Assembly: GCF_000275845.1 (NCBI RefSeq)
Contig: NW_006766883.1
Location: 2,563,843-2,627,842, forward strand
DNA: 64,000 nucleotides
Origin: Dichomitus squalens LYAD-421 SS1
Taxonomy: Eukaryota; Basidiomycota; Agaricomycetes; Polyporales; Polyporaceae
Reading direction: 5' to 3'
This document shows positions 1-64,000 of the stretch, piece after piece. Position numbers and translations under genes: made by a program. Every line of letters starts with the position of its first letter. The stretch's first letter is position 1. The notes under the pieces were generated by a model. The model saw nothing but the letters and a program-made list of their open reading frames with translations. It was not told the DNA's origin and made no database searches.

Positions 1-3000
1 GACCCGTCTTCGTTCCTGATAAATTCCAGATAGGCTATTGGATACGCCTGCGCAACGTGAGCTCCCATGCGTACGTGAAAGGCAGACAATCCACTATACC
101 TTTGTAACGATGAGGTCCATGGCAGGTACCCTGCCGCCGTCCGGGGTGAGGCTATCCAGTGTCGCGATGAAAGGATCCTTGGCAAAGCCAAGCTTTGCGT
201 GCCATGGCGCTAAGTGGGTAGAGTTGCCCGAAAGGTCCAAGTAGGTACTATCGTACGCGTCGAGGATTTCGCAAGACTCTTTGCGGTCCCCGCCCAGCTA
301 AGACAATGGTCAGATATGTCCTACATCATACATCCACATGAACAATTCACCTTAGCTCCCGAGACGGCCAACTTCGTCCCAACCTTGATAAGTCCCCGAC
401 GAACCGCTCTGGCCAAGGGTCGGTCTACTCTGGCCCGTAGTCTATACCATCCGTCGGTCACCTCCAGTTCTGGATGGGGTTCAACCGGTCGTCCCTCGCT
501 ATCCACCACGGCAGGCGCCCAGGTGATGATACTCGACACGCATAGCACCATGGGACAAGCCGCCGGTGCGTCCTCCGTCGAGATCAGACGAAGCGCTGGT
601 CTTGAGCCACCATTCAGCTCACGTTCGTATCTGTGACCATTGTTAAGTGATATAGGTGAGTCCACCACCGCAGAACATCGAAGAACGTCAGCTAACCTGT
701 AGCGCAATTGCCGCATGACCTCCCGCCAACACCATCGCTTCGTCTTCGGATCCAGCTCCGACTCCGGCTCGAGACAGACCATGCCTGCGAGCTTCCAGAG
801 AATGAGGCCATAGTGATTCGTCACCCACTGCTGCGTAGCAAGCCTACAGCCCAGTTCCTTCAGCTGTACAAAGGCGGCCTCGGGTCCTAGTTGAAGAGGC
901 TCGGCCGAATCGTTTGTTAGCTCCGCGGAATAGAACGAATAGTAGATTGCCATGGCGGGGCTCATCTCCCGGAGTTCTTCAACGTTTCTGAGGACAATGA
1001 TTCAGCATATATGCACGGTAACTGGAGTTTGTGGACCCACATCCCCATGTCTTCCAGTTCGTCCCCAGTGTACGACTGCGGTCGGAGACCTGATGATGCC
1101 AGTGTCTTCCTGTCCGGCCTTGGGTCTAAATTGCGCATCGTCAATTATGTCGCGCATATACCCACTGCAGTAGGAATCGTCGAAAACTCACTCAGATCGA
1201 AAAACTTATACTCCTTCCTCGCCACAGACACAGATTTACCCTTGGCCGAAGACGACGGCGTCCCGCGTACATCGACTCGGAGAGGAGTCTGCACCGACGT
1301 CTCTGCTTTCGCTTTCGCCCCCAGCTGTGTCCTTCCTGCTTCCCCAGGCGCCATGCCCAGCTTGAACGGCGTAGTAAACTTGGCCTTCCCAGCAGACTTC
1401 AGGCCGCCGCCCGGCAGCCTGCGAGGGGTCATCCCCAGACTCTTGCCCTTACTTGGAGATGTCGTGACAATTGAAGTACCGGACTCTGGAGCTGGGGCAG
1501 GGCGAGCGGGTGTCGCCGGCACTGCGGTAGGAACTGTGCTCGCTGCGCCAAAAGTGAACACCGCGGGTAACTTCGAACTCGAGGCACGGACAGGATTCAG
1601 CGACGACCTAAGCCGCGCCGCAGACGCAGACGCGGGGCGATCCTGCTTGTTGATGAGCGGAGACTTGAACTGCTTGTTCTTCATCTGCACCCCTCCGCCG
1701 ATGTTCGTGTAGTGCGTCGGGTTCTTCGACGCGAGCGGGGTATCGGGGAGCTGCGCTGGGGAGGGCGCGCTGTTTTCCATCGGCCGCAGGGCAGGACGCA
1801 GCGGGGTCTGGAGAGACGGTGCTGCGGCAGGCTGCGGCACAGACGAGGACGGCCCTGCACGCGTGTTTTCGATGTCCTGATTGGTATGGGCAGGAGCTAC
1901 AGACGTCGACACGTCTTCTCGCACGAACTCTTCCTCCCACTGCTTCATCTTCTGTGCAGCCCGCGCGAGAGCTTCTGCGGAGGGCGCCTGCCAGGCACTC
2001 TTCCCCCCAGTCAACTTCGCCGCAGAGCTGAAGCCGATTGACGCAGCGGACGCGAAACCCGTAGCGAACGACGCAGATGGGGAAGGTTCTACGACTTCGG
2101 GTGCGCTGTCTCCAGACCCGCCATGCGAGGTACTCTGAGACTGCACCAAGCCCGACGCAGAGGTGAATCCGGCGAAAACGGGAGCTTGACTGGCATGACC
2201 CTCCCCTGCCTCCAATGGCTCCAGAATCGTACGAGCGGTCTTGAACCCGAGCGCGTCGGAAGGTAGCGCGGATGCATCGGAATCGAACCAGGAATCATAG
2301 TCTGGTTGTGGAGGCGGAGGCGACGAGGGGCGATCGTCACAGGGATCTTCTGGTCGCGCAGGGAGTGCAGATGCAGGACCAAATCCACCAAGCGTGGATG
2401 ATATAGAGGTGATGGTTCCATTATGGGAGGCTTCGCCCGAATTTGCATGCGCATTGGACGCGTCAGGAGGCTTCGAAGTGAAGCTACCAGACGCACGAAG
2501 CTTGGCCGTCTTGAGGACCAAGGGGAGGGCAGCCGCAGATGTAAAGCCAGAGGCAGCTGGAGCGAGAGAATCGACAGAAGGCTTGGACGGGAGCGTGGTA
2601 GCGGAGACGAAGCCACTGCCTCCACCAGCACCTGTGAAGAACGCGTCCTCATCAGCGCGATCTTGGGTGGTGGAAGGCTTTTCGAGGGGCGATGACGACC
2701 ACTCTGGCGATGCATTGTCATGTAGCTTTCACGCCAGATGAGTGTATGCGCGCACCTTGAGCTGCTGGCCCATCCCGGTCGCCTTCTCCCATCACACCTT
2801 CTCCGGATGCACCGTGGTTAGCGGTAGTTAGTTCGACGTCCTCTGTCTCTTCGGCCGACAAGGTTCGCGATCGGGAAGGAAGGACGAGAGCTCGCTGCGA
2901 GAGCTGCTTGTCTATCTCATCAAACGCGCTCATCTCCTCCTGCGTGATTGGAAAGTGCTCGTCGTACGTCGGGGAAGATAGTCGTTGTCGTTTGCGCGCG

Positions 3001-3065
3001 CTCTCAGGCTCGGGTGACTCCGCTAGATGCCACTTAGTCATTGGGTGATATGCATACACGGACAT
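1..3065 (-). CDS. BRH2: BRCA2/Brh2-like recombination mediator, 3' part cut by window edge
   Basis: Homologue of BRCA2 (Ustilago Brh2), which loads Rad51 on single-stranded DNA in homologous recombination. Exons by splice signals: 3065-2756, 2703-1192, 1125-1041, 987-697, 630-351, 297-100 and 47 to the edge. The N-terminal half is disordered with several BRC-like FxTASG motifs (FTSASG, FKTA, GFTSAA, GFSSAAK). It is followed by the BRCA2 helical domain (FDL, then PRPDRKTLASSGLRPQSYT..ELEDMGI, EMSPAMA, LGPEAA, WVTNHYGLILWKLAGM) and OB1 (LCVSSIITW, ELTDGWY-like EVTDGWYRLRA, WHAKLGF, SLTPDGGRVP, YPIAYLEF). The C-terminus is outside the window. The start is uncertain: the first in-frame ATG is at 3065, but a gtacgt..ctag intron with a TGACTAA branch site could remove it. 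Family assignment is firm. Confidence 0.87.
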
Positions 3066-3547
3066 ACGTACAGGATCTACGCATTTGCGTTCGTTGCAAA
3101 CGCGTCGGAGGGTGCGCGCGAGGACGCTGGAGGCGGCGATGATGGTGGTCGTGTATGAAGCCGGGCCTGTGTGCCACAGACGCGATACCACGTTACGCGT
3201 TCGGTCACGTTATCGCTGGGTCCCTTTCCAGACAACGCGCGCTTATCAGTGTACTAGGACTCTCCCTAGTGACCAGTTGGCGAGCATATTGATGGCCTCA
3301 CGGCCGGACAGAGATCCAAGATAGTCTAGGAGATAATACAGATGTATTGACTTGATACACGATGCCTAATAACGAGCGCTCGGATGTGTGACATGCCCAC
3401 CGTAGTCCCTGACGTAGAGGTAGTAGGAGAAAGCAATGATTCTTGGCAGAGGTCAATGAGATAGGAATATGGGACGTGATGGTCGTGAGATGAGATGAAA
3501 GGAAGGAGCTCGGAACATTCCAATACCAAGAGTAGCATCCACTGGGT
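3066..3547. other. intergenic, two minus-strand genes in tandem
   Basis: About 480 bp between the ceramidase stop codon and the BRCA2-like gene. It presumably holds the ceramidase 3'UTR and the BRCA2-like promoter. No open frame here has coding character. Confidence 0.5.
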
Positions 3548-4867
3548 TCACTGCTTCTTCGCCCCGTCGGTGCGCTGTATGCGCGGTAGACCGTGTACCT
3601 TGGTGACCGTGTAGTTGTTAGGATCATCCTTGATGCAGAGAGTACTGTCGGCGTTGTCAGATACCAACGATCCACCAGACCTCGAGTGCAACTTACAGAT
3701 CTACACAGAAGAAGAATTCGATCAGCTGAATGCAAGGGAGACGATGGGGTAAAGCTTACAAGTGTTTCCAATTAACATCAGGTAAGTGCCGATTGCCTAA
3801 GGTGATGTCAGTCTCAGTCAAATTCAATTTGACAAGAATGAGACGAACGGTCAGAACGTGCCACCAAGAGTGACCTGCAACACGTCTAGTCAGCTATCGC
3901 ACTAGAAGCTTCAGGTTTGCCTTACCCTCAAGCAGGAAAGCAGCCGGCCAACCGACGGACTGCTTCCAGCGGGTGATATGAGAACAGAAGACGTTGTCCA
4001 AGTTCCAGATAAGGAATCCAAACGCGAAAGTCGCAGCCCCCGAACCGAACATGCGCGCGATAGTGGAGCGTTGGGCTTGGTGCAGCCGCTTCGAAATCTC
4101 ACCGTGTCGGAGGAGGTAGGCGGTGCGGAACGTTGTGGTCAACATCAAGACTGCGAAGACCGCTTGGTGATAGATTGGGTTGCGATTGGTGTAGCTGAGT
4201 CAAACAAAGTTATGTTCTGACGATGGAACGTGGTAGGGTGAAGGGACATACTAAGACCAGGTAAACAGCACGTTAAACACCATAAAGATAACGCCCAGTT
4301 GCCCCGCATTCGACTGGCGCAGGTCAAACCCGCGGGACGTGTCGAAGAGGACAGCGCAGCAGTAGCTGGCAACGTAGATCATGGGTAGTTCATCCATGAG
4401 CTGGGCTTCGAAAAGGAGGGTGGCATGGAACATAAAACTCCCTATTCCGACCAACGCAAATCCCTGTGCGCGATGCCGTATAGTCGAAAGAAGCCATCGC
4501 ATAGTCAATGTCTGCCACGCACACGGGAAGCCACGATGACGTACCGCGTACCCGACCAAGTATCTTGGCGGCAGCTTCTCCGTAACCGATTGTGCCGCTC
4601 CATACACCGCGAGGCCGATCGTGAAGAGGTTCGAAAAGCTGTTCGCGACTTCCGCGATGTAACGCGAGAACTGGTAGTTAACCTGCGAGCGGAGGCGCGT
4701 GGGAGCACAGGAGGCCCAGTCAGTCCGGGGCCGGGAGCGACGACCGGAACGCCTCGGACAGCGCATACGGCAACCCCACTCACCTCGCACCAGTCGAGAG
4801 TAGCGGTGACGGGCCCCCAGAACGCCTGGCCGGCTAAGAGAGCGTTTGTTGTGGTGTTGAGTGCCAT
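3548..4867 (-). CDS. YPC1: alkaline ceramidase (aPHC family), includes a 4-nt exon
   Basis: Integral ER membrane enzyme that hydrolyses ceramide (yeast Ypc1/Ydc1 family). Reconstructed exons: 4867-4784, 4682-4545, 4463-4252, 4194-3926, 3874-3849, 3796-3760, 3700-3697, 3644-3548. Family signatures are clear: FWGPVTATLDWCEVNYQFS, EVANSFSN, GIGSFMFHATL, QLMDELPMIY, RNPIYHQ, LLEGHSWWHVLT, and the closing TYLTLCIKDDPNNY. The conserved S/H/D residues of the metal site (SFMFHATL, DELPM, HSWWH) are present. Several hydrophobic segments fit a seven-TM protein. The start chosen (MALNTTTN) is at 4867; an in-frame ATG at 4939 would add 24 residues. The conserved TYLTLC block only reads through if a 4-nt exon between two canonical introns is accepted. 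Confidence 0.92.
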
Positions 4868-6472
4868 GGCTGACAGCGGAGGGTTAGCAGAGGAGGAGAG
4901 AAAGGGGAGCGCGGGCGGGTCGAACGGGGAGTCCTGCATTACGCAATAGTGCAGGTGTGGATGGGGGGGACATCGGGCGTCGACGGTTATCTATGTTCGG
5001 ACATCCGTCCGAGGCCAAAGCCCGGCTCGGAAATGCCCCTTACCATTTCAACCATAGTCAGCGTCTTCAGGAGGTTGAGGCGATGAGCTCTGCAGCACGA
5101 TACGACAAATAGGTGCAGAAGGAGCCTAGCGGAGCGGCGGCGGTAGCGACCTGAGCAAAAATGCTCGTAGTCGCCCAATCAGGCCAATTCACTGACACTC
5201 AGCGGTCACCGGACCCCGGACTCCTCTTCTTACTGTACCTCATACGGCCGTCTCTATCCTATGCTCTCTACCTTCTCCGAGCTTGCACCTTCCAGTGTGG
5301 TTCTATCGGATGGCACAGGGGCAAATCATCTCTCATCGATAGGTGCAGGCAGCATCCGAGGTATGTTTGGCGTCAGACTCGCCCGTGTCACTACAAACTA
5401 GACTATGCGTACTCGATTCGTGATGCCCCCATCATCATTCGTAGCTCACGAGAAGGGTAGAATGATGGACAAACTAGAGTCGGTCTCCGGCTCTATAACC
5501 TGGAGCCTAGTGAGTGCTTGGCGCATCACTCCGCTGCGCGCAACTGAACCCCTGCGAGCTGCGTATTACTCCCGCTACAGCGCCCTGTTGCCCATCGCAG
5601 TCTCTCCATGACAATATCTACCTCGCAGACGTACATGAGAGGGAATGGAACAGTCTCCATACTCATCACATGTAGAGTACAGGCCCTCTGCTAGAATGCT
5701 ATCCCCGGGCGTCATGAGATTTGTACGTCTACGTACAGGACCAGAGGACGTCATATCGTGCATCCATCATCGTTCATAGCAATATGAATATCTGTCAGGC
5801 CGAATTCTAGGATCCTTACTCAGCCTGTGTGGCTTGAAAGGCCACGTTGGCGGGATGTGCTACCCAGTGAACTTCCTCAAGTCACCGAGGTCACGAGGTA
5901 ATCATCTCTTAGTCGTCCTTCTCAGCAGGGGGCGTCCCCTCAAACCCTGCAGGTTCAGATGCTTTGGTCTCATGTTCAGGCACGAGAAGCACGAAGAAGA
6001 TCAGACAACCTAATACGCACTAAACCTCGCGACTACTGCCTCGCAGCGCTGTTACGACGCCCGATATTCCCTCTCCTGGAGCTCATCGCCCTTGGCCCCT
6101 TGCGGGCCCTTAGTAGCCATGAGTGACTCTAACAGGTAGTTTTCTTCGCACCTCAGGGGCCCACGCTGAGGACCCCAATGCGGCCCGGGAGCAGAGTTAG
6201 TGAGCTTGTTCTGGAAGCCTCCACTGAACTCACCCTAGGCTCTATCATACAGCGGCGGGTGCACTCGATGCTGTTGGCCGTGGGACGCCTGCCTAGGTGA
6301 GCCTATACTTAGACACAGTCCGTTTCGGCATCGCTAACTTTGTCTGATTGTGATATTAGAAGCCGCCGTATTGAGAAACTCTGCCTCTGCTTCTATATGA
6401 AACACGATCGTGCTGGGGCCGAACCCGACGCCTCGAGGTGTATCTGGGGTAAAGTATAGAAGATGGAATACC
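4868..6472. other. gene-poor stretch
   Basis: Only short open frames without recognisable domains or good splice logic. The part from about 6130 to 6250 resembles 7785-7900 at roughly two thirds identity by eye, suggesting an old duplicated repeat. I see no gene. Confidence 0.4.
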
Positions 6473-7565
6473 TCCCAGTACTCGGTGGTCAGCCTCGAGC
6501 AGCACGGAAGCATATGACACAGTGCTTCGTGGCTATGCTGCAACCTGGAGCCTGTCAGCCTCTCTCGCAGCCAGTCATCCTTTGTTCTACCAACGCACGA
6601 TGACGTCTCATGAGTTCAGGCTTAGGTAGTCAATCGTTGGTCTGGAAAGACACAAGGACGTCATCAGCCTTTCGGAGTGCTGACCTGCCGGTGTACTGGA
6701 AGGCGTCATAAGGAGGCTGACCACGGGCTGACCTGGACCGGTTAGCAACGCCGGCGAGCATATAACCTCGAGGCGAGCACGGACTGCTCTCAGTTTCGGA
6801 CCTTCAGGTACGTGGTTTCTTCTTGGTGGTGGCGCAATCAAGGTGCGTGGTTCCTTTCGGTGGTGGGACTCGGCTACAAGGTACGTGGTTTCTTCCTGAT
6901 CGTGGCGGTTTCCGCCTGAAGGTAGGTGATTTCTTTTCGGTGGTGGCGGTTTCGGACGCAAGGTACGTGATTATCGGCCTCTGGCCCTCCCAAGGTGCGT
7001 GGTTTCTTTTCCCGAGGGAGGGACTCCGGTCCTGGCGCATACCTTTTCGTGGTCCTCGGGATAAGTACCTTCCTGCTCGCCGCCTCTGGCTGCTCGGCCT
7101 GAGACGGAGAGCAGGTCGGGAAACCAAAATGCGCGGATTGGTCTTTTCGTCACCTATACTACCTTTAGACCTTTTTTTCTAGACGCTGATATCGACTCTC
7201 GGAAGTGGGCGCTGGCGAGGCGGTCCCGCGTTACTTACTGTTGTCGAATCCGCTATTTGATCTGCGATTCCTTCCACAGGATGAGACGGATGATGCGAGT
7301 CTAGCGTAAACGTCTTCGTGAAAGCCGAAAGCCATTCCTGGATCGTAGGCAGCGTTGGTAGCTCAAATGTTCAAATGTGACGTAGGAAGACGCTCCCTTA
7401 CATCGCAAGGTAGAAGAAGAGCAAGGCCACGCCCACTGATAGACGCCGTGTCTCCTGGTCTCAGAGCGTCTGATCAGGCTCAGCGCGCGTGTGGTTTGGC
7501 TCGCAACTTCAACTCTCCTGAAGTTGCTCTTCGACGTTCCGGCCCTCCTCGGTGCCTTCGGCCGT
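6473..7565 (+). repeat. dispersed repeat copy A (inverted partner at 47461-48545)
   Basis: From the cagtactcggtggtc segment near 6475 to about 7565 the sequence matches the reverse complement of 47461-48545 at about nine tenths identity, with small indels. Open frames inside it are partly shared by both copies but show no known domain, and no long terminal inverted repeats are evident at the ends. The copies are about 41 kb apart in opposite orientation. It could be a non-autonomous or decayed mobile element, or a segmental duplication; the class is not determined. Confidence 0.8.
6806..7030 (+). repeat. imperfect tandem array of ~36-40 bp units inside repeat A
   Basis: At least six successive units begin with AAGGTRCGTGGTTTCTT or a close variant, usually followed by TCGGTGGTGG. 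The inverted copy at about 47990-48215 keeps the same units in the same order, so the array predates the duplication. Confidence 0.75.
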
Positions 7566-7768
7566 GCGCGAGAAGTCGCGATTGACCTCAACTCGAAATG
7601 CACAGTGATCCTTTCGTTTTCTGGGCCGCCATGTACTTTGCCAGCACCGACAGCTTATATGCCCAGCTGGGATCCCCGCTCCGTTCGGGTCGCCCTCTCG
7701 CATCGACATGCAGGTCTTGTCCGCTTCAGCTATCCCCGCCTGCCTCTGTCTCTTGCCCCTCACAGGAC
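7522..7768 (+). pseudogene. relic of the promoter and signal-peptide exon of the 11384 membrane-protein gene
   Basis: About 240 bp resembles 11191-11430: the upstream segment (TCGACxTTCCGGCCCT.., ATATGCCCAGC.GGGA, GGGTCGCCCTCTCGCAT) and then ATGCAGGTCTTGTCCGCTTC, encoding MQVLSASAI. The reading frame here stops after about 20 codons (.. LCLLPLTGPQ stop) and nothing of the rest of the gene follows. It partly overlaps the end of repeat A. Confidence 0.65.
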
Positions 7769-8620
7769 CTCAGTAGACATGCGGAACTCGGTTAGTTGGG
7801 TACCTCGCACGCAGGGCCCCCGCTGGGAACCTACATGCGGTCCGGGTGCTAGATTGACGAGCTTGTCCCACAGGCCCCATAGAATATCCTCGCTAACCAG
7901 CAAACCTGGGGAAGAGGTCAACCAGCCAGCATGTGAATGTGATCCACGCTAACCTCCCTATAGAATATAGGAAGCCGTAGACTTTCACTCGCCCTCTACC
8001 AGGTTGCGTACCATTAGCCGTCGGTGAGCCGTTTCAATCCGGTTCCGTATTGCTGATGGATCAACAGACCTGAGGAGTCATTCGTTGATAATCAAATCCT
8101 AGGCAGTATCTTTGACTGCAATTGCCGTCGGCACTCGCAGTCTGCCTCTGCTGGTATGTGAGTTCTTTGATACAGATGTATTTGCAGATCGCACAGCCAT
8201 CCTGCATATGAATGTATGCAACTCGTTGACCTGACGCCTCGAGGCACATTTTCGTCTAAATATAGCGGATGGTATGTCTCCCATAGTTCATCTTCCTCGC
8301 TCCCTTGATAGTCATCTGTTCCAATCGTTGTTGATTGTTGCCAGCTGCGTTTGATAACGGACAGCCTATGAGTTGAGTACCGTACCTAGTGCGAGCGTAG
8401 TGGTGTGAACGTAAGGCTTCTCGTCACAACCTGATTGTCATAGGTACAAAAGGTCTGACTGAATTAGCGAGGTGCGTGAGTCGACACTTCATCTCTGAAT
8501 ACTCCGAGTCTCTTGTGCAGGATGCTAAATGGCTATTCTAGACCGGAACTCTTGGTAAGCAAGCGAGCCTTGAGGCAGTACACCCATTGAGATCGTGCCC
8601 ACCAGTTCTTGAACCTGACA
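7769..8620. other. gene-poor stretch
   Basis: Weak similarity of 7785-7900 to 6130-6250. There are no convincing exons or RNA genes. Confidence 0.4.
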
Positions 8621-9420
8621 GATATTGTTACTGGGTGCAGATCCTCTCCCCCGCACCGAGATCGACAGTTCCGTGCTCAGCGTGGGGCTCATAAGTCGTA
8701 AGGACCCATTGCAGGCCTTTCGCTAGGTGTCCTTGGGCTTCTAGATGTCGAAAATGTCAAACTGTCAACGCAAAGTGTCGTGAAGCGCTCATAATTACGT
8801 CCGTGCGCATCATTTATGTGTGTCTCCGGACAGATAGGACGCTGACTGAGGATCTACTGTGTACAGGGACTCGTCATAGAAGGTTGTCACTTTGGTCGAA
8901 AACCTGACTCAAATATCGCAGACACATCTATGAGGACACAATCAGGTCCACGCCCTCCATTCGCTCTCTCGCCCCTCTACAGTGTCTGCTCTCATGTACG
9001 GCGACAACGATTACCGCACAACATCTCCGGACACGGGCGCAGAGGACGAGAACGACAACCAGGGGCTAGCTTACAACGATCCTTCCCCGGACAGCCGGGA
9101 TCAGTATATTCGAGAGCCACAAGACTACCGTCCCGAGGTATGCTGTTCTCATTGACAACTGCTCACCTCGAGTCTCACACGTTGCTCTCTAGCGTAATGC
9201 ACGCCCTTCTTCGCAGCCCCGTGCCTCGCGCACTCAGACGCGACCGCAGGCGCACCCTCAAGCCCATCACAACGCATCATCCCAGCAGCAGCAGATGCAG
9301 GACAAACTTCAGCACGCCGCCGTGCATCAGTTGACGCATGCGGCCGCAAACCATTATAGACAGGACTCCTCTGATTCGGTACGAGTCTACCATCCGAGCT
9401 TCATGTATTCTACAGGCGCT
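8621..9420 (+). repeat. first copy of an 800-bp duplicated segment, left of the gap
   Basis: Appears identical to 9559-10358 (offset 938). It ends exactly at the run of N. A two-copy segment abutting a gap on both sides is the usual signature of unmerged overlapping contig ends. Confidence 0.9.
8994..9378 (+). pseudogene. truncated duplicate of the 9932 gene (probably an assembly duplicate)
   Basis: Contains ATG at 8994, exon 1 to 9137, an intron, and exon 2 to 9378, the same as the complete gene to the right. Exon 3 is absent because the sequence enters the gap. It should not be counted as a second gene without independent evidence. Confidence 0.75.
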
Positions 9421-9558
9421 NNNNNNNNNNNNNNNNNNNNNNNNNNNNNNNNNNNNNNNNNNNNNNNNNNNNNNNNNNNNNNNNNNNNNNNNNNNNNNNN
9501 NNNNNNNNNNNNNNNNNNNNNNNNNNNNNNNNNNNNNNNNNNNNNNNNNNNNNNNNNN
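9421..9558. other. assembly gap (138 N)
   Basis: An unbroken run of N. Any translation across it is meaningless. Confidence 0.99.
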
Positions 9559-10358
9559 GATATTGTTACTGGGTGCAGATCCTCTCCCCCGCACCGAGAT
9601 CGACAGTTCCGTGCTCAGCGTGGGGCTCATAAGTCGTAAGGACCCATTGCAGGCCTTTCGCTAGGTGTCCTTGGGCTTCTAGATGTCGAAAATGTCAAAC
9701 TGTCAACGCAAAGTGTCGTGAAGCGCTCATAATTACGTCCGTGCGCATCATTTATGTGTGTCTCCGGACAGATAGGACGCTGACTGAGGATCTACTGTGT
9801 ACAGGGACTCGTCATAGAAGGTTGTCACTTTGGTCGAAAACCTGACTCAAATATCGCAGACACATCTATGAGGACACAATCAGGTCCACGCCCTCCATTC
9901 GCTCTCTCGCCCCTCTACAGTGTCTGCTCTCATGTACGGCGACAACGATTACCGCACAACATCTCCGGACACGGGCGCAGAGGACGAGAACGACAACCAG
10001 GGGCTAGCTTACAACGATCCTTCCCCGGACAGCCGGGATCAGTATATTCGAGAGCCACAAGACTACCGTCCCGAGGTATGCTGTTCTCATTGACAACTGC
10101 TCACCTCGAGTCTCACACGTTGCTCTCTAGCGTAATGCACGCCCTTCTTCGCAGCCCCGTGCCTCGCGCACTCAGACGCGACCGCAGGCGCACCCTCAAG
10201 CCCATCACAACGCATCATCCCAGCAGCAGCAGATGCAGGACAAACTTCAGCACGCCGCCGTGCATCAGTTGACGCATGCGGCCGCAAACCATTATAGACA
10301 GGACTCCTCTGATTCGGTACGAGTCTACCATCCGAGCTTCATGTATTCTACAGGCGCT
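9559..10358 (+). repeat. second copy of the 800-bp duplicated segment, right of the gap
   Basis: Begins immediately after the N run with gatattgttactgggtg, as at 8621, and carries the first two exons of the gene below. Confidence 0.9.
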
Positions 10359-10776
10359 AAAGGCTTCCGCGACTTGTCAATAGGGAAACCAGTCGTCCCA
10401 GCAGGACCCCAACCAGGCAAACTATCAGCAAGGCAACGACGCGTACCCCCAGCAGGGTAGTCAGGCCTACCAGCAACAGGGCGGCCAAGCCGCCGCGAAC
10501 ACAGCCAACGGCAGCAGCGGCTCCGACTTCACCAACTTCATTGACAAAACCGGCGACAAGCTCGAGGATCACGCGGAGGCGCACTACGAGAAGAAGCTGA
10601 CGCAGAGCGCGTATCGTGCGGAGGACGGGGTACTGGAGCAGACCGACCGCGTATACGGGTGCATGGAGAACGCGATCGCCAGATGGTGGAACTCGTTGTT
10701 CGAGAAGAAGGAACCGGAGCCGCAGCCTCACCAGCAGCACCACGCGGCGCCGCAGACCGCCCAGGTCCGTGCTTGA
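9932..10776 (+). CDS. unrecognised Q/N/H-rich hydrophilic protein
   Basis: Three exons: 9932-10075, 10131-10316 and 10384-10776, with canonical splice sites; 240 residues. No family recognised. The N-terminal half is acidic and low complexity (MYGDNDYRTTSPDT.., SSQQQQMQDKLQHAA). The middle is Q/N-rich (PQQGSQAYQQQGGQ). The C-terminal 70 residues are more ordered and helical in character (TGDKLEDHAEAHYEKKLTQSAYR, then ARWWNSLFEKK). There is no signal peptide or membrane segment. The start is the only ATG of the open frame preceding exon 1. An alternative acceptor at 10352 leads at once to a stop, which supports the model. The first two exons are duplicated across the gap. Confidence 0.6.
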
Positions 10777-11383
10777 GGAGTTTTTTGGTTGTCACGGTGC
10801 TGGGGAGGTCAAAGTATATATCCTGGCGCTTATAGGAGTCTGTATGTTACCATTGCGTGCCTATGGAAGGTAGACAGCTTATGTGGTATAGAAACTGTGT
10901 GGCGGTGTCATTTTACCTTCCCTTCTCATCTCCCATGTGCATTGCATGATTACACTCTCAGCTTCCCGGACGGTGGGTCGAATGAAATGGAGCACAATGG
11001 GAACGCAGGCAGAAGGTGCGGTATATTGCACAAGTGATTTCTCATGAGTTTCACGTGCACAGCCATCTCAGTGGATTCATCGAGGGACTTGCCATACAGC
11101 AGCGAGGGCATCAGGTGCTGGGCAGGGTATACTCGACGACGCTGCGCAAGTGCTTTCGACACCGTTCGGTGCCTGCCCAATATGGACAGCAGCTTCTCGA
11201 CATTCCGGCCCTGCTCGCCAAGCAGCCGCGCGCGAGAAATCGCGACTAACCTCAACATCAGATTGTACAGTGCTTCTTTCATTTTCGCGACCGTCTTCTA
11301 CGTTGCCAACTCCGACGGCTTAAATATGCCCAGCCGGGACCCTCGGGCTCGCTCCGTTTGGGTCGCCCTCTCGCATCCATGAC
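10777..11383. other. intergenic and upstream region of the membrane-protein gene
   Basis: Bases 11191-11383 resemble 7522-7702, so the upstream region of the next gene exists twice in the window. No open frame of note. Confidence 0.5.
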
Positions 11384-12301
11384 ATGCAGGTCTTGTCCGC
11401 TTCAGCTATCTCTGTTTACCTCTGTCTTGTGCCCGGGCTGGTCTCGGGAGCGTTCGCGGGCGTGTCGGGTCGTTCAGGCCTAGTAGTGCGACGGGATGCG
11501 ATGATTTTGGCTTCGGTCGAAGAGGTGCGTCGTCTGCTCCCCCGCAGACTCATTGTTGTGCTCATCAGAAATGGCTACAGGACACACGGGTTACGCTTGT
11601 TGACACCGCCCTTCCTGCCGTGGTCTCCGGCCCCGCTGCCTCATCCACTGCGGTCCTGGCCTTCGCGTTGTCAAACGCTACAGCATCCGAGGACCCCGCA
11701 CAGGCAGCGCAGACAAACGATACCGCGTCTACAGCGAAGACGCGCGCCGCCATCGTCGCCGGCGCAGCTGCAGGAGGAGGCACCGCGCTTCTCATCCTCC
11801 TCGTCGTTCTGGGCTATTTCGCCACGACATGGTGGCGGAGGTGGCAGGAAGAGAAGATGCTGCGGGCGGTGACATCCCCGCGTGCAGAGTACACCGTCGA
11901 TCCGGAAGGTGCGCCGCCGACGCCTCGTCTCCCCCATCCTGATGCTGCGACGAAAGTCATTGATAGTACCCTTAGATGCCGCAGAGTGTTGGAGCGAGCG
12001 TTCGGGGACGCACAGGCTGTCTTCGCTGATGGCCTACCAGCCCGATTCGTTCCACGGCAGTGGCTGGAGCGACATCTCGCACCACGCTGGCGTATCCTCT
12101 GCAGCTGGTTCGTGCGATCTGCTTCAGACACCGGCCCGCCGCTGATACACCGCTTTGTGCTTTGTACCGGCAGCTGGGCCCAGCCCTAGAACTCGAGCGG
12201 GAGGAGCAAACGCCTCTCGCGTCGACTTGCGCTACTGCTCGATCCCCAAGTTCCACTTGCGGAGGCAAGGTCCGTTTGATCGGCCCAGCGTATTCGTCTA
12301 G
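11384..12301 (+). CDS. single-pass type I membrane protein, unknown function
   Basis: Four exons: 11384-11524, 11569-11908, 11967-12107 and 12174-12301; 249 residues. It has a signal peptide (MQVLSASAISVYLCLVPGLVSG), a short extracellular part rich in Ala/Ser/Thr, one strong transmembrane helix (AAAGGGTALLILLVVLGYFA, followed by stop-transfer WWRRW), and a cytoplasmic tail (AYQPDSFHGSGWSDISHH..). This resembles the Skg6-like or mid2-like single-pass surface proteins common in basidiomycetes, but I recognise no named family. The last two introns were chosen because they join frames with protein-like composition and have CTGAT branch sites. The last exon is the least certain. Its 5' part is duplicated at 7522-7768. 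Confidence 0.6.
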
Positions 12302-13486
12302 ATTTTGACTATGGTTCGGCAAGGTCCGACATCGCGCAGAGTGGACGGGATGCAGGGCGTCCGCGCGACTACGTTCAGAGGCCCGTTCTTATAACAGTGA
12401 ATGTGCGCTGTGCATGTCAGTCGCAGCCCGCTCTCGCAAGCGAACCAAGGCGAGTGTGATGCCGCGCTAGTCTGCCTCGATCGCACTGTCCGCCCCGCAC
12501 TCGTATACACCGGCAGTAGTCGGCGTAGATTAGTATGCCGCCACCCTTCGCAATCGGCTCGTGGCGTGATCACCACTTCGCTCCGGTCCGAGTTGTAGTT
12601 GTGGGACATCGTGCGACACAAGGATGCGGCGTTCGCAAGACTCAACGCCGCGCACGGCAAGGTGTACGACCTGTCTTGTCTTGAAGCTGGGTGGGGCGCG
12701 CAGATAGCCTCCTCAAATTTTGCCCTTCTAATGCTTTCTGTCAGAACTCGTGCGCGAACGGGGATAGTGGCCTGACGCGATCCGATCTGCACCACATATC
12801 ATGCCCGAATTCGCGCCCGGGTTGCTGACTGCACTGGCCAGCCGACCAGCGAGCATTCGATCCAGCCAGAGACAGTACCGTACGACGCACGTACCGAGGG
12901 TTTCGAGGGAGGGCGTGGCGTTTTTGCCGGGATGGCGGCCGCGTGATATGAGCTTGGCCTGTGGAGCCTGTGGCCAATGACTGTGACTACGTCGGATCGT
13001 GTTGAAAACCAAGTTACTGTCGACTCACCTTAGTTTGTGCGTGACGTCGTACGATGTAGGGAATTCGGACTGGATGGCATGCGCGACACTGTGATAAGTG
13101 AAAGGATTGTTGCAGACATAGCATTCACCCGGCGCGGCCTAGTAGTCGCCAAAGTTGCTCACCCAGCGATGCTTGAACGGCGGCGGACCCATGCTCGTAT
13201 TTCGACCATGACGGGCCGATCGTGCCCTCGTAGGTCATCAATGTCTGCCCTAGCCTTCTCAAGGCTATAGGATGAGAATCTGACATGGGTTCTCAAGCGA
13301 ACGCCGCAAGGGTGGTTGCGCACGCACCAATCCATCTCGAGTAACTGGAGGTATGATTCCTCAGCGTCCGCCCTCATCATGGCGGGCACGAGCAGGGGTA
13401 CAAGCCACGCACCGCCTGTGTCGACACATTCAGCGAATCTACTCCGCAGCCCGCACGTCCCTCTTCATCTACCATGCATGCAAGCC
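12302..13486. other. intergenic, nothing firm
   Basis: Several 60-165 codon frames on both strands (for example 12298-12795 minus) lack domains, splice logic or composition bias that would support a gene. Confidence 0.4.
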
Positions 13487-13718
13487 ATGATCGCCAAACT
13501 CCAAGCCGCTCTTTTTGCCGTCACTTTTCTTTGCCATCCTTGTCGCCGCTCGTCCCAGTCACGGCGACGACAGCCGTGACCGCCGCAGCCCCCCGAGCAT
13601 CCCCCCGGGTGAGCTCTGGCCTCTCGAGGGTCCGATCAAGCAGATACTTGAGTATCAGCTCAAGTACATACTCGAGACCGACAGGGCTTTCGATCGTTTG
13701 GATTGGGCCCCGAGGTGA
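13487..13718 (+). pseudogene. possible small secreted protein with a reading-frame break
   Basis: From the ATG at 13487 the first codons give a signal-peptide start (MIAKLQAALFAVTF). A frame one base away continues it naturally as FFAILVAARPSHGDD.., then PPGELWPLEGPIKQILEYQL.., ending DRLDWAPR stop at 13718. No ATG opens the second frame, and no intron reconciles them. A single-base error or a real frameshift would explain it. There is no known family. Confidence 0.3.
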
Positions 13719-14269
13719 GCAGTGAGTGTCCGGCAGTTAGATTACACTGAGGTGTTCATGCAGCATATCGTCCTCGTAGCTGTCTAGGAGGTCGGATGGG
13801 AGGGGTGGCCGAAGCGGGGGTGGCGTAAGTGTGTTTGTAGGAGCATGCCGCCAGCCTGGGTGTGTGTATGCATCTTAGTTTGTGACCGAGTAAAAGAAGG
13901 AAAGAAACAGAAATAGATGTGAACTCGCATGAGGGGTTCGCGGGACTCGAAGCTTCGAGGCTGAATACAGAGCTGATAGCCAGACGTCGTCCGTGACCAC
14001 GATTGCCGCGGACCAGTCGCTCAAGTCACGGCCACGCGTTCCGTGACGGGTCGTGTTCGTCGCGTCCGACGCGTCGATTGGATCACGCCAACGTTGCCGT
14101 CCGGGGTGGCCTCTGCAGGTAGCGTGACGGGCACACTCGCTATCGCTTCATGAACAGGTCTTCATACCTCTCTATCAGTGGCCAAAGTCGATAGTCGAGC
14201 AAGGTATAGTAAACCGGGGTAGCTTGGCCGCCGCCTCTCTACTAGTCAGTCTCCCCGGAGGAAGAACAT
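13719..14269. other. intergenic, nothing firm
   Basis: No supported exons. Rich in short CG-containing words but without structured repeats that I can see. Confidence 0.4.
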
Positions 14270-14760
14270 GTGTCTGCCTTTCCTAAAGCCATCATCACAC
14301 CCAGGTTGTTCTTGATTCTGATTCCATGGAATTCCATGTCCATGGCTACCACCTGCAGAGCGTGTGCAACACTCTTGGGATCAACTGCCCGGCCAGCAAT
14401 CCCCGCGCTGAGCTATACCAGCTCCTGCCATACGAGTCCGGCACACTGTGGCTCACCCACAACGTCCGAAACCCGCCAATTGTGCTTATGATCCCCTGCA
14501 GCTTCCACGCACACGTGGAGGATGTCTCCTGCTCGCGCTCTGCGTCGTCTCTCACACATCGCACCTCCCGAGCGGCTCCAAGCAGCGAGACGGGATGTTC
14601 GCCACCTTCGTCGTCGTCAGAGTCCCATCCGCATTCATTGTTACCGCCAGCGGCCTCTCCACGTCTTCCACAAGTGCGGGTGGTCGTCAGGACTTGCATG
14701 GCGGGTTCCGGTGTAATGCGTACGCGCCGCGGCGGCGGACCGGGGTGGCCGTCGGAAGAT
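14270..14760 (+). pseudogene. decayed 2OG-Fe(II) oxygenase fragment
   Basis: Two islands of the large fungal 2OG-oxygenase family can be read in shifted frames: PRAELYQLLPYESG (about 14400-14445) and KQRDGMFATFVVV.VPS (about 14583-14630). The intact gene at 48938-53055 has RCDLYKLLLYEKG and KADGMFATIVIVLPS at the same places. The HxD segment between them and the following GG..V.HG segment are not recoverable. This is a degraded relative. An antisense frame (14346-14900, minus) is probably a shadow. Confidence 0.55.
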
Positions 14761-15263
14761 AGGGGCGATATGGAGGTGGGTATGGTGGCCGAGTCCATTT
14801 GGGTGCTAGAGAGATTTGTGGGCATTGGGGGGGAGGGAGCTCGTGGAGGAGGGTATTTAGTTTGACCGGGAGTCAGGATATGCTTTGGTGCGTGGGACAA
14901 GCAGGAGTTTGAAGGGTGCTTGGAAGATGTGCGCTGATTTCACTCGTGAGTTGTTGCAGTTGAAAGCTCCCTTACGTCGCAGGGAGCTGGGCCTCTTGAC
15001 TGACGGAAGAGATTGCTAGACTTCTATCTGACGACGTGCGTTTGCTCACCCGTTCGACAGGATATCGGAGAACGCTTCTGGTAATCTGACCAAATGATGA
15101 GAAAAGAATGATCCCCAGTGTCGTGAGGTGCAGAGCAGAGTCCAAGGCCAAGAATCGCCGAGCACTAGCGCCAAGCACGTGCGAGAGAACCCAGCGCGGT
15201 CAATTTCGCGCGTCTGCACAGCGCATCTCTCCTCCCCCCTCAACCCATCTGCTCTCGCCCAGC
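14761..15263. other. intergenic, promoter side of the EF-Ts gene
   Basis: No coding signal. The last 100 bp before 15264 are C-rich pyrimidine tracts typical of fungal leaders. Confidence 0.4.
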
Positions 15264-16331
15264 ATGTACGCCCTCCGCCGATCCACAGCCTCCTTCCCCC
15301 GTCTTTACTCAACAGCACCCCCCAAGCCCCCCGTAAAGCTCATCGCCGAGCTCCGCAAGCTCGCCGAAGGCGTCTCGCTCACCAAAGCCCGCGAGGCGCT
15401 CGCCGCCAGCAACAACGACCTCCCCGCCGCCCTCGCGTGGCTCGACGCCGACCGCGCCGCCTCGGGCGCCGCGAAAGCCGCCAAGCTCGCCGGCCGCGTC
15501 GCCGGCCAGGGCCTCGTCGGCGTGCAGGTGCTCTCCCCCGGCGCGCGCCCCGGCGCGAGCGGGAGCGCGGTGCGCGCGGCGATGGTCGAGCTGAACTGCG
15601 AGACGGACTTCGTCGCGCGCGGCGCGCTGTTCAACAAGCTCCTCGCGGACGTCGCGCACACGGCCGCGTTCCTCGCCGAGCCCGCCGCGTCGCGGGGGGA
15701 GGGGTTCGTCCGCGAGGTGAGGCTGGACGCGCTGGGCGACGCGCCGCTGCTGGACCACGCGGACCCGGTGGGCGCGAGCCCGGCGGGGCGGCTCTCGGCG
15801 CACGCGAACACGGTCGGGGGCGCGGTGCGGGACTTGGTGGCGAAGGTGGGGGAGAAGATCACGCTGCGGCGCGCGGTCGCGGTCGCGCGGGACCCGCTGC
15901 CGTACGCGCAGCGGCGCCTGGGCCTCCGCGCGTTCCCGTACGTGCACGGGGCGGTGACGGTGCCGACGAACGGGACGAAGGGCGCGCTGGCGCTGCTGGC
16001 GTTCAGGAGCGCGAGGCTGCCGGAGCTGGTCGCGTCGGAGGCGTTCCAGAGGGAGCTCGCGGCGCTCGAGCGGTCGCTGGGCCGGACGATCGTCGGCTTC
16101 CCGGTGACGAGGGTCGGCGAGTCGGATGGCCGGGATGCTGAGGCTCTTTATGGCCAGCCTCCGGACATGTTCGTGAACAAGACGGGGAGCACGGTGTTGG
16201 AGGAGTTGCGGAATTGGGCGGATAGGAACAAGTTGGGCGGGGAGGGCAGCGGGGAGGACGCTGCGCTTGCGGTGCTCGAGTTCAAGAAGTGGTCGGTTGG
16301 GGAGCCGCTCGAGAGCACCGAGAGCTCATGA
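15264..16331 (+). CDS. TSF1: mitochondrial elongation factor Ts
   Basis: Nucleotide exchange factor for mitochondrial EF-Tu. Single exon, 355 residues. A mitochondrial presequence (MYALRRSTASFPRLYSTAPP) is followed by the UBA-like N-domain (KLIAELRKLAEGVSLTKARE, ALAASNNDLPAALAWL). The core has VELNCETDFVARGALF, the EF-Ts hallmark, and further on GEKITLRRAV and YVHGAVTVPTNGTKGALALL. The GC content is very high in the middle, and long Arg-rich frames on both strands here are shadows. The start was chosen as the ATG directly before the presequence; longer in-frame extension upstream is untranslated leader. Confidence 0.94.
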   Translation: MYALRRSTASFPRLYSTAPPKPPVKLIAELRKLAEGVSLTKAREALAASNNDLPAALAWLDADRAASGAAKAAKLAGRVAGQGLVGVQVLSPGARPGASGSAVRAAMVELNCETDFVARGALFNKLLADVAHTAAFLAEPAASRGEGFVREVRLDALGDAPLLDHADPVGASPAGRLSAHANTVGGAVRDLVAKVGEKITLRRAVAVARDPLPYAQRRLGLRAFPYVHGAVTVPTNGTKGALALLAFRSARLPELVASEAFQRELAALERSLGRTIVGFPVTRVGESDGRDAEALYGQPPDMFVNKTGSTVLEELRNWADRNKLGGEGSGEDAALAVLEFKKWSVGEPLESTESS

Positions 16332-17489
16332 GGCGTCGACTCATAGAGCTCGCTGGCCATTTACCTAGGTGAGTTCACTCAAGGCAGTGCTGGGCGAGTG
16401 ACGATGTGCTCATCCGCATCTTGCAATCTAGACAAGTTGCGCTACAACAAGTATAATGCTCGTCCTAATGCCGGCTCTTCGGAGTCGTAATGCCAACACG
16501 CATCTCTACTCGACAAGTTGTGCACGCTGCCTTACAACAGGCTGTCTTGCTGGAGGAGTTTGAGAGGACGCACTCACGAATCTGGGAAGATTTCCGCGCA
16601 AAATATCGGGACGGGGATGTTGTCCCTTGCGCTCCTGGGTGTGCTACGACAAATAAAACTCGTCCACGTCAGGTAGCTATCAACACAGATCGTCGAAATA
16701 CCATGACCGGGAAATATCTGGCTTGCACGCGCCTGACGCATGTACGTCTATCAGCGGATCGAACTCGGAGCGGCAACGTGGAGATAGCATCATTGGCAGT
16801 ATATGCGCACGCAAAACGAGAAGGGTGGGTAGAGGACGACATGATTGTTCGCCGTCTGCGGCCGCCAATCGCTCTTGGATAGCCAAGGTGCTCGAGGGTG
16901 GTTGTGCGTTTCCCGCTTCCCCTGTTTACACAAGCGCGGGTGGTATAGGTTGCCTTTGGAGGCACTGAGCTGAAAATAACGGCGGATCACAGGGTGCACA
17001 TCGGGGACAGAGGGCCCGCGAGCAGTCATCTGAAAGGCCCGATTGGCCCGACCAAGTCTGACCGAGAGTCAAAGCCCCGAGCAAATCGGTGGCCCCATAC
17101 GCGACCGTCCGCGTCAGCGCGCGAGGGCGAGGTGGTGGTCAAAGACCAAGAGCGAGTGTGACAAAATGCAGAGAGAAAAGCAGCGGGCCAAGGAACGTGA
17201 CAAACGAACACGGCCGTTTGCTCGCAGAGCCCGCTTGAGCCTCAGGCCGTCACTGGCGCCGTCCTCTCCGCCGCCTCCGCCAGGCTCAGTTCTCTTGCAT
17301 CGTGACCTCACACCCGCTCACTCCACCCCCCCCCCTCCCGCCCTCATTCTGCCGGTCTCGCCTCGCCGCATCCGCGCCGCCGACACTGTGTTGCTCAGCC
17401 TCCTCTCCTGCTGCTTCCCACGAAAGACCCCCGGCCTCGCGCGCTCTCGTGCGGACGCAGCCCACCCCGCCGGACACCCGTCCCCCGCC
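16332..17489. other. intergenic with one unassigned open frame
   Basis: A 130-codon frame at 16490-16882 (plus) begins MPTRISTRQVV and has a helical start (LQQAVLLEEFERTHSRIWED) but no recognisable domain and no support from splice signals. I do not call it a gene. The rest up to 17489 is the C-rich leader of the taxilin gene. Confidence 0.35.
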
Positions 17490-19708
17490 ATGAACGGCAC
17501 CCAGGCCGCGAAACACGGCAGGCCCGTCCCCGCAGGGCCCACCCCGCCCGCGCCCGCGGCGGCCCCGCCGGCCCCCCCAAACGCCAACTCCAACGCACCG
17601 AACGCGAACGCAGCACCCGCCCCGCCGAAGCAGCCCAACGGGACGGCGGCGAACGGGGCGCATGCGCCCCCCGCGCAGAAGGGCAAGAAGAAGACCGCGG
17701 AGCCGCAGCCCGTGGACCCGTCGCAGATGTACGAGACGTTGAAGAGCAGGATCGCGGCGCTCGAGGAGGAGGAGGTACACGAGGAGGAGGAGGAGCGGCG
17801 GTTCGGTGAGTGACGTGCGGGCCCGCTGGTCCCTCATGTTGTGCTTTCCAGGCATGTGCGATACATGATGCTGACGGGGCTTCGGATGCGTGCGCGGGAC
17901 ATAGCGGAGGAGGCGCAGAAGAGTGTCTGGGGGATGACGGAGACGGCGATACATGCAAAGTACATTGAGCTGGTGCGTGTGCCATTGGTCTGATATCAAG
18001 ACGGAAAATTGACGATGCAACTCTGCTCTATGCCTAGTTTGCAGAGCTTAAACGACTGGAGCGAGACCATGCGAAGGAGAAGCAGAAGCTGGTGAAGGAC
18101 AAGGATGCTGGTGCGTCTGCTCGTGCCTGTCATTGCTTTCGACAGTGCAGACGACGTCCTTACTTTCGTGCATCCTACAGCCAAGAGTCAACTGACGAAG
18201 GCGAACCAAACCAAGACGAAGATGGAGAACCTCGCGCGGGAGCTGCAGAAAGTGCGTCACCATCGCCCTCTATGTTGATTCTGATCTTGACCGCTCCCTC
18301 AGGACAACAAGAAGCTGCGGGTCGGTTAGCTCATTTGAAGACATCGCTGGCGTTCTCACAGACATGGCATACAGGAAGACAGCAAACGACTAGCGACGTG
18401 CGTCGAGGAGGCGCAAGAAGAGGTACGTCCCCCTTCCGTCTCTCCCCCTCTCAGCTCGCCCAACCAGGCCCATACCGCCCCACAAAAGATCACGCAAATG
18501 AAGACGGACATGGCGAAGCGCGCGGAGCGTGCCAAGATCCAGGAGTCCAAGTACCGCGAGATGCCCGACATCGTCGTGCGCGTCGTCTGCAAGTACCGCG
18601 CCGAGCTCTACTTCAAAATCTCGCGCAAGACGAAGCTCGCGCGGCTCTTCAACGCGTGGACGGAGCGCATGGAGAACAACGTCGTCTCGTCCGCCGGCTC
18701 GGCCGCCGCAGGGAAGAAGGGCGCGAGCTCGCTCGTCAACGGCACCGGGACGATCGTCGGGAGCGCGAGCGGGGCCGCACCCAGTGCGGGCGCGATGCAG
18801 TTCATCTTCTCGCACGGGGGCAGGACGCTCGAGCCGGACCAGACGCCGGAGGAGGCGGGCATCGAGGACGGGGACGTGATCCTGGCGGTGGAGATGATGG
18901 ACCTGACGGACGGGCCGGGGACGGAGGAGCTGGACGAGGGGCAGCCGCGGCCGGTGAGGCCAAAGCTGAGGAAGGAGTGGGTGGAGGACCCGACAGAGTG
19001 AGTGGGCCCTGATCCGCTCGACCGTTCGCTGGGGCTGGGAGAGACTGACGGTTTTGCAGGGCGCGGAAGACTCTCCAGAACATCTTTGACGGAGTGTGCG
19101 TCCTGCTGGGTTTCCCGCGTGCCCGCTCGAGGCAGCAGCTGACATGTACCGTCTGCGTTCTAGCGTCCGCGAGCGGCTGAAGGAGATCCTGCGACAGTAC
19201 AAGCTCCGAGAACAGCACTTTGAGTGTGTCGTGCGCTCGAAGGAGCTCGAGGTGCTGTTGTCGCGGGCACGCGCGGCAGAGCAGAAGCAGCTCGCCGACG
19301 CCGAAAAAGCCCGGGCAGACAAGATGGAGGAAGAGGTGTGTGTGTCTTCTACGGCTCTGTCTGCATCGAGAGCGCTGATTCCCTGTCGCATCCGCAGAGC
19401 AAGCAGTTACGCAAAGAGCTGGACGACGCGACAGAGCAGCAAACCATCCTCATTAACAAGCTGCTATCATGTTGTCACGAGGTACGTTCTCGCACGCATA
19501 CACGGGCTGCCTCTCGGGTATGGCATGGTGGCACGGGTGTGGTCGCTGATGGCGTTACGAGCAGCCCGACAGCGAACGAACACGACAATTTCTCCAATCA
19601 TTACACGGGGCGCTGCACAAACAGGAGGCCCACAAGCAACAAGACGGGCCGCCAGAGGGGCAGAATCAGAAGGTAGTCAACGGCAGTCGCAAGGCAGATG
19701 GCTCGTGA
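17490..19708 (+). CDS. taxilin-like coiled-coil protein with an internal SUMO-like domain
   Basis: Eleven exons: 17490-17805, 17905-17972, 18038-18110, 18181-18251, 18303-18320, 18375-18422, 18489-18997, 19060-19095, 19164-19335, 19398-19481, 19565-19708; 512 residues. A Pro/Ala/Asn-rich N-terminus is followed by the taxilin coil (MYETLKSRIAALEEEE, AIHAKYIELFAELKRLERDH, KMENLARELQKDNKKLR). Taxilins bind syntaxins and act in vesicle traffic. At residues about 224-335 a beta-grasp SUMO/Rad60-SLD-like unit interrupts the coil (DIVVRVVCKYRAELYFKIS.. and MQFIFSHGGRTLEPDQTPEE.GIEDGDVI), split by a Ser/Gly-rich loop and lacking a C-terminal diglycine. The coil resumes (RERLKEILRQYKLREQHFE, SKELEVLLSRA). 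Exon 5 is only 18 nt. Confidence 0.85.
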
Positions 19709-20054
19709 CAGCGACGGCGGCGAGCATGTGGTGACCAGTCGGATTTCCTACGTGTAGACTGTACCTCATCGCATGCTCGGCATACGTCGCGGTTCTGATT
19801 TGAGACTCTCGGCTTCCGCCCCGCGTGCGTGAGGTCGATGGCCACTGATATCAAGCATAGTTTTCCGGAGAACGTGGGCCTCTGCGCAGGCTGCGAGGTG
19901 AGATGCATCCCAGTGGATTTAAGGGGGAAAAAAAACAACGAAGTCCGTGAAGAACGACACAACAGCTGCGACGACGGGATATACGATGATGGTACACAGT
20001 CCGAATCTAATGCTTCTTGCGTGCGGGTATTATCACTGTCTCTTGCGGGGGCTT
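19709..20054. other. convergent intergenic region
   Basis: About 345 bp between the taxilin-like stop and the UAP1 stop. It holds both 3' ends, and I see no gene in it. Confidence 0.5.
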
Positions 20055-21598
20055 TTACACGAGGGCGTCCAGCTCCTCAACAGAGCTGACGACGCCCGAC
20101 TTCGTGAACGTCTTCCCCTTGACGGACTCCAGACCCTCCCCGGCGTACGTAACGAGTGGCGAGAGCTCGATCTCCACGCCCTCCTCCACCGTCGCACCCG
20201 CGGCCTCCAGGAACCGCCTATGCTGCGCTAGCAGGTCGCGGCGGCTCGTCTCGGGGTCGTCCGAGCCCGTCCCGGGCGCGTTCTTGAGCGGGCTGAACTC
20301 CTCCGCGCGCGCGACCTCGAGCACGGCAAAGTGCCGCGTAAACGGAAACACGTCGAAGACGAACATCTCGAGCTTCATCCCGTTTGGCTTGGCGGGCCTG
20401 ACGGGCTCGCCCGAGCGCAGGTCGACGTGCGGGATCTTCTTGCGCGCGATGTGGAACGCGAGCTCGTCCTCGAACGCCTGCACGGAGCGCAGGAACGCGG
20501 TCGTGTAGAAGTGGTTCACGATGTTGCCCGCGCGGAACGCGAGCTCGCCCGCGGGCGTGCGGCGCTCGGCCTGCTCCTTGGAGATCTCCGAGTACTCGAG
20601 CACGCAGAAGCGGTCCCCGCGGCGGGCGACGACGCCGACGGACTCGGTCGGGTACGCCTTGGGGACGACCTTGGCGGCGCAGTCGGCCTGCTTCTGGATG
20701 CAGTACCCGAGGAAGACGGGGTCGGCGATCTTGACGAGGCAGTTGTCGACGCAGTACGAGTGCACGTAGAGGACGTTGCGTTTGCTGAGGTCGGAGAGGA
20801 CCGTGTGCGCCTTGTCCGCGGGCGAGAGGGGCTGGCGGAGGGCGGCGTAGAGGCCGCCGTTGCCGTCCGGGGCGACCGCGACGCGCGAGCGCGTCTCGAG
20901 CAGCACCTTGCCGTCCATGGTGAGGCACGGGAGGGTGCCTGTGCGTCAGAGCGTCTGATCAGATCGCGCACAGCGCCATTGAGTACGAGAGAGAGCGGCG
21001 CACCCTGCTCGAAGAAGACCACGTTCGCGGGGTCCAGGCCGAAGTAGCCGTTCTTGTTGAAGAACGCCTCGGTCTCTGCGCGCGTCGGGCCGCTGGTCAT
21101 GACATACCACGGGATCACGACGGAGCCCGCGGGCCTGCCCGCATGCTGCGCGGCGACCGTCTGCAGGCGTGCGATCCGCTCGGCCTGGTACTGGAAGAGG
21201 GACTTGTGTGAGGGCAGGCCGATGTCGTAGCACCCCTTCGGCGCGCTGCTGCCCAGCCGCGTGCCCTGGCCGCCGGCCATGAGCAGGACGCCGACCTGGC
21301 CGCGCGCGACGGCGTCGAGGCCTATCGCGCGCCATTCCTTCTCCTTCTCGGGCACGCCGATCACCGAGTCGGCGGCGTCCTCGGGGAGGGGCTCGATGGA
21401 CTCCTTGCCGGCGTTGTCTGCCAACTGCTTCTCGGCGGAGACGGCCCTGTGGAAGATGCGGTTGACGCGCTCGATGTCGAGGGCTTCGAGCTGGGCGACG
21501 AGCTCCTCGCGCTCGGCGTCGGAGAGCTGGTCCCAGAAGGTGAAGAGGTGTCCCTGGCCTGCAGATTCGTAGCGTTGGCGGAGATTATCGATAGACAT
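20055..21598 (-). CDS. UAP1: UDP-N-acetylglucosamine pyrophosphorylase
   Basis: Cytosolic enzyme that makes UDP-GlcNAc from UTP and GlcNAc-1-phosphate, the precursor for chitin, GPI anchors and N-glycans. Two exons, 21598-21004 and 20938-20055; 492 residues, normal for the family. The nucleotide-binding signature LLMAGGQGTRLGSSAPKGCY lies near residue 105. Other motifs follow: VIPWYVMTSGPT, NVVFFEQGTLPCLTMDGKVL (joined exactly by the intron), LSDLSKRNVLYVHSYCVDN and GVVARRGDRFCVLEYSEIS. The intron was placed so that FFEQG runs into TLPC, as in homologues. A 238-codon frame on the plus strand is its shadow. Confidence 0.96.
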
Positions 21599-23260
21599 AG
21601 CTGGTAGCGTAGCGTAGAAAGCGAATCAAACAGACAAAAGGCGAAGGCGAAGGCGAAGAGGAAGACGTGGCAAGCAAGGTCGTGGAGGTGGATAGGGATG
21701 AAAGTGGTGAGCAGGATGTGGCTGTCGGGCGGTCTACTTAACCCGAGAGCGAGACGCGTCTGTGGAGGGCGCAAGGTGTAATGTGCTCGGAAGACGCCGT
21801 GCCCGGCGGCATGTACGTACAGCCAGCAGCACATCGCTTTCCCCAGCGGTGCACCGTGGCTGTCCCCCTCACCGTCCAGGCCGTCATTGGAATCAATATC
21901 ACCTCCTGTGGTGGTGTTTGCCGTCATAGCCTACAGGGACCTCGGGCTTGGGAGTCCGCCAAATCCACTCGAAGTGCAAGTTTCAGCCCATTTGCCTTTT
22001 TGAACCACAACCACCATGTCCCGAGCTGACTTCTAGCGCATCCTTGATACTTGACGACGCATTCGACCCGACGCATCGCGGTCTTTGCTCCAAGATGTAT
22101 CTTTGGCGGTTGTGGATGGGATACGTGACGGATAGATGAGCTGAACAGCCGCCGGAAGGTCAAGCACAGAAGCTCTCGGGACTAGATGGGCCCCTCCAGC
22201 CGTTTTTCACTTCCATCGTCCTGCCGGCGTTGCCTCGGCACTCTTCATCTTACACCTTCTCGTACCTTGCTTCCCTGACCCGCATGCAGTCGTGCGTGCT
22301 CTCTGTCCTCTGTCTAATTATACGCACAAGTCATAGGCGTTGTAGAGGCGCGCGTCGCAGCCTTCTCACCGTGAACAGCAGGGGGAATCCGCACGATTTT
22401 CCTCCCGTTTGGACGTCGTATTCCTGCCCTTGTTTCTCAACTGCTTGTGCAGATGAAGCCTTCCTGACACATCTTGCCCACCGGAACTGTTGCCTCCGGG
22501 TGCACCACGCTGGCCATGATTCGAGCGAGTAGGCTTAGATCCGCTAAAACGCACCTACCCATTCCTTCTCGCTGTCCAGCCTGACAGGTACGCCTCTGGC
22601 TCTGTGAGCTCCTGACCACCTGACTGACGTGCTACCGCTTGGCCGCCAGTGGATTCCGGGTGCACAAATTCGAGCCCCGAGGCGGAAGCGACGAGTAGGA
22701 CGTGTTTGGACTCCATCACGCAAGCGTCTCCTTTGGTCACCTGCGCATCTGCCGCCCGTGTCATTCCGCTCGGACACGATGGCGACACAAGTCGACCTAC
22801 CGTTTCTTGTCTTATCGCCGGTCGACTACAGCGCCCTTGTGCTCCTCAGGCACAGCAGAAGCCCTCCGAGGTGCTACATGGGTCAGGTTTGGCCATCCCT
22901 GATTCCTCGGCCAGAGGTGGACCTGTTCGGCCGGCCAGCGTGATATCCACGAAATGTGTGAGCATCAAACATGATCGAAAGATGAACTCGCTCTGTTTAT
23001 GCGAATTTGAAGGCCTGAAATAGGCAAACTGCGAGGGTGCTGCGAAGCGTGTGTGGTGCGGACACGTGGGGTAGGGCATCCAGCTCTCCGATCCGCCCTC
23101 GCGAAAGGTGATGGAAGAAGCGGTAGCATACATACTAGCGTCAACGGCTAGGAAGGCCTATTTAGGTTGAGACCACCCTTCCCTGTCTCCTCGACCCCCG
23201 TCCTCGACCCTCCGCCCCCGTGTCTGTGTCTGGGTCTCCAACCGCTGCCTCTCGACGACC
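21599..23260. other. divergent intergenic region, 1.66 kb
   Basis: Lies between the starts of UAP1 (minus) and the glucanase (plus), so it must hold both promoters. Many short frames on both strands; none shows domains or consistent splicing. No repeat match noticed elsewhere in the window. Confidence 0.5.
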
Positions 23261-25025
<1,765 letters not shown>

Positions 25026-25617
25026 GGCGGGGGGCGAGAGAGGGAGTATACCCCTGCTTGCTTGCGTCGTGTGGCGGCGCGGCGCCTGCAGCTGCCGATA
25101 CCTGCCGCCCTCCGGCTCGTTGTATTTGCATGAGGCACAACCTTACTTACACGCTCATTGTAGACTATTTCTTGTAGAGAACTTGCGTCCGCTGCGCACT
25201 ATCGCCGGTCGCTTCTGTATTCATCATATTATATCCTATCCCTCGCCGGGATCGCTTGTTGCGTACCTTGAGGCTTGCGGAACAGTTCGAGTAACGCGCG
25301 ATTCACGAGAGAAAACGAGGGGAAAGGCATTATGAATTGCAAGAAATAGCCAGATTGAGTTGTACGTATGTGGTATAGGTGGATGGTGATATTGTTACAG
25401 ATATGATGAGGTATATAGCAAGGGCTAGTGCTAGACGATCCAAGGTGTGCCAGCAGGAGAGCACCGAGAAGTACCCGCAGTAGCGATAGAGATCACAGAC
25501 GACGGCGCGAGAGAGAACTAAGATAGGTTATATGAACGCGGCGAGGAGGGAGCATAGGAGCTGCAGATTAGAGGAGCGAAAGGTGGGCGGAGGAGGAGGG
25601 GGTAAGAGAAGACGGGG
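25026..25617. other. convergent intergenic region
   Basis: 3' regions of the glucanase and of the minus-strand transcription factor. Nothing else supported. Confidence 0.5.
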
Positions 25618-26510
25618 CTAGAAATGCTGACCAGCAGACTGGAAAGCCCCAGTCCCCTCGAGCACAGCCGGAGATAGACCGTGGTGGTGATAATCAGCTG
25701 CAGTGGGGCGCATGCCATGGCCAAAGGATGGCAGGTTGGCATGGTGCTGGTCGTCGAAGCTCCAGTCCAATATCTGAGTGTCAATGTTGGCGACCGCGAA
25801 TGGGGAGGACTGTAAGGACGCCCATATATTGGCGGACGCATGGACGGCGAAATCGGATGCTGACGCCACCGAAGGGTCAGGTTGCGGTTGAGGGGTGTCT
25901 AATTCGCCCGCGGTCACGGAACTTCCGGAGGGAGAGCTGTGACTGGCAACGTCAGTGATCTCTTGGGAATCATCGGCATACGACGTGCCAGCCGTAACAT
26001 GGACTGTGGCCGCCGTAGGGTCGTCGGTCGGTGGCTAGTCAGCAACATCCTATAACGAAAATGGAATGGACCGAACGTACCCTCCGAGGTCAGGGGCGTC
26101 TCTACCGAGACTTGCGTGGTCGAAAGCGTCAGCTTCGCCGTTGCGGTCTGTCGCACTGTCCGCCTTCGCCGCTTGCGCTCAGCACTGACGCACGAGTGTT
26201 CAAGTCCGTTCTTGACGCAGCGCTCGCACGGCCGTCCTTCGTCGCACCGCTTGTTCGCCAATCGACAATTCGTGCACTACGCTGGGTAAGTCATCCGGGG
26301 ATCAGGAGAAGACCTGATGCAAAGGGCACACACAGCAATCTTCACGCCGCGGGTCTTGCGCTGGGCCGCGCTCGTGCCGCTCTGAGCCGTCGGCCCCATT
26401 TGCTCTTGCGGTGACAGCGCGGGACTAATGGCCTCAACGGGGCTGGCGATGCTGGCGGTGAAGGATGCTGTTCCGGATGAGTGCACGCCCATCCCCAGAT
26501 ATGACGTCAT
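25618..26510 (-). CDS. Zn(II)2Cys6 fungal transcription factor
   Basis: Three exons: 26510-26334, 26276-26081 and 26003-25618; 252 residues. The zinc cluster is assembled across the first intron: KTRGVKIACTNCRLANKRCD, then EGRPCERC and KNGLEHSC, i.e. six cysteines with spacing C-x2-C-x6-C-x5-C-x2-C-x8-C, followed by the basic run ERKRRRR. The remaining sequence is Ser/Thr/Pro-rich, ending ..AFQSAGQHF, without a fungal-specific transcription factor domain. The second intron's branch site (GCTGACTAG) sits too close to the first AG, so the downstream acceptor at 26004 was used, which keeps the frame. Target genes are unknown. Confidence 0.82.
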
Positions 26511-27273
26511 AACATACCGAGTTGTGATCGGTGGACGAGTGCTGGGATGCAGACGTACTCCGGAAAAGGCGAGGTGAGCGCCCAGGGAGCCGAAGTAGTC
26601 CCCTGTCCGGCGACGGATGCTACACCCTGCGCCAATAGGATCTGGACGAATGGCCGACACGACTGACACCACGGCCACCCGCTCACATCGTTGGTGTTGT
26701 TCTGGTGACCGGTGGCAGCGTGGATGTCATCCTGTGGCCGAAAGTGGTCTGTCGAGGGGCCAGATGCAAAGAGATGGGCGTTGGAGGAGGGAAGAAGGAG
26801 ATGGGAGAGCATGATGACGAAGAGGGTGCGGGGACTTTGGTAAATGGGGTGGACACGCAGCTACATTTTGGGCAGTGCTTGATATGGGGGAGCTTTATGA
26901 GAGTCCTTCTTCTTGGCGCTACTAGGATAGGTGGGGTTGCTGAGGGCGCCCGTACAATGACTATGACGTCAGTTTCTCACGAGGCACTGACATCTGTCTG
27001 TGAGTACCATATTGAGTTACCGAAAAGGTAACTTTCGACGTTCTTGCTAAGGCAATGCAAACCTAGCCACGACCTCCCTATGAAACAGCTCCCTACAGTC
27101 CCTGCATGCCCACCTCTTGAGCTAGTGTCCGTCTGGTGCATCTATACAAGGAGATCAATGTTTCTTGGATATGGCCAAGGCTCACTCCGGAGGCATCTCT
27201 GTCTCGGCAACGTCCAAGCCGCTGCAAGCTTCGCTTAGAGGCATAACGGACCTCGGGTGAGGCATCCGCGTGC
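26511..27273. other. upstream region of the transcription factor
   Basis: Probably promoter and 5'UTR of the Zn2Cys6 gene and the 3' side of the uncertain frame at 27274-28128. No supported exons. Confidence 0.4.
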
Positions 27274-28128
27274 TCAAAGATTGAACTTCGATGCCTCGTA
27301 GAGGCTGTTCCGGCATACGGGATTCGTGAACACACGCGGTTCGTACGCCGACCGCGGGCACCATGACGTCATACCACAATTTGTAGTACGGATGGTGCAG
27401 TGACACAGCCGGTGTACAGCGAAGTTCATCCCTGTCGTTTGACCGTCAGGTACGGAGAGTTCGTACAGCTCAGCTGAATAGCGGCGATCAGCTATGGACA
27501 TCGGCGACAAGCAACTGGGAATAGCGCACCACAGGAAGGGTAAGAGCGGGCTCGCAAGCCGGATTTGGACGTGGCCACACGTCCTCTTACTCCAAGGACG
27601 CAAGTGCAGTCGGAAGGCGGAGGACCGGCATTCGGAGGGATCCGTACGCGATAGTATCGCAGCATCAGAAGTCAAGATAGCTGGCGTTTCAGTTTCAGTG
27701 CCCCGAAGACGCCTATTCAAGTTACGAGTTCCGTTTCCCCGAACTCTAACATGCCCGACACCAACGGTTCGTTTGGACGAGCCAGACTTTTTGAGTGACG
27801 TTGGCGGGGAAGAGCCGTCGCTGTAGCGTGGTCTATACCATGGAGTTGGATTCATGCTTGAACAGCCATTGGGGGACAGACCAAGGTTCAACTTCGACAA
27901 GCTTGTACGCGTACGCAACGCCGGGGTATCACAGAGAGCAGGCACAACGGACTTCTCGGACTGCCCCATGAGGAAGCGGAGATCTTCCCCGCGTTGCTGC
28001 TCCGGTGCCTTATCGGATACACGTTGCTTTCCGAGGGCACGGCGAGGTCCAAGGGAGGGGTCCATGGGAGCAGCGGATGAGATCCTGAGATTAAGCCGCG
28101 GTGGTTTCCGCCAGTGAGTGTTGTACAT
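27274..28128 (-). CDS. uncertain 284-codon open frame
   Basis: Uninterrupted frame from ATG 28128 to a stop at 27274, Ser/Arg/Pro-rich with a short hydrophobic stretch near residue 205 (ASPLLPFLWCAIPS). No known domain. Length alone makes it more than a trivial frame, but composition is not clearly coding. Its start lies only 52 bp from the oppositely directed ATG of the UCS gene, so it could equally be antisense leader or promoter DNA. Confidence 0.3.
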   Translation of the reverse strand: MYNTHWRKPPRLNLRISSAAPMDPSLGPRRALGKQRVSDKAPEQQRGEDLRFLMGQSEKSVVPALCDTPALRTRTSLSKLNLGLSPNGCSSMNPTPWYRPRYSDGSSPPTSLKKSGSSKRTVGVGHVRVRGNGTRNLNRRLRGTETETPAILTSDAAILSRTDPSECRSSAFRLHLRPWSKRTCGHVQIRLASPLLPFLWCAIPSCLSPMSIADRRYSAELYELSVPDGQTTGMNFAVHRLCHCTIRTTNCGMTSWCPRSAYEPRVFTNPVCRNSLYEASKFNL

Positions 28129-28180
28129 AGACGCTCACGCCGGTTCGCCACAGGATCAGGAGACCTCTCCGGGAGCCCCC

Positions 28181-30319
28181 ATGTCTTCCTCATCCACATC
28201 TGATACTGACCCTGCTGTCGCTGTACTCGATGCTGTTCTCAGGAGGACGCAAGACAAGGCTTGGGTCTCCTTCGCTCCGGATGAGTTAGCTGCGGTGTTT
28301 TCCGCGTTCAGCCCGCAGCGTCCGGTGGCCGTCCATACCAAGGGCTACCTCGTCCTCTCCGCGTTCTGCCAACGATGCCGTTCCGAGGCTCCCACTCCAG
28401 AAGAAGGGACGCAGGTGATATGTCGCACGTTTGATGCTCCCACCGCATCACGAATAGCGGACACCGAAGAGCCCGAGGCACTCGCCGGTCTAACTTTTCT
28501 GTCTGCACTCTTCGACGTCGACCACCTCTCTGCGTCTGCAATCTTCACGCGAGATGGCACGCTGGAGGCCGTCATGGACGCGCTCGACCTCTTCTCCAAG
28601 TCGAGAGCCGTCGATCTCGCCGTCGCACACCTGTTGGGACGCGCCGCGGCGCACAAGGCGTGCCGAGCGCTGCTCGGAGCGGACCACCGGAACTGGCTGG
28701 AGTGGAAGTCGCGTCAGGCGGACGACGCGGAGCTGCGTGCCGCTGCGGCCGTCGCGCTCGTCAAGCTCGGGAAGGGGGCGAACGCGGACGCGGCGGAGGT
28801 GGGGGGCGCTGCGGAGAAAGCCGCCATGGAGGACGACGAGCTCGCCGCGCTCATGAAAAGGCTTGTCGTCGACGCGCGCGAGACGTCTCCGCTCGGGGAC
28901 GCGGTCGAGGGCTTGGCGTATATGAGCACGAGCCCAGCGGTCAAGGAGGCTTTGTCGGCGGACGAGGCGTTTCTTAGGCGGCTGTTCACGCTCGTCCCTA
29001 AGCGCAAGGGCGCGGGTGCCGAGCTCGTTGGGGAGTCTGCGGCGTCTCCGTTGTACGGTGTTGTGGTGATCGTTGCGAATCTATGTGTCTACCGTCCGCG
29101 TCTGTCTGCGGAGGAGGCTCAGATCGCTAAGCTCCGGCGGATGGCTAAGACCTCGCAGGGTTCTAACCAATCTCAGGACCAACAGGAGGAGAACGACCCC
29201 CTCGATGATGACGACCATGTCCAAGAGCGCGGGCGTAGGCTGTTAAAGGCGGGTGTCATGGAGGCTTTGACCTCTGCCGTACGTGCGACGGATAGCCGTG
29301 CCGTACGCTCAGTTGTTGGAAAGGCCATCCTCAGCCTAGTGGAGGACAAGGAGAGCCGAGGGAAGGTCCTCCAAGCCGGCGGCGCGAAGGCACTCCAAAC
29401 GATCATCCATTCAATCCTCCCCCCTTCCACTTCTTCAAACTCAAATAAAATTGCGCAGATGGAGAAAGACGACTTTGACGCGATACAGGCGTTGGCGAAG
29501 CTCGCTATCACCGCCGCCCCCGTCCAAGTTTTCGGCCCCAACGAAGGCGCGATCTACGACGCGATCCGCCCTTTCGCACTCATGGTGACCGACCCGAACG
29601 CGTCCCTCCTGCAGCGCTTCGAGGGGATGATGGCGCTCACCAACCTCTCCTCCCAATCCGCCGAAGCGGCGACTCGCATCGCCCGCGCCGACGGGCTCAC
29701 GAACAAAGTGGAGCTCCTCATGCTCGAGGACCACACGCTCGTCCGCCGGGCCGCCACGGAGCTCGTGTGCAACCTCGTCGCGGGCTCCGAGGAGGTGTTC
29801 AACAAGTGGGGCGGGGACCGCGACAAGGCTGCGCAGGGGAAGCTCCAGGTGCTCGTCGCGCTGTGCGACGTGGACGACGTCCCCACACGGCTCGCCGCGT
29901 CGGGCGCGCTGGCGACCCTCACGGCGTCCCCGGACGCGTGCGAGGGCTTGGCCGCGCTCGAGCGCGAGCGACATCGCGTTCTGCCGATCCTGGGGCAGCT
30001 TATCGACCCGAGCGTCGTCGCGCGTCCTGCGGCGGACGAGGGCGTCGAAGAGGACGAGGACGAGCCAGACGCTCTGGAGACTGTCCCGGGGCTGGTCCAT
30101 CGCGGGATCGTCTGCGTGCGCAATCTGTTTGTAGGCGTCCAGAGGAGGAGCAAGGCGGAACAGATGGAGCTGGCGTGGGAGGCGGACCGGGTGGGCGTCG
30201 TGCGCGCACTTGTCGGAGCAGTGAAGGGCTGCGGGCAGAATCCGAGTTCACCGATCCTGCGGCCTGCGGCGGAGGCGTTGAAGTGGGTGCTGGAACATGG
30301 GATTGAAATTGCTGTATGA
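28181..30319 (+). CDS. SHE4: UCS-domain myosin co-chaperone (UNC-45/CRO1/She4 family)
   Basis: Single exon, 712 residues, armadillo-type alpha-solenoid throughout. UCS proteins fold and stabilise myosin motor domains with Hsp90. Family features are visible in the C-terminal half: LLKAGVMEALTSAVRATDS, LALAKLAIT-like ALAKLAITAAPVQVFGP, LLQRFEGMMALTNLSSQ, VRRAATELVCNLV, ..RLAASGALATLTASPDACE and VHRGIVCVRNLFVG. There is no N-terminal TPR domain, as in other fungal members. The start at 28181 was chosen because upstream in-frame sequence has no ATG. It directly precedes, in the same orientation, the class I myosin gene, its expected client. Confidence 0.92.
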   Translation: MSSSSTSDTDPAVAVLDAVLRRTQDKAWVSFAPDELAAVFSAFSPQRPVAVHTKGYLVLSAFCQRCRSEAPTPEEGTQVICRTFDAPTASRIADTEEPEALAGLTFLSALFDVDHLSASAIFTRDGTLEAVMDALDLFSKSRAVDLAVAHLLGRAAAHKACRALLGADHRNWLEWKSRQADDAELRAAAAVALVKLGKGANADAAEVGGAAEKAAMEDDELAALMKRLVVDARETSPLGDAVEGLAYMSTSPAVKEALSADEAFLRRLFTLVPKRKGAGAELVGESAASPLYGVVVIVANLCVYRPRLSAEEAQIAKLRRMAKTSQGSNQSQDQQEENDPLDDDDHVQERGRRLLKAGVMEALTSAVRATDSRAVRSVVGKAILSLVEDKESRGKVLQAGGAKALQTIIHSILPPSTSSNSNKIAQMEKDDFDAIQALAKLAITAAPVQVFGPNEGAIYDAIRPFALMVTDPNASLLQRFEGMMALTNLSSQSAEAATRIARADGLTNKVELLMLEDHTLVRRAATELVCNLVAGSEEVFNKWGGDRDKAAQGKLQVLVALCDVDDVPTRLAASGALATLTASPDACEGLAALERERHRVLPILGQLIDPSVVARPAADEGVEEDEDEPDALETVPGLVHRGIVCVRNLFVGVQRRSKAEQMELAWEADRVGVVRALVGAVKGCGQNPSSPILRPAAEALKWVLEHGIEIAV

Positions 30320-30716
30320 GCTACTTGCATATTGGACTGAGCTGTATCTAAGCTTGTAGCCGTAGTGTATCTTTGTACGAGTAGCTGTATGTACCGGATG
30401 TAATCTCGTTACTTCGATGTCATAGCCGTCTTGCGGGGATGGATCAAAGCGCCCGCGGCGCGCGCAGTCCCGACCGAGCCTGAGCGCGGTTGCAGCATCG
30501 CACTCACTTTGTACCAATCAGCTCACTTCCGCCTCGATCCGCCTACACTCTCGCCCTTTCTCGCCTCCAAACTGCATCTCTAACCGCACTTTTAGCTTCT
30601 ACTATACCGAAGACGGCATAACATCCATACACGTACCCCAATCGCAGCGGTGGCCTCATTGCAGCGTCTACTATCGCCTGCCTCACATACATCTGCCCTG
30701 ATCTCTATCCTGCATA
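30320..30716. other. intergenic between UCS chaperone and myosin I
   Basis: 397 bp containing the UCS 3' end and the myosin promoter and leader, pyrimidine-rich near 30535-30600. No gene. Confidence 0.5.
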
Positions 30717-33700
30717 ATGGTGTGCACTCTGTATCAACAACATGCCTGAGTGTTGGGTTAACCGCGATGTCTAGGCACCCTCCAAGAAGGCGGGCAAGAA
30801 GGGCGTAGCTGCCGCGCCGAAGAAGGGCGGGGCGAGCAAGGTCGCTAAGGTATGTCGTTGCGCACATCAGCTCTGGGTGAACGCCGCGCTGAGGGATGAT
30901 CCATCGCTTCTAGGCCGACTGGAAGGAGGGCTTCAAGAAGAAGCAGGTCGGCGTGTCCGATATGACCCTCCTCACCACCATCACGAACGAGAGCATCAAC
31001 GAGAATCTCGAGAAACGGTGGAAGAACGGCGAGATCTATACCTACATCGGCTCGGTGCTCATCTCTGTCAATCCCTTCCGAGGTGCGTCACATTTGCTCC
31101 GTGATTCTATGTTCACGTCGGTGACTGTCCGCCGCACATGCGGAGAGTAGATCTGGGCATCTACACGGACGAGGTGCTCCAGAAGTACAAGGGCAAGAAT
31201 AGGCTGGAGGTTCCACCGCACGTGTTCGCGATTGCAGAGAGCGCGTACTATAACATGAATGCGTACCACGAGAACCAGTGCGTGATTATCTCCGGAGAAT
31301 CTGGTGCGGGCAAGACCGAGGCAGCGAAGCGAATCATGCAGTATATCGCTGCTGTGTCCGGAGGGCAGGACAGCAGCATCCAGGAGATCAAGGACATGGT
31401 GCTCGCCACCAATCCGCTACTGGAGAGCTTCGGATGCGCAAAGACGTTGAGGAATAACAACTCCAGTCGACATGTGCGTAGTGCGGGTAGTGGCAAGAAT
31501 CTCCGTGCTTACACACCTGTAGGGAAAGTACTTGGAGATCATGTTCAACGACCACGGAGAGCCGATTGGTGCTCAGATCACCAATTACCTTCTAGAGAAA
31601 GGTCGTGTGGTGGGTCAAGTGGAGAACGAGCGGAATTTCCACATATTCTACCAATTCACGAAGGCAGCCTCGGATGCGCAGCGAGGTAGGCCTTTTGCCA
31701 GAATCTGCAAGTCGGTATTGATTCGGTTTCACAGAGGCATATGGGCTACAGGGTCCGGAGGCGTACGCGTACACAAGTCTGAGCAACTGTCTCGACGTCC
31801 CTGGTATCGATGACACACAAGACTTTGCTGAGACGATTGTAAGGACGTCTGCTGCCACTCCTTATCCGCGCAGATTCTGACTCACCACAGAAAGCGATGC
31901 AAGTCATCGGTCTGAGCGACTATGAGCAGAGCGAGATCTTCCGAATGCTCGCCGTGATCCTCTGGCTCGGAAATGTCCAGTACAGCGAGAAGGACGACGG
32001 CAATGCTGACGTCGCAGACACTAGCGTGACGGACTTCGTTGCGTACCTGCTTGAGGTGGATGCCGCCCTGGTGCAGAAGGCGATGACTAGCCGAACTATG
32101 GAGACCCAACGCGGCGGTCGTCGTGGTTCTGTGTATGATGTGCCTTTGAACCCCGCCCAGGCTAGTTCAGGTCGTGACGCCTTGGCAAAGGCTATCTACA
32201 ACAACTTGTTCGAATGGATCGTGTCGAAGATTAACGTCTCGATGAAGGCTCGCCAAGCTACTGCCCAGTTGATTGGCATTCTTGTACGCCACATCTTTAT
32301 TCACATGCTTAGGCGTCACATTGACTCTTGGCACAGGATATCTTCGGTTTCGAGATCTTCGAGGTTAGCTTGGCAGTCATGCATTTTGCGTTGATGTCTC
32401 ATACACCGTGGCTCCACATAGGACAACTCATTCGAGCAGCTCTGCATCAACTACGTTAACGAGAAGCTCCAGCAGATCTTCATCGAGCTCACCCTCAAGA
32501 CCGAGCAGGAGGAGTACGTCCGCGAGCAGATCAAGTGGACGCCCATCAAGTACTTCAACAACAAGATCGTTTGCGACCTCATCGAGGAGCGGCGTCCACC
32601 CGGTATCTTTGCTGCGCTCAATGATGCTTGCGCGACTGCCCACGCCGACCCCACCGCTGCCGACAACTCCTTCATCCAGCGTACAGCGGCGCTTGCGAGT
32701 AACCCGCACTTCGAGGCCCGTGGTGCGCAGTTCTTGGTCAAGCACTATGCCGGTGATGTGATGTACAACGTGGCTGGTATGACGGATAAGAACAAGGATC
32801 TGCTCGTGAAGGATCTGCTGGACCTCATTGGCACTAGCGGAAACCAGTTCTTGCAAGGTCTCTTCCCGGACCGTCCGGACCCCAACAGCAAGAAGCGGCC
32901 TCCGACTGCCAGCGACAGGATCAAGGTCTGTGATGTATACGATATGTTCCATGACATCCTGCAAACATGATCCTATAGGCCTCTGCGGGAGCTTTGGTCG
33001 ACAACCTCATGCGCGCGCAACCCTCGTATATCCGTACCATCAAGCCGAACCAGAACCGGAGTTCTACCGAATACGACACCAAGGCTGTCCTGCATCAGGT
33101 CAAGTATCTCGGTCTCCAAGAGAACATCCGCGTTCGTCGTGCGGGTTTCGCGTATCGGAACACATTCGAGAAGATGGTAGAGCGCTTCTACTTGCTCTCT
33201 CCGGCAACCTCGTACGCGGGCGACTACATCTGGCAAGGCGACTCAAAGTCAGGCTGCGAGCGGATCCTCACTGACACGGGTATCGCGCGCGAGGAGTGGC
33301 AGATGGGTGTATCGAAGGCGTTCATTAAGAACCCCGAGACGGTACGTCTCTAGAGGAGGAACTCCTCAGTATGACAAGATTGACGAGTCGTTCGGCTTTG
33401 CAGCTCTTCGCCCTCGAGACGATGCGTGATCGCTACTGGCACAATATGGCCGGTCGTATTCAACGTGCTTGGCGCAACTACATGCGCTACAAGCACGAGT
33501 GTGCCCGCCGCATCCAGCGCTTCTGGAAAAACAACAAGGAGAGCATCGAGTACGCTAAGATCCGCGACTATGGACACCAGATCCTTGCTGGCCGAAAGGA
33601 GCGTAGGCGATTCAGTTTGCTGGGGTACCGTCGCTTCATGGGAGATTACCTGGACCTCAATGGGAAGAGCGCGTTGGGCGAAGAGCTCATTGAGGCCTGC

Positions 33701-35453
33701 GGGTTGGGAAGTGAGCGTGCATTCCCCAGCGTCTTGCTCATCGGCTGATGAGAGGTACTGTGTGCAGGAGATCAGGTAACATTCAGTAGCCGTGGGCAGA
33801 TTCTCGTCTCGAAACTTGGTCGCTCGAGTAAACCTAGCCCTCGGTTCCTCATCTTGGTACGCTTCCATCCCCGATGCAGCGCATGACTTTCAATGGGGTG
33901 ACCTCGCATCCGCAGACCGATAAAGCGTTCTATATTGCTGTAACGACAGCGAAGGATGGTCAGACTGTCACCACACTAGAACGGAAGATCAACCTCGTAA
34001 CGATAAAGAGCGTCTCAATGTCCATCCTGAGGGATGATTGGCTTGTACGTATATCTCACGCCGGGGTATCGTGATTGACTGACAAGTCACAGGTTCTCAA
34101 CCTGGGACCCACGGAAGAGGGCGACCCAATCCTCAGCTGTGTCTTCAAGACGGAGTTAGTCACGCACATGCTTCGCTTGACACAGGGTAGCATCAGTGTC
34201 CTCATCGGTCCGACGTAAGTGGTTCCTGTGTAGGTCTGCCATTCGGCCGCTTCACATTCATTCAGCATCGAATACAACAAGAAGAAAGAGAAGAAGGCGC
34301 AAATCAAGTTCGTTAAGGACGAGACCGTTCCCAGGAATGACACCTACAAGAGTCATACAGTACATGTACCTTCCGGCGAGCCGCCCTCAAGCCTGTCACG
34401 GCCGATGCCAAAGAAGAAAGAGGGCGTCGTTCGGCCAATCACCCAAGGCAAGCTCTTGCGGAAAGGCGGACCATCGGCTGTGAGTAGACATTTCTTACAA
34501 CATAGCCTGTCTATGCTCATCCTCTTAGCAGAAACCTGCAGCTTCTCGCCCGAAGCCCGCATCGCAGCCGTTGCCCGGAAAGTCTACTGCTGCGCCAACA
34601 CCCAAGCCACCGGCCGCCACTTCAACAGCTTCGTCGGCAGCACCTCGCGCCCCTCCGCCACCACCAGCTCGAGCTGCGGCACCTCCTCCACCGCCACCTG
34701 AACCTGATGTTGAGCTTTACAAGGCGAAGTATGCATTTGAGGGCCAGGAGGGCGAGATGACGCTGAAGAAGGATGACATCGTCGAGCTGGTCGAGAAAGA
34801 TGACAACGGCTGGTGGCTCGTCAAGAAGGATGGTGCCGAGGGCTGGGCACCGCACAACTATCTCGAGCTGGTCCCTCCCAAGCCAAAGGCCGTGGCGCCT
34901 CCGCCGCCGCCTCCACCTCCACCAGCGGCCAAGCGTCCGACTCCATCCGCCCCTGCAGCGCCTGCAGCTTCAGCAGCTCCGAAGATAGGACTGAAATCCG
35001 TATCTGCCGACCCTTCAGCGAAGCCTGTCGCAGTCTTCCCGGGGATAGGGCCCGCCAATGGATCTGCTGCGCCCTGGAAACGCACCGCCTCCACTGCCAC
35101 CGCCGAGTCGTCGAACGGCAGCACTCCCGCGTCGTCAAGACCGGCGAGTTCAGCCGCAGCAAAGCCACCTCTCGCAACGAAGCCCAAGCCCCCTCCGCCA
35201 GTAGCTGCCAAGCCCTCCATTGGGGCTCCTCCGCCGAAGGTCGGCGCCAAGCCTCCTGTGCCCGCTGCGCCCCGTCCCGGAGGGGCTGCACCGAAGCCCA
35301 AGGTCGGAGGCGTCGGAAAGCCGGCGGCGGTCGGAGGCCAGATGGATCTTGCTGCTGCAGTGAGTGCTTCGGTCTCCTGTCCTTCGTCAGTCATACTGAA
35401 TACCCTCGTCATAGCTCGCCAAGCGAGCACAGCGTATAGCAGATGAGGAGTAA
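30717..35453 (+). CDS. MYO1: class I (amoeboid) myosin
   Basis: Actin motor for endocytosis and polarised growth; 17 exons, 1283 residues. Exon 1 is the ATG alone (30717-30719); exon 2 starts at 30775 ([10 protein letters not shown]). Later exon starts include 30914, 31151, 31523, 31735, 31891, 32337, 32422, 32979, 33404, 33768, 33916, 34093, 34266, 34532 and 35415. The motor has P-loop GESGAGKT (about residue 130), switch I NNNSSRH, switch [11 protein letters not shown], and a TEDS-site serine in RRGSVYDVP (about 359). One or two IQ motifs follow ([20 protein letters not shown]), then TH1 (TDKAFYIAV..), Pro-rich TH2, and an SH3 domain (about 1054-1110: [20 protein letters not shown].. GWAPHNYLE). 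The tail ends [17 protein letters not shown], without the long acidic Arp2/3-binding end of other fungal homologues. Confidence 0.96.
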
Positions 35454-35933
35454 CCGGACTTCTGCACCTGTCGAATAAGATAGAGATCGTCTATACCACG
35501 CGGCTGATTGTGCGAAGGCGAGCAGGCTTCATGACATTCATGGTGCTGTACATATATGTAAGGAATAAGGCAGGCCGGTACCTATGCGATAAGTGTGTAT
35601 GCTCGAGAATGAAATGTATCATGTAGAGGACATGACGTTGCTGCTAGACAATGGTGCGTGCGTGCGTGATTCTGATTGTACTGCTGTATGCGAGGGTAAC
35701 GAACGAGCGGGATCATGCGGTTGGGCGAGAATGGGTATGTGTTCGTGATCCAGATCCGAAACGATTGGTGGTCAGTGAGGTATCGGTTGATGTAGGACGT
35801 GGAACATAGGCGACAAACAGTTCTACAGTGGACCTAGTGATAGCGAGTTGCATGCGGCAGTCATGAACAAAGCGTTCCGAGAGCAATGGAAGCCCGAGGG
35901 GCAAATCTATGACGGCGACAGAGACTCTCATGT
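35454..35933. other. convergent intergenic region
   Basis: 3' ends of myosin I and of the minus-strand coiled-coil gene. Nothing else supported. Confidence 0.5.
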
Positions 35934-37939
35934 TCAAGCAGACGGCGTGATCGTAATCGGCGGTAATGGAGGAGGGGTATCAGGCTCAATCAGCGAAGCT
36001 TCCACTTCATCTTCGCTCTCCAGTCCCACGTCGCTTTCTGGCACTGCTACCCTCGAAGGTGTCAGCGGACGAGAACCTGCGAAGCTCGAGTCGGCGTCGG
36101 CGCCCAACGTCGAACGCGTTTCGGTGAGGTCATCATCCCCTCGCCATGACCGCACCTCTTCCGCCGTGAGCACCTTCGCTGTGCCCTTGCCTGTCCCGAC
36201 GAAGTCTTCCGGCTTCGACTCGAGAGCGCGACGGCCGGACTCCAGAAGGGTGTCAAGGATGGATCGCACGCGACGGTACGCCTCGTCTGCCTTGCCTTCC
36301 AGCAGCCCATTCTCGTCTTCTTCGTCCTCCTCATCGTCGTCGTCGTCTTCCTCTTCAGCCAGGTCTTCTGGGGACAACGACGACTTGACGGCGCGGTAGG
36401 CGGGCGGAGGAAGTATGAGTCGCGACTCGCGCAGCTTTCGCCGAAGCTCGCGGATTTCTCTGGCTTGTTTGTTCTTCGTCGCCTCCAATGTCGAATTGAT
36501 GGCCATCAGGGAGCGGTTCGTAATCTCGAGATCTGCGATCTGGGTAGCACGAATGGAGCATCAGAGTGAAGATCGGAGCCACACATAAAGACAGAGAACA
36601 ATGCACTATGGGGACAGAAACCAAGCATCTTGACTGTACGCGCAGCAAAACATACCTTTCGATTGGACTTCGCTGCTGCCTTGAGCTTCCGCTCTTCGTC
36701 CTCGCTATCAGCGTCGTGATGAGGCGCGTCATCGTCAGAGAATTCCATCTCGCTCGCCGATGGTTCGCGGCTCATGGGCTCGGAGCGGATGGCAAGACCG
36801 TCTATGCTCCCCCGCGGCTGTGAGGACTTGCTGCCTTGTCGTGCATGCCCGTTGCCATTGACATTCGAGTGCAGAGTGGGGGCCGTACTCCGGCTGCCTT
36901 TCGAGTCCTGGGTCCCATATGACACCGATGACCGAGAGGCCGAGGATCGAGAGGAAAATGATACCGTCGAGATGGGCGGCGACTGTGGTGGTAGGGGGAT
37001 AGCGGCAGGGTCGACCTTCGCCCCGCTCCTCGTTGAGGCGCCATAGTCTATCACCGTGTCATCGTTCGCCACAAACGCCTGGAACGCCTTGGGAAGTGCC
37101 TGAAACGACTGATGCTTCGTCTCGCGCGCACTCCCGAACCGCATCTGTCCTGCCAATGGAGATGGAGATGCCGAGGACGGGCTCCCACCTCCCGAACCGC
37201 TTGACATCAGCGGCGGGGAGAGATTCAGGTTCGAGATGGACGGGACGCGGGCAGGACGGTTCCCCAGCAAAGGTGATGAGGGCAGCGACGGCGGACTGTG
37301 TACGCCCGGGTCCGCCACCTTGGATAGCTTCGCCTTGACGCGGACGCTCACATTGGACGGCGGGGCGGTAGGTGTGTTCTCATCGGCTTGCCAGGATAGT
37401 GAGAGGTCTGAGCGAGCCGGAGACGAACCTACGCTGGCCTCTCTCTGTGCGGAGACGAGAAGATGGGATGACGACGCGCTCCCTCTCCGTGGACGAACAT
37501 ATGAATGAGATGTGGACGGCGTCGCCGCCGTGAACGCTCGTTGTCGTGATTCCGGTAACGGCGATGTCGAGTTACTCCCGTTCGGACGTGCTGTCAAGCG
37601 AGATTTGACAACTGCACTGGCAGCTGGGGAGACGGTGGGGGTACGGGAATTTGGTGGTTTGAATGGGGACGGGGCACGAGGGACAGGACTATTCCGGGTA
37701 GGGGCGGCCGATACGACACTTGCAGCCTTACGTGGCTGAATCGTCGCACTACTGTTCACCTTCGCCTTGGGCCTGATAAGCGGGGGAGAGAGGGACGTCG
37801 ACGGGGACTTGAATGGGGAAGCCGGACGAGGTCGATCGAAGTCGACCCGCGCGGTGACCTGGAAAGTGACCTGAGTATGACCTACGGTTGCTCAGTGTCT
37901 CGACAAAGAGCTAACCTTCGGTTTCATCTGGCCTTCCAT
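35934..37939 (-). CDS. Ser/Pro-rich protein with short coiled coil, unknown function
   Basis: Three exons: 37939-37916 (MEGQMKPK), 37858-36656 and 36539-35934; 610 residues. The first 400 residues are disordered and rich in Ser/Pro/Ala with many potential phosphosites. Then comes an acidic stretch (EMEFSDDDAPHHDADSEDEE). A strongly helical coil spans the second intron (IADLEITNRSLMAINSTLEA, TKNKQAREIRELRRKLRESR), followed by LILPPPAYRAV and a second acidic run (EEEDDDDDEEDEEDE). The coil is the only ordered part and looks conserved. I cannot name the family; a cytoskeletal or signalling scaffold is a guess. Canonical splice sites and frame agreement support the model. Confidence 0.75.
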
Positions 37940-38173
37940 GAGGCCAGGGGGTTGAAGCGAGTCAAGAGAAGAGTGGGAGGTGGGAGATAGCGACGGAGGG
38001 TGGAGGAGGTTGAGGTCGGAAGCTGGGCGGGCTCCAGGCGGTCACATCCGCCAATTAAGCGAGTTGCCTCTTTGGGAAAAGCGACTATACGCGTCCATTG
38101 ACCGACGTTTACCCGCGTTTATTGCTGCTACCTCGGCTTAGAGCTACACGTATATCCGCCTTCGTATGCCCTC

Positions 38174-39083
38174 TCATCGCTGTGCGACCACCCCCTTCTT
38201 CACTAGCACATCCTCTACAACCTTCTCTACCAATTTGCGCAAGGGTCCGCCACCGCCTCCCAGCGCGGCATGCACGCTCTTCTCAACAAACTTGCCGACC
38301 ATGTCCACCTCGATGTTCACCTTGGCCCCAATCGGCTTCTTGCTGAGCGTGATCTTTTCCTGCGTGTGCTTGATGAGCATGACACCGAATGCGCGCCGCG
38401 CGTCGTCCACTACTGTGAGCGTCAGCGACGTCCCGTCGATGGCGACGTAACCCTTGGGTATGAGGTACGGCAGCAGGGATGGGCGTTCCGGGGTCGGCTC
38501 GGGCAGCTGGAACAGCAGGCGCAGCGAGTCGCCGTCCGGTTGCCTGCCAATCAGCGTAGCGGTGGTATCTACGTGAGCCTGTTGGAAGTCAGCGAATGCG
38601 CATGGAGTGCCTAAGAAAGAGAACCTGAAAGAGGACGCACCTGGACGAAGTGTCCCCCAAACCGGACGTGCGCGCCCATCGCCCTTTCCAGATTCACTTG
38701 GTCGTTGACCTTGCGCTCGCCTGTACATGCACGCACATGGCCCGCTCAGCCACATTCCAAAGGATGACATCCATAGACGACGGGGACGCACCGAGGTCGG
38801 TCCTATCCAGAGTCTCGTTCGCGAGCCAGACCTTGAACCACCCGCCGCGCTCCTCCTTGTCAAACTCGACGACCGTCAGGCACGCGCCGTTGACCGCAAT
38901 CGAGTCTCCGACATGGCAGTCGCCCAGGATGGGCGCGGAGTCCCCGATGGTGAGCGTGCACCCGCCCGCGTCATGCACGATCTCCGTTACGGTGCCTAGG
39001 TGCTCAATCTATGCATGCGCGAGTACGGGAGTCAGAAGGATAATGACGATATGTGCTGTACGGCATACCAGACCTGTGAACAT
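38174..39083 (-). CDS. RIB5: riboflavin synthase alpha chain
   Basis: Last enzyme of riboflavin synthesis: dismutates two 6,7-dimethyl-8-ribityllumazines. Four exons: 39083-39069 (MFTGL only), 39008-38792, 38720-38641 and 38578-38174; 238 residues. Both lumazine-binding domains are present. Domain 1: MFTGLIEHLGTV, GDSIAVNGACLTV. Domain 2: NLERAMGAHVRFGGHFVQ, HVDTTATL, YVAIDGTSLTLT and the closing VNIEVDMVGKFVEK. The first-exon boundary right after MFTGL is a common arrangement. It faces the small membrane-protein gene at 39272 across about 190 bp, a shared promoter region. Confidence 0.95.
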
Positions 39084-39271
39084 CTTGATGTCTAAATCGC
39101 AATCTGTGAGAGATCTGTGAGCCGGGGCCCCCTGGAACGCAGAAGAGATGGCTGCGCGAGAACAAGATGACTGAGCCAGAGCAGTCGCGGCCGGACGCGC
39201 CGTGGCATCCCGCGCGCCCGTCGCGACGCGCGCGCCATTCGTCCCCTTGCTCCTCACCCCTATCATCTGTC

Positions 39272-39586
39272 ATGTCGCAAACACCAAAAACGCCCCCGAA
39301 GCCTGCCCCAAAGCAGCCAGAATTCAAGTTTCGTACGAAGCCTGTTGCTGAGAGGTCAATATGGGAGTCGTGGGCTGGTGCGTCGTACTCTGTCTACCAT
39401 GGCTTGTAAGAAGTCTCAAGATGTGCTTGGCCAGTGCTGCCCGCCAAAACGCGTCTGCGCATCTCCCTCGCCATCACGACCGTTGCTGCTATCGGCATAT
39501 GGGCCTCCGACAAACTAGAGGAAGCCATCCCTGCGCCCAAGGATGCGGCCAAAACACCACAGTCGCCCTCCCCAAATGCTGCTTAA
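39272..39586 (+). CDS. small single-pass membrane protein, unknown function
   Basis: Two exons, 39272-39377 and 39435-39586; 85 residues. Pro-rich start (MSQTPKTPPKPAPKQP), then FKFRTKPVAERSIWESWA and, after the intron, VLPAKTRLRISLAITTVAAI with one membrane helix (ISLAITTVAAIGIWASD), and a short Pro/Ala-rich tail ending SPSPNAA. The single helix and basic flank fit an organelle membrane protein, possibly mitochondrial, but no family is recognised. Confidence 0.65.
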
Positions 39587-39724
39587 TCACACACCTCTCC
39601 ATCCCTCATGTTGATGTCCACAAAATGATTGTGAGGTAGCTTGAGCTAGAAATACAGCAATGCGCTGATAGTACAATGTGCATGTTTTCCCCGAATCCCT
39701 CCTAGGTCCATTATCCCGTCTTTA

Positions 39725-40852
39725 TCACTCGATGCCGCCATAAACGTCCTCAGGCATCAACGTAGGCGAATGCACGTCGGCGAAAGGGTCTTCTTCCTTG
39801 ACCGCTCCCGCGCGTCCAGGCTGAGTTGACTTCCGCCTAGGAGACGTCCTTCCGGCATCCGCCTTCTGCGGAGTCGAGTGCGCCCTTGCATCCTTCTTCA
39901 CGCTGTCCACGCGTCCTAGCCCGAGTCCAGTTCCGACCCCAGCGATGCCAGCGCTCGAGGCAGGGTGTTGATGTTGTCTGGAGACCGACATGCGCCTAGC
40001 CAACCTCTGCTCCTGCTGGTCGCCAACTCCTCTCTCCAGGGCCTTTGTCTGCGCCTCCCTCCTCGACGCACTCCGTCCTAGCGCACTCTGAGGCGGCATC
40101 GGACTTGACACTGGTGCCTGGGTGTGGGATGTCTGGCCCTGAGCAGCATGCTGAACAATCGGAACCGAAGGTAGAGACGAAGGGAACGACGCAAAAGACG
40201 GGTACCGGGCGAGCTCCGGGTCCCTGGCGAGGCGCAGCTCCCACTCGGCCTTCTCCCAGTCGGGCACGAGCTCCTCGTCGCTGACCTTCTTGCGCTTGCG
40301 CCAGACGATGTCGCGCACGAAGCGCCACCAGTGGTCGAAGAACACGGACAAGAGGAGGATGGCGGCGACCACGCTGAAGGCAATGACGGCGACGCCGATG
40401 ATCTTCCATTCGCTCGTGCCCGAGGACGCGGTGGAATTGTTGGGCGGCACCGGGGCTGAGGTTATGTTTGGGGATGCTGAGGGTGCGTGCGAAGTAATTG
40501 GCGATCCGCTGAGGGAAGACGGGGCGGTGGGGGTGAGAGGGGAAGGCGTCCCTATGATGGAGGAAGTGCCTGTTGAGGTAGTGGTAGAATCTGAGGTCTT
40601 TGTCTTCTTCTTGTCGTCTGCTGCATCTGAAGATGTGGGGAATGCCAGAGTAGGGACGAAGGGCAAAGTTATGGATGCCGAAGGGTGTTCACGAGTGTCG
40701 CCTCCAAACCCGTTCAGTAAGCCCAAACCGTCTAGGGCGCGTCCTTCTCCTGCCAAGTTCTGATCTAAATGCTGGAACGCTTGGCTTCCGGGGCCAAGAG
40801 TCAGAGACGCGTGAGCCAAACCAGAGAGACAGACTAGAGTATAGAGCCGCAT
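39725..40852 (-). CDS. single-pass membrane protein with signal peptide (Skg6/mid2-like architecture)
   Basis: Single exon, 375 residues from ATG 40852. Signal peptide MRLYTLVCLSGLAHASLTLG. The extracellular part is Ser/Thr/Pro-rich and likely O-glycosylated (DSTTTSTGTSSIIGTPSPLT). One transmembrane helix (IIGVAVIAFSVVAAILLLSV) is followed by a basic cytoplasmic juxtamembrane part (WWRFVRDIVWRKRKK) and a long disordered tail. The layout is that of fungal cell-wall stress sensors or Skg6-type proteins, but no cysteine-rich WSC domain is present. Function unknown. Confidence 0.75.
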   Translation of the reverse strand: MRLYTLVCLSGLAHASLTLGPGSQAFQHLDQNLAGEGRALDGLGLLNGFGGDTREHPSASITLPFVPTLAFPTSSDAADDKKKTKTSDSTTTSTGTSSIIGTPSPLTPTAPSSLSGSPITSHAPSASPNITSAPVPPNNSTASSGTSEWKIIGVAVIAFSVVAAILLLSVFFDHWWRFVRDIVWRKRKKVSDEELVPDWEKAEWELRLARDPELARYPSFASFPSSLPSVPIVQHAAQGQTSHTQAPVSSPMPPQSALGRSASRREAQTKALERGVGDQQEQRLARRMSVSRQHQHPASSAGIAGVGTGLGLGRVDSVKKDARAHSTPQKADAGRTSPRRKSTQPGRAGAVKEEDPFADVHSPTLMPEDVYGGIE

Positions 40853-41170
40853 AGTAATGAACGTCGCCAAGATCCAAGATACCAGTTGAGATGAGAGAAC
40901 GGATGGTACCAGATAAGTCCAGGCGGAACCCGCTGCACAGATTTCGATCCAATTGTCCTATCGCCTTTAGCCTTAGAGCCTCAAGATTGACTTGTGAACT
41001 CTTGTGGTCGACAGCAGCCAGCCAGGGCCTGGCGAACGAGGGAGGTGATGTTGCAGTTCAATGTGAACCTCCGCGGCGCCGGGGACGCGGACATAATGCG
41101 GGCACGTGCTTGTCGTCATCTTGTGAGCGCAGATCTCGATCTGTTTTCCGTCTTTCCCCTCCTCGCTCTC
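40853..41170. promoter_or_regulatory. divergent promoter region
   Basis: About 318 bp between the start of the membrane protein (minus) and TRM6 (plus). It must contain both promoters; no specific element recognised. Confidence 0.45.
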
Positions 41171-43064
41171 ATGGACGTCGGCGAGGGCTCCTCCCAGTCC
41201 AACCATGCCCTCAGTAACCGTGAGGAGACCATACAATTAGGCCACACGGTGCTGCTCAAGATCCCAAGCGGAGACATTCGGACTGTAAAGCTTGAGGGGA
41301 ATGCGTACGGAACGGACCTGTGGCTGCTCGTGTCTTGCTCGTCTGACTATCAGCGGACAGGACAATATATCTTGGGAAATTCGGGTCTTTCCCTACCAGC
41401 GAGCTTGTCGGCCAGCCGTTCGGTCTAACATATGAGATTGTCGACAAGAAACTGAAGGTGCTGCCTCCCCGCCCGATGCAGGAAGTAGGTACGAACTTCT
41501 GCCTAGTTTTGCGTGCCCCCCTTGACAGGCGTGAGCAGAGGACACGGAGGCGACGAACGAGCTGATTCATGACGGACAATCCGTTCAGCCCTTGACACTT
41601 GAGGAGATCGAGAGCCTAAAAAAGTCTGGGCTGCACGCATCAGTGAGCTGAGCACCTTTTGCAACCCAGCGCGTCCTGACCGGGAGCCCGTCGTAGGAAA
41701 TCATCAAAAAGCAAATAGAGCAGCATGCGAACTATTCTCTCAAGACGGAGTATAGCAAGGAGAAGTACAAAAAGCGCAAGGAGATGAAGTGCGTCCCGTT
41801 CATTGCTGCACACTGCGTCCGGCACGCTCACTGCCCTATTCATCTAGATACTCCAAGTCTTTCTCGGTCATCGAGCCAACAATGTTCAATGTATGTGAGT
41901 ACTGGTTCCACAAGGACCAAAACAGGCTCCGGGATATTCGGCCGGATGCCCTCGCACAAATACTCAACCTGGCTAACGTCCGACCTGGGGGGCGGTATCT
42001 CGTGGTGGACGATGCGTCAGGGGTGGTAGTATCTGCGGTCTTGGACCGGCTTGGGGGTAAGCACCGCTCGCCATCTCTACCACGACTCGCGCGCGAACGG
42101 CTTCCCATCCAGGACAAGGACGCTTGCTTACGATATGCGACGTCGACTCCCCTCCTGCGTACCCCGTCATGACGCAAATGAACTTTCGCAAGGAAGTCAC
42201 GAGCATCATGTCCTCTCTCAACTGGGCTACGGCCGACGAGGATTATACTCCCAGTATGTAGACGTTTCCCCGTGTACCTGCGACACATTCCTGATCGCCA
42301 GATAGTCCTCGCGTCCACGGAGCCGCCCTCCGGAAAGTACAAGTCCGACGGCCAGCGCACAAGGCTAAATAAGAGGAAGGTTGCCTCCGACCTTCTCATG
42401 CAGACGCGGGAAGAGCTCTTCGCTGGAGAGTTCGACGGGTAAGATCGCCTGCCTGTTGGATTGTGCCGCATGCCGATTGCATGGATAGATTAATCGTAGC
42501 GACCGAGTACGATCCGTACTCGATATTGGAGAAGCTGTTCCCCTACCTGGGTGGCTCAGCATCTATTGTCGTCCACAGCCCTTACGTTCAGGTATGCCCG
42601 TATCTTGCCCTCTCAGTATAGTCCTGTTGAGTGACGTCCCCGCAGGTCGTAACAAACCTTCAAAACCAACTCCGAGACATCCCCGGATACCTTGGGCCAG
42701 CGGTAACGGAAGGATTCCTGCGCAAATACCAGGTCCTACCTGGGCGCACACATCCGATGATGAACGCGTCGGGGTCGGGCGGGTTCATCCTGCACGTCAT
42801 CAAAATGTACGTTCCTCTCCCTCGAATGAATGCGTGTGAATACAGACCAACGATTGCGGCAGTTACGATGACGAGTCGGCGGTCTCCGTCATGCAGCACC
42901 GGCACCGAAAGAAGGCGAAGCTGGGCAGCGAGGACGTGTCCGCGAGGGCTACCCCGACCGGGGGAGCAAAAGAAGAGGAGGCGCAGTCGGCGGGGGCGTC
43001 GAGCGCGACGCTGACGTCGATCGTAGATACGGATGCTGGTGAGGTTGACAAGCGGACATCGTAG
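41171..43064 (+). CDS. TRM6: tRNA m1A58 methyltransferase non-catalytic subunit Trm6 (Gcd10)
   Basis: RNA-binding partner of Trm61 that methylates A58 of tRNA, including initiator tRNA, in the nucleus. Ten exons: 41171-41304, 41361-41488, 41539-41642, 41697-41788, 41848-42056, 42119-42253, 42306-42438, 42489-42591, 42646-42806, 42863-43064; 466 residues. Family blocks: GHTVLLKIPSGDIRTVKLE, LGKFGSFPTSELVGQPFGLT, YEIVDKKLKVLP, YSLKTEYSKEKYKKRKE, DIRPDALAQILNLANVRPGG, RYLVVDDASGVVVSAVLDRL, LIVATEYDPYSILEKLFPYLG and LRKYQVLPGRTHPMM. The C-terminus has a basic patch (HRHRKKAK). Two acceptors were set to the second AG to keep the conserved frame. Confidence 0.93.
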
Positions 43065-43478
43065 GAGTGTCGTGGGAGATGCATTGAAATTGTATGAATA
43101 TTGATCTTCAGGCCGAGCGAAGGCGAGCGTGTCATCCCAAAATCAGTTCTTTAGCGCAGCGCTGAGATTGAGCCGACGCGGCGGGTCTATGCCAAAGGCT
43201 AACCATCTCATTTTTGTTTGTAATTCAGTGCAATCCTCCATGTATTCCATCCCAAACAAGATACACCATGATAAGTGCAGCGAGAGACCATGTCGCAAGC
43301 GAAACTACACTGTAAGTCTACGAAATCTGAACGCTGCGCCCACACCTGACCGCCGGAGCAGGCGACTTGACGGTCTGTCGGGCGGCAACGCGATCTGAAG
43401 AGCAAATTTTGGCAGGTCGCGGACGCCAGGACGCGCTGCCTCTTCTAGCATTCGAAGGCAGGGAAGGACTCAGAAACC
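43065..43478. other. convergent intergenic region
   Basis: 3' ends of TRM6 and the DUF6534 gene. Nothing else supported. Confidence 0.45.
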
Positions 43479-45627
43479 TCAGTCTTCAATGGGACGCTTG
43501 TCGCTGTTGCTGTAGTGCGTCGACTGGTACTGAGACATTCAGTCAGCGAGCCGACGAGGAATGTGTGGCGATGCTGAACGTACGTCGAAGTCGGCGTCGT
43601 GCTGTGTGTCCTTGGTCGTATCAATTCGGATGGCGATGCTCGTGTCCGTTTTCTGTTCTCGAGATACATACGCGTGAGTGCACGTTGAGAGACTGAGAAC
43701 CGCAGCCCACGGGTATATGGCTCGAGGATGACTTACACTGAAGTTGGTGGGAATCCCATGGCCGGTTGGGTGTATGTTCTGGAGCGACAGCGAATTGTCA
43801 TGGGTCTTCGAAGAGGCCTCTCGGATCCCCTTGCGTGCGTTTAGGGTTGCCATGAGGGAGTTCGAATAGACTGCATACATGTCGATATACCATGAGTGAG
43901 CAACAAGCAAGCGATAGAAGCGCGACATACGACGGCCCATGAGAAAGAAGAAACAGATGTAAACGAAGGTATTCGGCAGAGCAAGGATCGTAATGAGCGA
44001 TATGCATGCACAAATACTACAGAAGTCGGTCAGTTTATACGAATGCGCCGTCAGTAATATGTATATCACGCGCCTAGTCAACAAGCCGGTATTGACTGAG
44101 AACACCATCTGCGATGTAGACAGTCAAAGCGGGAGCTATTTGTGAGGAGTGCATTACTTACGAGCCTGTTGATAATATGGTTGGACCTGCAGGTGATTTT
44201 TGGTTAGATATGATATATCGCAGACGACAGGATGTTCAAGGCACTTCGAGAAGCCAGTCTTCGAGGTTTGGAGGATCGTGCACAGAATGGCTGCAATGCA
44301 TACATCTCCTGCGGCGGCGAAGGCATTGATGCTCACGGAAAGGTCCTGTGCGACGTTAGCATTTGGAGCGAGTGTGAGTGGGTGAGGCGTTTGGCGTACC
44401 TTCAATTTGGTGAGGTCAATGAACGTCTTGAAGGCCAGCCTGCACAAGATCGTCAGCGCACGTCAGAATGAGGTTTATCAAACGCCTACGCTTTGATGGA
44501 GTATGCTGAACCAAACGACATGATTGAGCATATTCGGCAGCGCACAATGGGAGCCTGACTGACTGACCCATGATGATACCTATGCGTGCGCACGCCGATC
44601 AGTCGATGGTCATTCAAAGTGATGTGGCCAGACTACGCACCAAATTCTGTACCGATCAACATAACCTTGATGTACATGTAAGCACTCATTCGTTTGCATT
44701 GAAAGCATTCAGACGCACCACCGGGACTACCAACCACATCTTCTTCCCACTCACTAGCAAAAAGATATTACTAAGATGCAGCAAAACCTGTACAACGTTC
44801 TCACGTCTGTAGATCCGCATTGCAAAGAAGCTTTGGTTCGGTCAGAAATATGAATCGCTATAACAGGGCTCTGGTTATACCTCTGAACAAACAATGCAGT
44901 GAATGCCTGAGACAGGGATGTTAGCTCCGAAGATAAGCAAGATCAACGAGAGACTTACATTGAAGTACACCTCAATGATGATAGTACTACACAGGAAGGC
45001 AGCATCAATTGCTCAATATTGTTTCTATAACAGACACTGACGTACGGCGCAAGCCGACCGAGAGCCGTCGGATCTCCATATGTCGTTACAAAGTACCAAT
45101 ATACTTTGGGATGGCGTTCAATGAATGGTTACGGATCGAATCAGGACATGACTGACCGGTGTGCGATATTAGTCCCTATCCAAGACGTGATGTTAATCGC
45201 TCGATGACACACGGAGAAAGTCATTGCTTACTTGGTGTACTGTATCTGTCACCCACACTGCGAACACCTGAAGAGGATTGAGGCAGTGCACTGATATGAC
45301 TAGGAAGACGACTCACCAGTAACTTCAAGTACAGTGGATCGTGGGGATAGCGGGTGAAATAGTAGAAGACTTGGGAGACCGAAACTGCGAAGAGCTGCCA
45401 TGAAGATGGGGCATTCAGTGGGACAATATACTCACCTCCATAGAAACTGATCGAGGCCATCCCCAATCCTTCGGTTCAACGCTCAGACGCCATGTACGAG
45501 ATGGTTGACTTACACTGCGCAGATGATCACTCCTATGAGGAGCGGTCCCATTCTGCAGGAGGTTACACGTCACATCAAATACGTAATACAGATGGGTCAA
45601 GACTCACGTTCCATCGAGAGGCGCCAT
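43479..45627 (-). CDS. DUF6534-type seven-TM membrane protein, 22 exons
   Basis: Agaricomycete-specific multispanning membrane family of unknown function. Joining all exons gives about 319 residues. It starts MAPLDGTMGPLLIGVIICAV, continues FYGVSVSQVFYYFTRYPHDP, FAVWVTDTVHQ, YWYFVTTYGDPTALGRLAP, NAFTALFVQRFFAMRIYR, LTKLKDLSVSINAFAAAGDV and MVFSVNTGLLT, and ends with NTFVYICFFFLMGRLYSNSL, MATLNARKGIRE and a polar tail. Exon 3 is 11 nt (45446-45436), exon 13 is 12 nt (44579-44568) and exon 14 is 16 nt (44505-44490). One intron (44073-44017) would be GC-AG. At 44881 the conserved frame needs one base less than the GT donor gives, so a one-base sequence error or unusual donor is possible. Exon edges are hand-set; family call is solid. 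Confidence 0.75.
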
Positions 45628-46116
45628 GACGGACTACAGTACGGCGTTCAGAGAATGCTCAAAGTCAGGAATTGAAGGATGACAGAGGTTGGCCGCCCAA
45701 TGCGGGGTCCAATTTGACTTCGGTCGATCTTGTATTATACTCAGACTGCCTGGTCGCGCCGCGACACCCCAGTTGATTCTCTTTCGCGTGCATGAATTGT
45801 TGACGCAAGGTGCGGGCCATCGAGTGCTAACAATTACGGTTCAAAAAAGCAACCGGGAAGATGGTGAATACTGTACCTGGCGCTCGTACGCGAAGGCCGC
45901 CATCGCGGGCGTGTGAAACGCTTCGCGACGAGCGGAGAGGAGCCGCCATGGATTCAAGAATATTTGATTCAGGGTGGTGACGGCTGATAACGGTTGGGGG
46001 GTTGAAGTTTCAATCATCACGCCAAATCGGACTGCTCGGTTAGTGTAGCAGGAAAGCGGAGATGTCGTGTTGGAGACTAGGAGAATGGTAGGATCTGTGT
46101 GGCTCTCAACACGGGA
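45628..46116. other. intergenic, nothing firm
   Basis: A 75-codon plus frame (45689-45916) and a minus-strand ATG near 45947 have no support from domains. Probably promoter of the DUF6534 gene. Confidence 0.35.
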
Positions 46117-46440
46117 CTAGTTTCGAGCGGAAATGGACGGGAGTCTCCATGAGACAGAATTGTAGCACATACGTCGAAGCAGGGTAGCCTTCGAAAGGAC
46201 TTCGAGGGCGACAATCTTGAATGGTTTCATACTCTCGGAACTGCAAGGAAGCACAGGAGAATCCAAGAGCTCCCCGAGCTCGGGTGTAGACGTGTTATCT
46301 TGTTGTTGACCTTGGTAACATAGCGTTCCCTGGGCAACCAAGACTAACAGAGGCTCAGTATTCTCCCAGTTTGCGTGCTGAGATCTGAGACTTGGAATCA
46401 GATTGTTCAGTGCTAGACGATATTTGCCGCCTGCCGGGAG
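46117..46440 (-). pseudogene. unrecognised coding-like fragment next to the MITE
   Basis: On the minus strand a good acceptor (CTGAC branch, then CGGCAG at about 46432) opens a frame reading GGKYRLALNNLIPSLRSQHA, then NWENTEPLLVLVAQGT, ESMKPFKIVALEVLSKATLL.., to a stop at 46117. Composition is protein-like but no family is recognised and no clear upstream exon was found. A MITE sits about 130 bp upstream and may have disrupted the gene. Confidence 0.3.
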
Positions 46441-46576
46441 AGTCAGTCAAGGTCGCCGTGAGAGGAAGAAGAGCCGGCTCATCAATCGCTGCACACACTC
46501 GCTTCGTGATCTCGATTGCAGATGCAGTGCTTCTTCCGCTTCCTGGCAAAGTAAGCAAACGCTTCCAGAGTTCTTA

Positions 46577-47145
46577 GGGCCAGTTCGGATACCGGGTTCT
46601 GAGCCGGAACCCAGGTTCCACCGGATTCCCAGTCAAAGTCTCTGCCCGGGCGCTACTGTGACTGATGGGTGACTAGTTTAGTGACAGCTGTAGGTGACCA
46701 GCAGTCACGGACGCACTAAGGCGCGAGTTGTTCACTTGCTTTTGGCCTCTATATATGGCTATACAGCACTTGAACGTATATAAATGTACCCTGCTACAAG
46801 GAAAAGAGGACCGTGTCCTGATTCGACTGAGTATGTATTGGAGACAGGTGCTTTCCATTGTATGGCTGGGCTGAACCTGTTATTTGACTTGGTGAAAAGG
46901 TACCAAAGGTGTTATCTGTGCATATCCCTCAAATTATGCCTTCAAAGAGACGACATCAACATCATAAAGCTCATACGCCCCCGATAACCCACTTCTAAAG
47001 CTGACGAGAGATAGAGAACTCAAGCGCCGAGACTACCCGATATAGTAGGGTGACAGGAGACGCCCGTACTGGCGGCATGGAAGATGCAGTGCAGAATACG
47101 GCGGAACCTGGATTCTGGCTCAGAACCTGGTATCCGAACTGACCC
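46577..47145. mobile_element. PIF/Harbinger (Tourist)-like MITE
   Basis: 569-bp element with terminal inverted repeats of roughly 50 bp starting GGGYCAGTTCGGATACC at both ends; nearly all differences between the two ends are C/T or G/A transitions. It is flanked on both sides by TTA (46574-46576 and 47146-47148), the 3-bp target duplication typical of PIF/Harbinger elements. The interior has no transposase frame, so it is non-autonomous. Confidence 0.85.
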
Positions 47146-47148
47146 TTA

Positions 47149-47460
47149 TGTACTGACTTGCCCTCTTACGTCTCTCCCTCACTCGGTGGCCGGACTTCCT
47201 GAGGGCGGTGATTACCTATATGATGAACATGTCGGAAATCCCGGATACCACTCCGCTTTGCCCCTAGAAGGCCCTACACTGGGAATTGTACTACCCCTAG
47301 ACTCCTCCTCTTGCGGCACAAAGCTGTCCAGAAAGGCAGCGTACCTTTCTGCGTGTTCGCCATGCTACTCACGCAATCATCGTGACGCGGCGACTCGCCC
47401 GAGATTAGTGAGCGTCATTTCTTGATTCGAATCGTAATAATTCACTGAACGCCATCCCAG
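47149..47460. other. intergenic
   Basis: Short frames only; nothing supported. Confidence 0.35.
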
Positions 47461-48545
47461 AGAATATTGGTGCTTTGCAACAACATCAGCCGAAGTCATC
47501 GAGGAGGGCAGGAATGTCGAAAGGCAGTAGAGAGTCCCATACATATGTGCCGAGCCCGATCAGTCAGACGCTTTGAGGCCAGGAGACACGGCGTCTATCA
47601 ATGGGCGTGGCCTTTCTCTTCTTCTAACTTGCGTTGAAAGTAAGCGTCTTCCTACGTCACATTTGAACGACCAACGCTGCCTAAGATCCAGGAATGGCTT
47701 TCGGCTTTCAAAAATTTACGGTAGGGCATCAACCGTCTCGTCCTGTGGAAGGAATCGCAGATCACATAGCGGACTCGACAACAGTAAGTGACGCGGCGGG
47801 ACCGCCTTGCCAGTGCCCAGTTCGGAGAGTCGGTGTCGCCGTCTAGAACAAACGTTTAAAGGTACAGGCGACGAGAAGACCAAACCGCGCATTTTGGTTT
47901 CCCGACCTGCTCTCCGTCTCAGGCCGAGCGGCCAGATGCGGAGAGCAGGAAGGTACTTATCCCGAGGACCACGAAAAGGTATGCGCCAGGACCGGAGTCC
48001 CTCCCTCGGGAAAAGAAACCACGCACCTTGGATGGGCCAGAGGCCGATAATCACGTACCTTGCGTCCGAAACCGCCACCACCGAAAAGAAATCACCTACC
48101 TTCAGGCGGAAACCGCCACGATCAGGAAGAAACCACGTACCTTGTAGCCGAGTCCCACCACCGAAAGAAACCACGCACGTCGATTGGGCCGACACCAAAA
48201 AAAACCACGTACCTGGAGGTCCGAAATTGAGAGCAGTCCGTGCTCGCCTCTGGGTTATATGCTCGCTGACGTTGCTAAACGGCCCATGTCAGCCCACGGT
48301 CAGCCTCCTTATGACGCCTTCCAGTACACCGGCAGGTCAGCACTCCGAAAGGCTGATGACGTCCTTGTGTCTTTCCAGACCAACGATTGACTACCTAAGC
48401 CTGAACTCATGAGACGTCATCGTGCGTTGGTAGAACAAAGGATGACTGGCTGCGAGAGAGGCTGACAGGCTCCAGGTTGCAGCATAGCTACGAACTGCGT
48501 GCCATATGCGACGTGCTGCTCGAGGCTGACCACCGAGTACTGACA
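47461..48545 (-). repeat. dispersed repeat copy B (inverted partner of 6473-7565)
   Basis: Reverse complement matches copy A over its whole length, including the internal tandem array (about 47990-48215 here). The match is lost abruptly near 48545, where A ends at 6473. The 201-codon frame at 47807-48412 is the counterpart of frames in A and shows no domain, so I do not treat it as a gene. Confidence 0.8.
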
Positions 48546-48937
48546 AGCGAAGGGCGCGTGACATTCCTGCACCACCGGAGTACGTGGTCAAGAGGAAGCG
48601 AAATGGCGCGTCGTGCGCTGTTGCTCTCTAAGTAAACGTGCCCGCGTTTGTGCCACGGCCGCGAAGTGAGGATATGTCGCATGAGAGCTCAGCCACGGTG
48701 GTGGAGGCAAGTATGGCGCAGGGACAGTGGTAGTGTATCATCCCATCGCGTACGGCTAAGCCAAGCCAGACCAGACCCGGACAGATCCCACAATGTCCAC
48801 CAAGGAGGGCCATCGCCGCCCTGCATGCAATCACCCCTGGGGTGTTGGGACGCAGCAGCAAGAAGAATTCGTGGACAGGTACTACAGCGCAATATAGAGG
48901 GGTGTCAACATCAATCAATACACGAGTCCTCCGTCGC
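48546..48937. other. intergenic, 3' side of the oxygenase gene
   Basis: No supported coding sequence or repeat. Confidence 0.4.
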
Positions 48938-51900
48938 TCAAGTCAAGTCGATGACGTCCCCCAGCACCTTCGACGTATCCTTCTTCTTCCGCTTCGTCGG
49001 TGGCGGCCGCTCGGAGCCCTCTCCTGCCTCCTTGTCCAGACGCTTCTTTGTCGTATTCGAGGTAGTCTTCGCTATGGTCTTGGACGGACCGGCAGCCGTG
49101 TTGCCTTGTGATGCAAGTGGGGCGTCCGCACCTAACTGTGTCGCAAGCATCACATAGTCCGGACCGAGTATTGCTTGTAGCTCTCGAGCGTCGGTACTGA
49201 TTGCATCGAGCAACTTCCGGCCCTGGCTCTGGTTCTCTTTCCACTGCATCGGTTTGATGAACTTCGGCAGCTTCTCGACCTACAGGGTATCCGTGTCGAA
49301 TCTCAGCCGCCTGAAATGAAGTAACATCCTGGATTGTGCATACCACCAACCCTTGAGGCCGTGCATTGTCCGCTTGCCAGGTTGCGATGTGCAGCGCGTG
49401 CACCTTGAAAAACTTCTCGATGTGCTTCCTGTTGGGTGCTCCAAGATGCGGGAACGTGTGGCGCGACTCGGCTGACTCTGCGAGCCAACGACGGACGTTT
49501 GGGCAGTAATCGCATGCACACGTCCAGTCGTCTAAGCTGCGAAGGGGCGCGAGAGTGCTATCGGATGGCTGCGGTCCCATCACCTGTCCGACCCAGTCAA
49601 GGAGCAGCGTTCGTAGTGGCGCGGCGATCGGATCAGCAGTAACCCGAAGCTTGTGCTTTTTGAGCAGAGGATGAAGCTTCTTCAGGAGCGGGATGACTGT
49701 GGACCGCAAGAACTCCGCGGTCAGCTCCCCAGATTTGCTGAACAGCCGCTGCAGGACCTCGAAGCATGCATCTGGAACTCCCACTTCCACGCAGTACTTG
49801 AGAGCATCGTGTGCTGCGTCAACTCGATGTTTGTCGATGTTGGGATGGCCCCACCCAGTAGGCCGGAAGTCGACGATCGTCGCATACTTGGTCACAAGGC
49901 GCGACATGACCGTCTTCATTGGCCCCCTATCGAGGTCAATAGCCTTGCCTTTGGCATGTAGTCCATCGAGGAGGCTCTTGAGGGTGTGAGGTGATATCGG
50001 CAAGGTCTCGAGTTTGGGGAGAAGCCTTGTCCAGGGTAGTCAGTGACTGAGCAGTCAAGATAATCCATCATCCTCACTGAGTTTCTGCCAAGCCCGATTG
50101 GCCAATCGCTTCTAGGGCTCCGCAAATAGAGATAAGGTCGCTCGCAGTGATTTCATGGGGGAGGGCGGCAATCACGTCGAGGTATGATGAGACCACCCAT
50201 TTAGCGAAGGGAACCACATCGGGGAAGGGCTTGCTCGCAGGATAAGCACGAGCGGCCTCTCCGATGCAAGACAGAACTGGAATCCCTGTTTCGATGCCGT
50301 ACTGCCGGTCCTCAGCCTGCATCAGGCGACTAAGGACCTTGAGGAGAAGATCATCCCAACCACAGTGGAGACATATTTCTACGAAAGAGGTCGCCAGCTC
50401 TGTCGACGATCGACGCTCGTAGAAATCATAGTCGGGGTAGAAATCAATTTTGGCCACGGCGACGACCATGAGGTCTCGCGTCATGCGTGTCCGAGCATCC
50501 GAAGATATGTTCGGCTGGCTATTGATAATATGGACAAGGGCAGGTATCGCGGAAGGTCTGCAGCGCGACTTCAATTGAGGAACGACGCTGAAAGAGAGAA
50601 GATCAGTACCTGCATGAGACCTACGAGTCAAGTAAAACGGTGATACCTATTTTCCAAGAATTCGGCGTCGTAATGTTCGAGGACGAGACTGACTAACAGG
50701 CCATAGTCGTCTCCGCTCGATACGGTCAAGTTCGTGAGCCGGTGCGTTCGTCGATCCGCAATCCATCTCTTGATAGGTTCTGCGACTTTCTTCGCCAGTT
50801 TGCCGGTGGTCCAGGACTCAAACTGCGACAGGAACTCCAGGACATCCACATCGGATATGGTACCTTCTAGAACATCATTCATCCTAAAAAGCGGCGACGT
50901 CAGATGAGTGTAGACGATCAATATATGTACGGGAATGGTCTCTGACAATGACTCGACGGCTTCAAATCCGAACGTCTCGACAGCGGTGTAGATACTCTCC
51001 TCCACCGAGGACATCGCCAGGCTGAGATACGGAAGACATTTGTCCATTGTCTTCTTCCACAGTGCAAGGTCCTTCCATCTACAAGCGGCAGCAGTCGCGA
51101 CGGAGGACACGGCTTGCTCATGGTCAGCATTCTCGTCATCCGCATCCACGCGGCTGAGGATATACTGCACTAGCTGGTTCTCCTCCAGGGTAGGAGACGT
51201 CGTCGTCGAGGATTCGAGCTCCTCGCACGCGTGCCAAAAGGCGTCCTCGCCATATACAATGTCGTAATGCGTCCAGGACGGCCAGATGACCACAACGGTC
51301 CGGAGATAGACTGCGCAAAGTCAGTCTATGGCATGACAGACTCGATAGGTACGCATGTGCTCACTTCGATCGATCGTCGCGCCTTCCTGGAGGACAAAAG
51401 TCAGGGCGGTTTTACAGAAGCGACATGACACACTCACGTTCCCGGTGTAACCTCCATGATCGTCTTGCTCGTCATACTCCCCGGAGGTGATCTCGCGGGC
51501 GAATTTCTCGGGGATAACTTCCTTGTTCACATCGTACTCAAAGACACGTCTAATGAGGCTCCCGCTCAAGTCAACGAGGTTCTCCAGCTCCACCGAGGTT
51601 TCCTCCACTTCAATCATCGATATCTCGTCGCTAAACGACATCGCGTCCCCATATCCATGTTCAGTACAGATCAGGTTAGCGAACCCCAGGTGAAAGCCAA
51701 GGGGACGCGCGACAGCCTCCAGAGTCGAAACCAACTGAGCGTCCGCGCCCTTCAGCGCGCTTCCGCTGAGGTTCGCCTGGGAATACTTGTGGCTAAGCAG
51801 ATACATTATCTTGCTGGGACCACCGTCGCCGTCCCTCCATGACGTGAGGACATCGCGAAGGCGCGAGGCGGCACCAGACTGAGATGGCAGAGCTGGTCGT

Positions 51901-53055
51901 AATGACTTTGTGGTATGAATGAGGTTGAAGGAGAGGGCAAGCCGGTACCCGCTCGTGATAGGCTTCACCTCGTGCTGAACATCCGTATACCATGCGAGCA
52001 CAGTCGTGTCAGTGTGACTGTTGACGCTGCAGTTTATCACTTCTGAGGTGTCACCATGGGTAACATGTACGGTGCCGCCACTGAACCTTGAAGGCAGCAC
52101 GATCACGATCGTAGCGAACATGCCGTCCGCCTTCTCGGTACTGAGCTCGGTCAGATGGGCACATCGGGAACGGGAGGTCCACTTACTCGACATGAGGCTT
52201 GAAACTGGACTCTCATATCAGCTTTTCCCGATGGATGGATCAGATTTGGATGTTACGTACTGTGAGCCTTTCTCATATAGCAGGAGCTTGTATAAATCGC
52301 AACGAGGTTGACTGGCATCGTAGTTTACTCCCAGCGTCTCACAGACGGTTCGGACGACCCGATCCATGAAGGGAGCCCAAGCTCTGTTCTCGAACTCGAC
52401 CTGGGCAAGTCATATGGTCAGTGCTCAAAACAGACTGCGAAAGACCTCATTAGCCCAGTGACATACTTGCTTGCCGTCAATCTCCCACGTATCCCGTACT
52501 GACTTGTCTACAACTGTCTTGGTAGCCTTGCCAAAGGGGGCTTGCTGAGCGCGAGCCTTGATCGCCTCCGCATCTCGCACATTCAAAGGCAGTCCAATAG
52601 ATCCGATGCCAGTGATCTTGAGACAAGGGTTGGGTGCTTCCGGGTAAGCACGGTGGAACGAAGACGAGCCGGAGAATGTAAGGTCGCTCTTGAAGATGTT
52701 CTCCAAGCGATTCTGTTATAAGTCAATGAGGGTAGCTCAACAACATCACCTCTCAAGCCAATACCTACACGTATGACACGAGTTTGTTCCGTCAGCTCGA
52801 CGTCCGAGTCTGAGCTACGGTCAGTGATGTATTGTGCGCGAGGGGCTTTCCCTAGAAATTCGTGTCAGTCCGTGGCACAGTCCTACACTTCTGTATAGTC
52901 ACCTCCAGTGCTCTTCCTGGCCGTTTGCTATGTTGAGGGTGATATCAGTCTTGCAGCAATCCCCCACGCAAACTCCAGAAGCTACCGCCTTCGCGCCCCA
53001 CTCGCCGCGTCGTGATTGAGTATCTCAGCCACGAACATACCTTGGTTCGGATCAT
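48938..53055 (-). CDS. large 2OG-Fe(II) oxygenase carrying a histone H3-like N-terminal tail
   Basis: Twelve exons: 53055-53041, 52927-52903, 52851-52769, 52712-52467, 52400-52261, 52204-52187, 52140-51438, 51386-51365, 51310-50647, 50587-50078, 50025-49344, 49279-48938; 1149 residues. The first three exons read MIRTK, QTARKSTG and GKAPRAQ, matching the histone H3 tail at 17 of 19 positions after Met. A short acidic linker (DRSSDSDVELTEQT) leads to the 2OG-oxygenase domain: ITGIGSIGLPL, RCDLYKLLLYEKGSHFKPHV, iron ligands H174 and D176 (HVD, in an 18-nt exon), DGMFATIVIVLPSRFSGGTV, distal H232 (VQHEV) and 2-oxoglutarate arginine R242 (GYRLAL). The residues needed for catalysis are present. The remaining 700 residues are helical, and the end has a nuclear-signal-like TKRKKKDTSK. 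The substrate is unknown. Confidence 0.88.
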
Positions 53056-53313
53056 CGCTGCACACTTCTGCGCGTTTCAAGAGGTAAGTTAGAGTGTGAT
53101 GTGAGTTAGATATGGAGGACTAATGATAGGTTGGGAGCCGTCGGTGGGCGACCATGACAGTCGTAGGACGAGACGCGTTCTGGCTACAGGCGCGCAGCTA
53201 CTGCATGGAGGCGCTGTATCACATGACCGTCGCGTCTTGAGCGTCCAAAATTCTATGAGGTCAGCGCCTGAGGCCGCACAGAGCTTCGAGACGTTTTCTC
53301 CTCCTTATCCGCC
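53056..53313. promoter_or_regulatory. divergent promoter between the H3-tail oxygenase and NAF1
   Basis: 258 bp separate the two oppositely directed ATGs (53055 minus, 53314 plus), so the promoters overlap. No specific motif recognised. Confidence 0.45.
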
Positions 53314-55220
53314 ATGGCTACGGATTTCTCCTTCGTTCTGCCCTCTTCCATTCCACAGGACCTTCAGCTCATCCAAGATATCCTTGGTGACATACCTAGG
53401 CCACCCACCCCTCAGAAGACCAAACAGGCGCCTCTTGAGCAAGTCTACTCCGACCATGAGCATGGGACCGACAGCGACACAGATAGCGAAAAGGAGGTGG
53501 AGGCGGACATCCTTGCTGAATTAGAGGGAAACGAAAGGTGTGTTCACGGATGTGTTTCATTTGATGGGGTCTAACCAAATTTAGCCCGCCTTCAGAGTCC
53601 ACAAGCGACTCCAGCGATTCTGACTCAGACTCCGAAGAAGCTGTAACGCAGAAAGCGAAACAAATCAGGCCTGTTGAGGACGACGACGAAGATGGAGAGC
53701 CTACAGTGGTCTCTGAGGCGCAAGTGCGGACGAAGAACGAGATGGCAGAGCTCGATGTCGTAATCCCTGACATTACGGAGGTTGGCCCGGACGAGCAACT
53801 GGAGAAGGTCGGCGAGGTCATGAGCATCGTCAATAGTGTGGTCATTGTCAAAGGTCTCCCCTCGGCGATCGCGAATCGAGGTTCGGAACGAGCTTTGGAC
53901 TCCGACACACTCTTGGTCTTCGAGGATCGGAAGGTCCTGGGATACGTGCGTACTAATTCCTGTTGTCACGATGCTGAAGCCAACTCTTCGGTAGATCTTT
54001 GAGACGTTCGGGCCAACTAGTGAACCACTATATCAGATACGGTTCAACTCCAAGTATCCCCTCGACGCCGAGAAGGTCCAGGTTGGCCGAGCTGTGTTCC
54101 ACGTTCCCGCAAAGAGCAACTACGTTTTCGTTCAGCAGCTGAGATACCTGAAAGGAAGTGACGCAAGCAACGTTCACGATGAGGAGCCTGGAGAGGATGA
54201 GCTTGAGTTCTCAGATGATGAGGCGGAGGCTGCCTATAAACGGGCACGGGCTGAAAAGTGCGTCCATGACTTTCTTGTGGTTTTTTTACGTTCACAACTC
54301 AAGCATCATGTAGGCGAGAACAACAACGCGGACGCTCTGGTTCCGTGGCCTTATCACGACATACGACACCTGCCCCGTCAAGGATGCGAGACCAGGACAT
54401 GTCAGAGGACCCATATGGAGGGACATCATCCACATATGACCATTCTCCAACCCTGTCGTACAACGACATGGACTACGGTGCCGGACCCTCGCGACCGGCC
54501 CCTATCCCGTACGACGACCCCTATTCAGATTCATACGGCCTACCACCACCAGAACCTACTAGGGAGGCTGACAAGGTGTCGAACGCACCAGGCTCTCCCC
54601 CTGGTTCACCACGAGGGCCGGGACGCGGGCGGGGGAGGGGCAGTTTCCAACGACGCGAAGATGGAGGGAGGGGTCGCGGTCGCGGTCGCGATCGGCATCA
54701 CAACGACCGTGGTCGTGGCAGGGGACGAGGCCGCGGTCGTGGCGGAGACCAACGGCAGGGACCTGGAGGCTGGTCCGGTAGGCAGGGACCTTCCTCCGAA
54801 TTCGAACCTCAACAGCCTCGGTCTCTGTCCCCAGCCTCGCTCGCTATTGCCCGAGCTACCGGTCAGTTTTCTGACGGTTCAGCTGGCGCTCCACAACATG
54901 ATCCTATAGGGGGTATGGGCGGCGGCTGGAGCCACCCTCAGTATCCTATGCAGCAGATGCAACAGCCGTTCGACTACTCATTTGGCGGGTACCAGTATCC
55001 TCCCGTACAGCCCCACATCAACCCTCGCTTTGCTGCCAACTTCGGGATGGTGGGCATGGGCATGGGTTACGGGGCATATGGTGGCCAGTCCGCACCTTAC
55101 AGTCAAGACGCGTCAGGGTATAGCGTCGGCAATGGCTCGGGCGGATGGAGTGGGGAAGAGCAGTGGGGACCTGCCTCGCAGGGCCCTCCGCATCACGAAG
55201 GCGGAAACCAAATTGCTTGA
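53314..55220 (+). CDS. NAF1: H/ACA snoRNP assembly factor Naf1
   Basis: Nuclear factor that holds the Gar1 position during H/ACA snoRNP biogenesis. Four exons: 53314-53537, 53585-53945, 53995-54257 and 54314-55220; 584 residues. The acidic N-terminus (DHEHGTDSDTDSEKE) is followed by the Gar1/Naf1 core fold: VGEVMSIVNSVVIVKGLP, LDSDTLLVFEDRKVLGYIFE, TFGPTSEPLYQIRFNSKYPL, GRAVFHVPAKSNYVFVQQL. After it comes EDELEFSDDEAE and a long C-terminal region with RGRGRGSF and other RG-rich repeats, then a Gly/Tyr/Met/Gln-rich end. RG repeats suit RNA binding. Core motifs make the call firm. Confidence 0.94.
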
Positions 55221-55509
55221 CATTCTACGCTATCGCATACAGATTTGTTGTCTTTCAGCATATGTGTCTACTATTTGTCTCGTACGCATTCACTGTCTTG
55301 ACGTTCAACCGTACGGCCTCAAGCGCTTGGCGTTGAGTATTCAATGGCGATGGCCTCTTAACAATCCGGATTTGGGACGTACGCTTCTCATTGTTCGAGC
55401 GCCAACCCTAGGACGGTCCCGCCGAGCCGCATTTCAAGTCACCGCCGCTGAGCTCGGCCACAGCTCCCATCTCCCAGTAGACCTTGACCGTCCTTCTAAA
55501 CACTCAGTC

Positions 55510-57668
55510 ATGGTCGGCGCTCGCAATGGGAAGGCCGCGGCCAGCAAGTCGCGCTCGGGAAGCAGCCAGCAGCCAACAGCTTCCTCGTCGTCTCCCGCGC
55601 CTCCTCCACCAGCCGCTCCCGGGGGAAGGGCGGATGGTCAACCACCAGTGGCGGGCCCAGCGGAGAGCATTTCGACGCGACAACGACGCGTGCTTCCCGC
55701 GCGCACGCGACGCGGCGGGCCTGGAGTGGGGAGCTGCGAAAGCGATTTAATGATCCTGGAGACGATGAAGCGCAGGTGTACGTCTCCCCCTTCCCCTGTC
55801 CGTTTAACTTGTCCTGTCCTTCATCCAACCATTCGTGTCCGTTTGCGTTGCCTACGATGCCCTCGTCTTCCACTACTTTCGTACCTATGGTGTGCCTTCG
55901 CTCACATCCGTGCGCGCAGTTGAGAGCGAGCCCCTCATCCCAGCAACGACGCCCTTCTTGTTGACGACCAACTCCACGCTCATCTCCTCTCTCGCCTCCG
56001 ACGCAGGCGCATCGACGTCCGAGGCGGCCCACGCGCAACTCAACACGCTCGCGTACAGCCGCTACTTCGACCGGCCGGAAGTGCGCAAGGCGTATATGGA
56101 GCAGCAGCTCATCCAGACCCCAGAGTTCACGGAGCTTCCCCAGGATGCGCACGTTGGTGGCCGCTTCCGCCCGCGGAACTCGGAAGACGTTCGTCCCCTC
56201 CCCCTTTGCGTACATGCGCGTACTCACATGTGTCTATCTACTTTTGCTGCTGCAATGGATGTCGTGCGCCCTGAACCTTGTGACTTTGAACTACTGCGTC
56301 AATACGTAGGACACGGCAGACACGTCTGACGCGGCGTACGAGAAGCGCCACCGCAAGTACGAGACATTTGAAAAGCGGCAGCGCCTGCGCGAGAAGGAGA
56401 AGCTCAAGCACGAGCACTACAAGCTCAAGGAGCGCATCGAGCAGCTCCGCGCCATGGACTCTTCTGCGTTCCTCGCCATCCCCGCCTCTGAGTTCGCGGA
56501 CACCCCGGGCTGCGGGCCCGAAGCGGCGGCGGCTGCTGCTAGTGGGGACGCGGCGAACCTCCACGGGGCTGCGGCATACCACGAGGGCGAGCGGAGGCGG
56601 AAAGTGATGTTGGATGTCGCGATGTCGCTGGAGGAGCGGTACCGGACGCTCCTGCCGCCGGATCGACGGTGGATGGAGAAGAAGGGGACGCCGAAGGGCA
56701 AGGGCGCTTCGGTGGAGGTCGTTGAGGTCAAGCACGAGGACGATACCGTGGAGGTTGAGGAGGACGCGGGTGTGGAAGAACTACCTGAAAAGGAGGAAGT
56801 GGAAGAAGACGCTGGGGAAGAGGAGATGGAGGAAGAGGATGAACTCATCGAGGACGAGGCGGACGACGATGGCGAGTCCGAAGTCGACCCCGACGAGAGC
56901 GATCGGCGCAAGTCGAAGCAGCTCAAGCTACGCATCAAGTTCCCTCCACGGATGCTCTCCTCCAAGCGGCAGTCTCCCAATCCACTCCCAACACGAGGAG
57001 GCGGGAAGCAGATCACACTATCTCCCTTCTTCAAGCATACGTCTGGTGGCAAAGGCCATACGACAAGCTCCCCTCTACGTTCAGCGTCGTACGTACCCAC
57101 GGACAAGTACGGTCGATACTCAGAGGACCCCGAAGACGCCCTCCCTCCACCACCATCTGCCAAGCGACAACGCATACACGACGAATCCGCTTCCGCAGCC
57201 ATCAAGGCGGCAAAATCCGCCCAAAGCTCAAAGTGGTCGAAGGCCCCGAAAGCGGCCAACGGCATAGACAAACGACACACCCACAGCGCAGAGTCGCGCA
57301 CTGCTTCATCAGCGGGTAGGCCCTCGCCCACTATCACTAGCGCTAGTGCATACTCGGCCAGGAGATCTTACACGTCATATGCAGGCCTCGCGGGCAAGAA
57401 GGACGCGAACCCGTGCGTGCTCATGGTTGCCGCGCTGCGCCAGTCGAGCGCGCCGACGGCGCGCAAGACGCAGAGGCACGTCACCGCGTTCGGGTGCCGC
57501 GTACCGCAGGAGATCGAGGAGGTGCGCGACTTCGAGATCCCCGAGTGGGTTCTGGTGGACGAGAGCGCGAGCCAGGCGGGCGGCCATCACGGTGATCGCG
57601 AGGGGTCGTATTCTACGCACAACGAGCATGGAGAAGACGAATCGTCCATTGATGACTCCGGAACATAG
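55510..57668 (+). CDS. probable nuclear protein with basic coil (PEHE-like?), 5' exons unsettled
   Basis: Secure exons end at 56188 (..GGRFRPRNSED) and run from 56310 (DTADTSDAAYEKRHRKYETF) to the stop at 57668. The core is a highly charged helix (RQRLREKEKLKHEHYKLKER, IEQLRAMDSSAFLAIP), faintly like the PEHE region of MSL1/KANSL1-type acetyltransferase subunits; this is a weak guess. Long acidic runs (EEEEMEEEDELIEDEADD type) and a conserved-looking end (VPQEIEEVRDFEIPEWVLVD) follow. The 5' part is unclear: ATG 55510 opens one frame, a second frame reads EHFDATTTRASRAH and RAWSGELRKRFNDPGDDEAQ up to 55775, and the third begins by 55920; no single set of canonical splice sites joined them. 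Confidence 0.6.
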
Positions 57669-57791
57669 TCTGTCTGCACGACGCGCTTCTCCTCTCAGAT
57701 AGGTCGTATAGCCATTAACCGTTATTTTCCCGTCGTAGCGTATGTATAGCGTATGTACCAACCCAGGCTGCTAATACCCCATCTGAGCCGT

Positions 57792-58740
57792 TCACGCAGA
57801 CACCTGCGGAGCGCTCTTGCCAACAAACTTCTCTACCACCGTCAGCGCGTCACTGCGCCTCTTAGGCGGGACTGCCCGGTTATGGCTCAAGGTGAACTCT
57901 GCAAGCTTCAGAGGCCCCAGCTTCCCGACGTCGGTTGTGAGGTAGGGCTTCGGCGCATAGCGAGAATAGTCCCCGGCGGCCTTCTCCAAGAGCAATTGAA
58001 CGCGAGCTTGGGAAGGAGTGACGTTCTTCGCTGAGGGAGCGGATGCGATGGGAGAGCGCGTGTGCGCAGCGGGGGGCCCAAAGAGCTCCTTGAGGTCGCC
58101 AAGTAGCACTTTCGGCTGCAGCTTCGAGGACGAGGGGGCAGAGCACGGCTTCGCAACGTCCTTGCTTTCCTGCGACTCGGCGGATGCAGCATCCTGCTGA
58201 CCCCACTGGCGCGGGGATACTGGGCGTGGCCTGGCGTAGGCAGGTCGGCCTTGCTGGTCTCTGTTCCGCGGGCGGTCTTGTTGTGGGCGGGGACCAGAGT
58301 ACGCCTGCCCGTCACGACGGGGACCGTTATTCGGGCGGAGCGAACGTGGTCGTTGATACTGCTGCTGCTGCTGCTGCTGCTGCACCTCTACGCCGCCCTC
58401 CCCCTCCCGAGGCTGCGGCCTTGGTCCGCGATTCCATTTCTGACCCTTTTTCTTCACTGAGGGGTGTTCACCACTTAGAGAGGTGTGCTTGCGTGTACTG
58501 AGATAGTAACTCACAAACAGATATATTCCCCAGGCTCTCCGCGAGAGGTATTGCCCTCTTTTTGGGGGCGGGTGCAGCTTCGGGTTGTCCGTCAGAGCTC
58601 GCTTGCGTCTGCTGAGGTGCTGCTGCTGCTTCCGAAGAGTTGAATCGCGCGCATGAAGGAATGCTTCGCGCAGACGGAACCGCAGTTCTGGATACGAAGG
58701 CCGCAGTAGAGGGCAGTGAAGAGGACAGACGGATGAGCAT
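57792..58740 (-). CDS. probable mitochondrial protein with polyQ stretch, unknown function
   Basis: Two exons, 58740-58515 and 58456-57792; 296 residues. The start is rich in Ser/Ala/Arg without acids (MLIRLSSSLPSTAAFVSRTA), as expected of a mitochondrial presequence. Then IPLAESLGNIS and, after the intron, LKKKGQKWNRGPRPQPREGE, an eight-glutamine run and an Arg/Pro/Gly-rich middle. The C-terminal 110 residues are more ordered (LGDLKELFGPP, QVLL-like VQLLLEKAAGDYSRYAPKPY, LGPLKLAEFTLSHN, VVEKFVGKSAP). It could be a mitoribosomal or mitochondrial RNA-binding protein; not recognised. An in-frame ATG at 58764 is an alternative start. Confidence 0.65.
58350..58384. repeat. (CTG)n trinucleotide tract encoding polyglutamine
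   Basis: About nine CTG units on the plus strand, read as CAG codons on the minus strand within the gene at 57792-58740. Likely length-variable between strains. Confidence 0.85.
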
Positions 58741-58976
58741 GGCCCAAGAGCGTCCGCAGGACACAGATGGTCGTCGGTGTGCTGGACGGGATGTACAGAG
58801 CGGACCGAAAGCGCTCGCCGCGATGCGCGTCCGGACTGCTCCCGGCCGCAGACGCGGAGACGGTCATCTCGTCGGACGAGGCAGCGCACACCCAGCTTGC
58901 TTATAGTTATACACCCTGCGCTGCCTCTTCTTCTTGCTATTGTCTCTGCTATCCGCCCCTCTAGTCTCGGTCTGTC

Positions 58977-61047
58977 ATGGGCCGCCTCACCGGACGGTTG
59001 TTTGTGCTATTCACGACGTGTCTCATCTGCTTCATTGCGTACTCAAGCCAGATATTCGTAATATGGCCTTGGTACGGCCGGGAGTTCTCTGTGGAGCTGC
59101 TGGGGCTCCTACTACCGTTCAAGTGAGTCCGAGAATCTCCACGACTGATCCTATCTGACTCCGAGGCGATAGTATCTTGGTGGGCATGCTGCTGTGGAAT
59201 TACCGACTGTGTGTAATAACCGATCCGGGAGGCGTGCCATCGTCTTGGGTACGTCTATTGCGTAAACCTGCAGCAACGTGACACACTCTAAACGATTGCT
59301 CAGAGACCTGACTTGAATGATATGGACGGCTATGAAGTCAAGAAGTTGACCAGAGGGCCGCGGTACTGCCGGACATGCGAGAACTACAAGCCACCACGGG
59401 CTCACCATTGCAGGCAGTGTAAACGGTGCGTCTAGCAATCTTCGCGCGACGCTCTCTCCTCATGGGAATCTACTAGATGTGTGCTCAGAATGGGTATGAC
59501 CTGCTATTTACGTTTTGATTCCGTTGCTCAAAGTTGGCACCAGACCACCACTGCCCATGGGTGAACAACTGCGTCGGTCATTACAACTACGGACACTTCA
59601 TCCGCTTCCTCTTCTACGTCGACCTCGCATGCACATACCATGTGACCATGCTCACCAAGCGAGTGCTGTATAGCACGACATTCTGGGTACGCCTCTCGCC
59701 GCATTTGTGCCCTCCTGTTCTCAAGAGATCACAGGAGGAACCCAGCGGGCGCGAGCTGATATTCATAGTTCTGAATTACGCAACGTGCATACCTGTACTG
59801 CTTGCAGTTGGCATCTTCAGGTAGTGCCATCGTTCTTGCGTTCATCGCATCAACTGATATCTGCCGCGCTAGCCTCTATCACTTCTACGCGGTATACAGC
59901 AATACCACGACCATCGAGGGATGGGAGAAAGATAAGGTGGCCACTCTAGTCCGCCGTGGTAGGATACGCGAGGTACGTTCCCCTCTCTGTGCCGCTGCTT
60001 CCCTTCAACTTCCACTGACCCCCGTTACGAATTGCAGGTCAAGTTCCCCTACGTAAGGTTACTTAGAGCACGAGACTCCTCCCAATTTCTCATAGTTACG
60101 TGTAGAACCTCGGCCTACGTCGGAACATCGAAAGCATTCTAGGCTCGAACCCGCTCCTGTGGTGCTGGCCGACCGTCCCGCCCGGGAACGGGCTGAAGTA
60201 CCAGCTCGCGGACGGCGACGGTAAGTGGATTGAGTTTACGATGCGGAGACCGCGGGGCGAGGACGGCGAGGACGAGGCGTATGGCGTAGACGGCGACTAC
60301 TTGCCCGAACCTTGACGACTTGACGACGACATGTTACGACCGACCGACACGAGCCAGGTGTGCAACCATCGCGAATCGCTTCACGAAGTAAGCACTCATT
60401 CGACACCTTGTAGCCATATTTTCTTCGCGCCTCGCCCCCGTTCTTCCGCTACCGGCTCCGCTCATGTCCTCTCTTGTGGCCTATGACAGACGCTGACCCG
60501 CACGACAGGTGTGGACGTCGGCCAGTGGCCGCCCCAAGATCCCGACCGTTACCTATACCCCGAAGACGACCCAGACCACAAGCTCGAGCTCCCCGCCTCG
60601 CCCTGGACGTATGCCAACGGTTCCGTGAACCCCGACCTCCGGCCCACAACCACCGGCACGGCACGTAGGCGCAACCCCGCTCGCGCCCGCGCCAAGGCCG
60701 CCGAAGGTCCCTACGCCTCCGTCCCGCCGTACCATCCCGACTACCACCGACAGGAGAGCCACGAGACATACCCCGTCGACTCCGAGGACGAGGACGAGCA
60801 GTACGCGGACGAGCACCCGGGACGTCGGCGAGAGTTCCTGAGGCGGGGCTCGGAGGGGTACGAGGTTCGCCCGATCGACAGGGAGGAGCTGCTCAAGCAG
60901 TACATCGTGGACCGGACGGCGGAGCCTGGGCGGTACCAGCTGTACGTCCCGGACCCGCCCAGCGAGCCGGAGAGCGGGCCGGAGGCGGAAGACGAGCAGA
61001 TCCCCTTGGCTGAGAAGCTCGAGCGGTGGCGCGCGACTAGCGCATAG
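58977..61047 (+). CDS. PFA4: DHHC palmitoyltransferase Pfa4
   Basis: ER S-acyltransferase (yeast Pfa4 palmitoylates chitin synthase Chs3). Ten exons: 58977-59122, 59173-59248, 59304-59425, 59477-59493, 59544-59686, 59735-59820, 59873-59972, 60038-60052, 60106-60220, 60509-61047; 452 residues. Transmembrane helices flank the cysteine-rich domain [40 protein letters not shown] with DHHC at about 121-124, then [17 protein letters not shown] TTxE-like NTTTIEGWE motif and [13 protein letters not shown] follow. The C-terminal half is hydrophilic ([15 protein letters not shown]..). Exons of 17 and 15 nt carry conserved residues. The last intron is unusually long (about 288 bp), and reading into it gives an alternative acidic end stopping near 60315. 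Confidence 0.92.
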
Positions 61048-61337
61048 CGCTTTGGTTGTCACTGCGTGCACATCTATACATCGCGTTATGGTTATCTATC
61101 ATTGACATTAGAGGTGTGTTCTCGATGAGTCGGACACTATGGACAATCGGTATTATTCCGCTATACATACACATAATAGATAGCTGTACACCGTACGCGA
61201 GACGAGTACTACATGAGAAGAGGACAACGAAAGGGACTCCGACAGAACAGACAACACACAAAACAAGAGACAAATAATGTCCGATACGGAAGACGGGATA
61301 TCCCACAGAGTGTAGACTGGAAGACATTAGACGATCA

Positions 61338-63718
61338 CTAATAGGCAGGTCTATCTAAGTAAACTCTCCACACCATCCCGCCCTTCTCGCCCACCTCCAG
61401 CATGTTCAGGCCGGGAAGGACAGGCGTCTCCCACGTGCTGGCCTCGGTCTCTGTGAGAAGGACCCCGTTGAGCTTGACCTGGATAGGTCCAGGCTGCGAA
61501 TCGGACGCCTTCCCCTTCGCCTTCTTCGCTATCCGCGCAGACCGCGTCCGCTTGCGCGGCGACCGAGTTGCAGCCTTGCGCTTCGACGGCGAGGTGGGTT
61601 CCTCCTCTTCTTCCTCCTCCTCTTCCTCCTGTGGTACGGCCGCGTCCTCGTCGCTCTCAGCCTCATGATCGTCGTGCGTCACGAACGTCACGTCCGAGAT
61701 GACGATGGTCGCCTCCGGCCCGTCCAGCCGCATCGCCCACGTCCTAACTCCGTCTGAGTGATCGAGAACGAGCCGCCGGTACGCAGGCATCGTCGTGATG
61801 ACGGCATGCTTCAGCGAGTGTGCGTACTGATTGACAGCTGGGAGCGATTGTAGGGAAGCGGCGGCGGACGGGGTTGAATCAGCGACTGTGAGCGCGCCGG
61901 TGTTTAGGAGAGCAGGCGACTTAGAAGGCGCCTTGGGAGGGGCCGGGACCAGACTGGGTTGCTGGTAGCCAGAGTTGGGAAGATAGATGCCTGCGCCGTT
62001 TGCTTGTGGGTAGCCGGCCGGCTGAGCGGAGCTTGCGATGGACGGCAATGGGTTTGCTGGAGAAAGAGCGGTTGCGCGGACGGCATTCGAGGAAGAAGGG
62101 GCTTGAGAGGAGATTGCACGGACGGGCGGAGGCACGGGTGTGGGTGCGATCACAGGCGCTACAGGCGGGGACTTGACGGGATTCGCAGGAATGCGCACGG
62201 ACGGCCCTGCATCAGCTGGTTTGACATCCTGCTTTGTTTGTGCTTGGAGGTTCGAGGAGGAGGCTGCGTGAGAACGGCCAACTACAATCGAATTTGTGGA
62301 CGGAAGCGAGGGAGCGGGGGCTGCGGTTGGTTTGGCAGGGGCAGGAGCTTGTGGCATCTTGAGCTTAATCTTAGTCGGGTGCTCACCGGCGTTGGCATAT
62401 GCGGGTATTGAGAAAGGTTCAGGGAGATCGGCCATCAGCTTTCTGAAATAATCCTATAGAGCATGAGGCGGCCGTCATCAAGGGAATCACACTTAACATG
62501 TACGTCAGAGACATACCCGTAATGCCGTCGCATCTTCCCATATTTGAGTGTGCTCCTGATTGAATTCCAACGCATTTGAGAACACCAACTCAACATCGTT
62601 GGCAAAGTCGAACGGCCTATGATATTCTTTCCGCTTCAACTTTTTCTGAAAAGACAGAGAAACTTGTCAAGAAGTGACATAGAATCACGCACGAGATGCT
62701 TACGAAGACGTTCTCTAGACTCTGAGGCTTCTTGATTATGGTGTAGTACATGGGCCACTGTTTGCGGCTAGGCAACTCCATGAACTCGGCCGATAGCACG
62801 CGGCCCCTGCGACAAATGGTCAGCCCGTCAGTACTTAGCAGCTTACAACGGCACCTACTTGTCATCCGTCTTGTCCACCAGCTTCTGCAACTTTGTTTTG
62901 AGGAGACGATAAAGATTAGGAGCTTTCTTCCTCTCATCGTCCGAGCCTTCGCCGTCGCGATTTTCTTCCTCGTTGCCAGCGATACGATTATACTCTTTGG
63001 ATAGCGATTTCTGTCCATGGGGAACATGTGTTGAGCAACATGCAGCAATTGGAAGTGAGGCGGAGAAAGACATATATATGATGCATCTGAGGCTCCAAGC
63101 TCTCCAGGCAACAGTGCTCACATGCAAAAATTTGGCGTCCTTGAATATTTGGCTTTCCTTCATGTTGTAACGCTTGGCGTTGCGGAAACATGTTTCGAAG
63201 TCCTGCCGGACGGCATCGAGGGTCTGGTATTCTCTTGCATCAAGCTTCGCCTTGATATCGTCCAGAGCTACGGGCCGTTTTATCTGCGCGTAATAGTCTG
63301 GGTATTGTCGTTTCGAGGGAAGACGCATGAACTGAAAAGAGGCAATTTGGCCTCTGAGAATATGTGGTGAGACATGGAGTACGATGAGGACGTGATGGCG
63401 GCGTCAAAGGAGGAGTTGGACGTTAGGGTCGTTATATGCGAGATGTAACTGAACCATCACGCACTCCTTGTTGACTGCGTCCTTCAACGCCTGCCACAGC
63501 TGCAGCCCCTTCTCCCTCACCTCGTCCTTGTCCTCAGCCACCGATCCTACGTTCTCAAGGTCTCCCTTTGCATCTCCGGTGGGCGTGTGCTCCTTGGCGT
63601 CATGCTTGTGCTCCGGACTTGTGCTACTCGTGGCTGGGGCCTCCTTCCGACGTTTGGCGCGCGGTGCGTCGACGTCCACTCCTGTGGCGGCAAAACTCCT
63701 GGCCTCCCTCTTCGACAT
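61338..63718 (-). CDS. RSC4: double-bromodomain chromatin-remodelling subunit (Rsc4-like)
   Basis: Acetyl-lysine reader, most like the RSC complex subunit Rsc4. Six exons: 63718-63465, 63353-63122, 63010-62859, 62806-62704, 62645-62517, 62453-61338; 661 residues. The start is nuclear-type (MSKREARSFAATG.., RAKRRKE). Bromodomain 1: FMRLPSKRQYPDYYAQIKRP, FRNAKRYNMKESQIFKDAKF, with the acetyl-lysine asparagine in KRYN. Linker of acidic and basic runs. Bromodomain 2: FMELPSRKQWPMYYTIIKKP, FSNALEFNQEHTQIWEDA, with asparagine in EFN. Then a Pro/Ser-rich linker, and a C-terminal ordered region (RRLVLDHSDGVRTWAMRL.., PIQVKLNGVLL, GMVWRVYLDRPAY). A basic cluster (KRKAATRSPRKRTRSARIAK) is probably a nuclear signal. 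Confidence 0.9.
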
Positions 63719-64000
63719 CGTACTCGTGCTGCGACAATGCGGGAAAGCTGGTTGTACGAAGTCCAGTACGAGCAGGAGGGCCCCAGTGCGCGAGACCGTC
63801 TCGGGGGGACAGCTCGGGCCAGCCGTTGGGCTCAACCGCTCCGATCCCGTAAACGCGTCACGTGATCCACTACAGCCGTGTCGTCCTTGCCCAAGTGAAC
63901 CAAGGAACGATTTGCGCTTTCCTTACTTGCAAGCTTCAAGGATCTAATGCACGGGAAAAGTGGTGGTCTCAGGCTACATTTACACTATATACGTACGATA
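63719..64000. other. upstream region to the right edge
   Basis: About 280 bp, presumably promoter and leader of the bromodomain gene. The open frames on the plus strand here overlap that gene's exon 1 and look like shadows. Confidence 0.4.

Follow-up and report, generated by a model that had tools for sequence, protein, structure and literature searches.

A gene on the minus strand of the window (the whole 64-kb stretch of DNA that was analysed) is predicted to encode a 2OG-Fe(II) oxygenase whose N-terminus is a histone H3 tail. We give roughly even odds to a model in which the 5' end of an H3 gene was fused to the oxygenase and the tail acts as a K9-type handle, methylated by a Clr4/Dim-5-type enzyme and used for placement by HP1. 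As judged from the genomic sequence, the established part of this model comprises the reading frame of the fusion, intron positions shared with an H3 gene, intact predicted ligands of the enzyme, and a tail conserved against near-saturated synonymous change.

The spliced model derived from the sequence has 12 exons, ends at position 48938 and yields a product of 1149 amino acids (coordinates of this gene refer to the minus strand of the window). Exon 1 (53041..53055) encodes MIRTK, the start of H3 up to K4 with isoleucine in place of A1, and shares its end with an exon of H3 C1, an H3 gene of the same fungus. The 113-nt intron 1 (52928..53040, phase 0) follows the K4-equivalent and occupies the same position in H3 C1, where its sequence is unlike. 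Exon 2 (52903..52927) encodes QTARKSTG, the K9/S10 module, together with the first base of G13, and is followed by the 51-nt intron 2 (52852..52902, phase 1 in G13, donor GTGACT), positioned as in H3 C1 and a further H3 gene, C29b. Exon 3 (52769..52851) encodes GKAPRAQ, with K14, P16 and R17, and then an acidic linker, YITDRSSDSDVELTEQTRVIR. The in-frame splice product of 53055-53041, 52927-52903 and 52851-52769 reads MIRTKQTARKSTGGKAPRAQ; the joined exons (MIRTKQTARKSTGGKAPRAQYITDRSSDSDVELTEQTRVIR) carry the frame on at 52712 into exon 4. Exons 4-7 (51438..52712; individually 52712-52467, 52400-52261, 52204-52187 and 52140-51438) encode the oxygenase domain, and exons 8-12 (48938..51386; individually 51386-51365, 51310-50647, 50587-50078, 50025-49344 and 49279-48938, the last with the stop codon) encode, according to alignment and model, a region corresponding to helical repeats of a bacterial homologue, a CxCxxC motif and a fungal-only C-terminal extension. 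All 11 introns are of the GT-AG type and measure 46-113 nt, the least typical splice sites being the intron 2 donor (GTGACT, weak at +5) and the intron 10 acceptor (AAG).

Met1 is the sole methionine N-terminal of residue 135, which itself lies inside the conserved core of the oxygenase. Since the core of the bacterial homologues begins at approximately fungal residue 43, a start at residue 135 would remove conserved sequence, and the in-frame upstream extensions of exons 3 and 4 reach a stop after 5 and 1 codons, respectively, without a methionine. Exon 1 therefore provides the only start codon found for the oxygenase, barring an overlooked exon further upstream. A gap of 258 nt (53056..53313), presumed to be a shared promoter, separates this start codon from that of a divergent neighbour which we take to be NAF1-like.

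Of the residues A1-Q19 of H3, 17 of 19 are equal in the oxygenase tail, the changes being A1 to I and K18 to A, and QTARKSTGGKAPR, which holds the ARKS motif in its H3 context, is identical to H3 5-17. In a phmmer search of PDB sequences with the first 449 amino acids of the protein, H3 tails ranked first (best E 2e-4). A DNA pattern for T-A-R-K-S-T-G gave six matches in the 40.3-Mb genome, namely four H3 genes, the CENP-A-like gene and the tail-oxygenase gene (reversed control pattern, 1 match); this genome-wide scan thus found no further oxygenase with an unsplit TARKSTG tail, and the exact TARKSTGGKAP DNA pattern had no match in viral contigs. These results bear out what an earlier note on this DNA had read from the letters, namely three exons joined in frame across GT-AG introns and a 17 of 19 match to H3, and they support its view that chance is not a realistic explanation of the tail. 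Its suggestion of K4 recognition and COMPASS involvement is the weaker part. The protein begins Met-Ile-Arg-Thr-Lys, and not with the free Ala-Arg-Thr-Lys of an H3K4-type mimic; methionine is kept before isoleucine under the methionine-aminopeptidase rule, and H3K4 readers want a free alanine N-terminus, so the isoleucine should leave the methionine on and probably spoils the N-terminus that these readers need. The protein is not itself a histone, because PF13640 is its only match in Pfam (E up to 1) and no histone fold was detected.

The origin of the tail was evaluated by comparison with the genome's own H3 genes, of which there are at least four, plus one CENP-A-like gene. H3 C1 (C1:2931983-2931184) lies on the same contig, 315,086 bp from the oxygenase tail, and its introns, one after residue 4 (phase 0) and one in residue 13 (phase 1), are identical in position and phase to the two introns of the tail. 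H3 C29b has only the second of these in common with the oxygenase, and H3 C7 and C29a have no introns in the tail. Two introns within 60 coding nt could take 1711 possible pairs of positions, some of which are favoured by splice-site preferences. Because both positions are identical in H3 C1, descent of the oxygenase tail from an H3 gene, which the earlier note had proposed from the intron points, is strongly supported at the level of gene structure, although the tail may have come from an H3 gene other than the present-day C1. The intron sequences themselves no longer resemble each other (intron 1, z 0.7; intron 2, z 3.2, part of which is accounted for by shared splice-site ends; best blastn E 1.2), suggesting an old capture event. 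We also considered the CENP-A-like gene as donor and rejected it, since its QTATARKSTGGRPP stretch has an insertion and lacks the two introns; it shares the serine codon AGC with the oxygenase tail.

The tail differs from each of the four H3 genes at 19-21 of 57 nucleotides, but in only 2 of 19 amino acids. At four-fold sites, 7-9 of 10 differ between the tail and the H3 genes, which is near saturation, compared with 3-8 of 13 among the H3 genes themselves. None of 200,000 neutral simulations per H3 gene kept so few amino-acid changes. The same held for 500,000 simulations restricted to the 15 sites at which the tail matches none of the four H3 genes (one hit per site), where the lowest number of changes was 3, reached in 7 runs. 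Moreover, the codons of the tail prefer the usage of the oxygenase body over H3 usage by 9.1 natural-log units, whereas the four real H3 tails prefer H3 usage by 6.5-8.5; codons of the type found in the tail are used rarely in the four H3 genes (AGC 0, GGA 2, GGG 1, AAA 1 and CGA 1 uses). That the codons became oxygenase-like while the residues stayed speaks for a history in which the synonymous changes mostly followed the capture, with the protein under constraint. At S10, the silent change from TCC to AGC requires either two substitutions at once or an intermediate with a different amino acid. Part of the synonymous change could be older than the capture if the donor was an extinct H3 of unusual codon usage. 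Overall, comparison with H3 paralogues inside this one genome provides evidence of long purifying selection on the protein sequence of the tail.

Residues 161-248 of the protein match PF13640 (E 8e-8; 33.6 bits compared with a curated cut-off of 27), and no JmjC domain was matched in Pfam (E up to 1). The predicted ligands, H174, D176 and H232 for iron (HxD/H) and R242 for 2OG, had been called intact in the earlier note, which agrees with the bacterial relatives: among 24 long homologues, the histidine, aspartate and histidine are kept in 24 of 24 and the arginine in 23 of 24. These homologues come from 28 loci in records labelled bacteria, detected in a prokaryote genome scan, four of which were left out of the count as short. 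Also conserved in all 24 are L or I at residue 44, G at 56 and P at 70 (fungal numbering), and the shared core begins at approximately fungal residue 43 and reaches as far as the CxCxxC motif; the helical repeats corresponding to exons 8-12 were identified in a structure model of one bacterial homologue. None of the 28 bacterial ORFs, some of them fragments, contains ARKS, ARKT, RKST, KSTGG or TKQTAR, and their first Met codons are not necessarily true starts. Ten aligned bacterial proteins end shortly after CxCxxC, where the fungal protein continues into an extension of the form PPPTKRKKK...VIDLT, in which we take TKRKKK to be NLS-like and VIDLT to be SIM-like (SUMO-interaction-like). With no tail motif in the 28 ORFs and no such extension in the ten aligned proteins, the fungal protein looks like an older enzyme that received nuclear additions at both termini. 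Gene transfer of the oxygenase between bacteria and fungi, in either direction, is possible; no relative of the oxygenase was found in viral contigs. PKHD-type hydroxylase models gave a weak match, below curated cut-offs, in two of three bacterial proteins scanned, and searches against solved structures returned a PKHD-type hydroxylase at E 0.22 and, in another search, nothing but unrelated proteins (E 0.32 or worse). The core as it occurs in bacterial genomes and MAGs carries no specific Pfam or NCBIfam family name in the three proteins scanned.

We propose a model in which an ancient fusion joined the 5' portion of an H3 gene with introns (its first two exons and a part of the third) to a 2OG-Fe(II) oxygenase whose family is also present in bacteria. 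The enzyme would thereby have acquired a genuine H3 tail at its N-terminus, beside an acidic linker and a C-terminus with NLS-like and SUMO-interaction-like motifs. The residue equivalent to K9, K10 of the protein (QTARKSTGG), would be methylated by a Clr4/Dim-5-type enzyme and, once methylated, bound by HP1, which would place or keep the oxygenase on heterochromatin; S10, K14 and R17 would permit the same switching as on H3. The stretch Q5-R17, unchanged in the oxygenase, spans the residues on which K9 writers, HP1 and S10 kinases rely. The occurrence of the oxygenase family in bacteria, which lack chromatin of this type, weighs against the model.

Candidates for both partners are encoded in the genome. 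At C3:158392 lies a candidate H3K9 writer, a gene whose product has a Pre-SET domain like that of Clr4/Dim-5. An HP1 homologue on C5, spliced by eye, matches the chromo (E 1.1e-11) and chromo shadow (E 1.1e-11) families, a shorter splice matching chromo only. A chromo shadow search over the genome found nothing, most likely because introns interrupt the gene, given the match of the eye-spliced form. Among 33 chromodomain matches in the genome, the eight loci examined individually are presumably retroelements and, once, a CHD-type remodeller, and of 11 further chromodomain regions screened with one motif, only the HP1 locus matched. The reader itself bears an H3K9-like segment: the HP1 hinge (C5:315900-318700, about 1027-1905) contains KPRKSTGGASAKG, in which RKSTGG equals H3 R8-G13. 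In a genome scan with a DNA pattern for R-K-S-T-G-G, from which intron-split motifs escape, 22 matches were found compared with 28 for the reversed control, so the pattern is not enriched by number. Ten of the 22 encode RKSTGG, namely four H3 genes, the CENP-A-like gene, the HP1 hinge, the tail-oxygenase gene and three others (L083, L084 and L096) that look non-coding or out of frame by ORF inspection; the striking point is thus only the identity of the genes, not their count. The gene that we label CENP-A-like on account of its divergent tail and longer loop (C15:315500-318200, 1198-2080) carries an H3-like TARKSTGG in QTATARKSTGGRPP after its insertion. Next to it, at about 165-606, is a short, nearly tail-less H3-fold gene (MPRRRSARGRSRYVPIFPRAAFDRI...), which may be another divergent H3 or CENP-A-like gene.

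We put forward tentatively, and with rather less confidence than the model itself, a broader reading of exon-level histone-tail capture, in which a histone code written on the oxygenase itself would set its place on chromatin. The enzyme would then be one of several H3-tail bearers (H3, CENP-A-like H3, the HP1 hinge and the oxygenase) that share or compete for writers and readers, and its tail might also be a substrate in cis.

To our knowledge, the histone mimics described so far consist of short motifs, which convergence could produce. The oxygenase tail appears instead to be histone mimicry by descent from H3, distinct in that homology. A search covering part of the literature, mainly titles and the beginnings of abstracts, found no H3-tail fusion of this kind. 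The segments of Swi6/HP1 and Clr4 are internal, whereas the oxygenase carries a captured tail. Swi6/HP1 is reported to be autoinhibited by an H3-mimic sequence (PMC7192584) and Clr4 by an autoregulatory loop (PMC10135481), and these H3-like or lysine-bearing segments of fungal chromatin proteins resemble the oxygenase tail in this respect. Candidate H3K9 mimics are described among partners of EHMT and CBX proteins (PMC10611923). Like such mimics (G9a/EHMT targets), the tail has an RK-centred motif of the kind methylated by H3K9 writers and maybe read by HP1; unlike their four-residue core motif within a protein, it comprises 17 of 19 residues at an N-terminus and is H3-derived by intron positions. 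Capture of H3 coding sequence in fungi is also known from hAT transposons of Dothideomycetes; according to PMC6710886, these copies are intron-less, most are truncated, and they are RIP-inactivated in P. fijiensis and five relatives and possibly active in P. tritici-repentis. The oxygenase gene differs from the captures described there in having an intron-bearing H3 5' end in a host gene with its frame intact. EGLN2, a mammalian 2OG enzyme reported to hydroxylate H3 P16 (PMC10769511), likewise links a 2OG oxygenase with the KAPR segment of H3, but there the two belong to separate proteins. The bacterial PF13640 oxygenases (28 loci) share the core with the fungal enzyme and no tail motif, and the ten aligned are without the NLS/SIM-like extension.

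The main rival to the K9-handle model is that the tail acts in cis as a substrate or pseudo-substrate: the enzyme would work on H3 tails, for example by P16 hydroxylation in KAPR, and its own tail would fill the active site until modified. P16 and its neighbours are retained, two of three bacterial homologues have weak scores with PKHD-type hydroxylase models, and precedents exist in the EGLN2 report, which remarks on further validation (PMC10769511), and in the autoinhibition of Swi6/HP1 (PMC7192584) and by the Clr4 loop (PMC10135481). We nevertheless regard this as unlikely: since the catalytic family occurs in 28 bacterial loci, H3 can hardly be its ancestral substrate, PF13640 alone was matched, with no JmjC domain, and the solved-structure searches (E 0.22; E 0.32 or worse) leave the substrate class unfixed. 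Another explanation would be that the tail is a nuclear-import or chaperone-binding signal only, with no reading of a code. H3 tails can serve as import signals, and the tail is basic; such a signal would, however, hardly need A7 and S10-T11-G12-G13 unchanged, and KRKKK is already present near the C-terminus, which makes this explanation quite improbable.

Capture might also have been favoured for the H3 promoter and start codon, giving histone-like expression, with the tail carried along without function. Exon 1 does supply the sole in-frame start codon seen, but the upstream DNA has no significant similarity to that of H3 C1, and a passenger tail is very unlikely in view of the outcome of the simulations (0 of 500,000) and of codon usage that shifted while the residues stayed. 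A gene-model artefact, with the tail exons belonging to a broken upstream H3 gene that does not splice to the oxygenase, is harder still to credit. Splicing is predicted here from genomic DNA, and the intron 2 donor is weak; against this, all three junctions preserve the reading frame, no alternative start was seen, the codons are constrained, and no match to the rest of H3 was found in the window, at a threshold that also missed the short tail exons.

The mimic described here appears to descend from an H3 gene and to have been preserved for a long time by selection, on an enzyme that is not a histone. This would mean that histone-code signals can move to enzymes through gene fusion. The tail, in which Q5-R17 is unchanged and A1 and K18 are lost, also provides a natural test of which of its positions are important.

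Distant paralogues of the oxygenase are present on C45, C5 and C47, the alignment spanning the 2OG region. In the window itself, positions 14311-14640 (plus strand) hold a degenerate fragment of an oxygenase paralogue (SVCNTLGINCPASNPRAELYQLLPYESGT; DGMFATFVVV), apparently a pseudogene. A long reading frame at about 15264-16332 (plus strand) presumably encodes a mitochondrial elongation factor Ts.
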